Shown: piece by piece, positions 1 through 64,000 of the stretch
How positions within the stretch are numbered: position 1 is the first letter of the stretch
Layout: every line of letters starts with the position of its first letter
Source of the DNA: Anaerolineaceae bacterium
GTDB lineage: Bacteria; Chloroflexota; Anaerolineae; Aggregatilineales; Phototrophicaceae
Length of the DNA: 64,000 bases
Assembly (NCBI GenBank): GCA_002699585.1
Contig: PABP01000035.1
Span: forward strand, 126,052-190,051
Reading direction: 5' to 3'
Notes under the pieces: model-generated
Told to the model about the DNA's origin: nothing
Seen by the model: only the letters and a program-made list of their open reading frames with translations
Databases searched by the model: none
Made by a program: the position numbers and the translations under genes

Positions 1-1034
1 CCGGCTGAGGTCGTCATCAGTTCTTCGCCATCGCGCAGCAGCTTTTCATATGATGCGCTGCGTTCATCTTCATGCATACCGGCTCGTTCATACAGGCGGA
101 CGGCACCCGTTAGGCTTGTGGCATCAACATGCAATGCGATATCTTTGCGTCCACGCTGCCAGAACACGCCGAACGTGTGATGCAATAGGGCCAGAGCAAT
201 ACCCTTCTTACGATGTTCCCGCAAGACGGCCAGGGCATCCACATAAGCTACCGATGGGTCGCTCCACTGTTCGGTGCGGCACAGGCTCATTCCAGCGATG
301 TCGCCTGTAGTGTCATCGATTGCCAAAAACCACACTGTCGGGTCGAAGAGCTTATCCGTTTCAAGCCAATGCTTCCACTCTTTTAGTTCTTCTTCAAAGG
401 GCTGCTCGACGTAACCCCAGTGATCCTTGAAGCCATCACGTTCAGCCTGGACAATAGCTTCAAGTTCATCTGGCATCGTCGCCGTCCGAATGCTATAGCC
501 TTCGGGTAGCTGGGGTTTCGGTGGCGCTTCGTCCAGATTGATAAGCATACGGAAGAAGTAACGAATCTGCTTCATGTCATAGGCTTCAAGAATTGCCTTG
601 CGAGCTTCATGCTTGTCGTTGGTCCCGGATCGCATCGAAATGCGGCTGCCAGGAGGGCAGCGATCAATCACTTGTTTGGCGCGTTCCTCGCCCCATGCCA
701 GCATGGCTAGACCCAATGATTTGCTCGTATGGTCGGGGTGGATCGCAAAGCTAACGTGAGGGTGAACAGGTGTTTTGTCCGTGTCCCATACAGTGACGAA
801 ACCGATGACTGTGCCATCGCTGTCGACAACGCTTTGCGACGAGTCTGCCAGTACAAAATTGGGGCTTTTCCAATCATCGCGGATCTCATCTGCAATGTAT
901 TGACGTGTTTGGCCGATGGTCCGGGCCTCCGCTTCAAGTATTTTTGCGACAAACTCGGCGTCTTCTGGCACCGTCGGACGGCTAGTGTACCCTTCCGGTA
1001 ATCCGGTGATCAAATTGGTTTCTATTGCTTCCAT
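1..1034 (-). CDS. GNAT-family N-acetyltransferase, two GNAT-like halves (3' end off window)
   Basis: The minus-strand frame is open from an ATG at 1034-1032 to the left edge, giving at least 344 residues with no stop, so the C-terminus is missing. The N-terminal half has a degenerate acetyltransferase pattern ending in V-S-F-A-I-H-P-D-H. The C-terminal half has a clearer acetyl-CoA signature: V-D-A-L-A-V followed by R-E-H-R-K-K-G-I-A-L-A-L-L, then V-D-A-T-S-L-T-G-A-V-R-L-Y-E-R-A-G-M, the usual motif A/B layout. The double-GNAT layout resembles mycothiol-synthase-like proteins, but the substrate cannot be told. The last visible residues lie just past the final GNAT strand, so little is probably missing. 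It diverges from the gene at 1211. Confidence 0.85.
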   Translation of the reverse strand, partial: MEAIETNLITGLPEGYTSRPTVPEDAEFVAKILEAEARTIGQTRQYIADEIRDDWKSPNFVLADSSQSVVDSDGTVIGFVTVWDTDKTPVHPHVSFAIHPDHTSKSLGLAMLAWGEERAKQVIDRCPPGSRISMRSGTNDKHEARKAILEAYDMKQIRYFFRMLINLDEAPPKPQLPEGYSIRTATMPDELEAIVQAERDGFKDHWGYVEQPFEEELKEWKHWLETDKLFDPTVWFLAIDDTTGDIAGMSLCRTEQWSDPSVAYVDALAVLREHRKKGIALALLHHTFGVFWQRGRKDIALHVDATSLTGAVRLYERAGMHEDERSASYEKLLRDGEELMTTSA

Positions 1035-1126
1035 GATTTTCCCAGGTTCTAAATAGTTCACTATGGGTCATTATGGTCTCAAAAGTATTTTTAGTCAACC
1101 CTGTGCTTGCCAGGAAAAAATCTTGC

Positions 1127-1155
1127 TTAACACACGTTCGCTTATACGGTATGAT
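1127..1155 (+). promoter_or_regulatory. Sigma70-type promoter for the gene at 1211
   Basis: TTAACA at 1127-1132 and TATGAT at 1150-1155 are separated by exactly 17 bases, each one mismatch from consensus. The expected transcription start near 1162 lies downstream of the longer in-frame start at 1073, which supports translation from 1211. Confidence 0.6.
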
Positions 1156-1210
1156 GAATGCCGTTTACGAGGAAAAGTGCTATTTTACATCGTCTTTTGG
1201 AGAAACATTC

Positions 1211-2359
1211 ATGAGTCAGTATAGTGACCGGACGAATCAACGTCGGCTGACGGTTGTTCTGGGTATTGTGCTTGCGGTTGCAATGGGTGCCAGTCTGTTG
1301 CTGCCCCTGCTGCAAACAGCTGCCGTTTCCAATCAAACGCTGCAGCCGACGGCTTTGCCGACTGCGACCGTTCCCGCGCCGGTTGAGGTTAGCAACATCA
1401 CCTTTGACCAGAGCTACATTCATCCTTCCGGCGTCTTTACCGCGACTATCCCTGAAGGTTGGACACCGGATGCAGGTGTGACCACCGCCTCCGAGGCGAT
1501 TGTGACCCTGCGCAACAACGCGGCCCTCAGCCTGGGCGAGCTGCGCGTCATTGAGCCAGCCGATGGCGCCGCCGACCTGGATGCGGTTAGCGCATATTTC
1601 AATAACAACTGGCTGAGTTCATCCTGGCGCGATTACACCAATTGGGACGAAGCAACCCGCAGCGTCCGTGATGACGAACTGGTCATCGACTTCAACCTCA
1701 GTTCAGGTGGCCAGCAGTATATCGCTCGTCAACTGGCGACCACCGATGGCGAACGCATCTATGTGTCACGCGCGGTCTTCCCGGCCAACTCGCCGGAGCA
1801 GGTGCGCTACATGGTAGAGAATCTCAAAGCCAACCTGAACTACAACGAGCAGTTCGCTGGCGAACCCCTGGATTGGTCTGCCTACTATGACAACGCGACT
1901 GGCCATATCATTCGCTTCCCGCAGTCCTGGCAAATCACCGATGCGGCCCCCGGCCTGCCTGCCAGCATTGAAACGTCTGACGGCATCGTGCTGCGCGTGG
2001 AAACAGTCGACGAGGCTATCACCAGCGCCGATGAAGCCAGTGCCTATGTCGAGTCAGCGCGTCCAGGTGCGGAAATCGTCTCTGTGGCCGAAACGGAACA
2101 GGGCGGCCTGACGGGTTACGAAGTGGCCTACAGCCTGCCAACGCTCGATGGCCCCAGCCAGAGCGGGTATGCACTGCTGCTGGCGGATGAATCCGGCAGC
2201 GTCCATGTCGCCAACCTGCGCCTGAGTGAATCCGATGTTGACCTGACGGACGAAGCGACCCTGGAACAATATCCAGAAATCGCCGCCGTATTGGATAGCT
2301 TCAGCGTGTTGCCGACTGGCCTGGGTGTCGCTGCGACGACAGAAGAATCGGCTGGTTAA
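1211..2359 (+). CDS. Membrane-anchored extracytoplasmic protein, PsbP/DUF1795-like repeats
   Basis: I chose the ATG at 1211 over the in-frame start at 1073 because GGAGA lies just upstream and a good promoter sits between the two. The product has 382 residues. Residues 1-12 are polar, 13-35 form one hydrophobic helix, and a Thr/Pro/Ala linker follows. The rest would lie outside the cell. Two similar segments can be seen, each beginning with a phrase like F-T-A-T-I-P-E-G-W and H-I-I-R-F-P-Q-S-W. That is typical of the PsbP/MOG1-like fold used by many secreted Chloroflexi and actinobacterial proteins. No catalytic motif is evident and the function is unknown. A terminator follows directly. Confidence 0.8.
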   Translation: MSQYSDRTNQRRLTVVLGIVLAVAMGASLLLPLLQTAAVSNQTLQPTALPTATVPAPVEVSNITFDQSYIHPSGVFTATIPEGWTPDAGVTTASEAIVTLRNNAALSLGELRVIEPADGAADLDAVSAYFNNNWLSSSWRDYTNWDEATRSVRDDELVIDFNLSSGGQQYIARQLATTDGERIYVSRAVFPANSPEQVRYMVENLKANLNYNEQFAGEPLDWSAYYDNATGHIIRFPQSWQITDAAPGLPASIETSDGIVLRVETVDEAITSADEASAYVESARPGAEIVSVAETEQGGLTGYEVAYSLPTLDGPSQSGYALLLADESGSVHVANLRLSESDVDLTDEATLEQYPEIAAVLDSFSVLPTGLGVAATTEESAG

Positions 2360-2400
2360 GCCAACTTTGGCTAATCTAGCTTGATTGATACACCATCGAA

Positions 2401-2424
2401 AAGGGAGGTCCGCCTCCCTTTTTT
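2401..2424 (+). terminator. Rho-independent terminator
   Basis: An 8-bp perfect stem (AAGGGAGG/CCTCCCTT) with a 4-base loop is followed by a T run, 40 bases after the stop at 2359. Confidence 0.85.
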
Positions 2425-2705
2425 GTTCTCTGTTTCGGGATCGATGGTGATGCCTGATGTCATGCCGCTAGAAATTGTGTTCGGACTGTGTGTATGCTAT
2501 TCTGATGGAGTGCATTGGTAGCATTAAGGTTGCTAGGCTACACTACCTAACCAGTTGCTCGTACCAGTGATGTCTACCAGATTTTCAGGATAAAAATACA
2601 GGACAAAGATAGCAGCCGTGGGGATCGCTTGACCTGCTGCTTTATGTGACCATTTCTGATGTGCCGCCCACCAGCGTGCGCCATCATCGAGGATAGCCTG
2701 CACCC

Positions 2706-3824
2706 ATGATTACCTACGTGTTCGACGATATGTTTTACAGCCCTGCGCGTGTGCTGGTGAACCCGGTGAATACCGTTGGTACGATGGGGGCTTGGCTCGC
2801 TAAAGACTTCAAGCGCTTCTTCCCACAGATGTTCCTGGCCTATCAAGAGCTATGCCAGACAGACCGCTTCGACATCGGCAACTTGATGCTCTATCGCGGG
2901 TCGCACCGTTGGGTGCTGAACTTCCCAGTGAAGCGCCATTTCCGCGCCTCGATCAAACCGGAATATATCGAAGCAGGTCTCAAAAAGTTTGCAGCGATCT
3001 ATGCCACCTATGACATTACGCTGATTTCGTTCCCGGCTTTGGGGTATGATCAAACTGGCCTGGATTGGAACGCCGAGATTCGACCTATGATGGAAGCCTA
3101 TCTGCGTCCGCTGCCGATTATGGTCTATGTGCATATGCCTGTGGCCAACGGTGATGCCGACAAAACGCCCAACATGCGCGCTATTCGCAATTGGCTGAAC
3201 AGTCCCCACGGCGATGTCGATTTTGAAGCATTCTGGGCGCAGTTGACCAAACGCCTTGAGAAAACCGAGTCCTTACAGACGACAAGTAAAGGTAAGCCTT
3301 CCGTTGCTTTCCGAACCAAAGCAGAAGGCGAACCTGGCAGCCAGAGTCGCGTCAGCCTGCGCATATTCGTCGGTGATGAGCGTCCCATTTTCATCCCGGA
3401 GACATCCCTGCGTGATTTATGGGCGTATGTCAAACGGGCTGGTTATGCCTTGCCGCAGAACTTCCCGGCGGGTCTTGACCAATATGGCCAATATCTGATC
3501 CCGATTCTGGATTTGCTGGATACCGTGCGCTCGGTCAAGCTGGCCAGCCGCGTGACGGAAACATTGCCCGGTCTGCATTATGTTCGTCCATTGGCATCGC
3601 AAGATCGTGCCAAACAGGTGACAGCGACGCTCATCAAGCCGCCAACGGAGAGCAAGCCGCCAACGGAGAGCAAGCCGCCAACGGAGAGCAAGCCGCCAAC
3701 GGAGAGCAAGCCGCCAACGGAGAGCAAACCACCTGCGGAGAGCAAACCACCTGCGGAGAGCAAACCGCCGACAGATAATAAACCGCCAACCGACACGAAG
3801 CCGGACAACAAGCCGAGTCCATAA
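2706..3824 (+). CDS. DarG-like macro-domain protein (putative antitoxin / ADP-ribosyl hydrolase)
   Basis: The product has 372 residues. Residues 1-145 read as a DarG-type macro domain: V-N-T-V-G-T-M-G at 21-28 (adenosine/ribose-binding Asn22), A-K-D-F-K-R-F-F-P at 32-40, N-F-P-V-K-R-H-F-R at 72-80 and G-L-D-W at 118-121. DarG macro domains remove ADP-ribose from thymidine in DNA, and the Lys in the NFPxKRH motif (here Lys76) is important. The loop usually written GxGxGGLxW is G-Y-D-Q-T-G-L-D-W here, so hydrolase activity is not certain. Residues 150-310 are an unrecognised domain. The last 60 residues are hexapeptide repeats. The gene lies 12 bases before the TIR-DarT gene, which implies co-expression. 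A GAGGAT ribosome-binding site sits at 2689-2694. The order antitoxin-first is the reverse of most darTG operons. Confidence 0.8.
   Translation: MITYVFDDMFYSPARVLVNPVNTVGTMGAWLAKDFKRFFPQMFLAYQELCQTDRFDIGNLMLYRGSHRWVLNFPVKRHFRASIKPEYIEAGLKKFAAIYATYDITLISFPALGYDQTGLDWNAEIRPMMEAYLRPLPIMVYVHMPVANGDADKTPNMRAIRNWLNSPHGDVDFEAFWAQLTKRLEKTESLQTTSKGKPSVAFRTKAEGEPGSQSRVSLRIFVGDERPIFIPETSLRDLWAYVKRAGYALPQNFPAGLDQYGQYLIPILDLLDTVRSVKLASRVTETLPGLHYVRPLASQDRAKQVTATLIKPPTESKPPTESKPPTESKPPTESKPPTESKPPAESKPPAESKPPTDNKPPTDTKPDNKPSP
3639..3800 (+). repeat. 18-bp in-frame tandem repeat encoding a Pro/Glu/Lys hexapeptide
   Basis: There are nine consecutive 18-base units. Five encode P-P-T-E-S-K (3639-3728, almost identical), two encode P-P-A-E-S-K (3729-3764), and two diverged units follow (P-P-T-D-N-K and P-P-T-D-T-K). 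They form the C-terminal tail of the macro-domain protein. Unit length keeps the frame, so copy number could change without breaking the gene. Confidence 0.95.
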
Positions 3825-3836
3825 TCAGGAGCCAGT

Positions 3837-5246
3837 ATGAGCCGCAGCACCACCCTGAACATTTTCATCTCGTATGGCCGCCGTGATGGCCGCACGCTGG
3901 CGCTGCGTCTGCGTGATGATTTGCAGCGGTTGGGGCATAGTGTCTGGCTGGATACCAACGAAATCCCTGGAGGGGCCAATTGGGCGCAGCAAATCGAGGA
4001 AGCCATTGAGCATTGCGACGTCACCCTGGCGCTGATGACCCATGCCTCCTATGAATCCCAGTGGTGCCGCGCAGAGCAATTGCGTTCACTGCGCAAGGGC
4101 AAGCGCATCATTCCGTTGCAGCTCCAGCATGAGGCCGAAATTCCGTTGACCCTGGAGCACCTCAATTATCTTGATTTCACCAACATGGAACGCTACGATG
4201 CCATGTTCCGTGACCTCGTCAGTGACATGACCTCTGGCATCGCCTTTAATCCACGCGATACCTCGACGGTTGCGTCACCATCGCCTTATAAGCCACAAAC
4301 AGAAAGTGAAAGTCGGGCTGATGACGAAAAGCGTGATGCCGCCAGTTTCCGTCGTGTTTTGCGCGACTTGCGTGGGCAAAATTGGTTAGGGGCGCGTTCC
4401 TGGTGGCCCTATTTCGCCTTCACCTATATCGATGTGCCCACCCTGGTCGAGACGCTCAAGCAAGGCAAGCTCACTGCACCTGGCCCCGGTCAGGGACGCG
4501 GTCGCTGGGGACGCTATCTGCGCTTCTATTTTCGTCCACGCACGCCGGATGCCTACTTTGCTGAGGGTTTCCATACGACGAATAAGCGCAATGCACCGCA
4601 TGGCATGATGGCCTACTTGCTGTTCGATATGGAAGCTGTGCTGCTGCATACCGAGTCTCGTCTGAGCAATGGCAACCCCACCCAGACGAATAAGACCTAC
4701 AAAACAGCCAACTTCTTTAGCGAACTACCTTTTGAGCGAGTCTATCACGATAGCTGGTTCACATCTGATGAGCGTGACGAGATTGTACGCTTCCGGGAGA
4801 CACAAATTCTGCTGCCGGAGGAAATCGGCCTGGAAGCCCTGCAATTGATATGGCTGCGGTCCGAGGGCGAGTATGAAACGCTCCATCGCTTGCTGGATGC
4901 CAAAACTTGGCAGCACTGGCGCGACAAAATCACCCGCCGCACCGATTATCACCTTTTCAACAACAACCGCCTCTTCGTTGATCGCGCCATTTGCCAGCCC
5001 GGTAGCGTGTGGTTGCGCTTCAACCTGCCGCACCGGGAAGAAGATAAAGGCCCGTTCAACCTGAAAATCCGTTCGGAAACCAGCGCGGGGGCTGTCTATG
5101 AATGGCAGCAGGAAGATTTTACCGCCGTGCGTGACCTGCGCGTGTCGCTGCCGACCGAAAAAGAACCCTATGTCGTCCAGGCCAAGATCAACGGTCAGAT
5201 CGCTTATGTCGGTCGCTATCTGGGTAAGCCTATCGTCGTTGCCTAA
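3837..5246 (+). CDS. TIR domain - DarT-like (DUF4433) DNA ADP-ribosyltransferase fusion
   Basis: The product has 469 residues. Residues 1-134 are a TIR domain: F-I-S-Y-G-R-R-D at 10-17, a W-L-D-T box at 37-40, and S-Q-W-C-R-A-E at 74-80, where Glu80 sits at the NADase catalytic position. After an acidic linker, residues 180-350 match DarT. F-T-Y-I-D-V-P-T-L replaces the typical ThxdNLpsIl start. L-R-F-Y-F-R-P-R-T-P-D-A-Y near 225 is the NAD-binding YFxPRTPMLY signature. R-F-R-E-T-Q-I-L-L-P near 317-326 corresponds to the RxAExLV motif with the catalytic Glu (about 320). Residues 350-469 are an unassigned C-terminal domain. DarT modifies thymidine in single-stranded DNA; TIR domains cleave NAD or signal. 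The neighbouring DarG-like macro protein strongly supports the DarT reading. Whether both domains are active is inference. Confidence 0.82.
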   Translation: MSRSTTLNIFISYGRRDGRTLALRLRDDLQRLGHSVWLDTNEIPGGANWAQQIEEAIEHCDVTLALMTHASYESQWCRAEQLRSLRKGKRIIPLQLQHEAEIPLTLEHLNYLDFTNMERYDAMFRDLVSDMTSGIAFNPRDTSTVASPSPYKPQTESESRADDEKRDAASFRRVLRDLRGQNWLGARSWWPYFAFTYIDVPTLVETLKQGKLTAPGPGQGRGRWGRYLRFYFRPRTPDAYFAEGFHTTNKRNAPHGMMAYLLFDMEAVLLHTESRLSNGNPTQTNKTYKTANFFSELPFERVYHDSWFTSDERDEIVRFRETQILLPEEIGLEALQLIWLRSEGEYETLHRLLDAKTWQHWRDKITRRTDYHLFNNNRLFVDRAICQPGSVWLRFNLPHREEDKGPFNLKIRSETSAGAVYEWQQEDFTAVRDLRVSLPTEKEPYVVQAKINGQIAYVGRYLGKPIVVA

Positions 5247-5266
5247 CTTAGCTCCCTGACGCTAAC

Positions 5267-5295
5267 TCGACAGGCTCCGGCCCTGTGGTTACAAT
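5267..5295 (+). promoter_or_regulatory. Promoter for the ArsR-like regulator
   Basis: TCGACA at 5267-5272 and TACAAT at 5290-5295 have a 17-base spacer. The expected start near 5302 would exclude the GTG at 5285 as translation start and leave the ATG at 5348. Confidence 0.6.
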
Positions 5296-5347
5296 ACATT
5301 TGAATTGTCTTAAATGCCTGCTAACCACGTCAGAAATTTGTCATCTT

Positions 5348-6022
5348 ATGACCGAACCCAAACAGCCTGATTCCATCAATGTACCCGGCCAGCGTGAATT
5401 TGTTCCTGCTGAGACCTTCGTTGTCGAAGACCTGGATACGCTCAAAGTGCTGGCGGACCCGTTACGCCTCAAAATTCTGGAATTGGTGGAGTTACCCCGT
5501 ACAGTGAAACAGGTCGCCGCCTCATTGGATTTGCCGCCGACTAAGCTGTACTATCACATCAACCAGCTAGAAAAACACGGCTTGATCGTCGTGGTAGAGA
5601 CGCGCATTGTCTCTGGCATCATTGAAAAGCACTATCAAGTGGCTGCCCATCGCATTGAAGTCGCCGAGTATTTGCTGTCTCCGGGTGAGGTCGATACGCA
5701 CGAAGGCCTGACCATGACGGTCAACAGCATGTTTGAGGATATTCGCGTCTCCCTGCATGAAAGCTTGCAATCTGGCAACTCTTCCGATACAGACGATAGC
5801 CAGGATGACAACCAGAACGTCAGCATTTACTCTGGTCGCTTCCGTCTGACGCGCGATCAGGCCGAAGCCTTCAACAAGGCCATGTCGGCCATCATCGAAG
5901 AATACGAAAAACTGTCGGAGCAGCAATCCGATGCAGGCGATGTCCGGCCCTATAAAGTGCTGTTTACCTCGTTCCCCGTTTTCAGCCGACCATCTGAGGA
6001 TGACAACGCCACTGAGGAATAA
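5348..6022 (+). CDS. ArsR-like winged-helix transcriptional regulator
   Basis: The product has 224 residues from the ATG at 5348. An in-frame GTG at 5285 would place the start inside the promoter. Residues 30-95 form a winged helix typical of ArsR/HTH_20 proteins: L-K-V-L-A-D-P-L-R-L-K-I-L-E-L, a recognition helix around K-Q-V-A-A-S-L-D-L-P-P-T-K-L-Y-Y-H-I-N-Q-L, then a wing with G-L-I-V-V-V-E-T-R. The first phrase is the classic ArsR start and the Y-Y-H-I segment is common in Chloroflexi members. The C-terminal half is acidic and probably carries dimerisation or sensing. No metal-binding Cys motif is present, so the effector is unknown. It has its own promoter, separate from the TIR-DarT gene. 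Confidence 0.85.
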   Translation: MTEPKQPDSINVPGQREFVPAETFVVEDLDTLKVLADPLRLKILELVELPRTVKQVAASLDLPPTKLYYHINQLEKHGLIVVVETRIVSGIIEKHYQVAAHRIEVAEYLLSPGEVDTHEGLTMTVNSMFEDIRVSLHESLQSGNSSDTDDSQDDNQNVSIYSGRFRLTRDQAEAFNKAMSAIIEEYEKLSEQQSDAGDVRPYKVLFTSFPVFSRPSEDDNATEE

Positions 6023-6100
6023 AATCGAGCATGCATATACTGTAAGGGCACAATATATCGTGGCACTTGAACGCTAGAAGTCAGTCAAACGTCCAAACAA

Positions 6101-6137
6101 AAAAGCGAGTCCCCACATTGGAGACTCGCTTTTGCTT
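6101..6137. terminator. Bidirectional terminator between convergent genes
   Basis: An 11-bp perfect stem (AAAAGCGAGTC/GACTCGCTTTT) with an 11-base loop has an A run on the left and T-rich sequence on the right. It serves the gene ending at 6022 and the minus-strand gene ending at 6156. Confidence 0.85.
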
Positions 6138-6155
6138 TTTTGTGTTGATGTCCGA

Positions 6156-7613
6156 CTAGCCGCGGTTGGCGTCGGTGCTGCTGCTCTCGTCGGTCTCTGA
6201 GGAGGGCACGTCGATGGTCGGTGCGGCACTTTGCGTATCGCCTGTTGCGCCACCGTCTGTCGTCGTATCGATAGCTGGGCTGACGGCTGTCACATCCGGG
6301 TCAGCCGCACAGCGGAAGCCAATCGAGCGCGGATAGTTCACGTCGTTGTTATCGACTGGCAGTGGATTATAGGAACGACGGTGTACCGTGCGAGCAAAGA
6401 AGGGGAAGGCGTTCCAGCTACCACCACGCAGTACTTTTTCCAGGCCAGTTGCCGGACCTTGCGGATCGACAGCCGCACTGCCTGTGCTGGCGAGCTGGCT
6501 GTAATAGTCTTCGCCGTACCAGTCCGATACCCACTCTTCGACGTTACCGGCCATATCGAGCAAACCCTGGCCCGTACCGCGATTGGGATAGCTACCAACG
6601 GCAACCGGACCCTGCGGCCCATCAACTGGGATGCGCGTCTTGGCGAAATCGGCACTGAAGTCATCGCCCCAGGGGTAGATGAAGTCACCACCAGCGCTAC
6701 GCGCCGCGTATTCCCATTCGGTTTCTGTGGGTAGGCGGCGGCCAATGGCTTCGCAATAAGCCTTAGCGCCGTACCAGGAAACAGCATAAACCGGGAAGTC
6801 GGTCAGTGTGGTCGGGACTTCGTAATTGGCCCCATCGAAGATGATGACGCCGCCGCTTTCCTGTGAGCGTTCGTTCAGCGTCTGGATGCAGATGAAGCCG
6901 CCGCAGCCCGTCAGGTGATTGCTGCCCTGGCTGCGCAGGTAGTTCAGGAACTGGACATATTGGCCAAACGTGACCTCGGTCTGTTCCATCTGGAACTCGC
7001 TCATCTGGACTTCAACCTGCGGTGTCGAGTCTTCACCGTAGCTGATCTGGCAGTTGCCGCCATCACGGGTCAAACATTGCTCGACCGCTGTCTGGATTTC
7101 GTTAACGGTTGTCCCCAGGCGGAAGGTACCACCAGGGATGGTTACCAGCCGTGTGACGTTATTCGCCAGTTCCGGCGGCACAACCACAGTCGACCCCGAC
7201 GTATTAACAGGCACGGTCGGCACGGCATTCTGGGGTGTCAATGCCGATGTATCGACACTTGCCTCAGTCGGTGCAGCCGTATCCTGGGTGGGTTCGGATG
7301 CGGGTTCCGTAGGTGTTTCCTGCACCATGACCGCATCAGATACTTCCTCAGTCGGTTCTGAGGTCGCGGTGATGATCAGCGGCGTGGCTGTCGGGATGGT
7401 GGTATCAACAGTCGCCGTGACGACCTGAACGATTTGCTCCGGTGGGGGTGGGGTCGGCGTAGGGCCGCTGGCGAAGCCTTGCAGCACGCCACTGAGTACC
7501 AGGCCAAATACGACCAGGCCACCACATAACAACCCCGGGAAAAAACCAATAATCAACCATTGCCATGCAGCGTTGCCGCGGCGTCTGCCGCCAACACGTC
7601 CATAATTTCCCAT
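6156..7613 (-). CDS. Membrane-anchored formylglycine-generating-enzyme-fold (SUMF1-like) protein
   Basis: The product has 485 residues. A Gly/Arg-rich cytoplasmic start is followed by one hydrophobic helix at about 18-43, a Thr/Pro/Glu-rich linker to about 150, then an FGE-sulfatase domain at 155-450. Hallmarks are the start V-T-I-P-G-G-T-F-R-L-G, M-E-Q-T-E-V-T-F-G-Q-Y, V-Y-A-V-S-W-Y-G-A-K-A-Y-C, R-L-P-T-E-T-E-W-E-Y-A-A-R, D-M-A-G-N-V-E-E-W-V-S-D-W-Y and V-L-R-G-G-S-W, ending in S-I-G-F-R-C-A. True FGE enzymes carry a reactive Cys pair near the C-terminus. I see no such pair, so this is more likely a binding or scaffold member of the fold outside the cell. A GAGGAG ribosome-binding site precedes the ATG at 7613. 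Confidence 0.88.
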   Translation of the reverse strand: MGNYGRVGGRRRGNAAWQWLIIGFFPGLLCGGLVVFGLVLSGVLQGFASGPTPTPPPPEQIVQVVTATVDTTIPTATPLIITATSEPTEEVSDAVMVQETPTEPASEPTQDTAAPTEASVDTSALTPQNAVPTVPVNTSGSTVVVPPELANNVTRLVTIPGGTFRLGTTVNEIQTAVEQCLTRDGGNCQISYGEDSTPQVEVQMSEFQMEQTEVTFGQYVQFLNYLRSQGSNHLTGCGGFICIQTLNERSQESGGVIIFDGANYEVPTTLTDFPVYAVSWYGAKAYCEAIGRRLPTETEWEYAARSAGGDFIYPWGDDFSADFAKTRIPVDGPQGPVAVGSYPNRGTGQGLLDMAGNVEEWVSDWYGEDYYSQLASTGSAAVDPQGPATGLEKVLRGGSWNAFPFFARTVHRRSYNPLPVDNNDVNYPRSIGFRCAADPDVTAVSPAIDTTTDGGATGDTQSAAPTIDVPSSETDESSSTDANRG

Positions 7614-7800
7614 AAGATGCTCCTCAAGGCGGCTAGCATAGGCCGAGCCTGCCGTGTATTTTCTATATGTACCCTATCTGATGGATACTGTTCTATACGA
7701 AGTTCGGTTGGCTTTCAAGTGACGTTTAGTGCCGTAAAGCGACGTTTAGCCCACGCTGGCCTTTGAGCTTAATCGAAAACGTTACTTTATTCGATGGTGC

Positions 7801-7829
7801 TTGACAGTGTAGAATGCAATGGTTACGCT
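7801..7829 (+). promoter_or_regulatory. Putative promoter for the GNAT gene at 7861
   Basis: A perfect TTGACA lies at 7801-7806, followed after 17 bases by TACGCT at 7824-7829, a weak -10. Confidence 0.4.
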
Positions 7830-7860
7830 TGACTGAAGTCGACTGGAAAGTGGCACGATT

Positions 7861-8901
7861 GTGACAAGTTTGTCATCCACTGCCAATAATCATCCGAATA
7901 CGCCGCCATCGTCTACGGGTAAAGCCTTGACTGGCCATGTCCGGCCTGTGAATCTGCGCACAGATTTAGCGCCCCTGGCGGATCTCATTGAACTCGTCTT
8001 TTCATCAACAATGGATGACAACGGACGGGCTGCCATCCGCGATATGCGCTCCCTCAGTAAAATTGGCCTTGGGTCTTTTTTCCTGGGCCGCCTCAATGAG
8101 CTGGCGCAGGGCATCAGTATGGGCTTCGTCTGGGAAGAAGAAGGCCGCCTCGCAGGCAATGTGTCGCTGTATCCAGCCCATTGGCCGGGCAGCGTGGGCA
8201 ATGCCTGGATTATCGCCAATGTCGCCGTCCATCCCAAATACCAGCGTCGTGGCATCGCTCGCCGCCTCTTAGAGCACAGCCTGAATATCATCCGCATGCG
8301 CAAAGGCACGGATGCCATTCTCCAGGTTGATTACGATAATCACCGCGCCATTGGCATTTATGACCGCATGGGCTTCATTCGTGAGCGGGCTTTTACCACC
8401 TGGGGACGCCCCAGCCTAGCGACAATTCCGCCGCCGCTTAATCCCAGTGACTTGTTTATTACCCGCCGCCGCCCCTCAGAGTGGCAGGCCGAGTTCCAGT
8501 TGGCGCAGCTTGTTCGCCCTCAGGAACAGGGCGGGTTGGGTTGGCTGAAGCCCCTCGACAAGAGTTTCTTCCATAAGCCCTGGTGGCAGCAAATTCACCA
8601 CTGGTTCACGACCGGGGGCATCGAGCACTTGATTGTGCGTGACAATGACCAACTGGTGGCTACCCTGTGGATCGACAGCGGCATCGCGTCACTGCGTACC
8701 CGCATGATGCTCATGGTGCACCCTGATTATCAGCCCCAGGCGACGGAAGCCCTGCTGAACAATGTCGTGCGCCGCTTCAAGAACAATGCCCTCATTCTGG
8801 AGCATCCTTACGACGATCCTGTCACGACCGAGTTGCTCTCGCATTATCGCTTCCGGCCCAATCGCACCGTTTGGCATATGCGCTTGCCGCTCCGTGGCTG
8901 A
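7861..8901 (+). CDS. GNAT-family N-acetyltransferase
   Basis: The product has 346 residues from a GTG start. Residues 25-180 are a GNAT domain: W-I-I-A-N-V-A-V-H-P-K-Y-Q-R-R-G-I-A-R-R-L-L gives motif A with the R-R-G-I-A acetyl-CoA loop, and V-D-Y-D-N-H-R-A-I-G-I-Y-D-R-M-G-F gives motif B. Residues 190-346 form a second, more diverged GNAT-like half (L-M-V-H-P-D-Y near 285) without a recognisable cofactor loop. The N-terminus is Ser/Thr/Pro-rich and probably disordered. The substrate is unknown. Confidence 0.85.
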   Translation: MTSLSSTANNHPNTPPSSTGKALTGHVRPVNLRTDLAPLADLIELVFSSTMDDNGRAAIRDMRSLSKIGLGSFFLGRLNELAQGISMGFVWEEEGRLAGNVSLYPAHWPGSVGNAWIIANVAVHPKYQRRGIARRLLEHSLNIIRMRKGTDAILQVDYDNHRAIGIYDRMGFIRERAFTTWGRPSLATIPPPLNPSDLFITRRRPSEWQAEFQLAQLVRPQEQGGLGWLKPLDKSFFHKPWWQQIHHWFTTGGIEHLIVRDNDQLVATLWIDSGIASLRTRMMLMVHPDYQPQATEALLNNVVRRFKNNALILEHPYDDPVTTELLSHYRFRPNRTVWHMRLPLRG

Positions 8902-8946
8902 TGCCCTCATGCTGAAAACGGACTGCTTATAGCCTGTTCACAAATC

Positions 8947-9000
8947 AGCGTTTTTGAGTGTCACCTTTTGTGCACAAAGGTGACAAAAGCCAATAAAGTC
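8947..9000. repeat. Dispersed palindromic repeat, copy 1
   Basis: The core 8959-8985 reads TGTCACCTTT, 7 bases, AAAGGTGACA, a perfect 10-bp inverted repeat. The flanks AGCGTTTTT upstream and AATAAAGT downstream recur around the related palindrome at 15704-15730. It lies between the GNAT gene and the response-regulator gene. It lacks a T run, so it is a poor simple terminator. Confidence 0.75.
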
Positions 9001-9150
9001 TTAAATGTCAACATGCTCTAATTTTACAAATAGTTTGCATCTGCATTGCAAATTCTTACGTGTTCCCCGGCATAATGAAAGCATAGGGAGGCCGTGATGT
9101 CGTGTCCGCTATAATAAGCGTGTGCGGCTTTCACACGGAAATGAGGAACC

Positions 9151-9828
9151 ATGACCGATCAAATTCTCGTGGTGGATGATGAACAGCGTATCATCGACCT
9201 GGCGAAAATGTATATCGAGCAGGAGGGCTACCGCGTCACGGCGGCTACCGATGGCGTGGCTGCGCTCGACATGATCCTGAACGACAGTCCATCGCTGGTT
9301 GTGCTGGATTTGATGCTGCCCGGTATGGATGGCCTGGAAGTCTGCCGCCGGGTGCGCTCCACCAGTGACGTACCCATCATCATGCTGACAGCGCGCAGCG
9401 ATGATATCGACAAGATTGTGGGCCTGGAGTTGGGGGCCGATGATTATTTGACAAAGCCCTTTAACCCGCGGGAACTGGTAGCTCGGATCAAAGCTATTTT
9501 GCGCCGCAGCGACCGCAAATCCGATTCTGATAGCGCCCCGATTACGATTGGCAACCTGACTATCGCGCCCGACCGCCGTTCGGTGACGGTCGAAGGTGAG
9601 TCGGTTGACCTGCGCATGAAAGAGTTCGACCTGCTGCAAACCCTGGCGGAAAATCAGGATATGGTTTTCAGCCGCGAGCGCTTGCTGGATGTTGTCTGGG
9701 GCTATAACTTCGCCGGAGAAACGCGCACGGTCGATGTGCATATCGCCCATTTGCGCCACAAACTCAAAAAGATGTCGCCCTCGATTGAAACCGTCTGGGG
9801 CGTTGGATATAAACTGGTCGCTGGATAA
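9151..9828 (+). CDS. OmpR/PhoB-family response regulator
   Basis: The product has 225 residues. The receiver domain (1-120) has the acidic pair Asp9/Asp10, the phosphoacceptor Asp53 in V-V-L-D-L-M-L-P-G-M-D-G, and the conserved Lys in T-K-P-F. The C-terminal 95 residues are a winged-helix effector domain (M-K-E-F-D-L-L-Q-T-L-A, F-S-R-E-R-L-L-D-V-V-W-G-Y, R-T-V-D-V-H-I-A-H-L-R-H-K-L). It binds DNA when phosphorylated by the kinase encoded 30 bases downstream. A possible -10 TATAAT lies at 9110-9115, with no matching -35. Confidence 0.97.
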   Translation: MTDQILVVDDEQRIIDLAKMYIEQEGYRVTAATDGVAALDMILNDSPSLVVLDLMLPGMDGLEVCRRVRSTSDVPIIMLTARSDDIDKIVGLELGADDYLTKPFNPRELVARIKAILRRSDRKSDSDSAPITIGNLTIAPDRRSVTVEGESVDLRMKEFDLLQTLAENQDMVFSRERLLDVVWGYNFAGETRTVDVHIAHLRHKLKKMSPSIETVWGVGYKLVAG

Positions 9829-9858
9829 GTTTCCATAGCCCTTTACCGGAGCCGAACC

Positions 9859-11499
<1,641 letters not shown>

Positions 11500-11650
11500 C
11501 TGGCCGTACTATCTGACGGTTGCTCGGCGCTTATACGACGGTTTCTACCGTCATAGTGGAACCTGACCTATAGTCAGTGTGTCTAAAACAGTACTGCACA
11601 CCACCATAGTGCGGTAATACAAGTTTGGCACACGAGAATAGGACGGCCCC

Positions 11651-12955
11651 ATGGTTGATGAACGTAAGCCCAAACGAGAAAAACCCAAGCGTAAACGCAA
11701 ACGTGACGAGAGCATCTTTCCCTATGTGGCGATTTTTGCCGCTGCCATTGTCCTGATTGTCGGTGTAGCGGGCGTTTTCCTGCTGCGGCAAGATCAGCAA
11801 CTGCCTTGCGCAGACACCGACTCAGGCTGCGAATTCGCCACGCCAACCCCGATTGCTAATCCGCTGTTCCCGACGCCAACTCCGCTTTTGCCACCGGAGC
11901 TTGTTGGTCGGCAGCCTTCCAATGACCAATCGCCCATGATTAGCAGCCTCGCTCTGTCCCCCGATGAACAATATCTACTTATCGGCCTGAACAATCCTTA
12001 CCGCGCTGAGGTACTGGGCGAAGTCGTATCCATGCGCTTGGACCAATCAGAAGAAGGCCAGCCGACTTTCACCGAGGACATGAGCGAGTGGGAGTTAACC
12101 CAGACCCAACTGCGCAAGGTCGATGATATTGACATCCAGCCTGATGGCGATTTCTTCACCCTGGCATCGACCGTCAATCAGGCCGTCGAAGTTTATGACG
12201 TGAGTTTGGACAATATTTCCGGCGCTAATAGCGAGCTGCCCACCTATGCATCCTATAGCGATGCGGCCTTCAGTCCCGATGGACGTTATCTGGCAGTGGC
12301 TGGCAACGATGGCATCAGCCTGCGTGATGCTGCGACTCAGGACGAATTGGCATCCATAGAGGCCAACCCTGGCGAGCCAATGGTCATTGATCTGGTGTTC
12401 ACCAGTGATTCATCGACGCTGGTTGTCGCTCACAGCGAGGTGATGAGTAACAATATGTCACCCTATCTGGAAATCTGGCAAGTAGATGATGATTCGCTCA
12501 GTGCGACGCAGTCCGTGTTGATAGACCGCGTCATCATCGATATGGTTGCGCACCCAACGCTGAATCAGGTGGCCATTGCCATGCCCGGTCAGATCGACAT
12601 TTACGATCTCGATAGCCAGCAACATGAGTCCTATCCTATCCAGCAAACCCCTGCGATAACAGCTCTGACATACCATCCGACGGGTGGGGTGTTGGCCTTC
12701 GGTGGCAGTCATGATGCTATCACTGGATCGTTGTATGGAATTCCTTTGGGTGACGATGGGTTCCCCGTCTTGTCTGATGGAGCAATCAACGTGAATACGA
12801 TGGGCTTCACCAGCGGCCCGGTATCGGAATTGCTCTACAACGGCTCCGGGGCGACGTTATTCGTCGGCACGACCAACGGCCTCTTATTGGCCTGGGATGC
12901 CCTCACCAGCCAAAATTACGACGATTACATCTTTCCGGGCGATCAACAACCTTGA
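11651..12955 (+). CDS. Anchored extracytoplasmic beta-propeller (WD40-like) protein, paralogue 1
   Basis: The product has 434 residues. It begins with a strongly basic cytoplasmic tail (Lys/Arg repeats, residues 5-20), one membrane helix at about 24-47, a Cys pair at about 55-62, and a Thr/Pro linker (P-T-P-L). The rest is a beta-propeller-like domain: L-A-L-S-P-D-E-Q-Y-L-L, A-A-F-S-P-D-G-R-Y-L-A-V-A-G-N-D and T-Y-H-P-T-G-G-V-L-A-F-G-G are blade phrases. No enzymatic motif is visible. AGGA lies upstream of the ATG. The next two genes share the same architecture and must be tandem duplicates. Confidence 0.88.
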   Translation: MVDERKPKREKPKRKRKRDESIFPYVAIFAAAIVLIVGVAGVFLLRQDQQLPCADTDSGCEFATPTPIANPLFPTPTPLLPPELVGRQPSNDQSPMISSLALSPDEQYLLIGLNNPYRAEVLGEVVSMRLDQSEEGQPTFTEDMSEWELTQTQLRKVDDIDIQPDGDFFTLASTVNQAVEVYDVSLDNISGANSELPTYASYSDAAFSPDGRYLAVAGNDGISLRDAATQDELASIEANPGEPMVIDLVFTSDSSTLVVAHSEVMSNNMSPYLEIWQVDDDSLSATQSVLIDRVIIDMVAHPTLNQVAIAMPGQIDIYDLDSQQHESYPIQQTPAITALTYHPTGGVLAFGGSHDAITGSLYGIPLGDDGFPVLSDGAINVNTMGFTSGPVSELLYNGSGATLFVGTTNGLLLAWDALTSQNYDDYIFPGDQQP

Positions 12956-13107
12956 TCTATTTGGGGGAGGTGCGTGAGGGTTGTGCTTCTCCCACTATTG
13001 CGCCTCTCCCACTCCTAGCGCTGCCTTACCGTATGGTAGCCGTCCATTAGACCGGGTCGGAACCCTGTAACATAGGAAATGTCTGATGCACTGGGAGGCT
13101 GTTTTTG

Positions 13108-14394
13108 ATGACAAACCCACCACCGAAACCATCACAGAAGCCGAAACGCAAGCGTAAACGTAAGAATGATGAGGGCGGTATCCCCCTGTGGATGATCGTC
13201 TCCGCTAGTCTAGTCGTGCTGATAATCGTCGGAGCAGGAGCTTTTCTGCTGATACGCTCTCGTGAGCCATCATTACCAGATTGCCCCGATCCCTCCGTAC
13301 CGTGTGTGCCAGCGACACCTACCATGATACCCAACGTCCTGTATCCGACAGTCACGCCTGCTGGGATGCTACCGGGCAGCCAGAACCAGATTGAGCTGTC
13401 CACGATGGCCCTGTCGCCCGATAGCAGTCAATTGGTCGCGGCGCTGGCTCCGACAGCCGCCGAGGATCCTAGCGGTGTGATACGGTCATTTCGCTTGATA
13501 AATGATCCATCGGGCCAGCAAGACCTCGCCCCTGGGGATATGCGCCTCGATCTGGCGCCGCTGCCGATGGGGCAGGTGGATACCATCGCCTTCGACCCAT
13601 TAGGCAGGCATGTGGCTTTGGCCTCAAAGGCCTATCATCGTACCATGCTGTATCCGGCGGATTTCTCGCAGATTGTTGATGGCAGCGACGTAGCCGTCTA
13701 TCGACAGTACACGCAGGTCGCCTTCAGTCCGGATGGTCGTTACTATGCCATCGCTAACGAAGATGACGTCCAGCTTTATGATGCCGAGACGCTTGAATTA
13801 CTGGACGAAGCCGATTTTATTGCCCAGCCTGAAGCCGTTGACATTACCTTTGATAGCACATCTGGGTTGCTGGCGGTCGCTCGCAGCCAACCAGGAGCCG
13901 CTTATTCGCCTTACGTTCGCGTTTGGGACGTCTCCTCTGGCTCGCTGGAGGAATACGGCCCCACGATAAAGATCACAGACACCTACATCATGGACATCGC
14001 TTTCAACCCGGTGCGCAACCAGATCGCTATGTTGAACCTGGGTGAACTCATGGTGGCTGACCTCGACACGGGTGAGACGCATACGTATGTGCTGATGGGG
14101 CACGCGTCGCGCGCGCTGGCCTACAGCCCACAAGGCGACATGCTGGCATGGGGTACGGAAAGAGGCCCAACGTCCGGCGATATATACCTGCTACCCTTAG
14201 AGGCGGGTATCCCCCTCCGCAACGCCGAGGATGATACGCCTGTTACCATCGTCAAGATGCCGACATCTCCTGGTGTGCATACATTAGCCTGGTCACCAGA
14301 GGGTACTCTTATCGCCGGGTTGGCCAATGGCCGCATCGAATTGTACGATGCTCATATCGGACAAGTCATTGCCTCTGATGCATTCTATCCATAG
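13108..14394 (+). CDS. Anchored extracytoplasmic beta-propeller protein, paralogue 2
   Basis: I chose the ATG at 13108 because GGGAGG lies 9 bases upstream; a TTG one codon earlier is less likely. The product has 428 residues. It has a basic tail, a membrane helix at about 27-50, a C-P-D-P...P-C-V-P Cys pair just outside the membrane, a Thr/Pro linker, then propeller blades (M-A-L-S-P-D-S-S-Q, V-A-F-S-P-D-G-R-Y-Y-A-I-A, L-A-Y-S-P-Q-G-D-M-L-A-W-G). It is similar end to end to its neighbours at 11651 and 14409. The conserved juxtamembrane Cys pair suggests a disulfide outside the cell. Confidence 0.88.
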   Translation: MTNPPPKPSQKPKRKRKRKNDEGGIPLWMIVSASLVVLIIVGAGAFLLIRSREPSLPDCPDPSVPCVPATPTMIPNVLYPTVTPAGMLPGSQNQIELSTMALSPDSSQLVAALAPTAAEDPSGVIRSFRLINDPSGQQDLAPGDMRLDLAPLPMGQVDTIAFDPLGRHVALASKAYHRTMLYPADFSQIVDGSDVAVYRQYTQVAFSPDGRYYAIANEDDVQLYDAETLELLDEADFIAQPEAVDITFDSTSGLLAVARSQPGAAYSPYVRVWDVSSGSLEEYGPTIKITDTYIMDIAFNPVRNQIAMLNLGELMVADLDTGETHTYVLMGHASRALAYSPQGDMLAWGTERGPTSGDIYLLPLEAGIPLRNAEDDTPVTIVKMPTSPGVHTLAWSPEGTLIAGLANGRIELYDAHIGQVIASDAFYP

Positions 14395-14408
14395 GCAGGA
14401 GAGCTTTC

Positions 14409-15674
14409 TTGACTGAACCGCAGCACAAGCTAAAACGGAAACGCAAAGAAAAACCCAAGCGCGAGATCAGCCCAAAGTTGATATTCCCACTATCGTTGGG
14501 GGTGGTTTTGTCATCGGCGATGATTATGGTTGTGTTGGTAGGTCTTGGAATCATAGTCGTGTGGGTTCGCCAGGGTGTTGTGCCGAATTGCCCATCGGAT
14601 GCCACCTGCGACTTTATCACACCGACGCCACTACCCGCGCTGTATCCGACTATGCCGTCCTTACCTCAGCCTACCTCTCGCGATCTGACGGTATCATCCT
14701 TGGCCATCTTCCCGGACCAGAATGCGCTGCTGGTGGGGTCTTATGTCAATATCGGGCAATCGAGCGCCCAGGTACGCCACTATCCCATAGCCAATTCCGA
14801 TATGCAGGTGTATGAACTGGTCGATACGGTGCCGCTGGTCCAACTAGGGCAGGTTGGTCTGACCAGCATCCAGGACATTGTGCAGCAGCCCGGTGGCGAC
14901 ATCTATGCGCTTGCCTCCCGTATGGATCAACAGGTCCAGCTTTATCAGGGGGATGTGGGGGCGCTTTTTGCCCGCTTTGAGGATGCAGACTACGCACCCA
15001 TTAGCTACTCAGGCTATGGCGACATCGCCTTCAGCCCGGATGGTCGATTTTTTGCCTTGGCGGGGGACAGTGGCCTGCAAATCCGTAGCACGGAAACACT
15101 CAATGTTGTCTCTGAGGTGCCGCGCATTATCGATGAACCCTTTGATGTCCAGGCGGTTGCCTATAGCGCCTCTGGTGAGGTTGCCGTCGCTTATCGTAGT
15201 TATCTGAATGGCGGTACGTTCCACCTCAAGGTATGGGAAACACACGATGGCCAGCTTGATGCGGTACACCATTACCAGCTGGCACAGATGGCTCTCGACA
15301 TGTTCTACCTGCCGACAACGGGCACCCTAGTCATCACCATGCCGACAGCGTTGGGCATATACCAGCCAACCGATACCTTGATCATGCCCACGATTCTGTC
15401 ACCCTTGCCGAGCCTTGCATCCGTTGCTTACCAATCTCATGGCAACCAATTGATCGTGGCCGGGAACTTCAATGGCTTGAGTGGAGCCGTAATGCGTGTG
15501 CCCCTGGATGCCGATGGTGCGCTCATGTGGGATGAAAATGGCATCATTTCCGAAGAAATCCAGCGTTTTGATACCACACTGACCGAAGTGATTCTCACGG
15601 AAGATGGCTCGACAGCCTATGTCGGCACAAAAAGTGGCATCGTCGAAATCGTTGCCATATCGGAACCAAACTGA
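14409..15674 (+). CDS. Anchored extracytoplasmic beta-propeller protein, paralogue 3
   Basis: The product has 421 residues from a TTG start with AGGAGA upstream, only 14 bases after the previous stop, so it is translated from the same message. The architecture repeats: Lys/Arg-rich tail, membrane helix at about 24-52, C-P-S-D-A-T-C-D Cys pair, Thr/Pro linker, blades such as L-A-I-F-P-D-Q-N-A, I-A-F-S-P-D-G-R-F-F-A-L-A-G and T-E-V-I-L-T-E-D-G-S. The family hallmark is a short juxtamembrane stretch with two Cys 5-9 residues apart. The function is unknown. Confidence 0.87.
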   Translation: MTEPQHKLKRKRKEKPKREISPKLIFPLSLGVVLSSAMIMVVLVGLGIIVVWVRQGVVPNCPSDATCDFITPTPLPALYPTMPSLPQPTSRDLTVSSLAIFPDQNALLVGSYVNIGQSSAQVRHYPIANSDMQVYELVDTVPLVQLGQVGLTSIQDIVQQPGGDIYALASRMDQQVQLYQGDVGALFARFEDADYAPISYSGYGDIAFSPDGRFFALAGDSGLQIRSTETLNVVSEVPRIIDEPFDVQAVAYSASGEVAVAYRSYLNGGTFHLKVWETHDGQLDAVHHYQLAQMALDMFYLPTTGTLVITMPTALGIYQPTDTLIMPTILSPLPSLASVAYQSHGNQLIVAGNFNGLSGAVMRVPLDADGALMWDENGIISEEIQRFDTTLTEVILTEDGSTAYVGTKSGIVEIVAISEPN

Positions 15675-15691
15675 GGAGTGCGTAACCCTTT

Positions 15692-15745
15692 AGCGTTTTT
15701 TGGTGTCACCTTTTTTGCAAAAGGGTGACAGAATAAAGTGAAAAT
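15692..15745. repeat. Dispersed palindromic repeat, copy 2
   Basis: The core 15704-15730 has TGTCACC and GGTGACA arms around a T-run/A-run centre. The flanks AGCGTTTTT and AATAAAGTG match those around copy 1 at 8947-9000. It lies between the third beta-propeller gene and a convergent gene and could also act as a terminator. Confidence 0.75.
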
Positions 15746-15750
15746 GCGCC

Positions 15751-16323
15751 CTAGGTGGGCTTTTCCTGACGCTGGCACATCTCGAAGAACTTTTGCATGC
15801 GCCGCTGCCGCGTTTCCGGCCTTTTGGCATCATGCAGTTGAAGCAGTATCGAAAAGCGACTAGCGCTGTTCAATTGCTCGAAGTGGGCCTGTGCGACCGG
15901 GTCCGTCGCCAGCAAGGCGGCGAAGTCCTCCGGCACAGTGATCGTCCGTGAACCGGCATAAGCCGCATCCCAGCGACCATCAGCCTGGGCTGCTTCGATT
16001 TGTGCCATACCTGCTGGACGGATTTTATCCGCAGCCATTAGCGCCTCGACAATTTTCACATTGCGCTGCGACCATTTGCTTCGTTTGCGCCGCGGCGTGA
16101 ATTTTTGCAGCCAATAGTCCTCGTCCAGACCTTTTTTCTGGCTATCAATCCAGCCGAAACACAAGGCGACTTCCAGCGCTTCGTCATACGTCTGCGAGAC
16201 TTTGTCGCTGTTCTTTTTGGCGAACTGTATCCAGATGCCATCTGACTTTGTATGGTTGGCCTCTAACCAGGTTTCCCAGTCGGCCTGCGTCTCGAAGATA
16301 ACCTGCTCTAGCTCGGCTGCCAC
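15751..16323 (-). CDS. YdeI/OmpD-associated family protein
   Basis: The product has 190 residues. It matches the YdeI family: W-E-T-W-L-E-A-N-H near the start, I-W-I-Q-F-A-K-K, T-Y-D-E-A-L-E-V-A-L-C-F-G-W-I-D-S-Q-K-K, then F-T-P-R-R-K-R-S-K-W-S-Q-R-N. This central phrase is diagnostic of the family (COG4430). E. coli YdeI is linked to stress and bacteriocin or antibiotic tolerance, but the biochemical role is not known. It stands alone and converges with the beta-propeller operon. Confidence 0.88.
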   Translation of the reverse strand: MAAELEQVIFETQADWETWLEANHTKSDGIWIQFAKKNSDKVSQTYDEALEVALCFGWIDSQKKGLDEDYWLQKFTPRRKRSKWSQRNVKIVEALMAADKIRPAGMAQIEAAQADGRWDAAYAGSRTITVPEDFAALLATDPVAQAHFEQLNSASRFSILLQLHDAKRPETRQRRMQKFFEMCQRQEKPT

Positions 16324-16707
16324 GACAATTCCCCTTGCTTAATCGCATAAAACACTTGTTCTATTTTCGTCCTTGATTATAGCATCAGGTAAGCAGAATA
16401 CAACTTGTGTTAGAAGTTGTTGAGTAGGCTTGTTATTTTCGCAACAGTCGCCGCACACTTGCGTATAAGAGAATAAGTCCGCGCGATCATCAGCACCGGG
16501 TCGGCGGCGAGGGTAGCTAAATCATGCTATAAACAGGCTGAACGCTACCATTAGGCTATGAAATCGCTCAGAATTCAGCTCATCGTCTGGACATGAGTTC
16601 GGTTTCGCAATACATTAAGGAGACGGCAAGGGCCGACTTGCGCCTGATAGAGGCTTCAGTCGGCAGCCTGATCTTTCAATAGCAATAAAAACAGACCGGA
16701 GTCGTGC
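16324..16707. other. Intergenic region upstream of the E2-JAB-E1 operon
   Basis: There are 384 bases between divergent genes and no frame looks coding on either strand. In particular no small beta-grasp (ubiquitin-like) reading frame is present. It must hold the promoters for both sides. I see no strong -35/-10 pair. Confidence 0.6.
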
Positions 16708-17184
16708 ATGTCCAATTGGTGGGGCAGTCGTAAAGATGTATCACCGCGCTTAATTTGGGAAGTAGAGGCGATGAAATCGACCTTCGGCGGAACCTTCAAG
16801 CTGCATGTGCCGCCTTTTGGGGGCCTGCTGTATTGGGAAGGCTCGGTCGATGTGAATATGTCGATCCTGGATAACCCGGAGCACAAGCTCAAGATCGTCT
16901 ATCCCAAAGAATATCCCAATCGCCCAGCAGAGGCTTATTGCATCAAGCCCCGGATTTACAGCGAGAAGCACCAGTATGAAGATGGTCAGCTTTGCCTGTT
17001 CAATCCCAAAGATGGCGAAAACTACGGCTGGAACCCGTCGAAGTCCACAGCCGTGACGGTAGCAGGTTGGGCGATCCAATGGCTTTATGCCTACTATACC
17101 TGGCGTGCAACCGGCGATTGGCCCGGTATTGAAGAACGTATCCGCGAAGACCCGTCGGCACGCCGCCGCCGTCGCCGGAGGTAA
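16708..17184 (+). CDS. E2-like (UBC-fold) protein
   Basis: The product has 158 residues, and its phrases fit an E2 ubiquitin-conjugating fold. A beta meander is followed by Y-P-K-E-Y-P-N-R-P-A-E-A-Y (65-77, the YPxxPP-type segment), then H-Q-Y-E-D-G-Q-L-C-L-F-N-P (88-100), where Cys96 takes the active-site position and His88 that of the HPN His. W-N-P-S-K-S-T at 108-114 and a C-terminal helix follow (W-A-I-Q-W-L-Y-A-Y). Prokaryotic E2 proteins of Bil, CBASS Cap2 and related systems share this pattern. The protein ends in seven Arg residues, whose codons lead into the ribosome-binding site of the next gene. It is the first gene of a tight operon with JAB-like and E1-like genes. Confidence 0.85.
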   Translation: MSNWWGSRKDVSPRLIWEVEAMKSTFGGTFKLHVPPFGGLLYWEGSVDVNMSILDNPEHKLKIVYPKEYPNRPAEAYCIKPRIYSEKHQYEDGQLCLFNPKDGENYGWNPSKSTAVTVAGWAIQWLYAYYTWRATGDWPGIEERIREDPSARRRRRRR

Positions 17185-17190
17185 ATGCAT

Positions 17191-18555
17191 ATGCAAGATT
17201 TCGGCAGCCTGATTAATTCAGAACTGGACATCATCTCACGACGAATTAGGGGAATGGCAATGATTTCACGGGGCATTGTCCCGAATTTGGTCTTATCACA
17301 ACGGGCCGTGGACCGCATTGTGCATACGGCCCAGGGCTTTATTCAGGACGAAACGGGCGAATCGATGGTGGGGCTGGTTTTACCCGGCCAGGATGTCGAG
17401 GACATGCCGACCATCTATGTACTTGATACCATTTCTCCTGACGAAGCCACCACCGTCCGCATGACCCATACCTTCCAGCAGGGTGATGACCTGCAGGATG
17501 AGATCATCTGGTGGTTACAAGAGAACTGGCGTCTGAGTCGCGAACTTGGTCTCGATAGCAAAAGCCAGCCGTTTGATAGTCGCTTTGATTCGCCGCTGCG
17601 CTACCTGGGTGACTGGCACAAGCAGCCCGGTTACATGATCCAACCCAGTGGCGGCGATCTGATGACGGCCCTGGCTTGGCTCGACGATATGGAAAACCAG
17701 ATGGAGTATTTGCTGGTGCCGATTGTGACGCTTGGCCATCCAGCGACGACCCTGGCCAGCGAAGGTGACCGCGTCAATTACTTCACTTACCCGATGGAAG
17801 ACGGCACCGATCTGCGCATGGACTGGTGGTACATCCACCGCGATGTGCGCGTGTTCCAACCCATTACGCCCCTTATCCTGCCAGAAGAGACATTCCCAGC
17901 GGTTGCCGATTACCCCTGGCATCTGGTCCGGCCTGATCGCATTGAAGATGAAGTGGCCCTGTTGCAGCAAGAAGGCATGTTCGTTAATCCGCTGGTCTAC
18001 CAGGCCGATGATGACATCCCGATGGAACTGTGTTTCTTCGTAGCCCGCCCCGGCAGCGCGACCGTGTTACTGCTCATCACCGAGCACAACTATCCGCAGA
18101 CGCCACCGCGTGCCTTCACCGCACCCTTCCATCGCTTTGATCCGGCGGATGATTTCTATGATATTTTCGAGGAGTTCTGGGCGCAAAAAACCCCTGTTGA
18201 TGATCTACCTGCCTTCGATTGGCAGCCGGAAAGCACCTTGCTCGGTTTTATCCGCCTGATTGAAAGTCACCTCGGTATTGCGCCACCACCACCGCCGCAG
18301 CCCAAAGCCGTTAGCATCGCAGTGTCTGTCGATGGCGAAGAAGACGCACCGCCTGTTGATGGCGCCAGTGCTGATGCGGCCAGTGTCGATGGCGCGAGTC
18401 CTGATGCTGCCAGCACTGATGGAGCCAACCCTGATGCTGCCAGCACGGTTGCTGCCGAGCCGGAGCCTGCAACGCCAATCGAAGCGGCAAAAAAGCAAAA
18501 TACACCAACTGCCACCAACTCGACCGATGAAGAGACAGAGGAAGAAACGACATGA
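17191..18555 (+). CDS. JAB/MPN-domain protein with C-terminal E2/RWD-like domain
   Basis: I chose the ATG at 17191 because GGAGG at 17177-17181 is 9 bases away; the ATG at 17185 would be too close. The product has 454 residues. Residues 30-190 match a JAB/MPN isopeptidase: Glu57 in G-E-S-M-V-G-L-V and G-D-W-H-K-Q-P-G...P-S-G-G-D. The metal motif HxHx10D appears as His143-Lys-Gln145-x10-Asp156, so the second His is Gln. Residues 250-365 look like an inactive E2/RWD fold: I-T-E-H-N-Y-P-Q-T-P-P-R-A-F near 297, then W-Q-P-E-S-T-L-L near 344, with no Cys between. The tail is an Ala/Asp/Ser/Gly low-complexity stretch. The stop overlaps the E1 start (ATGA). Relatives remove ubiquitin-like modifiers; activity here is uncertain. 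Confidence 0.8.
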   Translation: MQDFGSLINSELDIISRRIRGMAMISRGIVPNLVLSQRAVDRIVHTAQGFIQDETGESMVGLVLPGQDVEDMPTIYVLDTISPDEATTVRMTHTFQQGDDLQDEIIWWLQENWRLSRELGLDSKSQPFDSRFDSPLRYLGDWHKQPGYMIQPSGGDLMTALAWLDDMENQMEYLLVPIVTLGHPATTLASEGDRVNYFTYPMEDGTDLRMDWWYIHRDVRVFQPITPLILPEETFPAVADYPWHLVRPDRIEDEVALLQQEGMFVNPLVYQADDDIPMELCFFVARPGSATVLLLITEHNYPQTPPRAFTAPFHRFDPADDFYDIFEEFWAQKTPVDDLPAFDWQPESTLLGFIRLIESHLGIAPPPPPQPKAVSIAVSVDGEEDAPPVDGASADAASVDGASPDAASTDGANPDAASTVAAEPEPATPIEAAKKQNTPTATNSTDEETEEETT

Positions 18556-19454
18556 CAATGGATTGGACCCGTGTCGAACAACTATTTGGCTCAGAGAATT
18601 TACGCTTTCTCGCTCAAAAGCGGGTTGGCGTGGTCGGGTGTGGATCAGGTGGCAGCTTCGTTGCGCTCAGCTTGGCGATGAGCGGTGTCGGTCACTTCAC
18701 ACTCATTGATTCCGACGTGCTCGAACCGGGCAACGTGGTACGCCATGCTTGTGATATGCGCTACATCGGCCAGAACAAGGCCGCCGCTGTGGCTGACCTC
18801 ATTAAGCAGCGCAACCCCAAAGCCGAGATTGATGTCCGCGAAGGCCGTATCGAAGCCCACATGGATGCGCTCGATGACCTCGATATTTTGGTGGTCGGCG
18901 TTGATGGCGAAAACGTCAAATACATCATCAATGAAGCCGTTCTCAAGCGTGGGGTGACTGCGGTCTATGCCGGGGTCTATGAACGCGGCGAAGGGGGCGA
19001 TGTGGTCATCATCCGGCCCTATAACGGCCCCTGTTATGCATGCTGGGCTGAAGAACTGCGCGAAGGGGCACGGACGCCTATGCCCGGTGAAACTGAACTC
19101 GACTACGGCATGATCGGTGAAAGTGGCACGCTAGAAGCCGAACCGGGCCTGTGGATACACGTGACAAAGGTCGCCAGTATCCAGACCGACCTCATCTTGA
19201 ACGAACTACTGCGCGGCACCGACTTGCACAACGATATGCCCGGCAATACCATCGTCATCGCCAATCGTGAGCTGGAAATTCTTGATGGCATCATCAATCA
19301 GCCGCATACCGCCGTTTGGGTCGATATCCCGCGTGACCCGGATTGCCTCGTCTGTGGCGATAAACTGCGCCTGAATGACGAAAGTCGCCAGTCCATGTCG
19401 CTCGATGACCTTGATACCAGCATCGTCTTTGAAGAGGACGAAAGCACACAATAG
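18552..19454 (+). CDS. E1-like ThiF/MoeB-family adenylyltransferase
   Basis: The product has 300 residues, and its ATG overlaps the preceding stop. The Rossmann nucleotide loop is V-V-G-C-G-S-G-G at 27-34. D-S-D-V-L-E-P-G-N-V-V-R-H at 53-65 contains the Asp and Arg used for ATP and adenylate chemistry, and I-G-Q-N-K-A at 72-77 supplies the conserved Lys. Zinc-type pairs C-Y-A-C (near 162) and C-L-V-C (near 265) are present. Such enzymes adenylate the C-terminal Gly of a ubiquitin-like protein. I cannot point to a distinct catalytic Cys outside the zinc pairs. With the E2-like and JAB-like genes it makes a three-gene conjugation-type operon. Confidence 0.9.
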   Translation: MTMDWTRVEQLFGSENLRFLAQKRVGVVGCGSGGSFVALSLAMSGVGHFTLIDSDVLEPGNVVRHACDMRYIGQNKAAAVADLIKQRNPKAEIDVREGRIEAHMDALDDLDILVVGVDGENVKYIINEAVLKRGVTAVYAGVYERGEGGDVVIIRPYNGPCYACWAEELREGARTPMPGETELDYGMIGESGTLEAEPGLWIHVTKVASIQTDLILNELLRGTDLHNDMPGNTIVIANRELEILDGIINQPHTAVWVDIPRDPDCLVCGDKLRLNDESRQSMSLDDLDTSIVFEEDESTQ

Positions 19455-19693
19455 ACGTGCAGTAGGTAGCCCAATGAGGTAACCCAATGAGGGGATAGCC
19501 GCTGTCATTTGGCAACTTCTATGACTTATTTACACTTTTATGCAACCCACAGGGTGTGTAGATCGTTAATGGTCATAGAATAGGCACATGCCTATATGCT
19601 AATCTAACAGCGAATCATGTAAGATAGCTGTACACTAACGAGTCGTAAGGTAAAGTCATCAGCACCATGCTGGTGGTCCATACAGGAAAGCGT

Positions 19694-20050
19694 ATGACTG
19701 ACGAAAAGAACAACATCCCGGTTGATAATTCTGATGAAAGCAACGCCGGTGTAACCCCGGAGACGCCAGAAACCCCGGAGAGCACAACCCCGGAAAGCAC
19801 ACCGCCAACGGCCAGTGCCAATCCGCCCGCGTCGTCAACACCGCCGCCCGCTGATGAAGACATGGGCGACCGTTTAGAGCGCCTGGGTGGCGAGCCTGCT
19901 CCGGTTATCACGCCGGAAGAATTTGCGCGCCTCCAAAAAGCCGGTCAGGTCCACATCGATTCGCGTGGGCGTGTTCGCACAGCGCGTCGTAGTGAAGCCG
20001 AAGCGGGCGTGTCTCTGCGCAAGCGTCGGGCTTGGTATGTCAAAAAATAA
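19694..20050 (+). CDS. Small hypothetical protein, disordered N-terminus and basic C-terminus
   Basis: I took the ATG at 19694, with AGGA 6 bases upstream, rather than the in-frame ATG at 19667. The product has 118 residues. The first 60 are Thr/Pro/Glu/Ser-rich and likely disordered. Residues 62-118 contain L-E-R-L-G-G, an I-T-P-E-E-F-A-R-L-Q-K-A-G-Q helix and a basic end (R-K-R-R-A-W-Y-V-K-K). There is no C-terminal Gly-Gly and no beta-grasp pattern, so it does not look like the missing ubiquitin-like modifier. Its last codons overlap the start of the methyltransferase gene, so the two are translationally coupled. The function is unknown. Confidence 0.65.
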   Translation: MTDEKNNIPVDNSDESNAGVTPETPETPESTTPESTPPTASANPPASSTPPPADEDMGDRLERLGGEPAPVITPEEFARLQKAGQVHIDSRGRVRTARRSEAEAGVSLRKRRAWYVKK

Positions 20051-21218
20051 AGAGATCCAGATCTCACAGCTCGACCTGCTTAATAAGATGCGGAAAGCAG
20101 GCCGATTAAATGACCCGCGTATAGAAGCGGCTTTTCGTAAAGTGCCGCGTCATATGTTTTTGCCGGGTCTCCCCATAGAAAAAGCATATGCTGACGAAGC
20201 CGTGCCGCTCAAGAAAGATCCGGGCGGCCTGGTGATCAGCTCTGCCAGCCAACCGACCATGATGTCTATCATGCTGGAGCAGTTGGACCTGAAACCGGGC
20301 GATAACGTGTTGGAAATCGGTACGGCTTCAGGATATAACGCCGCCCTCATGCGCCTGCTGGTGGGCGAAGAGGGGCGCGTCACCACTGTTGAACTCGACA
20401 AAGACCTCGCTGATCAGGCCACGCGCAATCTGGCGATGGCGACTGTCAGCGATGTACAGGTTGTGCATGCCGATGGCGTGCTGGGCTATGCGCCGCGTGC
20501 CGCCTACGATGCCATCATCTCGACGGCGGGCATCTGGGATGTCCCGGAGATGTGGAAACGCCAGCTTAAGCAAGAAGGCCGCATTGTCGCGCCCATCTGG
20601 TTGGATGGCGTGCAGGTCAGCGCCCGTTTTGATCTACAGCCCGATGGCATTTTGCTAAGCACGGACAATCGCCCCTGTGCCTTTGTCTATCTGCGTGGCG
20701 AAGCCGCTGGCCCAGAGATGCGCCGCCGTATTGGCAGCACCTCGCTCTACCTGATTTCCGAGAGTGCCCGTGATGTTGATACGGTTGCGCTGCATACCTT
20801 GCTCAGTGACGATCACGAGTATTGCAGCCTGGAAACTTCCATTGACGAATATTCGGTCTGGTACGGCTTGCAACTCTATTTGATGCTCTACCAGCCGGAC
20901 GATGTCACCTTTGCCCTGTATGCCATCATCGAAGGCCAGCAGGCCTATGGCATGGAAGGCCGTGGCGTCGCTTTGTTCGACCACGCCAGCGCCATGTTCT
21001 TACCCTATGATGGCAACGGTCAGGGACATTGCTTCGCCGGCGCGGATGCCTTGTTCCGTATGCAAGCCGCCTACGATGAGTGGAAAGCGATGGGCATGCC
21101 GCGTACGGAAAGCCTGCGCGTGCGCCTCATCCCCAAAAATCAGAAGCCGCCTACCGAAGGCCGCGTCTATACCCGCCGCGATCATCATGTTCAGGTCTGG
21201 CTAGAGACTAACTCGTGA
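20037..21218 (+). CDS. Protein-L-isoaspartate O-methyltransferase family protein (PIMT-like)
   Basis: I use the ATG at 20037, inside the previous gene, because upstream residues in this frame are an out-of-frame copy of that gene. The product has 393 residues. Residues 1-200 match PIMT: V-P-R-H-M-F-L-P (37-44), a Ser/Gln segment S-S-A-S-Q-P-T-M-M (68-76), and SAM motif I V-L-E-I-G-T-A-S-G-Y at 91-100. The enzyme repairs isoaspartyl damage using S-adenosylmethionine. The C-terminal 190 residues are an extension seen in some actinobacterial and Chloroflexi homologues, and its role is not clear to me. Its stop overlaps the GTG of the Nudix gene. Confidence 0.88.
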   Translation: MSKNKEIQISQLDLLNKMRKAGRLNDPRIEAAFRKVPRHMFLPGLPIEKAYADEAVPLKKDPGGLVISSASQPTMMSIMLEQLDLKPGDNVLEIGTASGYNAALMRLLVGEEGRVTTVELDKDLADQATRNLAMATVSDVQVVHADGVLGYAPRAAYDAIISTAGIWDVPEMWKRQLKQEGRIVAPIWLDGVQVSARFDLQPDGILLSTDNRPCAFVYLRGEAAGPEMRRRIGSTSLYLISESARDVDTVALHTLLSDDHEYCSLETSIDEYSVWYGLQLYLMLYQPDDVTFALYAIIEGQQAYGMEGRGVALFDHASAMFLPYDGNGQGHCFAGADALFRMQAAYDEWKAMGMPRTESLRVRLIPKNQKPPTEGRVYTRRDHHVQVWLETNS

Positions 21219-21868
21219 TTACCCTGCAAGACCTCCGCGCTGCTGTTGGTTTGACAGGCGTGTCGTTCACGGACGACATGCGCCCGCCGCGTGCGGGCTT
21301 CCCAACACCGCAAAAGCCCCCCAGGGAAGCCGCGGTGCTGGTGCTGGCCTATCCCGCCAGCGATGACCTCCATTTTGTGCTGACGCGCCGTTCCGACAGC
21401 CTGCGTGGCCATAGCGGCCAGGTGAGCTTCCCCGGTGGCCGCCGCGACCCGGAAGATCCCAGCTACACGGCGACTGCCTTGCGCGAAGCCTGTGAGGAAA
21501 TCGGCATCTGCAACGATACCCCGCTGGACATTCTCGGCCAGCTTAATAAGACCTTCATCCCGCCCTCCAACTTCAACGTGACACCCATCGTCGCCTATAC
21601 CGCTGTTAACTTGGCCTTTGCGCCCAATCCCGACGAAGTAGCCGAAATTTTCACGGTGCCCGTCGCCCAACTGCTGCATACTCAACTCAAGCACACCGAA
21701 GATTGGGACTTCAACGGCATGACCTTGCGCATTCCGTACTATGCCTTCAACGGCCACAAAGTATGGGGCGCGACCGCTATCATGCTCAACGAACTGGAAC
21801 AACGTCTGCGCGCTGTCTTACCAGCCAGCAAGCTGGACGCCCTCCACGACCAGCCATCGACCTATTAA
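21215..21868 (+). CDS. Nudix hydrolase, CoA-pyrophosphatase (NudL-like) type
   Basis: The product has 217 residues from GTG overlapping the preceding TGA. The Nudix box runs from G-G-R-R-D-P-E-D through A-L-R-E-A-C-E-E-I-G-I, with the metal-binding REx2EE core. It is preceded by the phrase L-T-R-R-S-D-S-L-R-G-H-S-G-Q-V-S-F-P-G-G, which is specific to the CoA diphosphatase group. This implies hydrolysis of CoA or acyl-CoA to phosphopantetheine and 3',5'-ADP. Third gene of a coupled run with the small hypothetical and PIMT genes. Confidence 0.9.
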   Translation: MITLQDLRAAVGLTGVSFTDDMRPPRAGFPTPQKPPREAAVLVLAYPASDDLHFVLTRRSDSLRGHSGQVSFPGGRRDPEDPSYTATALREACEEIGICNDTPLDILGQLNKTFIPPSNFNVTPIVAYTAVNLAFAPNPDEVAEIFTVPVAQLLHTQLKHTEDWDFNGMTLRIPYYAFNGHKVWGATAIMLNELEQRLRAVLPASKLDALHDQPSTY

Positions 21869-21951
21869 CCTGCCTCTGTCATCTAAACAGCATGTCAAAT
21901 GGCTGTATTAGGCCCAATTGGACCTAGTTGAAGACCATTGACCCCATTGCT

Positions 21952-21960
21952 TGGTACAAT
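21952..21960 (+). promoter_or_regulatory. Extended -10 promoter for the PfkB kinase gene
   Basis: TG at 21952-21953, one base, then TACAAT at 21955-21960 form an extended -10. No -35 at normal spacing is visible. It lies 52 bases before the chosen start at 22012. Confidence 0.45.
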
Positions 21961-22011
21961 AGGCATGTAGCACGCAACGTGCTTAGCCACCCCCATAACA
22001 TAGAGAGGTGC

Positions 22012-22950
22012 ATGATGATCGACGACAATGGGTATGTATTAGTCATTGGCTCGGCTGGTATCGATGTTAAAGGCACGCCCCTGGGTGAAGTCGCGCATGG
22101 TGTCGCCAGCGACGGTCGTATTCGCAATAGTGTGGGTGGCGTAGCGCGCAACATCGCTGAAATGCTGGCACGTCTGGAAATACCGATTGTGCTGCTTTCC
22201 GCTGTTGGTGATGACGACGAAGGTGAGCGCGTGATCGAAGCCTGCGAAGCGGTCGATATTGACTGTGACAGCTTGCTGGTGGTCGAAGATGCCCGTACGG
22301 GCACCAACTTCGCCCTGATGTCGCCCTCAGGCCAGGTGGATATCGCCCTGATTGACATGGAGATCATGCAAGAAGTCGATACCGAGTACCTGCTGGAAAA
22401 CGAAGACCTCTTTGAAGATGCGGCTATGATCGTCATCGATGCGACCCTTAGCCCGGCATCGCTTAAGACGGTCTTTGAGTTGGCCAAAAAATACAATGTT
22501 CGCGTTTGTGCGGACCCGACAACACCCAGCTTGGCCGGACGACTGTGTGAGTTCATGTCACAGTTGTATCTGGTTGTGCCCAACGCGGCGGAAACCACCG
22601 TACTCTGTGGCTTGCAAGACCCGGCCCGTGACCGCGATACGGCCATTGCTGCTGCCCGTAAGCTGGTCAGCATGGGTGCAAAAATCGCAGTCGTGACAGT
22701 TGGTGAACAGGGCCTATCCTATGCCGATAGCAGCGGGGGTGGTTTTGTTAAAGCCAAAAAAGTGCATGTGGTCGATGCCACCGGTGCGGGTGACGCGCTC
22801 GGCGCGGCCATTATCTTCGGTATCCTCAACGACATAGCCATTGATGATGCCATGACGCTCGGCGTTGGGGCGGCGGCCATCACCCTGCAAACACCCGATA
22901 CCGTTCCCACCGACCTCAACCCGGAAACGCTCTACGACATGCTGTCTTAA
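22012..22950 (+). CDS. PfkB/ribokinase-family carbohydrate or nucleoside kinase
   Basis: I chose the ATG at 22012 because GAGAGG lies just upstream and the promoter is downstream of the longer start at 21928. The product has 312 residues. The PfkB N-terminal signature appears as S-V-G-G-V-A-R-N-I-A-E, which fixes the sugar-binding Gly-Gly. The C-terminal signature D-A-T-G-A-G-D-A-L-G contains the catalytic Asp and anion hole. V-P-N-A-A-E and the V-T-V-G-E-Q-G phrase fit nucleotide binding. The R-N-I-A-E-M-L-A-R-L form is frequent in pseudouridine kinase-like members, but the substrate cannot be settled by reading. Confidence 0.92.
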   Translation: MMIDDNGYVLVIGSAGIDVKGTPLGEVAHGVASDGRIRNSVGGVARNIAEMLARLEIPIVLLSAVGDDDEGERVIEACEAVDIDCDSLLVVEDARTGTNFALMSPSGQVDIALIDMEIMQEVDTEYLLENEDLFEDAAMIVIDATLSPASLKTVFELAKKYNVRVCADPTTPSLAGRLCEFMSQLYLVVPNAAETTVLCGLQDPARDRDTAIAAARKLVSMGAKIAVVTVGEQGLSYADSSGGGFVKAKKVHVVDATGAGDALGAAIIFGILNDIAIDDAMTLGVGAAAITLQTPDTVPTDLNPETLYDMLS

Positions 22951-22970
22951 ATCTGTAATTTGCAATGTGG

Positions 22971-22994
22971 GGGCACAATTTTGTGCCCTTTTTT
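22971..22994 (+). terminator. Rho-independent terminator
   Basis: An 8-bp stem GGGCACAA/TTGTGCCC with a 2-base centre is followed by six T residues, 20 bases after the PfkB stop. Confidence 0.88.
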
Positions 22995-23004
22995 ATATCT
23001 GAAA

Positions 23005-23898
23005 TTACTCTGCTACTGGGTACATCTCCAACACCCACTTGATGATCGTAAAATGCGCTACCAACCCGGCGAACGCGCCATACGGTGCCAACGTATCGAT
23101 CAACTGCTGTCCCGGAATACGCCCTTTGCCCCCCAGGAAATAATGATTCACTGCGGCCTGTAAAGCCACATCATTATGCAGCACATACGGATATTGTCCT
23201 GTTGCCCTTGCCACAACCACTGCGGCTGTCCAGTGGCCGATGCCTTTAATCTGGAGCAGGGCAGTATACAGCGATTCCGCTGATAACTGCCCCCAGGCGT
23301 CTAAGTCGATTTCACCACTGAGTACATGCTCGGCAATCTGGCGTAAGAGCGCCTGCCGCTTAAAGGTGATTTTTGTCGCTTTAAGGGCCTCATCCGGCGC
23401 ATGAGCGAGTTGCCTGGGTGTCGGCATGGCATACAGCGTCCGACCCTCATGCACGATGGCCGTGCCCGTCGCCTGGATCAGCCGCTGCTGTGCCCCCTGG
23501 GCCGCTACCCAACTAATATGCTGCTCAATGATGACGCATATCAACGCCTCGAAGAGATTTTCCGTGCGCAGCAGGGGCATACCGACCAGATCGCTAAATA
23601 GCCCTCGTAGCGTATCATCAGCCTCGACCAGCGCGTAAAATTCACTGAGATCATCATCGATACCCAGCCAGTGTGCAACTGCCACCTCGGCATCGGCAGC
23701 AGGGCGAGGTGGCGTCACCCGCAGCAAGTCGCCCTCTGGCGCTATTCGTACCAGGATTGGCTGGTTATCAATGTACAGCACGCGCCATAGTTCGCCATCG
23801 ACCACATGGTTGAGCGCCGGGGCTGTGAATCGACGCAAAAACGCCAGTAGCAAACTGGCGTTGTAAGGTGCTTTCGGTTGTAGGAATAAGTATGTCAC
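23005..23898 (-). CDS. alkA: DNA-3-methyladenine glycosylase (AlkA-type HhH-GPD)
   Basis: I take the GTG at 23898, 8 bases after the upstream TIR stop; longer starts would run through that gene. The product has 297 residues. An N-terminal AlkA-like beta domain is followed by the HhH-GPD domain: E-N-L-F-E-A-L-I-C-V-I-I-E-Q-H-I-S (glycosylase core), hairpin L-L-Q-I-K-G-I-G-H-W-T-A, and the catalytic Asp in V-L-H-N-D-V-A-L. The enzyme removes alkylated bases from DNA. It is the last gene of a minus-strand run and directly follows a TIR-like gene. Confidence 0.92.
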   Translation of the reverse strand: MTYLFLQPKAPYNASLLLAFLRRFTAPALNHVVDGELWRVLYIDNQPILVRIAPEGDLLRVTPPRPAADAEVAVAHWLGIDDDLSEFYALVEADDTLRGLFSDLVGMPLLRTENLFEALICVIIEQHISWVAAQGAQQRLIQATGTAIVHEGRTLYAMPTPRQLAHAPDEALKATKITFKRQALLRQIAEHVLSGEIDLDAWGQLSAESLYTALLQIKGIGHWTAAVVVARATGQYPYVLHNDVALQAAVNHYFLGGKGRIPGQQLIDTLAPYGAFAGLVAHFTIIKWVLEMYPVAE

Positions 23899-23906
23899 AG
23901 GCTGTC

Positions 23907-24470
23907 TCAGATTTTTTTGGCGCCCAACAGATGATGCAATCGCCGTAGTCCGCTTTGCCATTGGTCGTAAAAGTCCAACGGCGACATCCCTAATAACAGG
24001 TGATCGACGTTGCACAATTCGAACATGATCGGCACGATGACCTTGCCAGCATTCCAGAAATATTCATAGGTTGCGATGACGTTGGGATCGCGCATGCTGC
24101 TCTCAGAGATGATGAGCACCAGCACATTGGTCTGGTCCATCGTTGCCCGTACAGCCGCCTGCATCAGTTCGCTCTTGGAGCGATCATAGACGCCCATGAT
24201 AGACTGCACGCCGTTCTCTAGCAGGTCGTTATCCAGGTCACTGGCGAATAGCTCATCATAGGCGCTGTAGGTGATGACCACACCATCCGCTGCGGCCAGC
24301 CGGACCACTTTGTCACGTAGTGTAGATTGTAACGACTTAATCAGGTTAGGGTCTTCCGGGTTCTTGCGAAGTTGGCGGCGCAAAGCGATTCGTCGCGTGT
24401 TAAGCTCGAAAATCGGAGAATTCTGAAAGACTTCCTGCATCTGCTTAATGGTGAGACGTGCATTCACCAT
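23907..24470 (-). CDS. Small TIR-like (TIR_2-type) domain protein
   Basis: The product has 187 residues. The first 55 are helical and basic (T-R-R-I-A-L-R-R-Q-L-R-K). Residues 58-175 fit a TIR-like fold: D-G-V-V-I-T-Y-S-A-Y-D (strand A and loop), a long helix, L-V-L-I-I-S-E-S-S-M-R-D-P (strand D), then Y-E-Y-F-W-N-A-G-K-V-I-V-P-I-M, where the Glu lies where the NADase Glu is found. No effector domain is attached. Whether it cleaves NAD or only binds partners is unknown. An A/T palindrome at 24500-24511 (ACTATATATAGT) sits at promoter distance. It is spaced 8 bases from the glycosylase gene, so they are probably co-transcribed. Confidence 0.72.
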   Translation of the reverse strand: MVNARLTIKQMQEVFQNSPIFELNTRRIALRRQLRKNPEDPNLIKSLQSTLRDKVVRLAAADGVVITYSAYDELFASDLDNDLLENGVQSIMGVYDRSKSELMQAAVRATMDQTNVLVLIISESSMRDPNVIATYEYFWNAGKVIVPIMFELCNVDHLLLGMSPLDFYDQWQSGLRRLHHLLGAKKI

Positions 24471-24611
24471 GGATCACGCGCCTTTTGTTCTCAATCTGGA
24501 CTATATATAGTGTAAACGTAAAGAGAATGTATTCAAGTCATAACATCTTAATTATTCGGAAATGCTTATGACTTGACATCCTCATCGTTTCAGTGGCACA
24601 ACGGGCGTGAA

Positions 24612-25793
24612 CTAGTCGCTTGACGTTTCTGGCGTTGGGTTCTCTTCCTGAGGAATGGTTTTGGATGTTGTGACTGCATTGAGCACCTTCTGCTGACGCG
24701 CATAGCGTTCTTCTGCCATTTTGCGTAGGTCGGCAACCACATCGGATTCATCCGTAATTTCGATGCCGAGCATGGTTTCAATGGCATCTTCCAGCGTCAG
24801 GATGCCGGCGGTACCGCCATATTCATCGATTACCAGGCTGATGTGCTCTTTACGCTGTACGAACTCGTCCATCACCAGCGCGACCGTTGCACTATCGGGT
24901 ACAACGACGATATCCCGCTTGAGGCTCTTCAAAGTCCTTTTGTCTTCATCCTGGGCCAGACACATCAAAACATCGTGTCGCAGCACATAACCGGTGATGT
25001 CGTCTGTGCTTTCTCCAAAGATCGGCAGGCGAGAATAGGGCAGCGTGGCGTGTTTTTCTACCACATCCTGGGCTGTCATATCTTCTTGCATAGCGAGCAT
25101 CACAGGCCGCGGTGTCATGACGTCGTGGACGTGGACCTTATTGAGTTGCAGCAAATTGCGCAAAATGCGGTTTTCACGCTCTAATAGCGCCCCTTCACTC
25201 ACGCCGATGCGTGCCATCGCCTCAATTTCTGCGCGGCTGACGGTTGGCGCGTGGGACCCATTGCTCCCCAACAGCTTAGTGAACAGTTCCAGAAGCCACA
25301 CTAAGGGGAACAGAATGAACACCAGAAAGCGGATGATATACGCTGCTGAAGGAGCAATCGCCTTCCAGTAACGCGCGCCTACGGTCTTGGGGATGATCTC
25401 TGAGAATACCAGGATCAGCAGGGTAAGCACGGCGGTAATCACGCCGAACAGCTCATCACCAAAGATCGCCACAGCTTCCGCGCCAGCCCCCGCCGCCCCA
25501 ATGGTATGGGCGAAGGTGTTTAGCGTCAGGATGGCCGCAATTGGGCGCTCCACATTGGCTTTATGGTGCTGCATCCAGCGCGCCCAGGCCTTGCCTTCTT
25601 CCACGTTTGACTCAACGAAAGAAACGTTGGTCGATAGCAGGACCGCTTCCAATACAGAGCATAGGAAAGACACGCCAATGGCAATAGAAATATAGATCAG
25701 GAGGGCGGATACCGTACCGGTCGCTTCGATGCCTTCCGCGCCAGCGGCAGCGAAAATCGGGGAATTGAGAGTCGATTGTAAGAGGTCGAGCAT
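24612..25793 (-). CDS. HlyC/CorC (CNNM)-family transporter with CBS pair
   Basis: The product has 393 residues. The DUF21/CNNM membrane domain (about 25-200) has four hydrophobic segments and the phrases L-N-T-F-A-H-T-I-G-A and V-F-S-E-I-I-P-K-T-V-G. Two CBS motifs follow: V-H-D-V-M-T-P-R-P near 230 and I-S-L-V-I-D-E-Y-G-G-T-A-G-I-L-T-L-E-D near 320, the standard CorC-type CBS end. The usual C-terminal CorC_HlyC domain is replaced by a short charged tail, so it is shorter than many homologues. Members are linked to magnesium or cobalt export and cation homeostasis. Confidence 0.93.
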   Translation of the reverse strand: MLDLLQSTLNSPIFAAAGAEGIEATGTVSALLIYISIAIGVSFLCSVLEAVLLSTNVSFVESNVEEGKAWARWMQHHKANVERPIAAILTLNTFAHTIGAAGAGAEAVAIFGDELFGVITAVLTLLILVFSEIIPKTVGARYWKAIAPSAAYIIRFLVFILFPLVWLLELFTKLLGSNGSHAPTVSRAEIEAMARIGVSEGALLERENRILRNLLQLNKVHVHDVMTPRPVMLAMQEDMTAQDVVEKHATLPYSRLPIFGESTDDITGYVLRHDVLMCLAQDEDKRTLKSLKRDIVVVPDSATVALVMDEFVQRKEHISLVIDEYGGTAGILTLEDAIETMLGIEITDESDVVADLRKMAEERYARQQKVLNAVTTSKTIPQEENPTPETSSD

Positions 25794-25907
25794 GATCTTA
25801 TCTGTTTATTGGGTAACTAGGCACAAGCATAACAGCAATTGGCCTTGTGTACAATCAGCAGCCATTCTTAGTAGCAACGAATTTCATAACCAACCGCGCA
25901 CAATCGG

Positions 25908-26762
25908 CTACGATCCAAAAAACTCGCGCACTTTGCTGAAGAACGGCCCCTGCTGCGTACTAGCCGGGGAATGTCCCGCATCCTGGAACGTGTAAACTTC
26001 AGCATGGGGATACAGCCGCCTCATGGCCTGCTGGCCCTGCTCACTGAATGTCGCATCGTCGGCGCTGTCGATAATCAGGATGTCGCCATCCCAACCCACC
26101 AGATCAGTCGGCGAAAAGCGGTGGAGGTTATAGTCTTTCAGGCAGCGCAAGGTGCTGATGATCGCTGCTTTGTCCAGCCGTATGCTGAACAGTTCGTTTA
26201 GGTAGGCTTTGTAGAACATGGCTTCATGTGCTGGTGGATCAATGATGTTATACAGTTGTTGTTTGGCCAGGATCCGAGCCAGGACACCCGGCAGCCAACC
26301 TAGCAGCGTGATCGGGGCGTTTTGCGCCTTGGCTTGCTCTGGGTCGGGCGCGGTGGTGCTGGAAAGTACCAATTTGCTGACCCGCGCCGGGAACAGTCGC
26401 ACGAACACCTGCGCGAGCATCCCCCCGAACGAGCCTGACAGCACGCAGGCCCGGTCGATGCCTTCCGCATCTAACAAACCAGCCAGCCCATTGGCTAGCT
26501 CGTCCATCGTATTCAGCATCGGGTAATCCGGCACGATGATGCGGTAATGGTCCTGCATCAGCGGAATATAGCTATGGGCGGCATCGGCCACGCGCAGCCC
26601 ACCGACCAGCCATAGAATCACCTGCTCGCCCTGGCCCATCGTGTAGTAAGTCCACTCTGTACCATGAATTATTGCATGCTTGGCGGCATGTTCTTCTCGG
26701 AAGGACCGCAAGGCCTCCCGCTGTTCTGCGGGTACACCTGCGTAATAGTGGTCAAATGCCAT
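25908..26762 (-). CDS. Alpha/beta-hydrolase-fold enzyme
   Basis: The product has 284 residues. It has strand phrases V-I-L-W-L-V-G-G-L (oxyanion region), the nucleophile elbow V-L-S-G-S-F-G-G-M (Ser in G-S-F-G-G), an acid in I-L-I-I-D-S-A-D-D, and the catalytic His in F-Q-D-A-G-H-S-P. A lid of about 60 residues lies between the nucleophile and the acid. There is no signal peptide, so it is cytoplasmic. The substrate is unknown. It lies 30 bases downstream of rsmG. Confidence 0.88.
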   Translation of the reverse strand: MAFDHYYAGVPAEQREALRSFREEHAAKHAIIHGTEWTYYTMGQGEQVILWLVGGLRVADAAHSYIPLMQDHYRIIVPDYPMLNTMDELANGLAGLLDAEGIDRACVLSGSFGGMLAQVFVRLFPARVSKLVLSSTTAPDPEQAKAQNAPITLLGWLPGVLARILAKQQLYNIIDPPAHEAMFYKAYLNELFSIRLDKAAIISTLRCLKDYNLHRFSPTDLVGWDGDILIIDSADDATFSEQGQQAMRRLYPHAEVYTFQDAGHSPASTQQGPFFSKVREFFGS

Positions 26763-26792
26763 CTTCGATGCCCCTATGGGAACTTGGCTGCT

Positions 26793-27506
26793 CTAAAATC
26801 CAATTGGCTTACGGGTGGGCGTACCCGCTTTGCGCGGATAGGTCTTGGGCGTTTTCTTGACTTTTTCGACAGTCACCAGGAAGTGCGTGCGATCAATCTG
26901 CGGGAAGGTGACATCTTCAATCGGCTTGGCTTCGCCACCTAGCATATACAGCGCCCGCTTGCTATCGACCAGTTCTTCGGCTGCCGTTTCGCCCTTCATG
27001 GCGATGCAAAAGCCGCCGATTTTCGCCAGCGGCAGCATGTATTCTAGCAGGGATGGCAGCCGTGCTACCGCCCGCGCCACGACTACATCATACTGCTCCC
27101 GGTGCGCTGGGTCGTTACCCGCGTCTTCTGCGCGTGCATGCACCAGTGTCAGATTGGTCAATCCGCATTCGTTGGCCACATGCTCCAGAAAAGTGATTTT
27201 CTTGGCGGTCGCATCCATCAGCGTGACCGATACCTGTGGGTAGGCAATCGCCAGCGGCAAGCCAGGGAATCCAGCCCCTGTCCCGACATCAACGACCTTG
27301 TCGCCTGGGTCGAAGCCCATCACCATCGCTATCGACAGCGAATCCAAGAAGTGTCGTACGCGCACCTCGTCCGGCTCAGTGATGGCCGTCAGGTTCATGC
27401 GTGTATTCCAGTCCGCCAGTTCGCGTTGGTAGATGTTGAACTGTGCGTCTTGTTCAGGCGTCAGGGTCATGCCCAGCAGTTGTTTTGCTTCTTCAATCAG
27501 TGTCAT
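26793..27506 (-). CDS. rsmG: 16S rRNA (guanine527-N7)-methyltransferase RsmG
   Basis: The product has 237 residues, the usual length. Diagnostic phrases are W-N-T-R-M-N-L-T-A-I-T (30-43), R-H-F-L-D-S-L-S, SAM motif V-V-D-V-G-T-G-A-G-F-P-G-L-P-L-A-I, and V-V-A-R-A-V-A-R-L. RsmG methylates G527 of 16S rRNA, and loss gives low-level streptomycin resistance in other bacteria. A short basic Arg/Lys tail (P-K-T-Y-P-R-K-A-G-T-P-T-R-K) follows the fold. It begins a minus-strand run. Confidence 0.97.
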   Translation of the reverse strand: MTLIEEAKQLLGMTLTPEQDAQFNIYQRELADWNTRMNLTAITEPDEVRVRHFLDSLSIAMVMGFDPGDKVVDVGTGAGFPGLPLAIAYPQVSVTLMDATAKKITFLEHVANECGLTNLTLVHARAEDAGNDPAHREQYDVVVARAVARLPSLLEYMLPLAKIGGFCIAMKGETAAEELVDSKRALYMLGGEAKPIEDVTFPQIDRTHFLVTVEKVKKTPKTYPRKAGTPTRKPIGF

Positions 27507-27632
27507 AAGTCAGTTTCATGGTGTAGATGGTTCTAAAAAGGTTAACTACAGTTTATACGAAATGCTTCTATAAAGGCATCCTTCCTCCTTCGGGGGAAGG
27601 AATGAGGATGGGAGTTTACCTTTTGCAGGTAC

Positions 27633-27660
27633 AAAAAAGGGCGCAGACTGGCTGCGCCCC
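27633..27660 (-). terminator. Rho-independent terminator for the secreted-protein gene
   Basis: Read on the minus strand, an 8-bp GC-rich stem (GGGCGCAG/CTGCGCCC) is followed by six T residues (the A run at 27633-27638), just after the stop at 27680. Confidence 0.85.
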
Positions 27661-27679
27661 AAGTTCGTTGTGCTTAATC

Positions 27680-28774
27680 TTAGCCCAGGTTGAGCGGATA
27701 GTTCGGGTTCTGATACGGCTCATCGACGCCGTACGGGTTGCCCGATACCTGGAACTGGCAGGAGCCTTCAAGGAAGTTGTTGGCTGTTGTCGGGCCGAAT
27801 TCCTCGTAGCCGTCGCTGATGTTGTTGGCCCATTCCACGCGGTAGCCGACGCTGTACTCGCCCGGTGCCCAGCGGTCGCCCAGGCTGATGGTGTAGAACA
27901 CCCAGTAATTGCCATCTTCACGCTGCTGGATCGGGCTGCGAGCCGCATAGTCAATGATATTCTGTGATGGGTAATTTTCGCTGTTCAGCCACACCTGGTA
28001 ACGCGCCTCGCGCAGATGGTCTTCGACCAGTTCCGGCGTGGACGCATACCATGACCAGAAGATGGTCAGGCTGTCGGTGTCATACAGCAGACCGGGTTCG
28101 GAACCCGGGTAGCGGTCGCACTCAGCGAAGATCTGGCCGTACGTATCGCTGCGCTGCTGCCCATAGAAGGGGTTCAGGCTGGCGCGCGCACCCAACTCTA
28201 CAATGGATTCGTTCGGCAGTTCGGATACGATATTGGAGTTGATGATGCCACCAAAGGGCGAATAAATCTGGGCCAGTTCACCGGCGGTCAGGCCGACGCT
28301 GCTGTCGCCATCGGCAGTTGTCGTATCTGCCGAGCCGTATGATGGGCTGATGCAGCCATCCTGCGTATCGTTGACGGTGCCGCTGAACGCAATTGTTTCC
28401 GGGCTGCCTTCGCGCGCAATGCGGATTTCAGCCGTAGCGAATTGGCCCGTCGCCAAAATTTCGCCGCCCGTATAGTTAATCTGCGGGCTGACCTGATAAT
28501 CGCCACTCACGCTGACCTGGGTCAGTGGGGTGAGCGCTGTATTGGCTGTGCCAATTTCACGGAAGATCTGCACGTAAATGTCATAGCCTGCTTCCATGAA
28601 GCCGCTCAGGTCGACGACCGCGCTGGTTTCGCAAGCCACGAAGTACCACGACACGCTGGAGCTATCGCCCGCGTCGGTGCTTGTGGTCGTATCAGTCGTA
28701 TCATCTTGGGCCATAACCAGGCCGCTGAACGCCATCAAAGTCAGTATGAGGATAAAGAGGATCGGTTTTTTCAC
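27680..28774 (-). CDS. Secreted protein of unknown function
   Basis: The product has 364 residues. Residues 1-22 are a clear signal peptide (M-K-K-P-I-L-F, hydrophobic core, A-Q-D cleavage-type end), followed by an Asp/Thr/Ser linker. Two beta-rich segments contain single Cys residues (C-E-T-S, D-G-C-I-S, E-C-D-R-Y, G-S-C-Q-F) that could pair as disulfides. No catalytic motif and no membrane anchor after the signal are visible. I do not recognise the family. It is monocistronic, with its own terminator, and divergent from a MarR regulator. Confidence 0.8.
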   Translation of the reverse strand: MKKPILFILILTLMAFSGLVMAQDDTTDTTTSTDAGDSSSVSWYFVACETSAVVDLSGFMEAGYDIYVQIFREIGTANTALTPLTQVSVSGDYQVSPQINYTGGEILATGQFATAEIRIAREGSPETIAFSGTVNDTQDGCISPSYGSADTTTADGDSSVGLTAGELAQIYSPFGGIINSNIVSELPNESIVELGARASLNPFYGQQRSDTYGQIFAECDRYPGSEPGLLYDTDSLTIFWSWYASTPELVEDHLREARYQVWLNSENYPSQNIIDYAARSPIQQREDGNYWVFYTISLGDRWAPGEYSVGYRVEWANNISDGYEEFGPTTANNFLEGSCQFQVSGNPYGVDEPYQNPNYPLNLG

Positions 28775-28924
28775 AGGTCAACCTCCCGTCGGTTCATTCG
28801 CCGATTGTACCGAATCTTAGCGGAAAATGGGCAAAATACAGCCCGTAATTTTCTGACGATTGCCCTATGCCTACCCCAAACAGGACGAATAGCCTAACCC
28901 TCTCTACTGGCAATCGGCGTCCGA

Positions 28925-28933
28925 TGCTACAAT
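28925..28933 (+). promoter_or_regulatory. Extended -10 promoter for the MarR gene
   Basis: TG at 28925-28926, one base, then TACAAT at 28928-28933 lie 27 bases before the GTG start. The -35 is poor (CTGGCA at 28907-28912). Confidence 0.45.
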
Positions 28934-28959
28934 TACAGGATATTTTAGGAGACTGATAC

Positions 28960-29445
28960 GTGGACGACCTCGACCGCGATATTCTATCTTTTTGGGGCCT
29001 GCTGTTCGAAATTGTGGCTGATTTTGAGAAGCGCCTCGCTGCTCACATGGCTGCACATGATCTGACGCCGCCCCAATTTTATGTGCTCAAGACGCTCATG
29101 GAGCAGGGCGGGCGCTGTCGCATTGGCGAAATCGCTCGTGAGCATCACCTGACCAATGCCACTATGACCGGCCTCGTGAAGCGCTTAGAAGCCCTCGACC
29201 CGCCGCTAGTCCAGCGTGACCAGAGCGCCGACGACAAACGGGCGGTCGATGTCAGCCTGACCGCAGCCGGACAGCAGCGCTTCTGGGACATCCAGAACAG
29301 CCTCATGACCCAGGTCCGCGCCCTGTTTGAACTGGTCCCCGCCGATGAGCGCAGAGAATCCCTGGCCAAAGTCCGCGAGTACTTCGACCTGCTCACCAAC
29401 CTCTTCCCGATGGAAAGCAACGGCAAAACGCCTATCGACGTGTGA
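28960..29445 (+). CDS. MarR-family transcriptional regulator
   Basis: The product has 161 residues from GTG with AGGAGA 7 bases upstream. The winged helix is clear: L-T-P-P-Q-F-Y-V-L-K-T-L, I-G-E-I-A-R-E-H-H-L-T-N-A-T-M-T-G-L-V-K-R-L-E (helix-turn-helix), then a wing with D-D-K-R-A-V-D-V-S-L-T-A-A-G. That Asp-Lys-Arg wing is the MarR hallmark. Such dimers usually repress adjacent genes and respond to small aromatic ligands. The divergent secreted-protein gene is the nearest candidate target. Confidence 0.93.
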   Translation: MDDLDRDILSFWGLLFEIVADFEKRLAAHMAAHDLTPPQFYVLKTLMEQGGRCRIGEIAREHHLTNATMTGLVKRLEALDPPLVQRDQSADDKRAVDVSLTAAGQQRFWDIQNSLMTQVRALFELVPADERRESLAKVREYFDLLTNLFPMESNGKTPIDV

Positions 29446-29468
29446 TCAGTTTGCAAGCTTGTGTCGTG

Positions 29469-29560
29469 TCGTAGGGACGCAGCATGCTGCGTCCGAGCAC
29501 CTCTACTTTGCGCTTCTGCGTTAAATCTTTTCCTCAGCACTCAGTCCTCAGCACTGGCCT
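29469..29560. repeat. Dispersed intergenic repeat, copy A
   Basis: It starts with GTAGGGACGCAGCATGC, whose palindrome 29474-29493 has 8-bp arms GGACGCAG/CTGCGTCC. It is followed after about 40 bases by the phrase TTTTCCTCAGCACT and AGTCCTCAGCACTG. The same ordered phrases occur at 30537-30660, and a related palindrome at 59252-59272. Confidence 0.7.
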
Positions 29561-30508
29561 TTACACATACGACAGCGTCATCGCATTGACCGCCTCCACA
29601 TCCGCGCCGACCACAATCGTCGCCGGATGATCTACGTTATAGCCAAAATGATCCGGCGGGAAGTCGCCTGTCCGTGACCAGACCCAGGTCTTGCCGCTGC
29701 TCATACCCTGTGTCTCGACCCGCACCGGATACTGCCGCGTCTCGAATAACTCTGGCTTCAGCAGGTAGCTAATGGCCGTCGGATCGTGCATGTACATGAC
29801 CTGCCGACCCATCATCTTATGGGCGAAGTCCAGGTACAGTGGAATGATCTTGCCGACATGCTGCGAAGTCGCCTTGTCGGAGGCGGCAAACGCTTTGAGC
29901 TGCTCGTCAGTTAGTAGTACCTGATGCGTGATGTCCAGCCCGACCATCGTCACATCCCAGGGCGCACTGAACACCACATGCGCCGCTTCCGGGTCATTAA
30001 AGATGTTGGCTTCGGCTGCCGGGTTCACATTGCCAGGGACCAGCGCCGCGCCGCCCATTAGCACCACCCGCTTGACCTTTTCAGCGATTTTCGGTTGGAT
30101 GTGCAGCGCCAGCGCGATATTCGTCAGCGGGCCAACTGGCACCAGCGTGATTTCACCCGGTTGGGACATCACCTGCTCAACGATGAACTGCGCCGCGCTC
30201 TGGTCGATAGCTTTGGTCGATGGTGGCGGCAAATTGACATCACCCTGGCCATCGGCACCGTGAATATGCGGGACAGGTCCGTGATAAGGCCGGACCAGCG
30301 GTTTATCGGCACCATGTGCTACCGGAATATCCGTGCGGCCAGCGATTTCCAGCAGGCGCAGGGCGTTGGTCGTCGCTAGGTCGGTATGCACATTCCCAAA
30401 AATGGTCGTCAGCCCCAGCACATCGAACTTGCCACTTGCCAGCGCCAAAAAAAGCGCAATCGTATCGTCAATGCCCGGATCGGTATCAAAGATAATTTTC
30501 TCTGCCAT
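29561..30508 (-). CDS. Inosine/uridine-preferring nucleoside hydrolase
   Basis: I chose the ATG at 30508 with GAGGGG upstream. The product has 315 residues. The hallmark N-terminal motif is I-I-F-D-T-D-P-G-I-D-D-T-I-A-L, whose Asp cluster binds calcium. Further family phrases are T-T-I-F-G-N-V, A-L-R-L-L-E-I-A-G, V-P-V-A-H-G, L-V-P-V-G-P-L-T-N-I-A-L-A, V-V-L-M-G-G-A, N-I-F-N-D-P-E-A-A and M-H-D-P-T-A. It hydrolyses the N-glycosidic bond of nucleosides for salvage. There is no signal peptide, so it is cytoplasmic. It lies between two copies of an intergenic repeat. Confidence 0.95.
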   Translation of the reverse strand: MAEKIIFDTDPGIDDTIALFLALASGKFDVLGLTTIFGNVHTDLATTNALRLLEIAGRTDIPVAHGADKPLVRPYHGPVPHIHGADGQGDVNLPPPSTKAIDQSAAQFIVEQVMSQPGEITLVPVGPLTNIALALHIQPKIAEKVKRVVLMGGAALVPGNVNPAAEANIFNDPEAAHVVFSAPWDVTMVGLDITHQVLLTDEQLKAFAASDKATSQHVGKIIPLYLDFAHKMMGRQVMYMHDPTAISYLLKPELFETRQYPVRVETQGMSSGKTWVWSRTGDFPPDHFGYNVDHPATIVVGADVEAVNAMTLSYV

Positions 30509-30536
30509 GTTTCCCCTCAAATTTTGGTTTTTTAAC

Positions 30537-30660
30537 ACGTAGGGAGCGCAGCAACGCTGCGCCCTCTTTGTGCTCTTCGAGCCTTTGTGGTTATCTTTTT
30601 CTTTTCCTCAGCATTCGGAATTTAGTCCTCAGCACTGTCTTTACAATACGTATCAAACCA
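30537..30660. repeat. Dispersed intergenic repeat, copy B (runs into the S9 peptidase 3' end)
   Basis: CGTAGGGAGCGCAGCAACG is followed by a complementary arm at GCTGCGCCC, then TTTTCCTCAGCATT and TAGTCCTCAGCACTG in the same order as copy A. The last part overlaps the final codons of the S9 peptidase gene (stop 30622), so the element supplies that protein's C-terminal few residues. Confidence 0.65.
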
Positions 30661-32667
30661 ATTGACCATCTCCGTCAGGCGGCTGATGCGATGATTCGGT
30701 TCGCCACTGCGGCTGAGTTCATGCCCCTCACGCGGATAACGCAGCATCTTGATAGGCGTATCGGTCGCGCGCCGCACCCAGGCGAAGAACTGCTCGGCCT
30801 GCTCAATCGGCACGCGGAAGTCATTCTCGCTGTGGATGAGCAGGGTCGGTGTGGTGACGTTATGGGCATAGGCCAGCGGCGAATGTGCCCATAGCTTTTG
30901 CGGATCTTCCCAGGGTTCGGCATCGAACTCGGCGCTGATGAGCACGGGCACGTCGCTGGTGCCATAGAAGCTGGTCAGGTTATAGACGCCGCGCTGAGAG
31001 ACAGCCGCCGCGAAGCGGTCCGTGTGGCCCACGATCCAGCCCGTCATGTAGCCGCCGTAGCTGCCACCCGTGACGGCCATCTTGCTGGGGTCAACCAGCC
31101 CTTTTTCGATCATCAGGTCCACGCCTGCCATGACATCGACCATCGCAGCATCACCCCAATCGTTGTGGATCGCTTGCTGGAAGGCCTCACCGTAGCCATC
31201 ACCACCGCGCGGATTGCAGAAGAACACGACGTAGCCACTGGCGGCGTGGAACTGCCATTCGTGCCACATGCTGCGTGCGCTGTCGCTCCACATGGCGTGT
31301 GGCCCACCATGAATATTGAGCGCCAGCGGGTACTGTTTGCCCTCTTCATAGCCCACAGGCAGGATATACCACCCCTGGATTTCCGTGCCCGATGGTGACC
31401 CGAAGCGCACTTCGTAGGTCTGCTGCACGATGACTTCATCCAGCAGCTTCTTGTTAACGTCGGTCAGGATGGTCGGCTCGCTGGTGTCGGCGGCTTTGTA
31501 GCCCAACTCATTGGGATTGGTCGGCGTGCTGATGCTGTAGGCCAGTGACCCGTCTTTGCCGACTGCGAACTCATTCACAAACATGCGGCCTGTGACCACG
31601 GGCTTAAAGCGCTTGTTGGCGATGTGCACCTCATAGATATTGGCGCTGCCATTGTCCATGACACTGGCGAACAGGCGATTGTCTTCTGTCCAGTCGAAGC
31701 CACCCACAGAGCGATCCAGCGTTTCATTGAGCACGACCGGCTCGCCGCCGTTGATTGGCAGCAGCACAAAGCGCCCCAGATCGTCCGTCTTGTAGGTTTC
31801 TCCGCGTACAGCCGCCAGCCATTGACCATCAGGCGAGGGCAGTGCGCCAAAGTAATTGTGCTCGTCATCTTCGATGAAGCGCGTCTCTTCGCCACTGTCG
31901 ACATCAATCGCAAAAATATTAAACCAGCGGAAATGCTCATCGGCTTCCGTGTTCCAGGGCCGCCCAGTATAGAGCGTGCTGCCATCCGGCGACCACTGCG
32001 GCGGCGTATAGCTGACGTACTCCTGGCTGGTCAGGCGGCGCGGCTTGCCCAGGTCGCCTTCCAGCCCTTCGGCTGTCGGAATGACATAAATCTGCTGGCG
32101 ACGGTCGTCCATATAGCTCGTGCCCTGGCGATAGGGGATGCGTTCCATCGGCATCGGGTCGAAGTAAGCCTTCTTCTCTTCGGCCTCACGATCTTTACGA
32201 TACTTACCTTCCAGCTCGTCAATCGGCGGCTCATCTTTTTCGTCGCTATCTTCTTTAGCGCGTTCATCAACGTTGGAGCCACTCAGATAGGCGATTTGCT
32301 TGCCATCTGGTGACCAGGCCGGAGCGACCGCGCCATTGGCATGGCTGGTCAGCGGACGTGCTTCGCCGCCCAGGGCAGTCAGCGGCAGCAGAAAAATCTG
32401 CGGGACGCCATTGCGTGTGCTGACGAACGCCAACGTCTGGCCATCCGGCGACCAGCGCGGGCTGCTGTCTTTGCCGCCGCGTGTGAGCTGGCGTGTGCCG
32501 CTGCCATCGGTGGCCGCTAGCCAGATTTGCGTCGTATAGCGTTTTTCATTGGCGTTGGGCGTGGTATGCACAAAGGCGATCCACTGGCCATCGGGGCTGA
32601 TTTGCGGGTCATTAACGTAGATGATCTTGGTCAAATCCTCGACCGTGATGGGCCGCTTCTCGGTCAT
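30622..32667 (-). CDS. S9-family prolyl oligopeptidase / acylaminoacyl-peptidase
   Basis: The product has 681 residues. The N-terminal two thirds is a beta-propeller with TolB-like blades (I-S-P-D-G-Q-W-I-A-F-V, R-W-S-P-D-G-Q-T-L-A-F-V, P-A-W-S-P-D-G-K-Q-I-A-Y-L). The C-terminal alpha/beta hydrolase has N-I-H-G-G-P-H-A-M, nucleophile G-G-S-Y-G-G-Y-M, the acid in S-E-N-D-F-R-V-P and the catalytic His in R-E-G-H-E-L-S. The S9C type cleaves short or acylated peptides. A charged insertion (about 130-160, Asp/Glu/Lys-rich) sits between blades. No signal peptide, so it is cytoplasmic. Confidence 0.96.
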   Translation of the reverse strand: MTEKRPITVEDLTKIIYVNDPQISPDGQWIAFVHTTPNANEKRYTTQIWLAATDGSGTRQLTRGGKDSSPRWSPDGQTLAFVSTRNGVPQIFLLPLTALGGEARPLTSHANGAVAPAWSPDGKQIAYLSGSNVDERAKEDSDEKDEPPIDELEGKYRKDREAEEKKAYFDPMPMERIPYRQGTSYMDDRRQQIYVIPTAEGLEGDLGKPRRLTSQEYVSYTPPQWSPDGSTLYTGRPWNTEADEHFRWFNIFAIDVDSGEETRFIEDDEHNYFGALPSPDGQWLAAVRGETYKTDDLGRFVLLPINGGEPVVLNETLDRSVGGFDWTEDNRLFASVMDNGSANIYEVHIANKRFKPVVTGRMFVNEFAVGKDGSLAYSISTPTNPNELGYKAADTSEPTILTDVNKKLLDEVIVQQTYEVRFGSPSGTEIQGWYILPVGYEEGKQYPLALNIHGGPHAMWSDSARSMWHEWQFHAASGYVVFFCNPRGGDGYGEAFQQAIHNDWGDAAMVDVMAGVDLMIEKGLVDPSKMAVTGGSYGGYMTGWIVGHTDRFAAAVSQRGVYNLTSFYGTSDVPVLISAEFDAEPWEDPQKLWAHSPLAYAHNVTTPTLLIHSENDFRVPIEQAEQFFAWVRRATDTPIKMLRYPREGHELSRSGEPNHRISRLTEMVNWFDTYCKDSAED

Positions 32668-32788
32668 CGCATAGGCTCCTAATCACTTTATGGGGTAAGT
32701 CGGGTGCAATCTTAGGCCAGATTGTAACGCGGCACCCAAAAAACGCGAACGCGATGGACTGGCTTCCTACTGCTATCTAGAAACCAAC

Positions 32789-32794
32789 TATAAT
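32789..32794 (+). promoter_or_regulatory. Putative -10 of the helical-repeat gene
   Basis: A perfect TATAAT lies 27 bases before the start codon. The -35 region is weak (TTCCTA at 32764-32769, 19-base spacer). Confidence 0.35.
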
Positions 32795-32821
32795 GGAGTC
32801 AGAGGACTGCGAGGATATAAA

Positions 32822-33568
32822 TTGAATTTGACAGAGGCTTTAATTCAAACCTGCGTTACACAAGGGATTTCACATGATGTAGCAGAATCTGCTTTGATGG
32901 CAGATGATCGTTTTGCGATTAAGTGCTTGTTTGATGAGTTGACACACGTTGAATATGGGCATTCATTGGTAGACAAGATTGTTCTCTACCTTATGAGGAA
33001 ATTAGATTCTGAAGATCGGCTTTTTGAGTTTGCGGATTTGCTTGTACAGACTAAGAGCAACCATTTGCCAAAGCTAGCCGAAATGTTGATTTGTCACGGC
33101 CCAATGGAACGAGCTGTGCCTATCGTGCGAACCATGATTCATGCTGACGAACATAATCAGGCAGATCAGAAAAGCATTGCCAGGACGTTCCTTGAAGCAG
33201 TCTATCACTACAGTACAGACGCCCTCCGAGATGAGAATCTGGCTGTGAGGATAGAAGCAGTCAGGTATTTTAGAGATCAACAGAACGATGAAAATGTGAT
33301 TGATGCACTCGAAAATGAAGCCTCTGAGGTGAGGTCTATTGCGGCCTGGTATATGGGCCAGAGAAAAGTCTATCAGTCTGTTTATAGGCTTTGTATTCGG
33401 CTTGGACAAGAGGCAGATGTCGAAGTTCTTCGTGGCCTAATTTGGTCAGTGGGTGTGCTCAAGGCAAGCTGTGCTAAGCCATACTTGGAAGGCTTGCAAG
33501 ACCATGAGAGCGAAGATATTCGTTCTGATGTGCAACAGGCGCTACAACATTTGAGCTATTTCCCTTGA
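32822..33568 (+). CDS. HEAT-like helical-repeat protein, AT-rich gene
   Basis: The product has 248 residues from TTG with GAGGAT 7 bases upstream. The sequence is all-helical, with repeats of a HEAT/Armadillo type in the second half: V-R-I-E-A-V-R-Y-F-R-D-Q-Q-N-D-E-N-V-I-D-A-L, V-R-S-I-A-A-W-Y-M-G, and V-L-R-G-L-I-W-S-V-G-V-L-K-A. No enzymatic motif is seen, so a protein-binding role is likely. The codons are clearly richer in A and T than both neighbours, suggesting recent acquisition. Its 3' end overlaps the convergent NADAR gene by 13 bases. Confidence 0.75.
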   Translation: MNLTEALIQTCVTQGISHDVAESALMADDRFAIKCLFDELTHVEYGHSLVDKIVLYLMRKLDSEDRLFEFADLLVQTKSNHLPKLAEMLICHGPMERAVPIVRTMIHADEHNQADQKSIARTFLEAVYHYSTDALRDENLAVRIEAVRYFRDQQNDENVIDALENEASEVRSIAAWYMGQRKVYQSVYRLCIRLGQEADVEVLRGLIWSVGVLKASCAKPYLEGLQDHESEDIRSDVQQALQHLSYFP

Positions 33569-34005
33569 TTACGTAGTATCTTGCGCGTCTCCATCAGAAT
33601 CTTGCCCAGCATGTTTTTGCCTGTGCCATCGGGACCCGCACCCCAATAGCGATCACCAGGCGCGTTCTCGACGATGTCCTCGTCTCCTGTAGCGAGCAAC
33701 AACTCGCGTAGGTCAGCATGTGTCTCAAATTTCCGCAGGACACCTTTGCGCATGATGTCATCCTTCACAGTTTCCCAATCTGAGCGTAATGGGCGGCTTC
33801 GATCACGACCAACCGAGGCCGCTTGCTTCGGTGTGGCTGCCCGACGCACATCGTCCATATCTTTGGGCGACTGTGCGAACTTCATCGCCTGGAAGTAATG
33901 TTCGCAGGTTTTGTAGTACACGCCGTCGATCTCGAAGCCTTGCTTGGAGAAATTAGAAAACACGCCATAAGGCTCTTCAAGCGCACTATAGAAATAAATG
34001 GTCAC
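33556..34005 (-). CDS. NADAR-family (YbiA-like) protein
   Basis: The product has 149 residues, a single NADAR domain. Motifs: F-Y-S-A-L-E-E-P-Y-G-V-F-S-N-F-S near the start, Y-K-T-C-E-H-Y-F-Q-A-M-K-F (conserved Glu and Gln), and D-R-Y-W-G-A-G-P-D-G-T-G-K-N-M-L-G-K-I-L-M at the end, the usual WGxGxxGxNxLG signature. Known members act as N-glycosidases on riboflavin intermediates or reverse guanine ADP-ribosylation by DarT1-type toxins. The role here is open. It stands next to the AT-rich helical-repeat gene, about 28 kb from the TIR-DarT cassette. Confidence 0.92.
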   Translation of the reverse strand: MTIYFYSALEEPYGVFSNFSKQGFEIDGVYYKTCEHYFQAMKFAQSPKDMDDVRRAATPKQAASVGRDRSRPLRSDWETVKDDIMRKGVLRKFETHADLRELLLATGDEDIVENAPGDRYWGAGPDGTGKNMLGKILMETRKILRNQGK

Positions 34006-34112
34006 GGCAATCCTTCGTGGTTCAAAAACTTAATCGGGCGCCAACCATAACGGCCAGTAGCAAAGTCTAGTATACTAGCAGCGATGCTGACCGTGTTATG
34101 CGAGGTCGCCTT

Positions 34113-36191
34113 ATGGCCCAGGCTTACGCCGATTCGATCATCCGCCGTATTCCCCAATTCAACCATCTGCCACAGCGCGAATTCCAGGCGATTGTGCAGA
34201 CCTTTGAGCTGCGCCACTACAACGCGGGCGAACTCATCGTCCAGCAAAATGCCAACTCGATGGGTCTGTATGTCATCGTGCGTGGGCAGGCGGCTATTTT
34301 CTACTCCGCACCAAGTGGCATTACGCAGCAGTTCGGCACGGTGGAAGTTGGCGAATACATTGATGACGAAGCGCTCTTTTACGCTGGCGTGGAAACAGCC
34401 TCGCTCCAGGCGACCATGCCCACTGACGCGCTTTTTCTCTCGCGGGATGCCGTACAGCGGCTAGGCACATATCATCCGTTGATTGGCCAGCAGTTCAGTG
34501 GCGTGGCCCCGGTGGCAGCGGGACAGGCGGCATTTGCGGGTCAGCGGCCCAATGAACTGGTGCTGCTCAAGACCCATCGCCATGTGTGGGCGTTGCTGCG
34601 CTGGCTGCCCATCCCCGCGATTGTTTTTGCTATCTTCGTAGCAATCGCCTTTGCCCTGCGTGAAGTCGCCGCTTTCTTCCTGATTGGTGGCTTCTTCGCC
34701 ACGCTCGGCCTGCTATATTACATCTTCTTAGAGTGGCAGAACGACGAAATCATCATCACCGACCAGCGCGTGATCCAGATTCGCCGCACCATCCTGGCCT
34801 TTCGGCGCAGCTTCAACGAGCTTAGCCTGGATAGCATTCAGGAAACCCAGGTTCATATGCCGGCCAATCCGCTGGCCTATACGCTCGGTTACGGCACCCT
34901 GGAACTAAAGACAGCCGGGGCAGCGGGGAATGTCTCCCTGGCGATGATGCCCAAACCAGAAAAAGTCGAAGACCTGATCGTTGACCAGTACCAGCAGCGT
35001 AAAACGGAAAATCTATACGCGGGTGCGGATGCCATGTGGGACAGTGCCCAGGAGATGGGCGGGGCGGGTCATGCCCACAATGACCCCAATCTGTTGCAGC
35101 GTGCCCGTGTGCCGCGCACCATCCGCCTGACCGAAGAGAACGATTTTGACGACACGCCGGAAGCAGAAGTCGCCCGGCGCATGCCATTTTCGCCATTTGT
35201 CTCCACATTCATGGTGGAAGAGGGCGTTGTTTTTCGTAAACACTGGTCGCTATGGTTCGGTATGGTGACGCCGGCTTTCATGTTCTTTGGTGCAGCATTG
35301 GCCGTTTTCATCATTAGCCTGCCGTTGAATATTGCCGTGATCGGCATGGCTGCGGGCATCGTGCTGCTGATCTGTGGCCTGGGCGTCTACTGGTTCCGCG
35401 ACTTGGACTGGCGCAACGACTACATGCTGGTCAACGATTCCATGATCCTGTTTGTTCACCAGCGTCCGCTGTGGTTGCAAAACGAGCGCGATCTGGTGCT
35501 GCTCAGTCAGGTTGATAACGTCATCGCCGAGCAGAACGGCATCACGCCGCAATTGCTGGATTATGGCAATATTCGTTTATCGCTGGTCGGTGCTGATGAA
35601 CACAAAGAGTTCTTCAAAATTCCGCGTCCGCGTGTGGTGCAGGAACATATCATGCTGCGGAAGGCTCATATGCGTCAGATGCTCGATCAGGCCCGCCAGG
35701 ACAGCCAGCGCAATATCCTGACGGAGTTCGTCGCTGCCTATCAGATGCATCAACAGCCGCAGCAGCAATATGGCCAGCAGAACAACCAGCAGAATTACAA
35801 TCAACAGGGTTATGACCAACAAGGCTATAACCAGCCCAATAATCAGCAGACCTATCCGCAGCAGGGATACAATCAGTACAACCAGCCAACGTATCCACAA
35901 CAGCCCCAGCAATCATCTCAGCCGCAGCAGCAACCGCCGCTGGCACCGCAGCAGCCCAATCTCAGTCCACCGCGCCAGTATAACGAGCAGCGGCCCCCGG
36001 CCAGCAGCAATACGCCCTCGCCGTTGATCCCGCGCCGCGATGACCAACCGGCTCAGTCAGCGGATAACGAGGCGACCTTGCCACCGCCACCGATGCCAGG
36101 GAAGTCCGCGCCACCGCCACCGCCGCAATCACGCCGTGACGACGATCAGCTCGATGAGAATTTACCTCCGCCACCCCCCATGCCGCGCTAA
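34113..36191 (+). CDS. Cyclic-nucleotide-binding-like / bacterial PH-domain membrane protein
   Basis: I chose the ATG at 34113 with GAGG 7 bases upstream. The product has 692 residues. Residues 1-130 resemble a cNMP-binding domain (F-N-H-L-P-Q-R-E-F, N-A-G-E-L-I-V-Q-Q, G-L-Y-V-I-V-R-G-Q), but the phosphate cassette is degenerate. Two hydrophobic segments at about 170-215 lead to a PH-like (bPH2/DUF304) stretch: I-I-T-D-Q-R-V-I-Q-I. A second pair of helices near 385-430 precedes another PH-like stretch (Y-M-L-V-N-D-S-M-I-L). The last 130 residues are Gln/Tyr/Asn-rich then poly-Pro. Such proteins are anchored in the inner membrane with a cytoplasmic tail. An A/T palindrome (CTAGTATACTAG, 34067-34078) may hold its -10. 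Confidence 0.85.
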   Translation: MAQAYADSIIRRIPQFNHLPQREFQAIVQTFELRHYNAGELIVQQNANSMGLYVIVRGQAAIFYSAPSGITQQFGTVEVGEYIDDEALFYAGVETASLQATMPTDALFLSRDAVQRLGTYHPLIGQQFSGVAPVAAGQAAFAGQRPNELVLLKTHRHVWALLRWLPIPAIVFAIFVAIAFALREVAAFFLIGGFFATLGLLYYIFLEWQNDEIIITDQRVIQIRRTILAFRRSFNELSLDSIQETQVHMPANPLAYTLGYGTLELKTAGAAGNVSLAMMPKPEKVEDLIVDQYQQRKTENLYAGADAMWDSAQEMGGAGHAHNDPNLLQRARVPRTIRLTEENDFDDTPEAEVARRMPFSPFVSTFMVEEGVVFRKHWSLWFGMVTPAFMFFGAALAVFIISLPLNIAVIGMAAGIVLLICGLGVYWFRDLDWRNDYMLVNDSMILFVHQRPLWLQNERDLVLLSQVDNVIAEQNGITPQLLDYGNIRLSLVGADEHKEFFKIPRPRVVQEHIMLRKAHMRQMLDQARQDSQRNILTEFVAAYQMHQQPQQQYGQQNNQQNYNQQGYDQQGYNQPNNQQTYPQQGYNQYNQPTYPQQPQQSSQPQQQPPLAPQQPNLSPPRQYNEQRPPASSNTPSPLIPRRDDQPAQSADNEATLPPPPMPGKSAPPPPPQSRRDDDQLDENLPPPPPMPR

Positions 36192-36218
36192 TGATGCGAT
36201 GACCGTCATCGCTGGCAA

Positions 36219-36247
36219 TTGAGCGTCTTTACAGGCTCTGATACAAT
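36219..36247 (+). promoter_or_regulatory. Promoter for def
   Basis: TTGAGC at 36219-36224 and TACAAT at 36242-36247 have a 17-base spacer and a TGn extension directly before the -10. It lies 41 bases upstream of the def start. Confidence 0.65.
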
Positions 36248-36288
36248 GGGAACCATTCGTTTGTACAAGCAGAGAATATAAAATAGCT

Positions 36289-36816
36289 ATGGCATTACTC
36301 GATATAATCACGCCGGAAAATCCGGTGTTGCGTAAAAAAGCAATCAAAGTCGTTGACTTCAAGAGTAGCAAATTCCAGCAGCTTATTGACGACATGGTAG
36401 AAACCATGGTCGATGCCCCTGGCGTGGGCCTCGCTGCACCCCAGGTTGCTGTCAGCCAACGGTTGATCGTGGTGCGCCTGCCAGATGCCACCGAAGAAGA
36501 TCTTGAAGAATATGGGGACCAGGCTGGCGTCGTTTACGCAGTAGCCAACCCCAAAATCATCAAATCCAGCAAAGACATGGTATCGGGTGTGGAAGGTTGT
36601 CTATCGCTGCCCGGTTTGCTCGGTGAAGTAGACCGCCATGAGTCGGTGGTCATCACCGGCCAGGATCGGCATGGTAAGAATTGGCGGCTAAAAGCCAAAG
36701 GCTGGCTGGCGCGTGTCTTCCAGCATGAGATCGACCACCTCGACGGCATCCTCTTTACGGACCTGACCGATAAGGTCTGGGAAGCCGAAGAAGAAGACGA
36801 AGAAGTTGTCGAATAA
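36289..36816 (+). CDS. def: Peptide deformylase
   Basis: The product has 175 residues, the normal length. All three motifs are intact: G-V-G-L-A-A-P-Q (motif 1), E-G-C-L-S-L-P (motif 2 with the metal-binding Cys) and Q-H-E-I-D-H-L-D-G (motif 3 with two metal-binding His and the catalytic Glu). It removes the formyl group from nascent proteins and is essential in most bacteria. The tail is Glu/Asp-rich. It has its own promoter and a strong terminator, so it is monocistronic. Confidence 0.98.
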   Translation: MALLDIITPENPVLRKKAIKVVDFKSSKFQQLIDDMVETMVDAPGVGLAAPQVAVSQRLIVVRLPDATEEDLEEYGDQAGVVYAVANPKIIKSSKDMVSGVEGCLSLPGLLGEVDRHESVVITGQDRHGKNWRLKAKGWLARVFQHEIDHLDGILFTDLTDKVWEAEEEDEEVVE

Positions 36817-36840
36817 TTCGTCACATAGACATGCATAAAC

Positions 36841-36873
36841 AAAGCCCGGATTCATACGATCCGGGCTTTTTAT
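36841..36873 (+). terminator. Rho-independent terminator after def
   Basis: A 10-bp stem AAAGCCCGGA/TCCGGGCTTT with a 9-base loop ends in a T run. Confidence 0.88.
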
Positions 36874-37184
36874 GTCTCGGTTTTATGTTGAGATAGGGTA
36901 AGGCACTTGCCCATTAAATGATGAACACCCTAGCATCGCATTTTTCAGCTTGGCTAGGGTGTTCACATTTCAGTAGGTGGCAATTCCATAAAAGGTCTTG
37001 TCCCTTGCTTACTTTTTATCAGCTTCGCATTTCAATTGATATATTTCATTTCTGATCTATATTCAACTGACTCTGCTTATCTGATCTATACATAGATTAC
37101 TACAAACATTACGCCGACCGAATGAAGAATGTCATGCCCAACGCATGACAATTGTCGTAATCGCCACGCTTAGGCGACGAGAGA
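36874..37184. other. AT-rich intergenic region with two inverted repeats
   Basis: No coding frame is seen. Besides the long inverted repeat at 36922-36965, an 8-bp perfect one (TGTCATGC/GCATGACA) lies at 37130-37150. Both flanking genes end here, so no promoter is expected. Confidence 0.6.
36922..36965. repeat. Perfect 13-bp inverted repeat
   Basis: TGAACACCCTAGC at 36922-36934 and its exact complement GCTAGGGTGTTCA at 36953-36965 flank an 18-base loop. It lies between two convergent genes, beyond the def terminator. Confidence 0.8.
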
Positions 37185-38399
37185 CTATTCAGACTGTTCT
37201 GTATCAGCGATGCCCCAAAGATAGACGGTGCCATCAGCCGCGAAGAAAGCCATCACAAAACCATCTTCAGTCCAGGCGGCATCGGTGATGCGATTGGTCG
37301 GCACGCTGATTTCGGCTCCTGGGATCGTTTCATCGCTGGCATTGGCCAGGTTCCACAGATTGACGCTCTTTTCAAGCACAGACGTCAGCATGAGGTCGCC
37401 ATCAGCAGAAAAAGCCGCCGACATGCGATTGCCACTGACATCGGCCAATTGGCCGACGAGATTGCCCGTTTCGGCATCCCACACATTGAGCGGCGCATTC
37501 TGCCCAGCCGTCACGAGTTTGCTATCATCCGGCGTATAAGCAAAAATGCCGCTGGCCCCATCTTGCTGTAGTTCCAGTGCATAATCCAATTCGCCTGTCT
37601 CGATTGTCCAGACAGCGATGTAACCCTCTGTGGCGGTGGTGATATGCGAGGCGTCCCTATCGAAGATGGCATCAAACACAATGGCCGCCTCATGGTCGAG
37701 ATCCGCGATTTGCTCGCGGCTTTCCCAATCCCAGATGGTGACATGCCCATCGCGACCCATCGACGCCAGCAGCCCACCATCCTGGGAAAACTGAAGCGCC
37801 ACAATCGGCGCGTCATTGGCTTTGAAAGTCGCCAACGCGGTGCGCTCTGCCGGGTTCCACACGCGGACGCTGCCGCCTTCGCCACCCATCGCCAGGAGGC
37901 CACTGCGGCCATCGAAAGCATAGCCCCCATCGAAATCGATCAGGCCTTCCAGCGTGTTTTGTACTGCGCCCTGCTCGTCATAAACACGGATTTCGCCCTC
38001 GTCGTTGATCGTATAGACTTCCGTCTTATCCGGCGCATAAAATACACGAATCGCGTTGTTGCGGTCCCCGGAGAAGACAACCTGTCCGCTAATCAAATCC
38101 CACACCACAATCAGGTTGTTGTCGAGGGCCGCTAGACGTGTGCCATCCGGGGAAAAACTATGCGAGAAGATCGAACTCTTCTCACTGGTCGGCGTATCCA
38201 GCCGCCCCAGGTATTGCACCTGGTTGGCATTCTCAGCCGTGATCGGACTGGCAGGTTCGTAGTACGGTGGCGGCGTTGATGTCGGGTTGGCTTGTGTTTC
38301 GTCAGCGCGCGGCGGGGGGCCACTGGTGTCACCCGTGGCACAGGCGGCTAGCAATAGTGCCAGCACACCCCATATACAGATGAGCAGCCTACTGCGCAT
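37185..38399 (-). CDS. WD40-repeat lipoprotein
   Basis: The product has 404 residues. The N-terminus is a lipoprotein signal: M-R-S-R, hydrophobic core, then L-L-A-A-C with the lipidated Cys at about 21. A Pro/Thr linker precedes WD40 blades: H-S-F-S-P-D-G-T-R-L-A-A-L, L-A-T-F-K-A-N-D-A-P-I-V-A-L-Q-F-S-Q-D-G, V-T-I-W-D-W-E, L-N-V-W-D-A-E-T-G-N and V-N-L-W-N. It would form a seven-blade propeller on the outer face of the membrane. Its start overlaps the end of the kinase gene by 11 bases, so the pair is co-translated. It may bind a partner for the kinase's outer domain, which is inference. Confidence 0.92.
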   Translation of the reverse strand: MRSRLLICIWGVLALLLAACATGDTSGPPPRADETQANPTSTPPPYYEPASPITAENANQVQYLGRLDTPTSEKSSIFSHSFSPDGTRLAALDNNLIVVWDLISGQVVFSGDRNNAIRVFYAPDKTEVYTINDEGEIRVYDEQGAVQNTLEGLIDFDGGYAFDGRSGLLAMGGEGGSVRVWNPAERTALATFKANDAPIVALQFSQDGGLLASMGRDGHVTIWDWESREQIADLDHEAAIVFDAIFDRDASHITTATEGYIAVWTIETGELDYALELQQDGASGIFAYTPDDSKLVTAGQNAPLNVWDAETGNLVGQLADVSGNRMSAAFSADGDLMLTSVLEKSVNLWNLANASDETIPGAEISVPTNRITDAAWTEDGFVMAFFAADGTVYLWGIADTEQSE

Positions 38400-40506
38400 C
38401 CAATCCTCCCTCTTTTAGGGTCAAATTGCCGAATTCTATGCCGTAATCCGCGATCTGGTCCAGGCCGCACTCGCCCTCAAACGGCTCAATTGTGCCATTC
38501 TGGTTGAGGTCGAAACCCGTAGTCAGTTGTTCGGCCAGTTCGCCAGCGCGTTCCGCATCCGCCAGCACGGATTCAACCGTCTCTGCGGTCAGCAGGGTTG
38601 TCTCCAGTTCGATAATTTCGTCGGCGCGCTCACGGGAGTTGAACAAACAGACCCGCAGGGATTCCGCATTCGTCTGCAAATCACTGTTACCGGGGTCGGC
38701 TGCCAACGCCGCGCTGAGCGCTTCTTCCATCAGGTCGAGCGCTGCAAACACGCCGAACTGCCGACCGGGATTTTCGGGGCGTTCATCGCCGTTGAGGTCT
38801 TCCAGTGTGCCGCGCAGAATATTGATCGTATGCTCGGCATGGGTACCCATACCCCCAACATTCGATGACCCGGCTGCCAGGCCGGAATGCGTCTCGGCAG
38901 TGGCGGCTTCTGTCTTGGCGGCGACGATTAAGCTGGAGCATTCCTCGCCATTGTTGATGCAGATGGAACGCGGATCTTCGACGAAGATGCTGCGCAGGGC
39001 ATTGCTAACCTCAATCGGAACCGACGCGCTGTAGACGACAGTGCCAGTTGGCGTCTCGCTCATTTCTTCTTGTTCGGTAATCAGGATGGCATTGTACAGC
39101 GCGGGCAGCATGACGCCTTCGTCTGACGTATAGGCCAGCACACCGAAGCCGCTGGCATCGGTCCGCAGCTCACCGATAGGCAGTTGCTCGTCCGTATCCG
39201 TGTTGTACAACCATGCCGCGTAGACATCGCCGCCAGTTGCAGGCCGCAGGTTCTGGGCGCTCAAACTAAGCGTATCGCCCAGGCCACTGGCATTGCCGTA
39301 GCGCACACGACCCAGATTGACCGTCGGTATGATTGTCGGCTCTTCTGTCGGTATCCCCGTTGCCTCAACAGGGACATCCGTATTTTGAGCGATTTCCGTT
39401 GGCGCGGCTTCCGGTGAATTGTTGAGCGTGTTCATGATGAGCACGGCCACGACTACAATCGCCAGTGCCACCACAGCGAAGCCGCCCAGGATGGCGAAGA
39501 CATTGGTCCGCTCGCGGATGATGACCGTTTGTGGCTGCGTGCTGGACCCGGTCTGCTCGGCAGTCGGTGAGGGCATGGTCGACGACATAACTGTCGGTGG
39601 CTCAAGCACCGTCGTCGGATCATTGGCCGTGTGACGTTCCAGCGGCATGGCCTTGCGCGCCACCTCGCGCGATTCATCGCGGTTGTGGATGGCATTGGTC
39701 AGCGCTTCCGCAAATTCGATGACCGTCGCAAAGCGATCATTGGGGTCTTTGGCCATCGCTGTCTGGATGACATCATTGATGTTCGATGGCAGGTCGCTGT
39801 TGATCGTCCGCAGGTCCGGCACCGCATCATTCACATGGCGCAGGATGATCTGCATGGGGGTATCAGCCTTGAAGGGCTGTTCACCTGTCAGCATCTCGTA
39901 GACCATCACACCCAGCGCGTAAATATCCGCGCGTGCATCAATCTCGACGCCATGCGCCTGTTCCGGGGACATATAGGCGGGTGTGCCCAGAACGGCTGTA
40001 CCCGTGATGCCCGTCGCTGTGTTACTTAGCATCTTCACAATGCCGAAGTCGGCCAGCAGCGCATTGCCATCGCTGTCAATCAAGATGTTGCCCGGTTTGA
40101 TATCCCGATGGATGACGCCGCGCCGATGGGCATAATCCAGCGCACTGGCGATCTGGCGCACCAGATACTCGATACGCTCCAGAGACATCGGCCCCCGTTC
40201 GATCTCATCAGCCAGCGTCCCACTGTCAATAAACGCCATCGCCAGGTAGAGGATGTCATCCGACGTGCGGCCATAGTCATACAGCGGCAGAATATGTGGG
40301 TTCTGCAATTGGCCGATAGTTTTGGCTTCCAGTTCAAAACGCTCGATAAAGCGCTCGTCCAGGCCAGGATGCGGCGGTAACACCTTGATGGCCACACTGC
40401 GTCCGACAGAGGCTTGATAGCCCTTGTAGACGGTCGCCATGCCGCCTTTACCCAGGACTTCCGTAATTTGATATTGTCCAATGGTGCGTCCGATCAGTGA
40501 GGACAT
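38389..40506 (-). CDS. PknB-type membrane Ser/Thr protein kinase with calcium-loop-like outer domain
   Basis: The product has 705 residues. The kinase domain (12-275) is complete: Gly loop G-K-G-G-M-A-T-V-Y, Lys41, H-R-D-I-K-P-G-N, D-F-G and the A-Y-M-S-P-E-Q activation-end motif. One membrane helix lies at about 337-362, followed by an outer region of 340 residues instead of PASTA repeats. Two stretches there resemble EF-hand/dockerin calcium loops: D-L-N-G-D-E-R-P-E-N near 580 and D-L-N-Q-N-G-T-I-E-P-F near 675. A TTGTCG/TAGTAG pair (17-base spacer) upstream could be the promoter. It is co-transcribed with the WD40 lipoprotein. Confidence 0.95.
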   Translation of the reverse strand: MSSLIGRTIGQYQITEVLGKGGMATVYKGYQASVGRSVAIKVLPPHPGLDERFIERFELEAKTIGQLQNPHILPLYDYGRTSDDILYLAMAFIDSGTLADEIERGPMSLERIEYLVRQIASALDYAHRRGVIHRDIKPGNILIDSDGNALLADFGIVKMLSNTATGITGTAVLGTPAYMSPEQAHGVEIDARADIYALGVMVYEMLTGEQPFKADTPMQIILRHVNDAVPDLRTINSDLPSNINDVIQTAMAKDPNDRFATVIEFAEALTNAIHNRDESREVARKAMPLERHTANDPTTVLEPPTVMSSTMPSPTAEQTGSSTQPQTVIIRERTNVFAILGGFAVVALAIVVVAVLIMNTLNNSPEAAPTEIAQNTDVPVEATGIPTEEPTIIPTVNLGRVRYGNASGLGDTLSLSAQNLRPATGGDVYAAWLYNTDTDEQLPIGELRTDASGFGVLAYTSDEGVMLPALYNAILITEQEEMSETPTGTVVYSASVPIEVSNALRSIFVEDPRSICINNGEECSSLIVAAKTEAATAETHSGLAAGSSNVGGMGTHAEHTINILRGTLEDLNGDERPENPGRQFGVFAALDLMEEALSAALAADPGNSDLQTNAESLRVCLFNSRERADEIIELETTLLTAETVESVLADAERAGELAEQLTTGFDLNQNGTIEPFEGECGLDQIADYGIEFGNLTLKEGGLDAQ

Positions 40507-40987
40507 GCTGCACCTTCCCTATTGCTTCCCTTTATTGCCAAAACCATACTACTAAAAACCACGTCATCGCCCGACAATAAATCAAAAAGTGACGACTCGT
40601 AGCGCGTTATCTGATGCTGAGTGTCAGTTGTCTTTGTATAAGTTAAATGTCGTTTTGTCAGTTTATGTGAAGCGTATAACAAAATTATCACCAACGCTGA
40701 CTCCGGTCATTATAGACGAAAAAGTTTCATCAGGCTGTAAATGATCGTTATAAGTTGTAAATAGTGTGTTACATGCGATGAGATTGAAGCGTGTTCGGCG
40801 ATTCTCTTAAGAAAGTGAACGCATCATGCCCCATGCGGGGGCAGAGCCGTACCTGCTCATACTGTCTTGAATTACGGATTATTCTAATGAATTGGATGTC
40901 GTCGACGATGACGCCTTATGGAACATTAAGCAAATGAGGCTGTGCCGGAAGCGGTGGCTCAACATGATCGTTTATGCCTGACTGCTT
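40507..40987. other. Intergenic region between the kinase and GNAT genes
   Basis: There are 480 AT-rich bases and no credible reading frame. It should contain the kinase promoter on the minus strand: a perfect TATAAT can be read on that strand near 40713, far from the start, and a closer weak pair near 40535-40585. I see nothing else. Confidence 0.5.
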
Positions 40988-41767
40988 TTATGTCTCAGGT
41001 TCCCACTTGCACGGATAAGAATAGGCGAGTGTCCCAAAACCGTGTTTTTCTAGGATAGGCTGGCTCATCGGGCTGGCATCGACGGTGAGATACGCCACGC
41101 CACGCGCCCTGGCTTCCTGGGCACGGATGGCCAATAGCGCACTGTACAGGCCCCGTTTGCGATAGGCCTTGATGGTGGAGCCGCCCCACAAGCTGGCGAA
41201 CTGGCTATTCTCAGGATAGTAAATCCAGGCGGCGCTGGCCGGTTGCTCGTCGATATACGCCACATAGACGCTCATCTGCTCAGGATGAGCTTGCAGCGTA
41301 CCGCCCAGGTAGGTTTCAATCCGGGCGGCGTCTTCATCCCAGACCACTTCCTCAATGTGGCGTACATCAGCCAGTTGCGAGACGTCTGTAATGCGCCGGA
41401 TGTCGTGCGTAATGGGCTGCCAGAACATGTCTGGAGCCTGAACAATGTCCAGCACCATGATCGCTTCACGCTCTTCGACAGCGAATCCGTGTGCGGCCAG
41501 CCTGTCTTTTAGATCAGAAGGCAGGTCATAATCATAGACTTTCCACTCGAAGGGTTGGCCGAGCGCTTTGAAATACTCAATTTGCTCATCAATAGCTGCA
41601 TCGACCGTGTCAGCGTCCAACCGGCTATAAATAATCGAGCCTTCCGAGTCATTCGACATCGCCACATGGCGGATCAGATTCGGCAGCACATCCCGCCGAC
41701 TATCCGGGTAAGTGACGTCGACGCGCTGGTCCTGCGTATAGAGGGCGATGAGGTCTGCCTTGTTCAT
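40988..41767 (-). CDS. GNAT-family N-acetyltransferase
   Basis: The product has 259 residues. The acetyl-CoA region is I-K-A-Y-R-K-R-G-L-Y-S-A-L-L-A-I-R-A, with the usual R-x-x-G loop, followed by A-R-G-V-A-Y-L-T-V-D-A-S-P-M-S-Q-P-I-L-E-K-H-G-F. The N-terminal 100 residues are a diverged GNAT-like half. The substrate is unknown. It lies 50 bases downstream of rsgA on the same strand. Confidence 0.88.
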   Translation of the reverse strand: MNKADLIALYTQDQRVDVTYPDSRRDVLPNLIRHVAMSNDSEGSIIYSRLDADTVDAAIDEQIEYFKALGQPFEWKVYDYDLPSDLKDRLAAHGFAVEEREAIMVLDIVQAPDMFWQPITHDIRRITDVSQLADVRHIEEVVWDEDAARIETYLGGTLQAHPEQMSVYVAYIDEQPASAAWIYYPENSQFASLWGGSTIKAYRKRGLYSALLAIRAQEARARGVAYLTVDASPMSQPILEKHGFGTLAYSYPCKWEPET

Positions 41768-41817
41768 CGAGCCTATGCTTTCTGGTGTATGTCCCCAAAC
41801 CGCAGCGATAATCAGCT

Positions 41818-42786
41818 TTAGTAGACGATGTATGTCTCTTTGAGATCATCGCGCAGGTGCAAATAATTATCGTAGCGCGTGCGGCTGATGTCGCCTTTTT
41901 TGACGGCTTTGCGCACAGCACAACCCGGTTCGTTGGTGTGGGTGCAGTTGCTGAATTTGCAGTGCTCCACGTAATCTGCCAGGTCGATGAAATAACCATC
42001 CAGCTCATCTGGCTCGACATCCCACACCTGCATCTGACGGATGCCGGGTGTATCAGCCAGATAGCCACCATTTTCCAGCTTCACCAGGGCGCTGTCGCGG
42101 GTGGTGTGCATGCCTTCCTGGCTGTAGCTGCTGATCGCCTTGACGCTGCGACCTAACCCCGGTTGGATGCGATTGAGCAGGCTGGTCTTGCCCACGCCGG
42201 ATGGCCCGGTAAAGACGCTGATTTTACCCGCTAATTGGTCGCGTAAGGCATCAATGCCGATGTTTTCCATTGCGCTGGCATATAGCACCTCATAGCCCAT
42301 CTCTCGATAAGGAGCCATCGTCGCGTCAATCTGCTGTTCGGTATCTAAGTCTATTTTGTTGATAACGATAATGAGGTGCTCAATTTCGGAGCGCTCGCCA
42401 GCGACCAGCATGCGGTCGAGCATCCGTAAGTTGGGGGTGGGTTGCACTGCCGCGAAGACAAAAAACACTTGATCTGGATTGGCAATCAAGACATGCTCGC
42501 GTTCGGCTTGGCCGGAGCCGCGCTTGCCCGTCGTGCGTACCGACCGCGATAAGACACTGTGACGTTCATCGACGGATTCAATCACGCCGCGCAGCTCATC
42601 AATGCCATCCGTCTCAACGCGCTCAAACTGAACGCGGTCGCCGATAGCCGCAATATCTGAAGCCTGTGCTTCTTCCTTCAATTTCCCTCGTAATTGACAG
42701 ACGATCATACTGCCATCATCTGCCTCTACCCAATAAAAGCCGCTTTGCTCCTTTACGATCAATCCGGTTAAAAGTGTGTCGTTCAA
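41818..42786 (-). CDS. rsgA: Ribosome small-subunit GTPase RsgA
   Basis: The product has 322 residues from a TTG start with GGAGAG 7 bases upstream. An OB-fold start is followed by a circularly permuted GTPase: G4 V-I-N-K-I-D-L comes before G1 F-T-G-P-S-G-V-G-K-T-S-L-L-N and G3 D-T-P-G, which is diagnostic. The C-terminal zinc motif is C-K-F-S-N-C-T-H-T-N-E-P-G-C. RsgA matures the 30S subunit, removing RbfA. No unusual residue is seen. Confidence 0.97.
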   Translation of the reverse strand: MNDTLLTGLIVKEQSGFYWVEADDGSMIVCQLRGKLKEEAQASDIAAIGDRVQFERVETDGIDELRGVIESVDERHSVLSRSVRTTGKRGSGQAEREHVLIANPDQVFFVFAAVQPTPNLRMLDRMLVAGERSEIEHLIIVINKIDLDTEQQIDATMAPYREMGYEVLYASAMENIGIDALRDQLAGKISVFTGPSGVGKTSLLNRIQPGLGRSVKAISSYSQEGMHTTRDSALVKLENGGYLADTPGIRQMQVWDVEPDELDGYFIDLADYVEHCKFSNCTHTNEPGCAVRKAVKKGDISRTRYDNYLHLRDDLKETYIVY

Positions 42787-43075
42787 TATAGACTCTCCAT
42801 AGGCTTGCGTTCCAATTCGTTATGTTTGTATAGATATTATTCAAGTATAGTCACTTTTGTATGATATGTATAATGTAATATTTCCGGCGTGCCCAACTGT
42901 GAGCCAGTTGCCCACAGGGGGCAAGATGACAAACCACAGCAGCAATGCCCGGTAAACTGTCATGAATTCGTAAGATTTCCATGACGGTTTGGGTCTATTC
43001 TGTATATTATGAATGCCTTATGGGTCACGCTGTCACGGCAAATGGCCCTTCAAAACCAATAGGAAAGGCCGAGTT

Positions 43076-43924
43076 GTGTCTGAAGATATGCATAATGCCA
43101 ACAAACGCGACGAAACCATCGCCGTTGTGCCGCGCACGACGCTCAACTATGTGGTGATTGCGTTTGCCTTTATGATCGTGGGTATGGTGATGGGTGTGCT
43201 GGCGATCCAGCGGACGCAGTCGCCACTTACGGAAAATGACGTCGAGCGCATTGTCTCGACGGCGGTGGCGGGCGGTGGCGGCTTGTCGCGTACCGACCTG
43301 GAAGATGTAGTGCGCGATGTCGTCAGCGAGTTGGATCTATCTGGTAGCGATGTGAACCCCTACCAGTACGTCGATGATGACCCCTATCTCGGCCCGGAAG
43401 AAGCTCCCATCGTCATTGTCGAGTTCAGCGCTTATGCCTGCCCATACTGTGGGCGTCACTTCCAGCAGACCTTTGAACCCTTGCTAGAAAACTATGGCGA
43501 ATATATCCGCTACGTCTTCCGCGATTACCCGATCATTAACCCCAACGTATCCTTTGCGGCCTCCCTGGCGGCGGGATGCGCCAATGAGCAGGGCGAATTC
43601 TGGGATTACCATAGCGCCTTGTTTGAGCACCAGGATGAACTCAGCAACAATGAGTTTTACATCACCCTCGCAGATGAAATGGAACTTGATACTGAGGAAT
43701 TCCAGGCATGCTTTGATGAGCAGCGCTACAGCAGCGAAGTCAACGCCGACTATGTCGATGGCCAGATCCTGAACATCACCGGGACGCCAGCCTTTTTGGT
43801 TAACGGCCAGTTCATCAGTGGCGCACAGCCTTATGAACTCTTCGAGCGCCTGATTGTCCGTGAGCTGGAAGCCGCAGGCATCGACGTTGAAGTCGGCGGT
43901 ACAACTGAAGATACCGATGCCTAA
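43076..43924 (+). CDS. Membrane-anchored DsbA/BdbD-like thiol oxidoreductase
   Basis: I chose the GTG at 43076, with AGGAAAGG about 8 bases upstream, over a start at 43013. The product has 282 residues. A short cytoplasmic start is followed by a membrane helix at about 24-46 and an outer DsbA-like thioredoxin domain with active site A-C-P-Y-C-G, the helical insert, and the cis-Pro phrase G-T-P-A-F-L-V-N-G. The C-P-Y-C dithiol fits the BdbD/DSBA family found in Gram-positive-type cells. It oxidises or isomerises disulfides in exported proteins, which suits the paired Cys in the anchored proteins of this window. Confidence 0.93.
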   Translation: MSEDMHNANKRDETIAVVPRTTLNYVVIAFAFMIVGMVMGVLAIQRTQSPLTENDVERIVSTAVAGGGGLSRTDLEDVVRDVVSELDLSGSDVNPYQYVDDDPYLGPEEAPIVIVEFSAYACPYCGRHFQQTFEPLLENYGEYIRYVFRDYPIINPNVSFAASLAAGCANEQGEFWDYHSALFEHQDELSNNEFYITLADEMELDTEEFQACFDEQRYSSEVNADYVDGQILNITGTPAFLVNGQFISGAQPYELFERLIVRELEAAGIDVEVGGTTEDTDA

Positions 43925-43950
43925 TTTAGCATCACGCTAATGCAAATCAT

Positions 43951-43977
43951 GAGGGGCGCACATCGCGCCTCTTTTTT
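43951..43977 (+). terminator. Rho-independent terminator
   Basis: A stem of about 9 bp with core GGCGC/GCGCC and a 5-base loop is extended by G-U pairs and a run of six or seven T residues, about 27 bases after the DsbA-like gene. Confidence 0.82.
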
Positions 43978-44139
43978 ATGCCAGGATGCTGTTATGTGAT
44001 AAGTCTCTGCTAAGGTGATGCGAGCATAACACTGTTATGGATGGCCCCCTTTGCGGTATGATGGACGGCAATCTGGTCGTTTAGGCGGGAAACATCAGTG
44101 CGCTCTGTACGTTGGCCCCGTCACTGAAAAGGTAAAGAC

Positions 44140-44955
44140 GTGAACGCTATTGCTCACTGGCTATCTGGCGAATTCAACCAGGTCGCCGATGTCAAGCTGG
44201 CGACCACCGAACCTGACCCAGCGTTAATATTCCAACCGCATGTGGCTGATCTGGTCGTTTCGACATGGTTGGGGTCGCGCACCTATGTTTACCTGCTGCC
44301 GACCCAACCCCGCTTGCGTGAAATTAAAGGCATGCTCAAAGAGAACAGCCGCCACAGCATCGGCACATTGTTTGTCCTTGACCTGGAGCTTCTGCCGGAA
44401 GATGGCACAACAGCGCGGGTGCCGGATTGGTTGGAAGGGCTGCTGCATCTGGGCGATCATTGGGTATACGCTTATAGCCTCACCGATGAGGGCCTCAACT
44501 TAATCCAGGTGAATTTTAACCAGACGACGGTTGAGCACGAGTATTACTGCTGGTATCTGGATGACTTCAAAATTGAAAATGTCTCCATCCGCAAGCGCGA
44601 TATTGTCGGCAACATTCGAGGAACGTACACCATCACCGATATTGCCTCGCCAACCTATAAACGTCGTGTGAACTACGAGCGCGTCAACCAGCGCTATCAC
44701 TATAAGACGCGCAAGACCGAGCAGATTCCGCACCAGCGTAAGCCCAATGGCTCCCCGGAAAAGCTGCTGCAATATTATCAAATGATCGGTGTGCGCCGGA
44801 ACGCAACCCAGGAAGAAATAAAAGCCGCTTTTCGTAAGCGGGCGCTACAAGTCCATCCTGATGTCAGCGCATTGCCCCGCAGCGAAGCCGAAAAGCACAT
44901 CAAGGCGCTCAACGAAGCCTACGAGTACATTAAATCGTATCATGGCTGGAATTAA
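44140..44955 (+). CDS. Protein with C-terminal J domain
   Basis: The product has 271 residues from GTG with AAAAGG upstream. Residues 208-271 are a J domain: L-L-Q-Y-Y-Q-M-I-G-V-R-R-N-A-T-Q-E-E-I-K-A-A-F-R-K-R-A, then V-H-P-D-V, the HPD motif that stimulates DnaK. It lacks the Gly/Phe and zinc regions of true DnaJ. The first 190 residues are an unrecognised beta-rich domain (W-L-G-S-R-T-Y-V-Y-L-L-P). A C-terminal J domain usually brings DnaK to a client bound by the N-terminal domain; the client is unknown. Confidence 0.85.
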   Translation: MNAIAHWLSGEFNQVADVKLATTEPDPALIFQPHVADLVVSTWLGSRTYVYLLPTQPRLREIKGMLKENSRHSIGTLFVLDLELLPEDGTTARVPDWLEGLLHLGDHWVYAYSLTDEGLNLIQVNFNQTTVEHEYYCWYLDDFKIENVSIRKRDIVGNIRGTYTITDIASPTYKRRVNYERVNQRYHYKTRKTEQIPHQRKPNGSPEKLLQYYQMIGVRRNATQEEIKAAFRKRALQVHPDVSALPRSEAEKHIKALNEAYEYIKSYHGWN

Positions 44956-44973
44956 CCACATCGCCATTAAAAC

Positions 44974-45005
44974 AAAAACCGGGCAGCTAACAGTCCGGTT
45001 TTTTG
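44974..45005. terminator. Bidirectional terminator between convergent genes
   Basis: AAAACCGG and CCGGTTTT arms have an A run on the left and a T run on the right. Confidence 0.82.
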
Positions 45006-45019
45006 TTCATAGCGTGCGC

Positions 45020-45724
45020 TTAGTCAGGGACAAATACAGGCCGCTGGGCATCCAACAGGGCAGATTGATAATCCCCGCCTGCGAATGCAGTCAGCAGGTC
45101 GAGTAAATCGCGCATAGCCTGTTCGACATCTTCGTGACCCTCGTCATGCTGCGCTTCAATGGTGATGAGTACATTTTCTGTGCTGGCCTGGGCCGCGCTC
45201 TGGTAACTCTGACGCCAGCACCAGCGCCGCGCAAATACCAGCCCACTCTCATCGACAAAAACCACTTCGCCCACTTCGGGATGTTTGACCTCATCGCTGC
45301 CCAGTTCAGTGTAGCGCTCACTGCCATCGGCGAACTTGACGCTTAAAATGCCTGTCAGGTCGCGCGTATCGAAGATGGCAATCGGTAGGGCATAACGCAT
45401 GCTCACCAGATTACCCATATCTACCAGTGGATTGATGCTCGGCACATCGCCTTTTTTGGTCAGGCGGCGCAGGAGCGCTTCCGGGGCGCTGCGCGTTTTG
45501 GTGGGGTTCAAGCCAAAGGCGCTGAAGACACCGCGCCATGCTTTCAGGCTGGGGATATCACCGAGCGCGGTATCACCTATGCGGGCGATTGTCTGCTGCT
45601 GCTCAGCGACATATCGCGTTTCCAACTCCGGGGGAATAACCGCATTCCGCAGTCCAGTGCCGACAATCACGCCGCCAACAGTCTGCGGAAAACGGGCCAC
45701 AATGGCTTCATCATACTGGAACAT
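45020..45724 (-). CDS. B3/B4 domain protein (PheT-like, COG3382)
   Basis: The product has 234 residues. It matches the stand-alone B3/B4 domain of phenylalanyl-tRNA synthetase beta chain: W-R-G-V-F-S-A-F-G-L-N-P-T-K-T-R-S-A-P-E-A-L-L-R-R and P-S-I-N-P-L-V-D-M-G-N-L-V-S-M-R-Y-A-L-P-I-A-I-F-D are the diagnostic phrases. Such proteins are thought to edit or bind tRNA-linked amino acids; the exact role is not known. Third gene of a minus-strand operon after a membrane protein and an M48 protease, with a 29-base gap. Confidence 0.92.
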   Translation of the reverse strand: MFQYDEAIVARFPQTVGGVIVGTGLRNAVIPPELETRYVAEQQQTIARIGDTALGDIPSLKAWRGVFSAFGLNPTKTRSAPEALLRRLTKKGDVPSINPLVDMGNLVSMRYALPIAIFDTRDLTGILSVKFADGSERYTELGSDEVKHPEVGEVVFVDESGLVFARRWCWRQSYQSAAQASTENVLITIEAQHDEGHEDVEQAMRDLLDLLTAFAGGDYQSALLDAQRPVFVPD

Positions 45725-45753
45725 ACGGGCCTAGGGATGTCCTTTGTTAGAAA

Positions 45754-46572
45754 TTACGTCTGTGGGCTGCGACTGGGGCAGCTATCCAAGTTTGCAATCA
45801 TGTTCTCAATTTCTGCAACACGGTTGCCAGGGGATGGATGCGTACTTGCGAATTCCGGCATACCAGAGCCACCGCTGGCGCGTTCCAGCACTTCCATGAC
45901 GACGATCATTTCTTCAGGGTCGTAACCAGCATCGGCCATAATACACACGCCCAGCCGATCCGACTGCAATTCGTCTTCGCGCCCGAACTTCATGAGGATC
46001 ATCTGACCGACCATTTGCGCCGTTGCGCCGCCGCTGTCACCACCAGCCACCAGCACAGCACCGATCAGGCCATTCGTTAGCTCCGATTGAGCGATACGCG
46101 CTGCGCTATGCCGCGCCAGCACATGCCCGATCTCATGCCCAAGTACGCCCGCAACTTGGTCTTCTGTCTCTAATTCATTGAGCAGTGCCGTTGTGATGAA
46201 TACGGGACCACCGGGTAGGGCGAAGGCGTTGACGGTATTGGCATCGTCCAGCACAGTAAAGCTGAAACGCCAGGGAGTATCAGCGGCGATACTGTTTTCG
46301 ACGAGTTCGAAGCCAATGTCCTGTACCAGTCCCTGGATGCGTGCATCTTGGACCGCACCGCCAAACTCAGCGACCATCTGCGGGGCGGATTGCAGGCCGA
46401 GAGCAATCTCTTGCTCCTGGGATATGTTGATGTACTGCGTCTCTCCCGTAACTTCGTTAAAGTCCTGCGAGGACAAATACGAGATAATGGCGAACACGGC
46501 CATAACGATCGCAATCAGGATACGTGAGCCGCCAGAACTCCGAGCACCGCGGCGAGTGACATAACGAGTCAT
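45754..46572 (-). CDS. Membrane-anchored M48-family metalloprotease
   Basis: The product has 272 residues. A basic start and a helix at about 17-38 anchor the protein. The zinc motif is G-H-E-I-G-H-V-L-A-R-H-S-A (HExxH), with the third ligand Glu in the Q-S-D-R-L-G-V-like helix of this family (E-L-Q-S-D-R-L). The end has S-T-H-P-S-P-G-N-R-V-A-E-I, typical of the BepA/YcaL group of outer-face M48 proteases that clear misfolded envelope proteins. It lies 20 bases after a multi-helix membrane protein gene. Confidence 0.94.
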   Translation of the reverse strand: MTRYVTRRGARSSGGSRILIAIVMAVFAIISYLSSQDFNEVTGETQYINISQEQEIALGLQSAPQMVAEFGGAVQDARIQGLVQDIGFELVENSIAADTPWRFSFTVLDDANTVNAFALPGGPVFITTALLNELETEDQVAGVLGHEIGHVLARHSAARIAQSELTNGLIGAVLVAGGDSGGATAQMVGQMILMKFGREDELQSDRLGVCIMADAGYDPEEMIVVMEVLERASGGSGMPEFASTHPSPGNRVAEIENMIANLDSCPSRSPQT

Positions 46573-46592
46573 GATATATGGCTCCTTCTTGT

Positions 46593-47129
46593 TTAGTGAT
46601 TATCGACTGCGTCGACAGGCTCAACAGGGACGAAACGTTCGACTTCCAGGGCTTCATAAGTGCCGCCAGCAATGGCCCCAAAGAGAATATGGGCGGTGAC
46701 GAACCAGGTTGTATTAAACACAAACCAGGGGAAAAGCTGCGATGTGAGGAAGTTGTTGATGAGATACAGGCCGAATCCGAATAGGGCACCCAGGATAATC
46801 CCTGTCACCAATCCCCATTGATGGATAATGATGGCTAACAGCACTGTTCCTAAGATGGCGATGGCGTAATTGACGACCAGCGCCGCCAGGACCATGACGA
46901 TGGAGAGCGGTTCAGCTTCATTGAGCGAAGTTGGCCCCAGGATGATCGACCCGACATTGCGGATAGCGGTGGCCACATCGCCATTCCCGAAGACGACCGG
47001 AACGACCAGGACGACGAATATCAGAAAAACGCTGCCAGCAATGAAGGCTGCAATGAAAGTGGCGCGCCAGTCCACGAGTTGGCGCATCGGGACAGCTTTG
47101 GGCGATGCATCGGTATTTACACTGCTCAT
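46593..47129 (-). CDS. Multi-helix membrane protein, unknown function
   Basis: The product has 178 residues, with four or more hydrophobic segments at about 22-48, 70-95, 98-118 and 125-150. A short soluble start (T-D-A-S-P-K-A-V-P-M-R) suggests an inner-membrane protein with the N-terminus inside. No family is recognised. It is the first gene of an operon with an M48 protease and a B3/B4 protein, so a role in envelope quality control is possible but unproven. Confidence 0.78.
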   Translation of the reverse strand: MSSVNTDASPKAVPMRQLVDWRATFIAAFIAGSVFLIFVVLVVPVVFGNGDVATAIRNVGSIILGPTSLNEAEPLSIVMVLAALVVNYAIAILGTVLLAIIIHQWGLVTGIILGALFGFGLYLINNFLTSQLFPWFVFNTTWFVTAHILFGAIAGGTYEALEVERFVPVEPVDAVDNH

Positions 47130-47534
47130 GGCATTCCCCTCACGAATTATTTGGTGTTTATCTATCTTACCAGTTATTGATCGACCAGCACGACGTACTA
47201 AAAAGAATAGCGTGAGGTGGGTACAAAACCAAAAGGTTCTGCCGCCTTCTATGAGGATTATTAACTGCTCTATTGCAGTTCATATACAGCAATTAGGAAC
47301 GTTTCCATTGACTTTCCTTGCCAAATCTGCCTATTGCAATGACGACATCCAGCCAATCAGATAGCCCGGGGCTATGGTTACTGGATGAACATAAGCAATT
47401 TGCCATGTCGGTACTCATCGGTTGGGCAATGAGCCGTATTTTGATACGGCTATCGTTTACAATGAGGGTGTCCTTGATAAGGGTTCGCATGACGTAATCA
47501 ACTCAGTAATCAATCACCTGTGAGGTGTACAACT
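47130..47534. other. Intergenic region upstream of the aldolase-like gene
   Basis: About 400 bases between divergent genes contain no credible reading frame. It contains a perfect inverted repeat and a TACAAT at 47458-47463, which is the likely -10 of the aldolase-like gene though no -35 fits at normal spacing. Confidence 0.5.
47432..47451. promoter_or_regulatory. Inverted repeat, possible operator
   Basis: AGCCGTAT and ATACGGCT are perfect 8-bp arms with a 4-base centre, ending 6 bases upstream of TACAAT. There is no T run, so it looks more like a protein-binding site than a terminator. Confidence 0.45.
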
Positions 47535-48818
47535 ATGAGGTTCAACTTCCAATCGCCGCGCCAGCAGCTTGTCGAGATTATGAACCGTATTTATTATGGC
47601 GGCATGACCACGCTTTCCGGCGGCAACCTGTCGACCCTGGACGATGATGGCTGCATCTGGATTACGCCCAGTGCCATCGATAAAGGCAAGCTCACTGGGC
47701 GCGACATCATCTGCGTGCATCCCGATGGCACGCTCGAAGGGCCGCACCCGCCTTCGGTCGAACTCCCATTCCATCGGGCAATTTACCAGAATCGCCCCGA
47801 TGTTCGCGCTATCGTCCATGCCCATTCCCCAGCGCTGGTATCGTTCAGCATTGTCCGCAAAATCCCTGATACCAACCTCATTCCCCAGGCCAGCCGTGTC
47901 TGTGGCGCCGTTGGTTATGCCCCCTATGCTTTACCGGGCAGCGAAGCGCTTGGCGACAATATCGCCCAGACCTTTGCTGAAGGCTATGATGTGGTCTTGT
48001 TGGAAAATCATGGTGTTGCGACTGCCGGAGCGACCTTGCTAGAGGCCTTCCAACGCCTGGAAACGCTCGACTTCTGCGCGCGTACCCAGATGTACGCCCA
48101 GGGATTGGGTCAGGCATCGGCGCTAACGGATGAACAAATCAACCTGTTTGACCATCGTGAGCACGTTTTAGAGGAATTCACGCCAGCATCCCACAGCAGC
48201 CGCGAACGTGAACTGCGGGAAAAACTCGCTGACATCGTACAGCGCTCTTGTCAGCGCCAACTGATGATTAGCACCGAAGGCGTTGCCTCAGCCCGTATTG
48301 ATGCCGATAGCTTCTTGATTACGCCAACAGGCTTTGATCGTCCTAGCATCGATCCAGAAAACATCGTGCTCATTCAGGGCGATAAGCGCGAAGCGGGTAA
48401 GCTGCCCAGCCGTTCAGTGCGGCTGCATCGTGCTATCTACCAGAAGCACCCCGATGTCGAGTGCATCATCACGTCGCAAGCACCTTTTATCACCGCCTAC
48501 GCCGTCGCGGAAAAAGACCTCGATACCAAAACTATTCCAGAGAGCTATATCATGCTGCTGGATGTGCCCAAGATCAATTTCGGCAAACAGTATGCTGAAC
48601 CGGAAAAGATCGCGGATACGATTTCGCCAGCATGCCCGGTCGTGTTGCTGCAAAACGACTGTGTGCTGACCACGGGCAAGAGCGTCTTGCAGGCCTTTGA
48701 TCGGTTGGAAGTAGCCGAGTTCACAGCGCGTTCGCTCATCGAAACGGCGTCCATTGGTCAGCTTGTACCCATCAGTGACGACGAAATCGCGGCGATCAAG
48801 ACCAAATTCTTACAATAG
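47535..48818 (+). CDS. Tandem class II aldolase/adducin-domain protein
   Basis: I chose the ATG at 47535 with GAGG 9 bases upstream. The product has 427 residues in two homologous halves. The first (1-200) keeps the class II aldolase metal site: G-G-N-L-S, P-P-S-V-E-L-P-F-H (Glu), V-H-A-H-S-P (two His) and L-E-N-H-G-V (third His). In the second (220-425) the same places read R-S-V-R-L-H, T-S-Q-A-P and L-Q-N-D-C-V, so all metal ligands are lost and the half should be non-catalytic. The active half could act as a sugar-phosphate (fuculose/ribulose-type) aldolase or epimerase. The dead half may be structural or regulatory. Confidence 0.88.
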   Translation: MRFNFQSPRQQLVEIMNRIYYGGMTTLSGGNLSTLDDDGCIWITPSAIDKGKLTGRDIICVHPDGTLEGPHPPSVELPFHRAIYQNRPDVRAIVHAHSPALVSFSIVRKIPDTNLIPQASRVCGAVGYAPYALPGSEALGDNIAQTFAEGYDVVLLENHGVATAGATLLEAFQRLETLDFCARTQMYAQGLGQASALTDEQINLFDHREHVLEEFTPASHSSRERELREKLADIVQRSCQRQLMISTEGVASARIDADSFLITPTGFDRPSIDPENIVLIQGDKREAGKLPSRSVRLHRAIYQKHPDVECIITSQAPFITAYAVAEKDLDTKTIPESYIMLLDVPKINFGKQYAEPEKIADTISPACPVVLLQNDCVLTTGKSVLQAFDRLEVAEFTARSLIETASIGQLVPISDDEIAAIKTKFLQ

Positions 48819-48839
48819 TCTCGACAGGTCTCATGATGA

Positions 48840-48868
48840 AAATAGCGTGTTTCGTGCACGCTATTTTT
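48840..48868 (+). terminator. Rho-independent terminator
   Basis: A 10-bp stem AAATAGCGTG/CACGCTATTT with a 7-base loop is followed by T residues. Confidence 0.85.
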
Positions 48869-48870
48869 GT

Positions 48871-49290
48871 CTATGTGCGTTTGGCTTCATAATACAGGGC
48901 TAACCCCGTCGCCAACGCGCCCACCAACTCCCAGATGCCGACGCCCAAAAAGCCTGCCGGGGCAATCCCATTGATGACCGCCAACGTAAACACGGTAAAC
49001 GTCAGAACGCGGAAGGGGACCGTCCAGCGGTAGAAAATCTTCAAGTTGTTCAGGGAAGCCAGCACATAATACACGCCCATATTGACGGAGGCCATTGAGG
49101 CCGCCGTGATGAACGTTAGCGTATAGTCCCCTGTCGCCCGTTCGCCAGCTTGCAGGACTTCCATGTTGGTCGCACTGAGCACCGTTTCCGGGCTGATGAG
49201 ACCGACCAGCCCAAACAAGAAGGCCAGGATGCCGAAAACGAACATCGTCAGGCTGGATGCATTGCGTATACGCCAGTTGGAAAAATTCAT
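48871..49290 (-). CDS. Four-helix membrane protein, unknown function
   Basis: The product has 139 residues. Hydrophobic segments lie at about 12-35, 58-80, 86-106 and 112-132, with a charged end (Y-E-A-K-R-T). GGGAG lies upstream of the ATG at 49290. It resembles the small DUF4345-like four-helix proteins, but I cannot assign it firmly. Confidence 0.8.
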   Translation of the reverse strand: MNFSNWRIRNASSLTMFVFGILAFLFGLVGLISPETVLSATNMEVLQAGERATGDYTLTFITAASMASVNMGVYYVLASLNNLKIFYRWTVPFRVLTFTVFTLAVINGIAPAGFLGVGIWELVGALATGLALYYEAKRT

Positions 49291-49419
49291 AATTGGCTCC
49301 CATGTGATGGCCAGGGTGGGTCTTTTTTCGAACTAATTCGTTCTTAGAGAGTATCACGTCACAGTAGCATATCGCCACACTTAGGACTGGATTGGAGGCT
49401 GGATAAACCTGCCAAAACA

Positions 49420-49445
49420 AAAAGACACCTTTCTGAAAAGATGTC
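49420..49445 (-). terminator. Probable minus-strand terminator
   Basis: AGACA and TGTCT arms with an inner CTTT/AAAG pair form a hairpin with one mismatch. On the minus strand it is followed by T residues. It lies after the stop of the 49-residue gene at 49523. Confidence 0.6.
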
Positions 49446-49522
49446 TGTATGTCGTAGCTATATCGTTGTCGATGGATTCGGATGGTATACCCGGCTAGCT
49501 AATCAGTCGAATACACTGCTTG

Positions 49523-49672
49523 CTATGCTTCTGTTGAGTGCTCAGGATCGATCTTCGCCATGCTGGCAGAAACTTTCATGATTTCGAATAGACGCTGCGC
49601 CAGGATCGCAATGGCGAATCCAGCGACGAAGGTGCGCCAGGGCAAACGTGATGAAGACTCTTGGTTAGTCAT
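49523..49672 (-). CDS. Small single-helix membrane protein (49 residues)
   Basis: ATG at 49672-49670, stop TAG at 49525-49523. A GA-rich ribosome-binding site (AAGAGAGAGA) is upstream. The sequence has a polar start (M-T-N-Q-E-S-S-S-R), one hydrophobic segment W-R-T-F-V-A-G-F-A-I-A-I-L-A, then a helical charged end (K-V-S-A-S-M-A-K-I-D-P-E-H). The hairpin at 49420 serves as its terminator. The family is unknown. Confidence 0.6.
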   Translation of the reverse strand: MTNQESSSRLPWRTFVAGFAIAILAQRLFEIMKVSASMAKIDPEHSTEA

Positions 49673-49904
49673 GGCTGTCTCTCTCTTGATATAAATGAAT
49701 CTGTCAGAAAAGGCAAATGATTCAGTGCATAGATTCCATATAACTGAATGCTTAACTGAATGCTACCTTCGTGATATGCCTCAAGGTTACGGAGTGGGAA
49801 TGAGTGCTTTCTGTCCTGGCTCATTAGGTTTCTAAAAATATAGGTGAGCATTTAGTGAGTGCTGCCTCAACGTCCCTGCGATATGTGCCTGCATAATTGG
49901 ACAA

Positions 49905-49934
49905 AGAAAAAACACCTTCTTGAGAAGGTGTTTT
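49905..49934 (-). terminator. Minus-strand terminator
   Basis: A 12-bp perfect stem AAAACACCTTCT/AGAAGGTGTTTT with a 2-base loop has an A-rich run on its left that gives T residues on the minus strand. It lies just after the stop of the membrane protein at 49966. Confidence 0.85.
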
Positions 49935-49965
49935 GGATCGTGATGGGACTGTGTAAACAGCCGAG

Positions 49966-50889
49966 TTACGCGACGCTCTCAGTACGGGTGTGCGTCTGGA
50001 TGTATGTTTCTTCGTCGATGCGACCGACCAGACCGCCTGCGCCAGCTGCAAACAAACCAACAATCAGGATGGCGAAGATTACACCAGCAGTGGCTGCCAG
50101 GGTGTCAGCGATGTCACCACTCACGCGCTCAATCGTTTCTTCGGCGCGCGCCTGTGTCTGTTGGACAGATGCAATCCACTGATCAACGCGTGCACTGGCT
50201 TCTGCCTGGGTCAGTTCCGTCTGGTTTGCCAGGGACGTAACCAATTCATCGCGAATCGTCGCCGTATCTTCACCCGCAATCACAGCCGCCAGCAAATCTT
50301 CAACGGCGACACGCAAATTGGAGTTGGCCGTCAATTCAGCATCTTCTGGCAGCAAGGTGTTGAGTTCGTCGCGGATGCCATCTTCGGTTGTGACCTGCAG
50401 ATCAACAGCGCGTTGCACTTCTGGTGCGACATCGACTGCCGTTTGTCCAATCAGGCCCAACCCATCGGAAATAGTATTCGAAACGCCATTAATGATGGAC
50501 GTCGCGCCGCTAGCGACCAGGAAAAAAGAGGTCAGCATGACGACGCCGAAGGTCACGAAACCATGCAGGAAGGCGTCCAGCATATCCCGTGCGCCGGATA
50601 GCCTTGCAGCGACCCATCCGCCTGTAAACAGTGATAGCAGGGCCGATGCGGCCAACCATATCACTACCGCCGTGCCGAAGTTTGGACCAACGGCCTGGGC
50701 TTCAGTTTCCGGGTTGATGGTCGCCAGACCAATGGCGGTACCTAGCATTTCCATAATCATCTGTACGATGAATGCGGCGACAATACCTGCCAGGATCGCA
50801 CCCCAGGAAATCCGGGGCAAGGGTACCGGGCTATTGGTTGCCGTTTTTGTGACTTCATAGGATCTAAGTTCGGGTTCAACAACTGTCAT
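49966..50889 (-). CDS. Four-helix envelope protein with periplasmic-type helical loop
   Basis: The product has 307 residues. The N-terminal half has three hydrophobic segments (about 28-55, 72-98, 105-130), with phrases like I-S-W-G-A-I-L-A-G-I-V-A-A and G-G-W-V-A-A-R-L-S-G. A long helical loop of about 110 residues with repeated Glu/Ala/Leu follows, then a last helix at about 263-288 (V-I-F-A-I-L-I-V-G-L-F-A-A-G-A-G-G). The layout matches the membrane proteins often labelled PhnA-like or YrzE-like; no enzymatic role is known. It sits with the DUF1328 gene in a stress/envelope-type cluster. Confidence 0.82.
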   Translation of the reverse strand: MTVVEPELRSYEVTKTATNSPVPLPRISWGAILAGIVAAFIVQMIMEMLGTAIGLATINPETEAQAVGPNFGTAVVIWLAASALLSLFTGGWVAARLSGARDMLDAFLHGFVTFGVVMLTSFFLVASGATSIINGVSNTISDGLGLIGQTAVDVAPEVQRAVDLQVTTEDGIRDELNTLLPEDAELTANSNLRVAVEDLLAAVIAGEDTATIRDELVTSLANQTELTQAEASARVDQWIASVQQTQARAEETIERVSGDIADTLAATAGVIFAILIVGLFAAGAGGLVGRIDEETYIQTHTRTESVA

Positions 50890-50972
50890 TAGTAATTATC
50901 TCCCTTCTGTCTGTCGTTTTCTGAATGGAGCGCCTGCTAGATGCAAGCGCATCCTAAATAGTGATGTGTGTC

Positions 50973-51137
50973 TTAGGTCAGGACGCGGGCACCAAACAGC
51001 AGCGCACCAACGAACAGCACTAAGAAGATGAAGAACAGAAGCTGAGCGATACTTGAAGCTGCACCCGCAATACCGCCAAAACCAAACAGCGCAGCGACAA
51101 CAGCAATAACAAGGAATAAAAGAGCTAAGCGAAGCAT
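50973..51137 (-). CDS. DUF1328 / YtjA-family small membrane protein (54 residues)
   Basis: ATG at 51137-51135, stop TAA at 50975-50973. The product starts [25 protein letters not shown], the DUF1328 signature also seen in E. coli YtjA, followed by a second hydrophobic segment ending in G-A-R-V-L-T. YtjA-type proteins are abundant two-helix membrane proteins induced under stress, with no known biochemistry. A GAGGC ribosome-binding site is upstream on the minus strand. Confidence 0.85.
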
Positions 51138-51294
51138 GTGATAAGCCTCCATTGATTTTTCTTTTTTTGTTCATCTATAGGGTATGAATTCCGTATGAGT
51201 AAGGGGCGTATCGCGTTGTTAGCGTTGTTTTTATTTAGCTAAGTATTTGATAAGCCTTGACCAATGGGCGACTTTAAAAGTAGGCGACATGCAA

Positions 51295-51318
51295 AAGAGC
51301 CGAGATGTCTCGGCTCTT
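51295..51318 (-). terminator. Probable minus-strand terminator
   Basis: AAGAGCCGAGA/TCTCGGCTCTT form an 11-bp perfect stem with a 2-base loop, about 37 bases after the stop of the large secreted enzyme. The flanking T run is short. Confidence 0.65.
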
Positions 51319-51354
51319 CCATGTGACTGTATTATTCTTGGGGTGAGGATACAC

Positions 51355-53640
51355 TCAGGGTGTGCTCATCGCCGCCTGGGCAAGCAGATTGAGGTTGGTA
51401 TTCATGCTGGCATCGGCATTCCCTGGCTGCCATACGCCCCAGTTACCCCGTGCCGCAACCACCAGGTTCAGACTGGGAATGATGGTCATGATTTCGCGGT
51501 TCCAGTGCCCGCTGGCCTGGAAGGTATCCGCTGGTGCTCCCGGCCATGCACGATCATTCGTCATGCCGACGAAGCAGTTAAACCACCACCCATACCCATA
51601 CAATCCTGGACCATAATCTACTTGATTGCTGTCGCCGCCGATGGTATCGACATCAAGGTAGTCGACGTCCTCGACGCCGGTTAGCGGCAGGTTGTTCGGA
51701 ACCTGGGGCTGCATATAGGTATCGAAGTAAGAAACGGGCAGCAGTTGTTCACCCTGCCAGTTGCCTCGGTTAAGCCACCACCAGCCAATCCGTGCGAAGT
51801 CGCGCGGGGTCATCGTCAGGCGCGGGCCACCCCTTACTGTCTGGATGAACGAGCCATCTTCAAATTGCAGCGCGCCCAACTCGTTGTTGACGAGGCTCAT
51901 AACGGCATCTGCGTTGGTGGAGTCAATGCCATACACGCGGTCGAACAGCGTCTTCAGATACAGGCTGATGCCATAATCGTTGTAGGCAAAAGCTTCACCC
52001 GGTACTTCACCACGCACATAGCCACTGGTCATGTTGGCAAGGTGACTGAATGTCATCGTCTGATCTTGCTCAGTCAGGTCCCAGCCAAAATTGGCGATCT
52101 GCTGGTCAACACCCGACAGACGACCCTCATCGATGGCGAACATCATTAAGGAAATCCACAATGGCTTAACCGCTGAGGCCCAATCACCATGACCACCGCT
52201 GCCCCAGGACGCCACCAGATAGCCATCTTTGATGATGACGCCCGTGCCGCCCACATTCTCAATGAACTGATTGATGAGTGCTTCGTCCAGGCCGACCTCG
52301 GCCAATGTACGTGTGTCCCAGCTTTCGCCAGGGAACACCTGTGCATCACTGACCTTGCGCACGTAGAGCGCTACCTCGCTGCCGATGCCTGCTGGCGTGG
52401 GCCAGCTATGCTCACCAGCGGAGATCATGCGGCTTTCTTCCACGCTGGCGCCCGTTGCCGGGTCGAACCACATAAAAGAATAATTGCCCGGTTGCATATC
52501 CATCAGGCCCAGCTCGCCCGATACGTTGGACGCATATAAGATGTAGCTCTCGCCCGGTTTGGCCAACAGATATTCGGTGCCACCGGCTTTTAGTTCGTCA
52601 TTGGGACGCATCTCATCGAAGTTGGTGCTCTCGAAGAAGCGCTTCTGGCGCCCCCAGTCAGATAGCATCTCACTCGTTGGCGGTGCACCCACACCTTCCC
52701 ATGTGCCAACTACCATGACATAGCCTCCGGCCATACCTGTCGCCCAATTGCGCAGGCGGATGTCGCTTCGGTTGCCATCCTTAAGTCCCTGGGCCTGGTC
52801 ATCGACGCCTTCGTTCCAGTTTTCAGCCATATTGACGTTGTAACGACCATCGGCCAAATCAACCGCTTCCCGGACATCCGCATAAAGTGCTTGCGGTGAC
52901 GTCGCATTGGACTGCTGCGCAAACTGGTCGATGTTGGGGTCATCAGGGAAATTCATGATGTTGCCGCCCAGGTGATGGATGGCAATGGCATGGTTATAGT
53001 CGTCGGCTGCGGCGATCTCTGCGGCAATGGCACGGGCTTTCGCATCCGTTAAGGCTTCTTCATATTCTTCCGCAATGCCCCAGATGATATTGCCATGATG
53101 CTCAAATGTATTGACAACCGCCTGAATAAAGGCCGCTTCGATTTCCCCGACTGTGTTGTCAGGCTCCTGGCCTTCCGGTGTTTCGACGGCAAAGGGCGCG
53201 GCGCTGTCATCATAGAAGAACAGCAGCACAACGATGCCCCGGCTATCCAGCTCCGCGAGAATGCCATCCCAGGCATCGAGCACAGCCTGATCGACGCCGT
53301 TGTCTGGGTTGTTATCAATAAAGGGGTTCTGGTTGCCGCCGCCATCACCGCCATGACTACGGACCATATGCATATAGAGGGCATTGCTACCGGATGCGCC
53401 AATGGCATCGATGATGGCAGCTTGTTCTTCAGGACTCAGATATAGGAAACCTTCTGGCCCACCGGCTCCCGCCATATAGAAGGGATCGAGTTTGCCATCA
53501 TGGTTCGAGTCCTGATTGTAATAGAGCCATTGGGGATTGTCGGGATCAACGACGATTTGAACAGGGGTTTGGGCACTGCTTACGATAGCCGAGAACGCCA
53601 GCACGATGACCAGCACCACCAAACCGAATCGATATTTCAT
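51355..53640 (-). CDS. Secreted fusion: glycosidase-like domain plus serine beta-lactamase-like domain
   Basis: I chose the ATG at 53640 with AAGGAAA upstream over a TTG at 53661. The product has 761 residues. Residues 1-23 are a signal peptide. Near residue 45 an EF-hand-like phrase D-S-N-H-D-G-K-L-D appears. Residues 60-360 read as an alpha/beta-barrel glycosidase-like domain (I-W-G-I-A-E-E-Y-E-E, A-I-H-H-L-G-G-N, N-M-A-E-N-W-N-E-G), typical of putative collagen-binding/DUF4038-like hydrolases. Residues 440-750 fit class C beta-lactamase/DD-peptidase: S-A-V-K gives the SxxK nucleophile, A-Y-N-D-Y-G the YxN place (Asn replaced by Asp), and G-Y-G-W-W and Q-A-S-G-H the end motifs. The pairing is unusual. 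Its substrate is unknown. Confidence 0.85.
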   Translation of the reverse strand: MKYRFGLVVLVIVLAFSAIVSSAQTPVQIVVDPDNPQWLYYNQDSNHDGKLDPFYMAGAGGPEGFLYLSPEEQAAIIDAIGASGSNALYMHMVRSHGGDGGGNQNPFIDNNPDNGVDQAVLDAWDGILAELDSRGIVVLLFFYDDSAAPFAVETPEGQEPDNTVGEIEAAFIQAVVNTFEHHGNIIWGIAEEYEEALTDAKARAIAAEIAAADDYNHAIAIHHLGGNIMNFPDDPNIDQFAQQSNATSPQALYADVREAVDLADGRYNVNMAENWNEGVDDQAQGLKDGNRSDIRLRNWATGMAGGYVMVVGTWEGVGAPPTSEMLSDWGRQKRFFESTNFDEMRPNDELKAGGTEYLLAKPGESYILYASNVSGELGLMDMQPGNYSFMWFDPATGASVEESRMISAGEHSWPTPAGIGSEVALYVRKVSDAQVFPGESWDTRTLAEVGLDEALINQFIENVGGTGVIIKDGYLVASWGSGGHGDWASAVKPLWISLMMFAIDEGRLSGVDQQIANFGWDLTEQDQTMTFSHLANMTSGYVRGEVPGEAFAYNDYGISLYLKTLFDRVYGIDSTNADAVMSLVNNELGALQFEDGSFIQTVRGGPRLTMTPRDFARIGWWWLNRGNWQGEQLLPVSYFDTYMQPQVPNNLPLTGVEDVDYLDVDTIGGDSNQVDYGPGLYGYGWWFNCFVGMTNDRAWPGAPADTFQASGHWNREIMTIIPSLNLVVAARGNWGVWQPGNADASMNTNLNLLAQAAMSTP

Positions 53641-54162
53641 CTGTTTTCCTTCAAGTTTCAAACGACATATAGGGGTTGGACATGGGTAGAATCTGCTTTT
53701 TGAGTATAGGATTTAATATGAGAAAATAGTTTTCTTACGGAAATGTCCCACCAAAAAATCTAAGTTCAATTATTACACTATGTTAAATAAGTCTTCAAAT
53801 CAAGATACGTTAAGTGTTGTCTAATCATAATGCCTGTACCATAGCCAATAAGAACTACATGCCTCACGTTAGTCACGCTATAGCCTCACACATAACTGAA
53901 TGACTGATGATCTGTTCATGCCGAACTACGATTGTGCCTTAAGAGCCAGTCAGTAGGCCTCAGGCTGTGCTTCACTGTATATCCTGCACAAGCGCACATC
54001 ATAACAGCGATTAATGCCTGATAGTATTTTTTTAATTGCTAAATTATGTCTTAATACTTGATAGGAACTTGATAGGCGTTCGATAGGTCGGCAAGCGTAA
54101 CATGATCCTGTATCCGGCTATTCGCCTGGATCACTCAATCCGTAAGTAATAGGGGGAGTAAT
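53641..54162. other. AT-rich intergenic region between divergent secreted enzyme and asnB
   Basis: There are 520 bases with no credible frame. It must carry promoters on both sides, including the asnB promoter, but I find no clear -35/-10 pair. Short repeats lie at 54058-54087. Confidence 0.5.
54058..54087 (+). repeat. Three helically phased TTGATAGG-type direct repeats
   Basis: TTGATAGG at 54058-54065 and 54069-54076, then TTCGATAGG at 54079-54087, are spaced about one DNA turn (11 bases) and lie 75 bases upstream of asnB. This is the pattern of an activator or repressor binding array. Confidence 0.55.
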
Positions 54163-56154
54163 ATGTGTGGTATCTGTGGGAAGTATAGTGTCGATGGTGT
54201 CGAACTTGACACGCTCAAGCGGATGGCTGATGCGATTCGGCATCGTGGCCCCGATGACGACGGGTATTTCGTTGAAGGCAGTATTGGTTTAGCCAATCGC
54301 CGCTTGAGCATTATCGACGTCGATGGCGGTAAGCAGCCTATCTCCAACGAAGATGATACTGTATGGATCGTCTTCAATGGCGAAATTTATAACTATCCCG
54401 AACTGCGTGAACAATTGCTTGCCAATGGCCACCAATTTAAAACGCATACCGATACAGAAGTTATTGTGCATTTATATGAAGAATACGGCGTACAAGCAGT
54501 CCGCAAGTTGCGTGGCATGTTTACCTTCGCCATCTGGGATCAACCGCGTCGTCGGTTGTTCGTCGCCCGTGACCCACTCGGTCAAAAGCATCTGTACTAC
54601 ACACAGCGCGATGGCGAATTCTTATTTGGTTCTGAAATTAAATCACTCTTAGCCGACCCAACCGTGCGCCCTGAACTGAATACCTGGGCCATGCATCATG
54701 CCATTTCTTTGCGCTGCCTGCCTGATGAACACACCATGTTCAAGGGCATTGATAAGCTGCCTGCCGGTCATTACCTCGTCTATGAAAACCAGACAGCGAA
54801 GATTGAACAGTACTGGGATCAGCCCTTTGAACCGAAGCACACCATGCCAGAAGAAGAGCTGATTCAAGAACTGCGCAAGGTCCTGTTAGATACAGTCGAA
54901 TGCCATATGCTCAGTGATGTACCCCTGGGTGCCTTCCTCAGCGGCGGTATCGACTCCTCACTCATTACCTCGATGATGGCCGAACTATCAGACAAGCCCA
55001 TTAAGACCTTCTCCATCGGCGTTAAAGAAGAAGATTTTAACGAGCTGCCCTATGCGCGCCAGGTGGTCGAAAAATACAACACCGAGCATTACGAATATAT
55101 CGTCGAGCCGGATCTGGTCAGCTTGCTGCCTGCCATGATGTGGCATATGGAAGAACCAGTTGATCCGTTTGCCTTTGGCGTCTACTCAGTGTCGAAGCTG
55201 GCTTCTGAGCATGTCAAAGTGGTGCTGGGTGGCGATGGCGGCGACGAAATGTTCGCTGGCTATGATCGTTACTTCGGCAACCAGATCATCGACTACTACA
55301 CGATGGTGCCCAAACCACTGCGTAAAGCCATCATTGAACCGATCATCGCCTCACTGCCGGATAACTTCAGCTATAACAACCGCGTCCAAAAGCTGCGCTG
55401 GATGGTCGCCATGTCCGACGACACCTCTGGTGAGCGTTATGCACGCAGCGCCAGCTTCCTGCGCTTTGGCCCGGATCATAAGCAAGATCTCTACTCAGAA
55501 TCGCTTCTGAACGAACTGGGCGACAATGATGCGATTGATTACCTGCTGCGCTATTTCGATTCGCCTCAAGCTAAAGATGACATCGACAAGATGCTCTATA
55601 CTGATGTCAAAACCCGTCTGGCGGATCATCTCATGACGGTTGGTGACCGCATGACGATGGCCCATAGCCTGGAAGGGCGTTCGCCATACGTTGACCAACG
55701 GTTTGCAGAATTCGTGGGCCAGATGCCTGCCAAGTACAAACTGAATGGCCGCCGTCTGAAATATGCCCTGCGTCAAGCTGCTCGTGGCTACCTGCCGGAA
55801 GATCTCATCACCCGGCCCAAGCAAGGCTTTAGCTTCCCTCTGGCTTACTGGTTCCGCAATGAACTGCGTGAATTCACAGAAAGTATCTTCAAATCATCAC
55901 GTCTGGTAGAAGACGGTTACTTCCGTGAAGACGCGATGACCAACATGCTCGCCGTACATGTCGCGGGTGAGGTAGACCACAACTACCGCCTCTGGCTGCT
56001 GCTCAACCTGGAACTGTGGTATCGCATGTTTATTGATGGCCAGTCCGCGGATGATCTCAATCAAGATTTGCAGTCGCGTCTCGCCTTTGAGAAAAACGGC
56101 ACACACACTGGTGTCACAGCAGATTCGACAGGTGTCCTGCACACACCTGCCTAA
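54163..56154 (+). CDS. asnB: Glutamine-hydrolysing asparagine synthetase
   Basis: The product has 663 residues. The N-terminus M-C-G-I-C-G-K exposes the catalytic Cys2 of the class II glutaminase, with R-L-S-I-I-D, F-N-G-E-I-Y-N-Y and the R-G-M-F-T-F-A-I-W-D motif. The synthetase half has the ATP-pyrophosphatase loop S-G-G-I-D-S-S and the L-G-G-D-G-G-D-E phrase. It makes asparagine from aspartate, ATP and glutamine. AsnB-type enzymes of this length next to NAD-dependent epimerases often belong to glycan or amidation pathways, so here it may modify a sugar or peptide rather than make free asparagine. GGGGGAG lies upstream of the ATG. Confidence 0.96.
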   Translation: MCGICGKYSVDGVELDTLKRMADAIRHRGPDDDGYFVEGSIGLANRRLSIIDVDGGKQPISNEDDTVWIVFNGEIYNYPELREQLLANGHQFKTHTDTEVIVHLYEEYGVQAVRKLRGMFTFAIWDQPRRRLFVARDPLGQKHLYYTQRDGEFLFGSEIKSLLADPTVRPELNTWAMHHAISLRCLPDEHTMFKGIDKLPAGHYLVYENQTAKIEQYWDQPFEPKHTMPEEELIQELRKVLLDTVECHMLSDVPLGAFLSGGIDSSLITSMMAELSDKPIKTFSIGVKEEDFNELPYARQVVEKYNTEHYEYIVEPDLVSLLPAMMWHMEEPVDPFAFGVYSVSKLASEHVKVVLGGDGGDEMFAGYDRYFGNQIIDYYTMVPKPLRKAIIEPIIASLPDNFSYNNRVQKLRWMVAMSDDTSGERYARSASFLRFGPDHKQDLYSESLLNELGDNDAIDYLLRYFDSPQAKDDIDKMLYTDVKTRLADHLMTVGDRMTMAHSLEGRSPYVDQRFAEFVGQMPAKYKLNGRRLKYALRQAARGYLPEDLITRPKQGFSFPLAYWFRNELREFTESIFKSSRLVEDGYFREDAMTNMLAVHVAGEVDHNYRLWLLLNLELWYRMFIDGQSADDLNQDLQSRLAFEKNGTHTGVTADSTGVLHTPA

Positions 56155-56202
56155 TTTAATACTTGGGGAAGTTTTGGAAGTTACAATATTCAGGAGATAA
56201 AA

Positions 56203-57198
56203 ATGGAAAGCAAAACCATACTCGTAACGGGCGGCACGGGCTTCACCGGGAGCCATCTGGTGCGCCGACTGATTAAAGATGGCCATACTGTGCGCGTCGT
56301 GGATAACCAGAAGGGCTATTTTTACGACGAAATCGCCGCACTTGGTGCGGACATCACCATTGGTTCCGTCACCGATAAAGACCTGATGTTCAAACTCGTA
56401 GAAGGCGTGGACATCGTCCAGCACATGGCCGCCGCCTTCCGCCGCGTGGACCTGCCTAAGTCGGTATATTGGGATGTCAACGTCAACGGCACCAAATACC
56501 TGCTGGAAGCCGCCGAACAATTCGGCGTCGAGCGCTTCGTCTATACCAGCACCTGCGGTGTCCATGGTGATGTCGAGAACCCGCCTGCGGCAGAAACCGC
56601 CCCCATCGCACCCGCAGATTACTATCAGTACACCAAGTGGGAAGGCGAAAAAGTCGCCCACGAGTTCATGGAGCGTGGCAAACTCGATATTGCCATTCTA
56701 CGTCCTGCGGCCATCTACGGTCCTGGCGACCCGGAACGCTGGGTCATGTTGTTCAAGCGTGTGGCTCCGGGCCGCTTCTTCATGCTCGGCTCCGGTAATG
56801 TGACCTATCACCCGCTCTACATTGCCAACCTCGTTGATGCCCTGGTCCTCGCCCAGGAAAAACCTGAAGCTGTTGGTCAGACCTACCTCATCGCTGATGA
56901 GAAGTACTACAAGCTGAATGACCTGGTGAAAGAGGTCGCCCGTGTGCTAAACGTCGATGTCAAAGTCACGCACATCCCATTCTGGCCCGTTTGGGCTGTC
57001 GCGGGTCTGGTTGAACTCGGCTCGAAGATCATCAACATCAGCCCGCCGATTTTCCGCCGCCGTGTGGACTGGTTCCGCCAGAACCGTGCCTTTGACATCA
57101 GCAAAGCCAAGCGCGAACTGGGTTATGAAGCCAAGGTTGATCTCTACACAGGCCTGAGTGAAACCGCCGTATGGTATCGCGAAAACGGTTACCTCTAA
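56203..57198 (+). CDS. NAD-dependent epimerase/dehydratase (extended SDR)
   Basis: The product has 331 residues. It has the Rossmann loop V-T-G-G-T-G-F-T-G-S-H-L at 8-19, the catalytic Tyr-x3-Lys in Y-Y-Q-Y-T-K-W-E, and the R-P-A-A-I-Y-G-P-G phrase. Substrates of this family are usually nucleotide sugars or sterol-like compounds; residues here do not settle it. It lies 48 bases after asnB, so the two are co-transcribed, and a strong terminator follows. Confidence 0.93.
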   Translation: MESKTILVTGGTGFTGSHLVRRLIKDGHTVRVVDNQKGYFYDEIAALGADITIGSVTDKDLMFKLVEGVDIVQHMAAAFRRVDLPKSVYWDVNVNGTKYLLEAAEQFGVERFVYTSTCGVHGDVENPPAAETAPIAPADYYQYTKWEGEKVAHEFMERGKLDIAILRPAAIYGPGDPERWVMLFKRVAPGRFFMLGSGNVTYHPLYIANLVDALVLAQEKPEAVGQTYLIADEKYYKLNDLVKEVARVLNVDVKVTHIPFWPVWAVAGLVELGSKIINISPPIFRRRVDWFRQNRAFDISKAKRELGYEAKVDLYTGLSETAVWYRENGYL

Positions 57199-57234
57199 GC
57201 AATATATCCAGTGTATCCCCCTGACTGGTGATTG

Positions 57235-57271
57235 CAAAAAGTGGGCATCTTTAAAAGGTGCCCGCTTTTTG
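57235..57271 (+). terminator. Rho-independent terminator
   Basis: A long stem with arms around GTGGGCA and TGCCCGC, extended by A/T pairs and a single G-T type pair, is followed by a T run after the epimerase gene. Confidence 0.85.
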
Positions 57272-57460
57272 TTTACCTGGTTGCTATGTTCGATACAGTG
57301 TAGACGCCGGACAGCATCCATGAGATGCTGGGTCTGGTGGTGCTGGTCCCGCCGTATGCCTTTGATACCTGTTCTTATTTGTTCCCATGCCATCGGTAGG
57401 GCAGCACGCATCCAGCGATGAAACCGTACATAATGTGTTCATCAACAAGGAGAAAATACC

Positions 57461-57790
57461 ATGATCGTGACTTGTAACCGTATTCCCGTGAACCCTGACC
57501 ATGCCGCCGCCTTTGAAGCCCGTTTTGCGGATCGTGCCAGTCTGGTCGATGGCATGGATGGATTTGTGTCGTTCCAGCTACTGCGCCCCCAGAACCCCGA
57601 AGATCCCTATGTGGTGATGACCTTCTGGGAATCGGAAGCGCACTTCAAAGCCTGGACCGAATCGGCTGAATTCAAAGAAGGCCATGCGCGTTCCGGTCAA
57701 CTGCCGCCGGAAACCTTCGCTGGGCACCCTAAGCTGGAAATGTTCGAGATCATCCAGGGGACGGCCTTGATCCAGCGCGTTGGTGAGTAA
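57461..57790 (+). CDS. Antibiotic-biosynthesis-monooxygenase (ABM)-fold protein
   Basis: The product has 109 residues. The dimeric alpha/beta-barrel ABM fold is suggested by I-V-T-C-N-R-I-P-V, A-F-E-A-R-F-A-D-R, G-F-V-S-F-Q-L-L-R-P, Y-V-V-M-T-F-W-E-S-E-A-H-F-K-A-W and the end L-E-M-F-E-I-I. The W-E-S-E-x-H-F-x-A-W segment is the common hallmark. Members include IsdG/HmoB-type haem oxygenases, which this length and the N-T/R start resemble, but no haem ligand can be confirmed. It is monocistronic, with AAGGAGA upstream of the ATG. Confidence 0.88.
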   Translation: MIVTCNRIPVNPDHAAAFEARFADRASLVDGMDGFVSFQLLRPQNPEDPYVVMTFWESEAHFKAWTESAEFKEGHARSGQLPPETFAGHPKLEMFEIIQGTALIQRVGE

Positions 57791-58185
57791 TATTGATCCC
57801 GGTTGCCATCAAATACATCCGCTGCTGATTGTGTTAGTGGGGCTAGTCGTTGTGGCCATCATGACGATGGCCCCGCTTTTCAATCTCAGCCATCCTCAAA
57901 CGCCGCGCCAGATCTCATATTGGAACTGCTCATTGGAACTGCTCAATAATGATGAAATTTAACGTCGGTAAATAGAAAGAGATCAGTAGCTGTTTTAAGA
58001 ATTTATATGACCAAATTGCGACGTGAACCCCGCCTCAAATCCGTGTATCGCTCGATGAAACATCGACCTTAACTGCCCTCGTAGAAAACCTCGGCATATT
58101 CCGCTAGTATCAACCCTTCACGACACGTGCCCAAAAAGCATAGTGGATTGCTCATCACGACCACACATAGCAAATCAGGGTTGAT
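57791..58185. other. Intergenic region after the ABM gene
   Basis: It begins with a probable terminator. The rest is AT-rich with no convincing frame. A 60-residue frame at 57780-57962 runs through the hairpin and is rejected. Confidence 0.55.
57839..57880 (+). terminator. Probable terminator of the ABM gene
   Basis: GGGGCTAGTCGT and ACGATGGCCCC arms form an imperfect hairpin with a larger loop, followed by GCTTTT. Confidence 0.55.
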
Positions 58186-59187
58186 ATGACCATCGCAAAT
58201 ACCAACCGCACCAAAGCATACTGCAACGTCATGGCAATGGAAAAAGGCCTTGATCCTATCGGGTATGCGAGGACGTTTGATACCTGCTTCGCGCTTGAAT
58301 TGCCCTTGCCCTGGGTACATTCCATCATCAAAGATCAGCCCAATATCCCCGATGAACTCCGGCAGCTTGGGCAACTGTACGCTCAACTACCGCCAGAGGA
58401 ACGTCTACGGGTGCGCCCGATGTTTATCGTTCCCGACGAAGCCTATTCGCAGGCCGGTTATCGGCGGTTGTTGCATTACACACGGCCAAATGGTGCCTTT
58501 TCGGCTTTCACGAAGTCCGAGTACCTTGTCCCAGAGAGTGAAGTTGGCCCTCTGCTGTGGGCCTTGCAGCAATCGCCTGAGAAGCTACCCCAATTCGATG
58601 CATACCGTGTGAATGATTCTGATGTCCGCGATTTGATGATCTGCACGCATGGTACCGTCGATGTCGCCTGTGCCAAGTTTGGCTTTCCCGTATACCAACA
58701 CTTGCGGCAAAATGTCGCCAATGAGCAATTGCGAGTCTGGCGCGTCAGCCATTTCGGCGGCCATATATTCGCTCCAACTGTTCTGGACATGCCCACAGGC
58801 CATTATTGGGCCTACATGGATGGCGAACTGGGCCAGCAGGTCGCTGAACGGCGTGGTGATGCCACCCCCTTGCGCGGCCACTATCGCGGTTGGTCCGGTA
58901 TGGGCAACAGCTTCTTACAGGCCCTGGACCGTGAATTATGGCAGCAGCAGGGGTGGTCCTGGTTTGATGTTGAAAAAGAGGGCCAAGTTCTCCGGCAGGA
59001 TGACGACGAAGACCCTCAATGGGCTGATGTCCGCATTACGCATCAAAAACCTGGTACGGATCAACAGGTCACTGTAGAAGCGCATGTCGTTGTCAAACGC
59101 AGTATCGAAACACGTCCCTCATCGCGCGGGGACAAAATCAACACGTACCCGCAGTATCACGTCGAGACTATGGAGATCAATGCGTGA
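58186..59187 (+). CDS. Sucrase/ferredoxin-like family protein
   Basis: The product has 333 residues. It fits the Suc_Fer-like family: C-T-H-G-T-V-D-V-A-C-A-K-F-G-F-P at about 146 resembles the family's CTHGxxDxCC motif, with one Cys replaced by Ala, and S-H-F-G-G-H-I-F-A-P-T-V-L-D-M-P-T-G-H is the second diagnostic phrase. These proteins have a thioredoxin-like [2Fe-2S] ferredoxin fold. The reduced Cys set makes cluster binding uncertain. There is no signal peptide. Upstream only a weak ribosome-binding site (AGGG) is seen. Confidence 0.85.
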   Translation: MTIANTNRTKAYCNVMAMEKGLDPIGYARTFDTCFALELPLPWVHSIIKDQPNIPDELRQLGQLYAQLPPEERLRVRPMFIVPDEAYSQAGYRRLLHYTRPNGAFSAFTKSEYLVPESEVGPLLWALQQSPEKLPQFDAYRVNDSDVRDLMICTHGTVDVACAKFGFPVYQHLRQNVANEQLRVWRVSHFGGHIFAPTVLDMPTGHYWAYMDGELGQQVAERRGDATPLRGHYRGWSGMGNSFLQALDRELWQQQGWSWFDVEKEGQVLRQDDDEDPQWADVRITHQKPGTDQQVTVEAHVVVKRSIETRPSSRGDKINTYPQYHVETMEINA

Positions 59188-59252
59188 CGCCGAGGTTCTG
59201 TTGACATTTGCCAGATCATTGTATTTAGGATATTTAAGAGCGCAGGTTGTAG

Positions 59253-59277
59253 GGGCATAGCATGCTATGCCCTTTTT
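59253..59277 (+). terminator. Rho-independent terminator with palindromic-repeat core
   Basis: An 8-bp stem GGGCATAG/CTATGCCC with a CATG loop is followed by five T residues. The phrase GTAGGGGCATAGCATGC is related to the dispersed repeats at 29469 and 30537. Confidence 0.85.
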
Positions 59278-59318
59278 GCATGCAAAACCCGTTCATCAGT
59301 CGTTCTTATGATCAAATG

Positions 59319-60497
59319 TCAATATGTCCTACAATACGTAAGCACCGATTGGGCGAGTATCTGCGCCAGTTGCACCACCGAGTCGACCTCGACCCATTCT
59401 TCATCTGCATGCAGCCCGCCGCCTGTTGGCCCGATGATGACCGTTTCGATACCGGCTTCTCCCAACAATGCCGAGTCCATCCACCACAATTCCCCATATA
59501 GTTCCGGTTCCTTGGATAGCGTCTGCTGGGTAGCAGCACGCACTGTTTGCACGATGTCGGCCTGCGGGTCAATCGCATACGGATTGCGATCAAAGAAGGC
59601 GTTGACCGTCGCGGAAAATTGCGGGTCGGCGTCTGCTAGCCTGTCGAGTAATGCCTGGATTTCCGCGACCACTTGCGCGACAGTTTCCGAGGGCAGGGTG
59701 CGCCGTTCCAACTCGATGCGGCAAAAGGCCGAGTACACCGATTGTGAGGTGCCGCCCTGGATCAGCGGCACATGGATCGATGGCGGTCCCAGCAGCAGAT
59801 GTCCTTCGCGTTGTAGCAGCTCCTGGGCGTATTTTTCGATTTCGACCAGCACGCGCCCCATATGCATATTGGCATCGATGCCATCAGCATAGCGGCTGCC
59901 ATGCGCCGCACGTCCCTGCGTTTTGACTTCCAGCCACACAAAACCGCGATGTGCACAGCACACCCGCAGTTGGCTCGGCTCGGTGAGGATGGCCGCATCG
60001 ATCTGGATGGCTTCTTTTTGCAAATATGCCACCAGATGTTCCATGCCTTTGCTGCCATATTCTTCGTCAATGACGGTCGTGAACCACACATCACCTGCTA
60101 GCGTGGCATCGGCCTCGACTAGCGCTTTCATCACCGCTAGCATAGCGGCGATGCTGGCTTTCATGTCGTAAGCGCCGCGCCCATAAATTTTGTCCTCGCG
60201 TAGCGCGCCGGAAAACGGCTCGCGCATGCCCGTCACGCCGACTGTATCCAGATGGGCGTTAAGCAACAATGTGTGTCCGTCGCCTGTTCCTTGCAGCAGA
60301 CCATAGACGTTATCACGCTCCCTTTCGACCGGATCGACGATAGGGTCGATGCCCATATCGGCCAGCGCCTGGGCCACATAGCTCCCGATGTTGCCTTCAC
60401 CTGCTGCGCCTTTTTCCAGGTCGCTGTTCACGGAGTCGATTTGTACCAGGGCTTGTGTCTGCGCGACGATATACTCACGATCAATCTGTATTCCCAT
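59319..60497 (-). CDS. M20-family metallopeptidase (ArgE/DapE/carboxypeptidase type)
   Basis: The product has 392 residues. It has the first zinc motif L-L-N-A-H-L-D-T-V-G, the bridging-Asp motif Y-G-R-G-A-Y-D-M-K-A-S, the catalytic Glu pair in V-I-D-E-E-Y-G-S-K-G, and a lid domain with R-G-F-V-W-L-E-V-K-T-Q-G-R-A-A-H-G-S. The E-W-V-E-V-D-S-V-V near the end gives the last ligand region. It removes an acyl or amino-acid group; ArgE- or DapE-like activity is possible. It follows the transsulfuration gene by 5 bases on the same strand. Confidence 0.95.
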   Translation of the reverse strand: MGIQIDREYIVAQTQALVQIDSVNSDLEKGAAGEGNIGSYVAQALADMGIDPIVDPVERERDNVYGLLQGTGDGHTLLLNAHLDTVGVTGMREPFSGALREDKIYGRGAYDMKASIAAMLAVMKALVEADATLAGDVWFTTVIDEEYGSKGMEHLVAYLQKEAIQIDAAILTEPSQLRVCCAHRGFVWLEVKTQGRAAHGSRYADGIDANMHMGRVLVEIEKYAQELLQREGHLLLGPPSIHVPLIQGGTSQSVYSAFCRIELERRTLPSETVAQVVAEIQALLDRLADADPQFSATVNAFFDRNPYAIDPQADIVQTVRAATQQTLSKEPELYGELWWMDSALLGEAGIETVIIGPTGGGLHADEEWVEVDSVVQLAQILAQSVLTYCRTY

Positions 60498-60502
60498 GAT
60501 GT

Positions 60503-61696
60503 TTAGCCCTTATCAAAAACGGATAGCGCCTGCGCTAAATCAGCGATCAGGTCATCAACATTTTCAATGCCTGTTGAATAGCGAATCAGGCTTTCAGGAA
60601 TGCCCATTGCCTGCCGTTCTTCCGGCGTACACTCGACGTGGCTGGTGGTCGCTGGTGGCCCGACGATGGTTTCCACTGCACCCAGGTTGGCGGCGGCATG
60701 CGCCAGCTTCAGCCGGGGAACAAAGCGCCGTACCGCGTCGAAAGAGTCCTCTTGTAGCCGAAAACTCAACATACCGCCAAAGCCGCGCATCTGCTCGCTG
60801 GCGATGTCATGCCCGCTGTGCGATGTCAAACCTGGATAGTTGACTTTTTCTACTGCCGGGTGATTTTCAAGATATTGGGCGATCTGTAGGGCGCTGGCAT
60901 TTTGCTGCCGTATGCGCAGTTCGAGCGTTTTCATGCCACGCAGCAGTAGATAGGCCGCCATCGGGTGCAGGGTCGCGCCGTTGATCTCGCGGTAGTGATA
61001 AATGGCGTCAATCAAATCTTGTGACCCACAAATCACGCCGCCGAGCGCGTCGGCATGCCCACCCAGGAACTTCGTCGCGCTGTGCAGCACCAGGTCGGCA
61101 CCCAATTGCAGCGGATTCTGGTTGATGGGCGTGGCGAAGGTGTTATCAACGATGACCACCGCGCCAACTTCGTGGGCGACTTTGCTCAATAGAGCGATGT
61201 TGACGACCTTGGTCGTGGGGTTGGTCGGGCTTTCCAGGTAGACGACATCACAGCCCTTACGAATTTCAACCTCGATCTGTTCGTGGTCGGTCGTGTCGCA
61301 CAGGGTCACATCGACGTTAATGCGCGGCAAAAACTCGGTGAAGATCACATTGGTGCCGCCATAGGTATCCTTGACCGACACGACGCGCTGTCCCGGTGTC
61401 AGCAGGGCGAACAGTGTGCTGCTGATGATGCCCATGCCAGTCGATGCGCTGGTCGCGGCTTCTGCACCTTCTAACAGGCGCACCTTTTCTTCAAATGCAT
61501 GCACAGTTGGGTTGGTATTGCGCCCATAGATGTGGCCCGGTTTTTCGCCACGGGCGACCGCCAGCCACTCGTCCAGGTCATCGTAGCCATAAGCCACGCT
61601 ATGGACCACAGGAACCTGGGTCGCGCCTTGCATCAAATACGTTTCTTCGCCATACCAGATACAGCCCGTCGCCGGGTGAAGGGGAGCGTTTGTCAT
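60503..61696 (-). CDS. PLP-dependent transsulfuration enzyme (cystathionine gamma-synthase/lyase family)
   Basis: The product has 397 residues. Cys/Met-metabolism PLP motifs: Y-G-R-N-T-N-P-T (phosphate-contacting Tyr/Arg), T-S-A-S-T-G-M-G-I-I-S-S-type loop, Y-L-E-S-P-T-N-P-T, I-V-D-N-T-F-A-T-P (PLP ring Asp), and H-S-A-T-K-F-L-G-G-H-A-D with the PLP-binding Lys. The C-terminal Arg sits in I-R-Y-S-T-G-I-E. It could be a synthase or lyase for cystathionine or methionine gamma-lyase. It is co-transcribed with the M20 peptidase. Confidence 0.96.
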   Translation of the reverse strand: MTNAPLHPATGCIWYGEETYLMQGATQVPVVHSVAYGYDDLDEWLAVARGEKPGHIYGRNTNPTVHAFEEKVRLLEGAEAATSASTGMGIISSTLFALLTPGQRVVSVKDTYGGTNVIFTEFLPRINVDVTLCDTTDHEQIEVEIRKGCDVVYLESPTNPTTKVVNIALLSKVAHEVGAVVIVDNTFATPINQNPLQLGADLVLHSATKFLGGHADALGGVICGSQDLIDAIYHYREINGATLHPMAAYLLLRGMKTLELRIRQQNASALQIAQYLENHPAVEKVNYPGLTSHSGHDIASEQMRGFGGMLSFRLQEDSFDAVRRFVPRLKLAHAAANLGAVETIVGPPATTSHVECTPEERQAMGIPESLIRYSTGIENVDDLIADLAQALSVFDKG

Positions 61697-61843
61697 GATG
61701 GATGCCTTCGTGTTGCCTGGGTAATGTGCACCTATTGTCTATCAGGCAGGCGACATCTTCAAATGACTGGGGCAAATAGCCTGGAATCAGGCGATATTCG
61801 GAAATCGACTGAGGAATACGAAGAAGTCTGTGTAACAGCTATA

Positions 61844-63547
61844 TTAGTAGGAAATGACAAAAGGGGATTTTGGTGGGCCCAACCCGATGCGTGTCGAACA
61901 TGAGAATTTCGCTTGCTGCCCGGTTTTCTCAGCTATTTGCCCATCTTCTACCGAGATTTGAGTGCCATTGGCAATCGCTTGCAGGTAGATGAAGGGTGGC
62001 AGCAGCTTCAGACGGATGATCTTTCCCCGTTCGTCAATCACGACCTTGCTAACCAGTTGACGAAGTAACTCACGCTGATGTGTTCGATCCAGCAGCCGAT
62101 ATCGTTCGCCAATTTGACTGAGGATATGGAGAGCCATATCGAGATCCTCAATGTGCGAGCTACTTTCCTGATGTAATGATTGTAGCGCATTTTCAATATT
62201 CGCGCGTTCCTGTTGAATCTCCTGAGCCAATTTCAAGTAGACATCATTGTGCATGCCATGCTGGGTATAGGCGCGCCAGAGGTTGAGTTCCTTGTCTTTG
62301 GTGCGTGCCAGCGCATCTTTCAAGGAGCGGGATTCCTGTCCACTAATGCTGGTATAGCTCTGCACATCCTGCTGGTAAGTGAGGCGAATGGCAGGCATCT
62401 GTTCAGGATCGACCTGAATGCATTCCAGATGCCAAGGAATCTGCTGATCGACGTCGGTACAAACGACACGCTGCTTCTGACCGGCGATGCGGTAGTAGGC
62501 AACACCTTTCTCAGTCCGTTTGATATTGGGGCGTGAGCAGGACATGCGTCGCACTTTGCCATTTGGAAATTGCAGATAGACCAGTCCCTGTAGCAAATAG
62601 AAATTGCGCTTCTGAGCGAAGGGTTTCTGGCGACGCCATGCCAGCAGTTGCAAGCCGTGTTCAAACTCCTCAGTCGAGACAATTGGCTCCCAATTGCCTC
62701 GCAGCGTCTTGGGTTTGATATCGGCCCATTCGCTGGGCACGACGATCCAGCCCGCATAGAACCAGTTGTTGAAAGCACGCGACAAGGCCTGAATGTTAGG
62801 CACCAGTTTGCCGCGACGATTGGCGCGTATGAAGGGATTGCCATTGCGGAGTCGATAGCCGCGAGCGGTCAGAGCGTCACAGATAACAGGCAGGGTCTGA
62901 TTGTCCAATAGCAAGTCCCAGGCATAGCGCCAGATCGGGGCACGGACGGGATCAAGCTCGACCCAGCGACGGTAACGTGTGTGCTGAAGGGACTCGGCTT
63001 TGTCAGTGGAATCAATGCGGGCTTCGCGATTCATGTACCCATCCGGTGCTTTCCAGGGCCAGTCACCCTGATGCAGCTTGGAGAGCATGCCATGTTTGAC
63101 GCGCCGACCAATGACAGCCGATTCCCGACGCGCCATACCAAAGAGGATATTGAGATAGAGTCGGTCATCCTCATGAGCAGGATCCAGATCGGGATGAGCG
63201 GCGAAGCGTACCGTCAGTCCAATTTCTGTCAGTTCATCAATGGCACGCAGCGCTTCGACATCATCGCGGCCAAAACGATCTGGTGTCGAGGCGAAGATAT
63301 GCGAGAACGCGCCCTGATGGGCTTGCCTGAGCATATCCTGATAAGCCTTGCGATCCGCCGAGGTTCCAGTGTAGTTATCAACGAACTCGCACACAAAAGG
63401 CAGCGCCTTATAGTATTTGAGCATACGAGCGATATCGCGGCGCTGACCATCCTGTGAACGCTGTGGTGCCTGAACTTCCTCGGTGCTCGTTCGCAAGTAG
63501 ATGACATAACCTGGGTGAGTCGTGATCTTTTGCTTTTTGCGTGCCAT
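61844..63547 (-). CDS. Large serine recombinase (integrase)
   Basis: The product has 567 residues. The N-terminal resolvase domain (about 12-160) has the nucleophile Ser21 in Y-L-R-T-S-T-E-E and T-P-D-R-F-G-R-D, followed by A-R-R-E-S-A-V-I-G-R-R-V-K-H-G-M. The recombinase domain (200-310) is present. The zinc-ribbon-like region has few Cys residues (C-S-R-P, V-C-T-D). A coiled-coil (450-500) is next. Enzymes of this type integrate and excise phages and mobile elements at att sites. It is divergent from a repressor gene, the usual layout at one end of an element. Confidence 0.95.
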   Translation of the reverse strand: MARKKQKITTHPGYVIYLRTSTEEVQAPQRSQDGQRRDIARMLKYYKALPFVCEFVDNYTGTSADRKAYQDMLRQAHQGAFSHIFASTPDRFGRDDVEALRAIDELTEIGLTVRFAAHPDLDPAHEDDRLYLNILFGMARRESAVIGRRVKHGMLSKLHQGDWPWKAPDGYMNREARIDSTDKAESLQHTRYRRWVELDPVRAPIWRYAWDLLLDNQTLPVICDALTARGYRLRNGNPFIRANRRGKLVPNIQALSRAFNNWFYAGWIVVPSEWADIKPKTLRGNWEPIVSTEEFEHGLQLLAWRRQKPFAQKRNFYLLQGLVYLQFPNGKVRRMSCSRPNIKRTEKGVAYYRIAGQKQRVVCTDVDQQIPWHLECIQVDPEQMPAIRLTYQQDVQSYTSISGQESRSLKDALARTKDKELNLWRAYTQHGMHNDVYLKLAQEIQQERANIENALQSLHQESSSHIEDLDMALHILSQIGERYRLLDRTHQRELLRQLVSKVVIDERGKIIRLKLLPPFIYLQAIANGTQISVEDGQIAEKTGQQAKFSCSTRIGLGPPKSPFVISY

Positions 63548-63580
63548 TCGTTTACCTGATCCTGTTGGCGTCTCAGGAGT

Positions 63581-63730
63581 TTACTGCATTTTCGATGCTG
63601 TCGATTTTTTGATGGACGAGTGGCGCACGGTCGGCGACGAATCTTTTTGAGTCGGAGTTTTCTGCAAAAGGGCAGCTGCGACAAAAATACGTTTGAGCGC
63701 AAAGCCGGTAGAATACTGTCTAGTAGTCAT
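63581..63730 (-). CDS. Possible small basic protein upstream of the integrase (49 residues)
   Basis: ATG at 63730-63728, stop TAA at 63583-63581, with GGAGAG 7 bases upstream. The sequence is basic and Ser/Thr-rich (M-T-T-R-Q-Y-S-T-G-F-A-L-K-R-I-F-V, then K-K-S-T-A-S-K-M-Q). It ends 33 bases before the recombinase start, so it may be an excisionase-like or leader gene. The evidence is only position and ribosome-binding site. Confidence 0.4.
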   Translation of the reverse strand: MTTRQYSTGFALKRIFVAAALLQKTPTQKDSSPTVRHSSIKKSTASKMQ

Positions 63731-63778
63731 GTTTGGACTCTCCAAATACGGAATCTAACGATAATAATAGTTTGGTAC

Positions 63779-63790
63779 TCACAATCACAA
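63779..63790 (-). promoter_or_regulatory. Duplicate TTGTGA element of the recombinase-side promoter
   Basis: On the minus strand TTGTGA occurs twice in a row. With TATTAT downstream at an 18-base spacer it forms a possible promoter for the 49-residue gene and the recombinase. The duplicate may also be a repressor half-site. Confidence 0.35.
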
Positions 63791-63806
63791 TATATTATAA
63801 ACATAA

Positions 63807-63836
63807 TTGTTTTTCAAAAAGAATTCATGATATGAT
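63807..63836 (+). promoter_or_regulatory. Promoter for the repressor gene
   Basis: TTGTTT at 63807-63812 and TATGAT at 63831-63836 have an 18-base spacer and a TGA extension before the -10. The surrounding sequence is very AT-rich, and the repressor start lies 35 bases downstream. Confidence 0.5.
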
Positions 63837-63870
63837 CTATAAGAGCTAGGCTGATTGCACGGAGGATAGA

Positions 63871-64000
63871 ATGGATCAGGATGCGAAAAGGCGCTTTGGC
63901 GAGCGAGTGCGGCATGCTCGTCTTGATCTGAATCTCAAGCAAGAGGAACTGGCTGAAGTACTAGGTACCAGCCAGGCTGTCGTTTCCAACGTGGAAAACG
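63871..64000 (+). CDS. Cro/CI-type (XRE) HTH repressor, 3' end off window
   Basis: ATG at 63871 with GGAGG 5 bases upstream. The visible 43 residues are an XRE helix-turn-helix: F-G-E-R-V-R-H-A-R-L-D-L-N-L-K-Q-E-E-L-A-E-V-L-G-T-S-Q-A-V-V-S-N-V-E-N, complete through the recognition helix. The right edge cuts the rest. Divergent from the serine recombinase, it is the likely repressor of the mobile element. Confidence 0.9.
   Translation, partial: MDQDAKRRFGERVRHARLDLNLKQEELAEVLGTSQAVVSNVEN

Follow-up and report, generated by a model that had tools for sequence, protein, structure and literature searches.

Three adjacent genes of an Anaerolineaceae bacterium were predicted to encode an E2-like protein, a JAB/MPN protein and a ThiF-type E1 with no gene for a ubiquitin-like protein (Ubl) beside them, which raises the question of what these enzymes act on. 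The genes lie in a 64,000-nucleotide stretch of contig PABP01000035.1, which we refer to as the window. That the three are real and coupled was confirmed by their open reading frames, by profile matches and by a fold match of the JAB protein. The original prediction overlooked, however, a fourth conserved small gene, here called SP, located downstream of the E1 gene. The E2 gene abuts the JAB gene, the JAB and E1 genes overlap by 4 nt, and 239 nt separate E1 from SP in the window. A promoter-like match (19509-19536) is positioned between E1 and SP; such matches are no commoner than in shuffled sequences. The features, all of which read on the plus strand, are as follows.

16708-17184, plus strand: E2/UBC-like gene, 158 aa
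17185-18555, plus strand: JAB/MPN gene, 456 aa
17278-17913, plus strand: JAB/MPN domain, residues 32-243 of the JAB protein, with a variant JAMM motif (E59, H145-K-Q147-P148, S155, D158)
17917-18300, plus strand: putative UEV/RWD-like domain, residues 245-372 of the JAB protein, from hhalign to the operon's E2 and the element order of the model
18552-19454, plus strand: E1/ThiF-type gene, 300 aa
19694-20050, plus strand: SP gene, the fourth component, 118 aa
20037-21218, plus strand: PCMT-type protein methyltransferase gene, overlapping SP by 14 nt
21215-21868, plus strand: NUDIX hydrolase gene, CoA pyrophosphatase-like, overlapping the methyltransferase gene by 4 nt

Across five families of one order, nearly every genome carries the gene set, almost always as a single copy. 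E2 was found in 94 of 98 family genomes, including all 63 of high quality, and SP in 93 of the 98. JAB was detected in 96 of 99 genomes of the five families (f1 and f91 to f94), and both JAB and SP were absent from all 12 genomes of three other families (f95, f137 and f138); in one genome, G845, SP was present but JAB gave no match. A strong E2 match occurs in 36 of 396 genomes of the class, and all 34 genomes with SP are among these. The order E2-JAB-E1-SP recurs across all five families. When loci were collected by means of SP, the complete set of four was present in 33 of 80; in 32 of these it formed a single run, and in the other, L169, a distance of 1.2 kb lies ahead of SP. Five loci had JAB, E1 and SP, one had E1 and SP, and 41 had no E1, E2 or JAB within the flanks. 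A further 20 stretches, drawn from f91, f93 and f94, showed the four genes as a single run in 19 cases. Of the 39 loci with both E1 and SP, 32 have either a distance of 36 nt or less from the E1 stop codon to the first in-frame SP start or an overlap of the two genes, some overlaps being overstated owing to over-long starts. Genes that had been relocated were nonetheless retained (E2 in G408, SP in G470 and G714). We conclude that the module is a fixed part of the core genome of one Anaerolineae order (Chloroflexota), spanning five families. Given that its behaviour is that of a core cell function, one would expect to be able to find both its substrate and its phenotype in an ordinary growing cell. 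A link to the proteasome was dropped, as PF00227 was found in none of 21 genomes, compared with 10 of 14 control genomes.

This distribution bears directly on the comparison with Bil and CBASS in which the operon had originally been framed. To our knowledge, and as far as the accessible portions of the literature extend, the bacterial E1-E2-JAB systems that have been studied experimentally are defence systems with a patchy distribution. All three proteins do match the E1, E2 and JAB defence models of PADLOC, and a Bil- or CBASS-like antiphage function would account for that. Such a function is nevertheless very improbable, because the set occurs near-universally in five families and not at all in three others, a distribution for which we rejected defence as the main reading; in addition, the E2 had no match among plasmid sequences and one weak match among phage sequences, and the operon lacks both a Ubl and a CD-NTase. 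CBASS Cap2/Cap3 does offer, in the partial text of PMC10097602, a precedent for a Ubl-less set of E1, E2 and JAB enzymes with an operon protein as the client. It differs in that Cap2 fuses the E1 and E2 domains, in its defence distribution and in its client, a CD-NTase whose C-terminal Gly/Ala is highly conserved. Family matches revealed no CD-NTase among the operon genes or their immediate neighbours, and we noticed no conserved neighbour of that kind. Bil (BilABCD) also has E1, E2 and JAB as separate genes, but the excerpt of PMC11354881 describes a Ubl, BilA, and a BilD made up of an inactive adenylation domain, an active one and a Cys domain; the window operon encodes none of these, and its 300-aa E1 has neither a separate Cys domain nor the catalytic Cys of a Bil-type E1.

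Operon types 6a to 6e (Iyer et al. 2006), described in the available part of PMC1779556 as sporadic and patchy, likewise bring E1-like, E2-like and JAB proteins together within a single operon, and type 6e includes an inactive E2/RWD-like protein. In types 6a to 6c, however, E2 and E1 form one protein, types 6d and 6e have a Ubl, and neither SP nor a C-terminal UEV domain on the JAB protein figures in that description. The CysO/JAB/MoeZ sulfur-carrier cluster shares an E1 and a JAB protein with the operon but has no E2, and a separate cluster of the CysO type exists in the window genome. Three further Chloroflexota clusters (L084, L214 and L215) also resemble the module: they encode an E2, a JAB protein and an E1 in which only the CxxC cysteines are shared, and inspection by eye revealed no Ubl. 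They differ in having a canonical HxH JAMM motif and extra membrane, SPFH and RWD-like proteins, and a search of them for SP gave no match. We know of no name for this type of cluster. Literature searches of CC-licensed PMC papers brought up no title or abstract about a system of this kind in Anaerolineae or Aggregatilineales.

The individual enzymes suggest what chemistry might be retained. The E1 matches ThiF in Pfam (3e-31), and its closest solved structures are MccB, ThiF, MoeB and UBA5, with MccB proteins scoring best. It carries the nucleotide-binding motif together with N61, R64, K76 and D118, which we take to be the adenylation residues and which occupy invariant columns in 19 of 19 sequences. 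Its four zinc cysteines, arranged as two CxxC pairs, are the only cysteines in all 69 aligned rows, three of which are outgroup rows; because no other Cys is invariant, an E1 thioester would not be expected. The first gene product matches PADLOC E2 models (2e-15), falls below the Pfam cut-off for UQ_con (0.027) and has no match in NCBIfam, and a PDB search with its family profile brings up E2s, human UBE2L3 among them, at 4e-5 to 2e-3. All 21 aligned orthologues have both Cys96 and His88. The profile and the invariant Cys96 make the protein look like a UBC protein with a catalytic Cys, so the concern that the first gene might not have a UBC fold did not materialize. The protein ends in an Arg-rich tail, the last residue of which is mostly Arg among members.

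The JAB protein has no match in Pfam and matches the PADLOC JAB model at 9e-6. Its profile found nothing below 0.1 in the PDB by sequence, and only the fold search gave matches. The AlphaFold model (pLDDT 81, with a low-confidence acidic tail) resembles MPN domains (Z 14-15), such as that of an Rpn11 homologue, 6fju_A (Z 14.8, rmsd 3.6 Å over 167 aligned residues), and the PDB matches cover residues 25-239 only. The protein is thus predicted to have an MPN fold. While the JAB/MPN domain of the original prediction stands, its JAMM motif is not the canonical HxH: the sequence reads GDWHKQP, with Gln in place of the second zinc-ligand His, and the full set of an active JAMM (E, HxH, S and D) is therefore incomplete. 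Of the 66 JAB rows from within the clade, 63 have HxQ, two have HxH and one was not readable; by comparison, all ten JAB stretches of family f94 have HxH. Mapping these labels on the E1 tree gave two changes, with the starred branches forcing one. One HxH row (L058) lies on a long branch at the unresolved base, and another (L077) is placed among HxQ rows with weak support; the number of H/Q changes, which leaves out L077, is provisional. This natural split among related families provides a built-in comparison for isopeptidase function.

A putative further domain of this protein had also been overlooked. Residues 245-372 aligned by hhalign with the operon's E2 at E values of 4e-4 to 6e-4, with a probability of just 29-34%, compared with E values of 0.27-0.78 for four control pairs. 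The model of this region runs alpha, four beta, two alpha, an order that fits a UBC-like fold, and its sole conserved Cys, C283, is in a strand preceding the YPxxPP stretch, away from the active-site place. The region thus resembles a further E2-like domain, of the UEV/RWD type, that lacks the active-site Cys.

One could envision that none of these proteins conjugates anything, and that a pseudo-JAB with its UEV domain, the E2 and the E1 fold serve only for binding within a regulatory complex. The HxQ motif in most members read and the lack of any invariant E1 Cys beyond the CxxC pairs are consistent with this scenario, which we consider quite unlikely given that the alignments show no variation at E2 Cys96 or at the adenylation residues of the E1 and that a pure scaffold would need neither. 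We favour a mechanism in which the E1 would adenylate a protein carboxylate and, having no catalytic Cys, would hand the acyl group directly to E2 Cys96. The main role of the JAB-UEV protein would be that of a scaffold and reader, with the UEV domain possibly pairing with the E2; where HxH has given way to HxQ, its isopeptidase activity has probably disappeared or changed. Conjugation by the E1-E2 module is putative, and any target is one that we infer. The module offers a test of how E1, E2 and JAB proteins could function when both a ubiquitin fold and an E1 thioester are lacking.

If there is conjugation, then the question is what is conjugated. The claim that no Ubl is encoded beside the operon holds for 20 stretches of the family together with 80 named loci, across which no small gene other than SP recurs beside E2, JAB or E1, as judged by recurrence of sequence rather than by fold; a small Ubl gene next to homologous operons, which would have spoken against the claim, did not appear. 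One explanation places the gene for the modifier elsewhere in the genome, the modifier being a beta-grasp protein such as the CysO/ThiS-like sulfur carrier with a GGR end, which the operon would conjugate. ThiS-family proteins were present in 16 of 16 genomes searched, including the window genome, which has three such proteins, and a sulfur carrier may act in trans. However, one of the three, which is CysO-like, already has a JAB protein (HSHP) and a ThiF-rhodanese E1 of its own nearby, and another is fused to a MoaE-like stretch. Three genomes (G728, G811 and G812) have ThiS-family proteins and yet neither JAB nor SP. YukD was absent from the window genome, with matches in 6 of 16 genomes searched, and the searches of the ThiS and YukD families brought up no Ubl known to be unique to module-bearing genomes. 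We regard a modifier supplied in trans as somewhat unlikely, albeit the strongest competitor to SP.

SP consists of a variable Pro-rich N-terminus followed by a conserved 56-aa domain (19871-20038 of the window) with the motif RLERLGGEPAP..TPEEFARLQ.AGQVHID.RGRVR...GVSLRKRRAWY. It belongs to no family in Pfam, NCBIfam or PADLOC, and its best scores were 0.75 against PDB sequences and 0.008 against PHROGs. The model, poor overall (mean pLDDT 66.6), contains two helices, one hairpin and a further helix; Foldseek gave nothing at E ≤0.001, and its top rows, mostly DtxR-type regulators at E ~2, were taken as noise. Over the best 56-column stretch, mean pairwise identity across shared loci was 89% for SP, 87% for E2, 78% for PfkB, 76% for E1, 72% for JAB, 71% for NUDIX and 66% for the methyltransferase, and over whole proteins SP (69%) is below E2 (76%). 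An earlier view of SP as the slowest-evolving part of the neighbourhood was withdrawn, since it compared the 56-aa domain with other proteins in full. Conservation alone does not single out SP, because its domain merely equals the best E2 stretch; a domain that well conserved is still a concrete target for biochemistry.

We propose, tentatively and with less than even confidence, that the operon is a housekeeping Ubl-less E1-E2 module and that SP is its dedicated partner, most probably a client that would be activated, conjugated or processed. Among the options raised originally, that of a listed protein as the substrate came close, except that the likely partner, SP, was not among the listed genes. 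Unlike a CBASS client, SP has no conserved C-terminal Gly/Ala: 0 to 22 residues follow the last conserved Tyr, Ala or Gly is last in 32 of 89 sequences, and the ends of JAB and E1 vary as well. The C-terminus of SP was accordingly ruled out as a conserved conjugation point. A bolder version, which we think unlikely, makes SP a covalent modifier of a new class that lacks the ubiquitin fold: the Cys-less E1 would activate it and Cys96 of the E2 would carry it, as part of a housekeeping pathway; in its boldest form, a cut within RLGG/EPAP would yield a disordered Pup-like tag with a Gly end. The GG looked near-invariant (88 of 89 SPs, in a set with almost no f94 sequence). In f94 it is replaced by SG or AG alongside an HxH JAB, in ten of ten stretches and in G714. 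That the two changes track each other was dropped, as one clade speaks for it and two single cases against it, L058 having HxH with GG and L057 HxQ with AG.

The genes downstream suggest yet another role for SP. The methyltransferase (PF01135, 2e-46 on a longer reading frame) directly follows SP in 51 of 80 loci and is closest to an FxLD/peptide-maturase subfamily: its best model, the FxLD model TIGR04364 (1e-79), and an ATP-grasp peptide-maturase model among its top matches both remain under their cut-offs. MccB proteins, the top-scoring solved relatives of the E1, act on a peptide C-terminus. SP might, therefore, be the substrate of a peptide-maturation-like route in which the E1 and the methyltransferase modify it with help from E2 and JAB. 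We judge this improbable. The gene after SP is not the methyltransferase in 29 of the 80 loci, and Pro comes directly after the conserved SP Asp in all seven f93 stretches and both f91 stretches, which would prevent aspartimide formation there; maturation precursors are also usually less conserved than SP. The NUDIX hydrolase (NF007980, 4e-37, slightly under the cut-off) directly follows SP in 27 of 80 loci and is probably a co-transcribed neighbour. Because the linkage of SP, methyltransferase and NUDIX persists even where no E1 is nearby, the partner of SP could be these enzymes instead of the E1-E2 module. SP is limited to the same clade as the enzymes, so their co-occurrence may reflect one shared origin rather than function.

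The SP motif also gave three marginal matches in larger proteins, which we treated as chance or local similarity rather than as a motif common to such proteins. At L075 and L076 it lies near the N-terminus of proteins that look scaffold-like by eye, and at L074 inside a different kind of reading frame.

The operon encodes the three enzymes of the original prediction (an E2-like, a JAB and an E1-like protein, all in plus-strand reading frames) and a fourth protein, SP, which that prediction missed. We regard it as a variant of the bacterial E1-E2-JAB systems already known, with a core instead of a defensive role and with no ubiquitin-like modifier (Ubl) found. It is set apart by an E1 without an invariant catalytic cysteine, by a JAB domain with a variant JAMM motif joined to a UEV-like domain, and by SP, its small dedicated partner.

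16708-17184, plus strand: E2-like protein, 158 aa (open reading frame; PADLOC E2 models; PDB profile matches)
17185-18555, plus strand: JAB protein, 456 aa (open reading frame; PADLOC JAB models; AlphaFold model)
18552-19454, plus strand: ThiF-type E1-like protein, 300 aa (ThiF, 3e-31)
19694-20050, plus strand, 3' of E1: SP, 118 aa (open reading frame; codon-position differences)

The E2-like protein matched Pfam UQ_con weakly (0.027, under the cut-off) and was scored clearly by the PADLOC E2 models (2e-15); its family profile matched human UBE2L3 and other E2s in PDB at 4e-5 to 2e-3, and Cys96 and His88 were unchanged in all 21 aligned orthologues. The top-scoring solved structures for E1 were MccB, ThiF, MoeB and UBA5. 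Residues N61, R64, K76 and D118, which we take to be the adenylation residues, were unchanged in 19 of 19 aligned E1 sequences. In ThiF the catalytic cysteine is Cys184. Only the four CxxC cysteines were common to all 69 rows, three outgroup rows included; one further column had Cys in 49 rows (Val in the window) and another in 14. Because an invariant catalytic cysteine is missing, it is plausible that the acyl-adenylate formed by E1 would be handed straight to E2.

For the JAB protein, no Pfam family was found and its family profile gave nothing better than E 0.1 against PDB sequences; the PADLOC JAB models matched at 9e-6. In a fold search, its AlphaFold model (36 sequences, pLDDT 81) matched BRISC-complex MPN domains and those of Rpn11 relatives, with Z scores of 14-15. 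The window JAMM motif reads E59, H145-K-Q147-P, S155 and D158, with Gln replacing the second zinc-binding His. This HxQ form was present in 63 of the 66 in-clade rows, some genomes being entered twice (HxH in 2, 1 unreadable). Among 20 further stretches, HxH occurred in 10/10 from family f94 and HxQ in 9/9 from f91 and f93, one stretch having no JAB. Since the f94 stretches and all three outgroup JABs carry HxH, the window form looks derived, by one or more changes. With HxQ, isopeptidase activity would be expected to be lost or changed; the QSQ mutant of BRCC36, present in the PDB list, is inactive. Residues 245-372 were modelled as a domain of one alpha, four beta and two alpha elements. Their sole conserved cysteine, C283, precedes a YPxxPP stretch, so that the region looks UEV/RWD-like, an E2-like type without the active-site cysteine; the fold-search matches lie mostly over residues 32-243, outside it. 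Profile comparison of this region with the E2 of the same operon gave E values of 4e-4 to 6e-4, whereas four control pairs gave E 0.27-0.78; the probability for the E2 match was only 29-34%.

SP consists of a proline-rich, variable N-terminus and a conserved 56-aa domain, and its C-terminus showed no conservation. It had no match in Pfam, NCBIfam or PADLOC, and its AlphaFold model (two helices, one hairpin, one helix; mean pLDDT 66.6, best blocks 91) gave no significant Foldseek match. SP is a real gene, because differences among 79 sequences are concentrated at codon position 3 (0.11, 0.07 and 0.56 at positions 1, 2 and 3). Comparing the SP domain with whole neighbouring proteins proved too favourable to SP; best 56-column stretches of equal length bring E2 level. 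Over 27 shared loci (15 for NUDIX, 12 for PfkB), identity in these stretches was 89% for SP, 87% for E2, 78% for PfkB, 76% for E1, 72% for JAB, 71% for NUDIX and 66% for the methyltransferase. The conservation of the SP domain is thus level with anything nearby, and whole-protein identity is lower for SP (69%) than for E2 (76%). At two loci (L075, 2636-3394, reverse complement; L076, 3200-3919, plus strand), proteins judged scaffold-like by eye have N-terminal residues similar to SP's C-terminal motif.

E2, JAB and E1 stood together in 19 of the first 20 family stretches (L045 has E2 alone; the L048 contig stops inside E1), and SP was found in 13. Among the 80 loci found through SP, with flanks of up to 6 kb, all four genes were present in 33, JAB, E1 and SP in 5, E1 and SP in 1, and SP alone in 41. 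The four genes formed one run in 32 of those 33 and in 19 of 20 additional stretches (f91, f93, f94 and the SP place of genome G714); family f92 also has such a run (L079). Where E1 and SP were both present (39 loci), the first in-frame SP start lay within 36 nt of the E1 stop, or overlapped it, in 32 cases. In the window this gap is 239 nt, with no terminator-like match and one promoter-like match (19509-19536) in a region with no more matches than shuffles. Directly 3' of SP lies a PCMT-type methyltransferase gene (51/80) or a NUDIX gene (27/80); the gene 5' of E2 differs between loci. The window also has, 5' of the operon (11651-15674, plus strand), a tandem array of three related WD40/beta-propeller proteins that look membrane-anchored by eye; in the 20 family stretches a relative was found next to the operon in L039 alone, which is of the same genus.

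The original prediction set the operon beside Bil and CBASS Cap2/Cap3. Its reading of ubiquitin-type enzymes for which no Ubl is found holds, but the defensive frame does not fit the distribution. E2 was present in 94 of 98 family genomes (63/63 high-quality, 24/24 genera; a second, weak match in one genome) and SP in 93 (59/63, 23/24 genera). Of 396 class genomes, 36 had strong E2 matches (28 from the same family, 8 from the same order) and a further 7 had weak ones; all 34 class genomes with SP were among the 36, and none of the other 360 had it. JAB was found in 96 of 111 genomes of the order, namely 96/99 in f1 and f91-f94 and 0/12 in f95, f137 and f138, where SP was likewise found in 0/12. 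Of the three f1, f91 and f93 genomes without JAB, G845 has SP and the other two lack it. A phylum sample of 301 genomes gave JAB matches in five (two from the same family, three weak); the E2 search gave no match in plasmids and one weak match in phages. SP had 124 relatives among 84,980 species genomes, and of the best 80, examined by title, 78 bore titles of Chloroflexota lineages and two of Bacteroidetes or Pleurocapsa. These two contigs (L105, L176) fall inside the Chloroflexota E1 tree, and their assemblies are probably mislabelled or contaminated. In their distribution, E2, JAB and SP look like a core gene set acquired in part of one order and unlike a defence island.

Judged by sequence recurrence, the observation that no Ubl adjoins the operon stands: when small genes were clustered and clusters seen in 3 or more of the 80 loci were considered, none but SP adjoined E1, E2 or JAB. 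One possible scenario, also raised originally, is that the modifier is encoded in trans. The window genome does encode three ThiS-family proteins: one fused to a MoaE-like stretch (by eye); one CysO-like, ending in GGR, near a JAB with canonical HSHP and a ThiF-rhodanese E1 (L203, 1892-5407, minus strand); and one beside an oxidoreductase-like gene (by eye). Such proteins occurred in 16/16 genomes searched, three of which lack both JAB and SP; a YukD search of the window genome found none. A ThiS-like gene lies about 10 kb from the operon in genome G451. None of this points to a particular modifier in trans. Alternatively, an operon protein would itself be the client. A CBASS study describes an E1-E2 enzyme that conjugates an operon protein without a ubiquitin fold (PMC10097602), and by this analogy SP would be the natural candidate, although its C-terminus is not conserved. 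That the operon is a housekeeping E1-E2 module without a Ubl, with SP as its probable client, is a reading we favour tentatively and with somewhat more doubt than belief, our confidence having been lowered by the finding that the best stretch of E2 is as conserved as SP. SP is the best target for experiment.

Three loci from the wider class or phylum (L084, L214, L215) seem to be the nearest kin of the operon; they have E2 and a JAB protein together with an E1 in which no cysteines are shared beyond the CxxC pairs. Neighbouring genes encode membrane proteins, an SPFH protein and RWD-like ones (RWD 0.003, under the cut-off; further RWD/UEV-like parts by eye); the SP profile matched none of the three loci, and no Ubl was seen in the two clusters below.

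L214, 3788-11998, minus strand: E2, JAB protein, E1, membrane and RWD-like proteins, SPFH (PF01145, 3e-8)
L215, 5726-13002, plus strand: E2, JAB protein, E1, membrane and RWD-like proteins; upstream, a von Willebrand-like protein (by eye)

Of the seven weak E2 matches, six were examined for neighbours: a CD-NTase (SMODS or DncV-like, Pfam) adjoins five (L082, L085-L088), and L084 is the sixth; in these five the E2 is alone, with no E1 or JAB profile match in the 15-16 kb stretches.

Elsewhere in the window, the gene for a DarG-like macrodomain protein (2706-3824, plus strand; PADLOC 7e-40) precedes one whose product has a TIR at its N-terminus and a DarT-like stretch at its C-terminus (3837-5246, plus strand; 1e-7); the pair is possibly a DarTG relative with a TIR-fused toxin. 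A small TIR-domain protein is encoded at 23907-24470 on the minus strand (PF13676, 8e-11).
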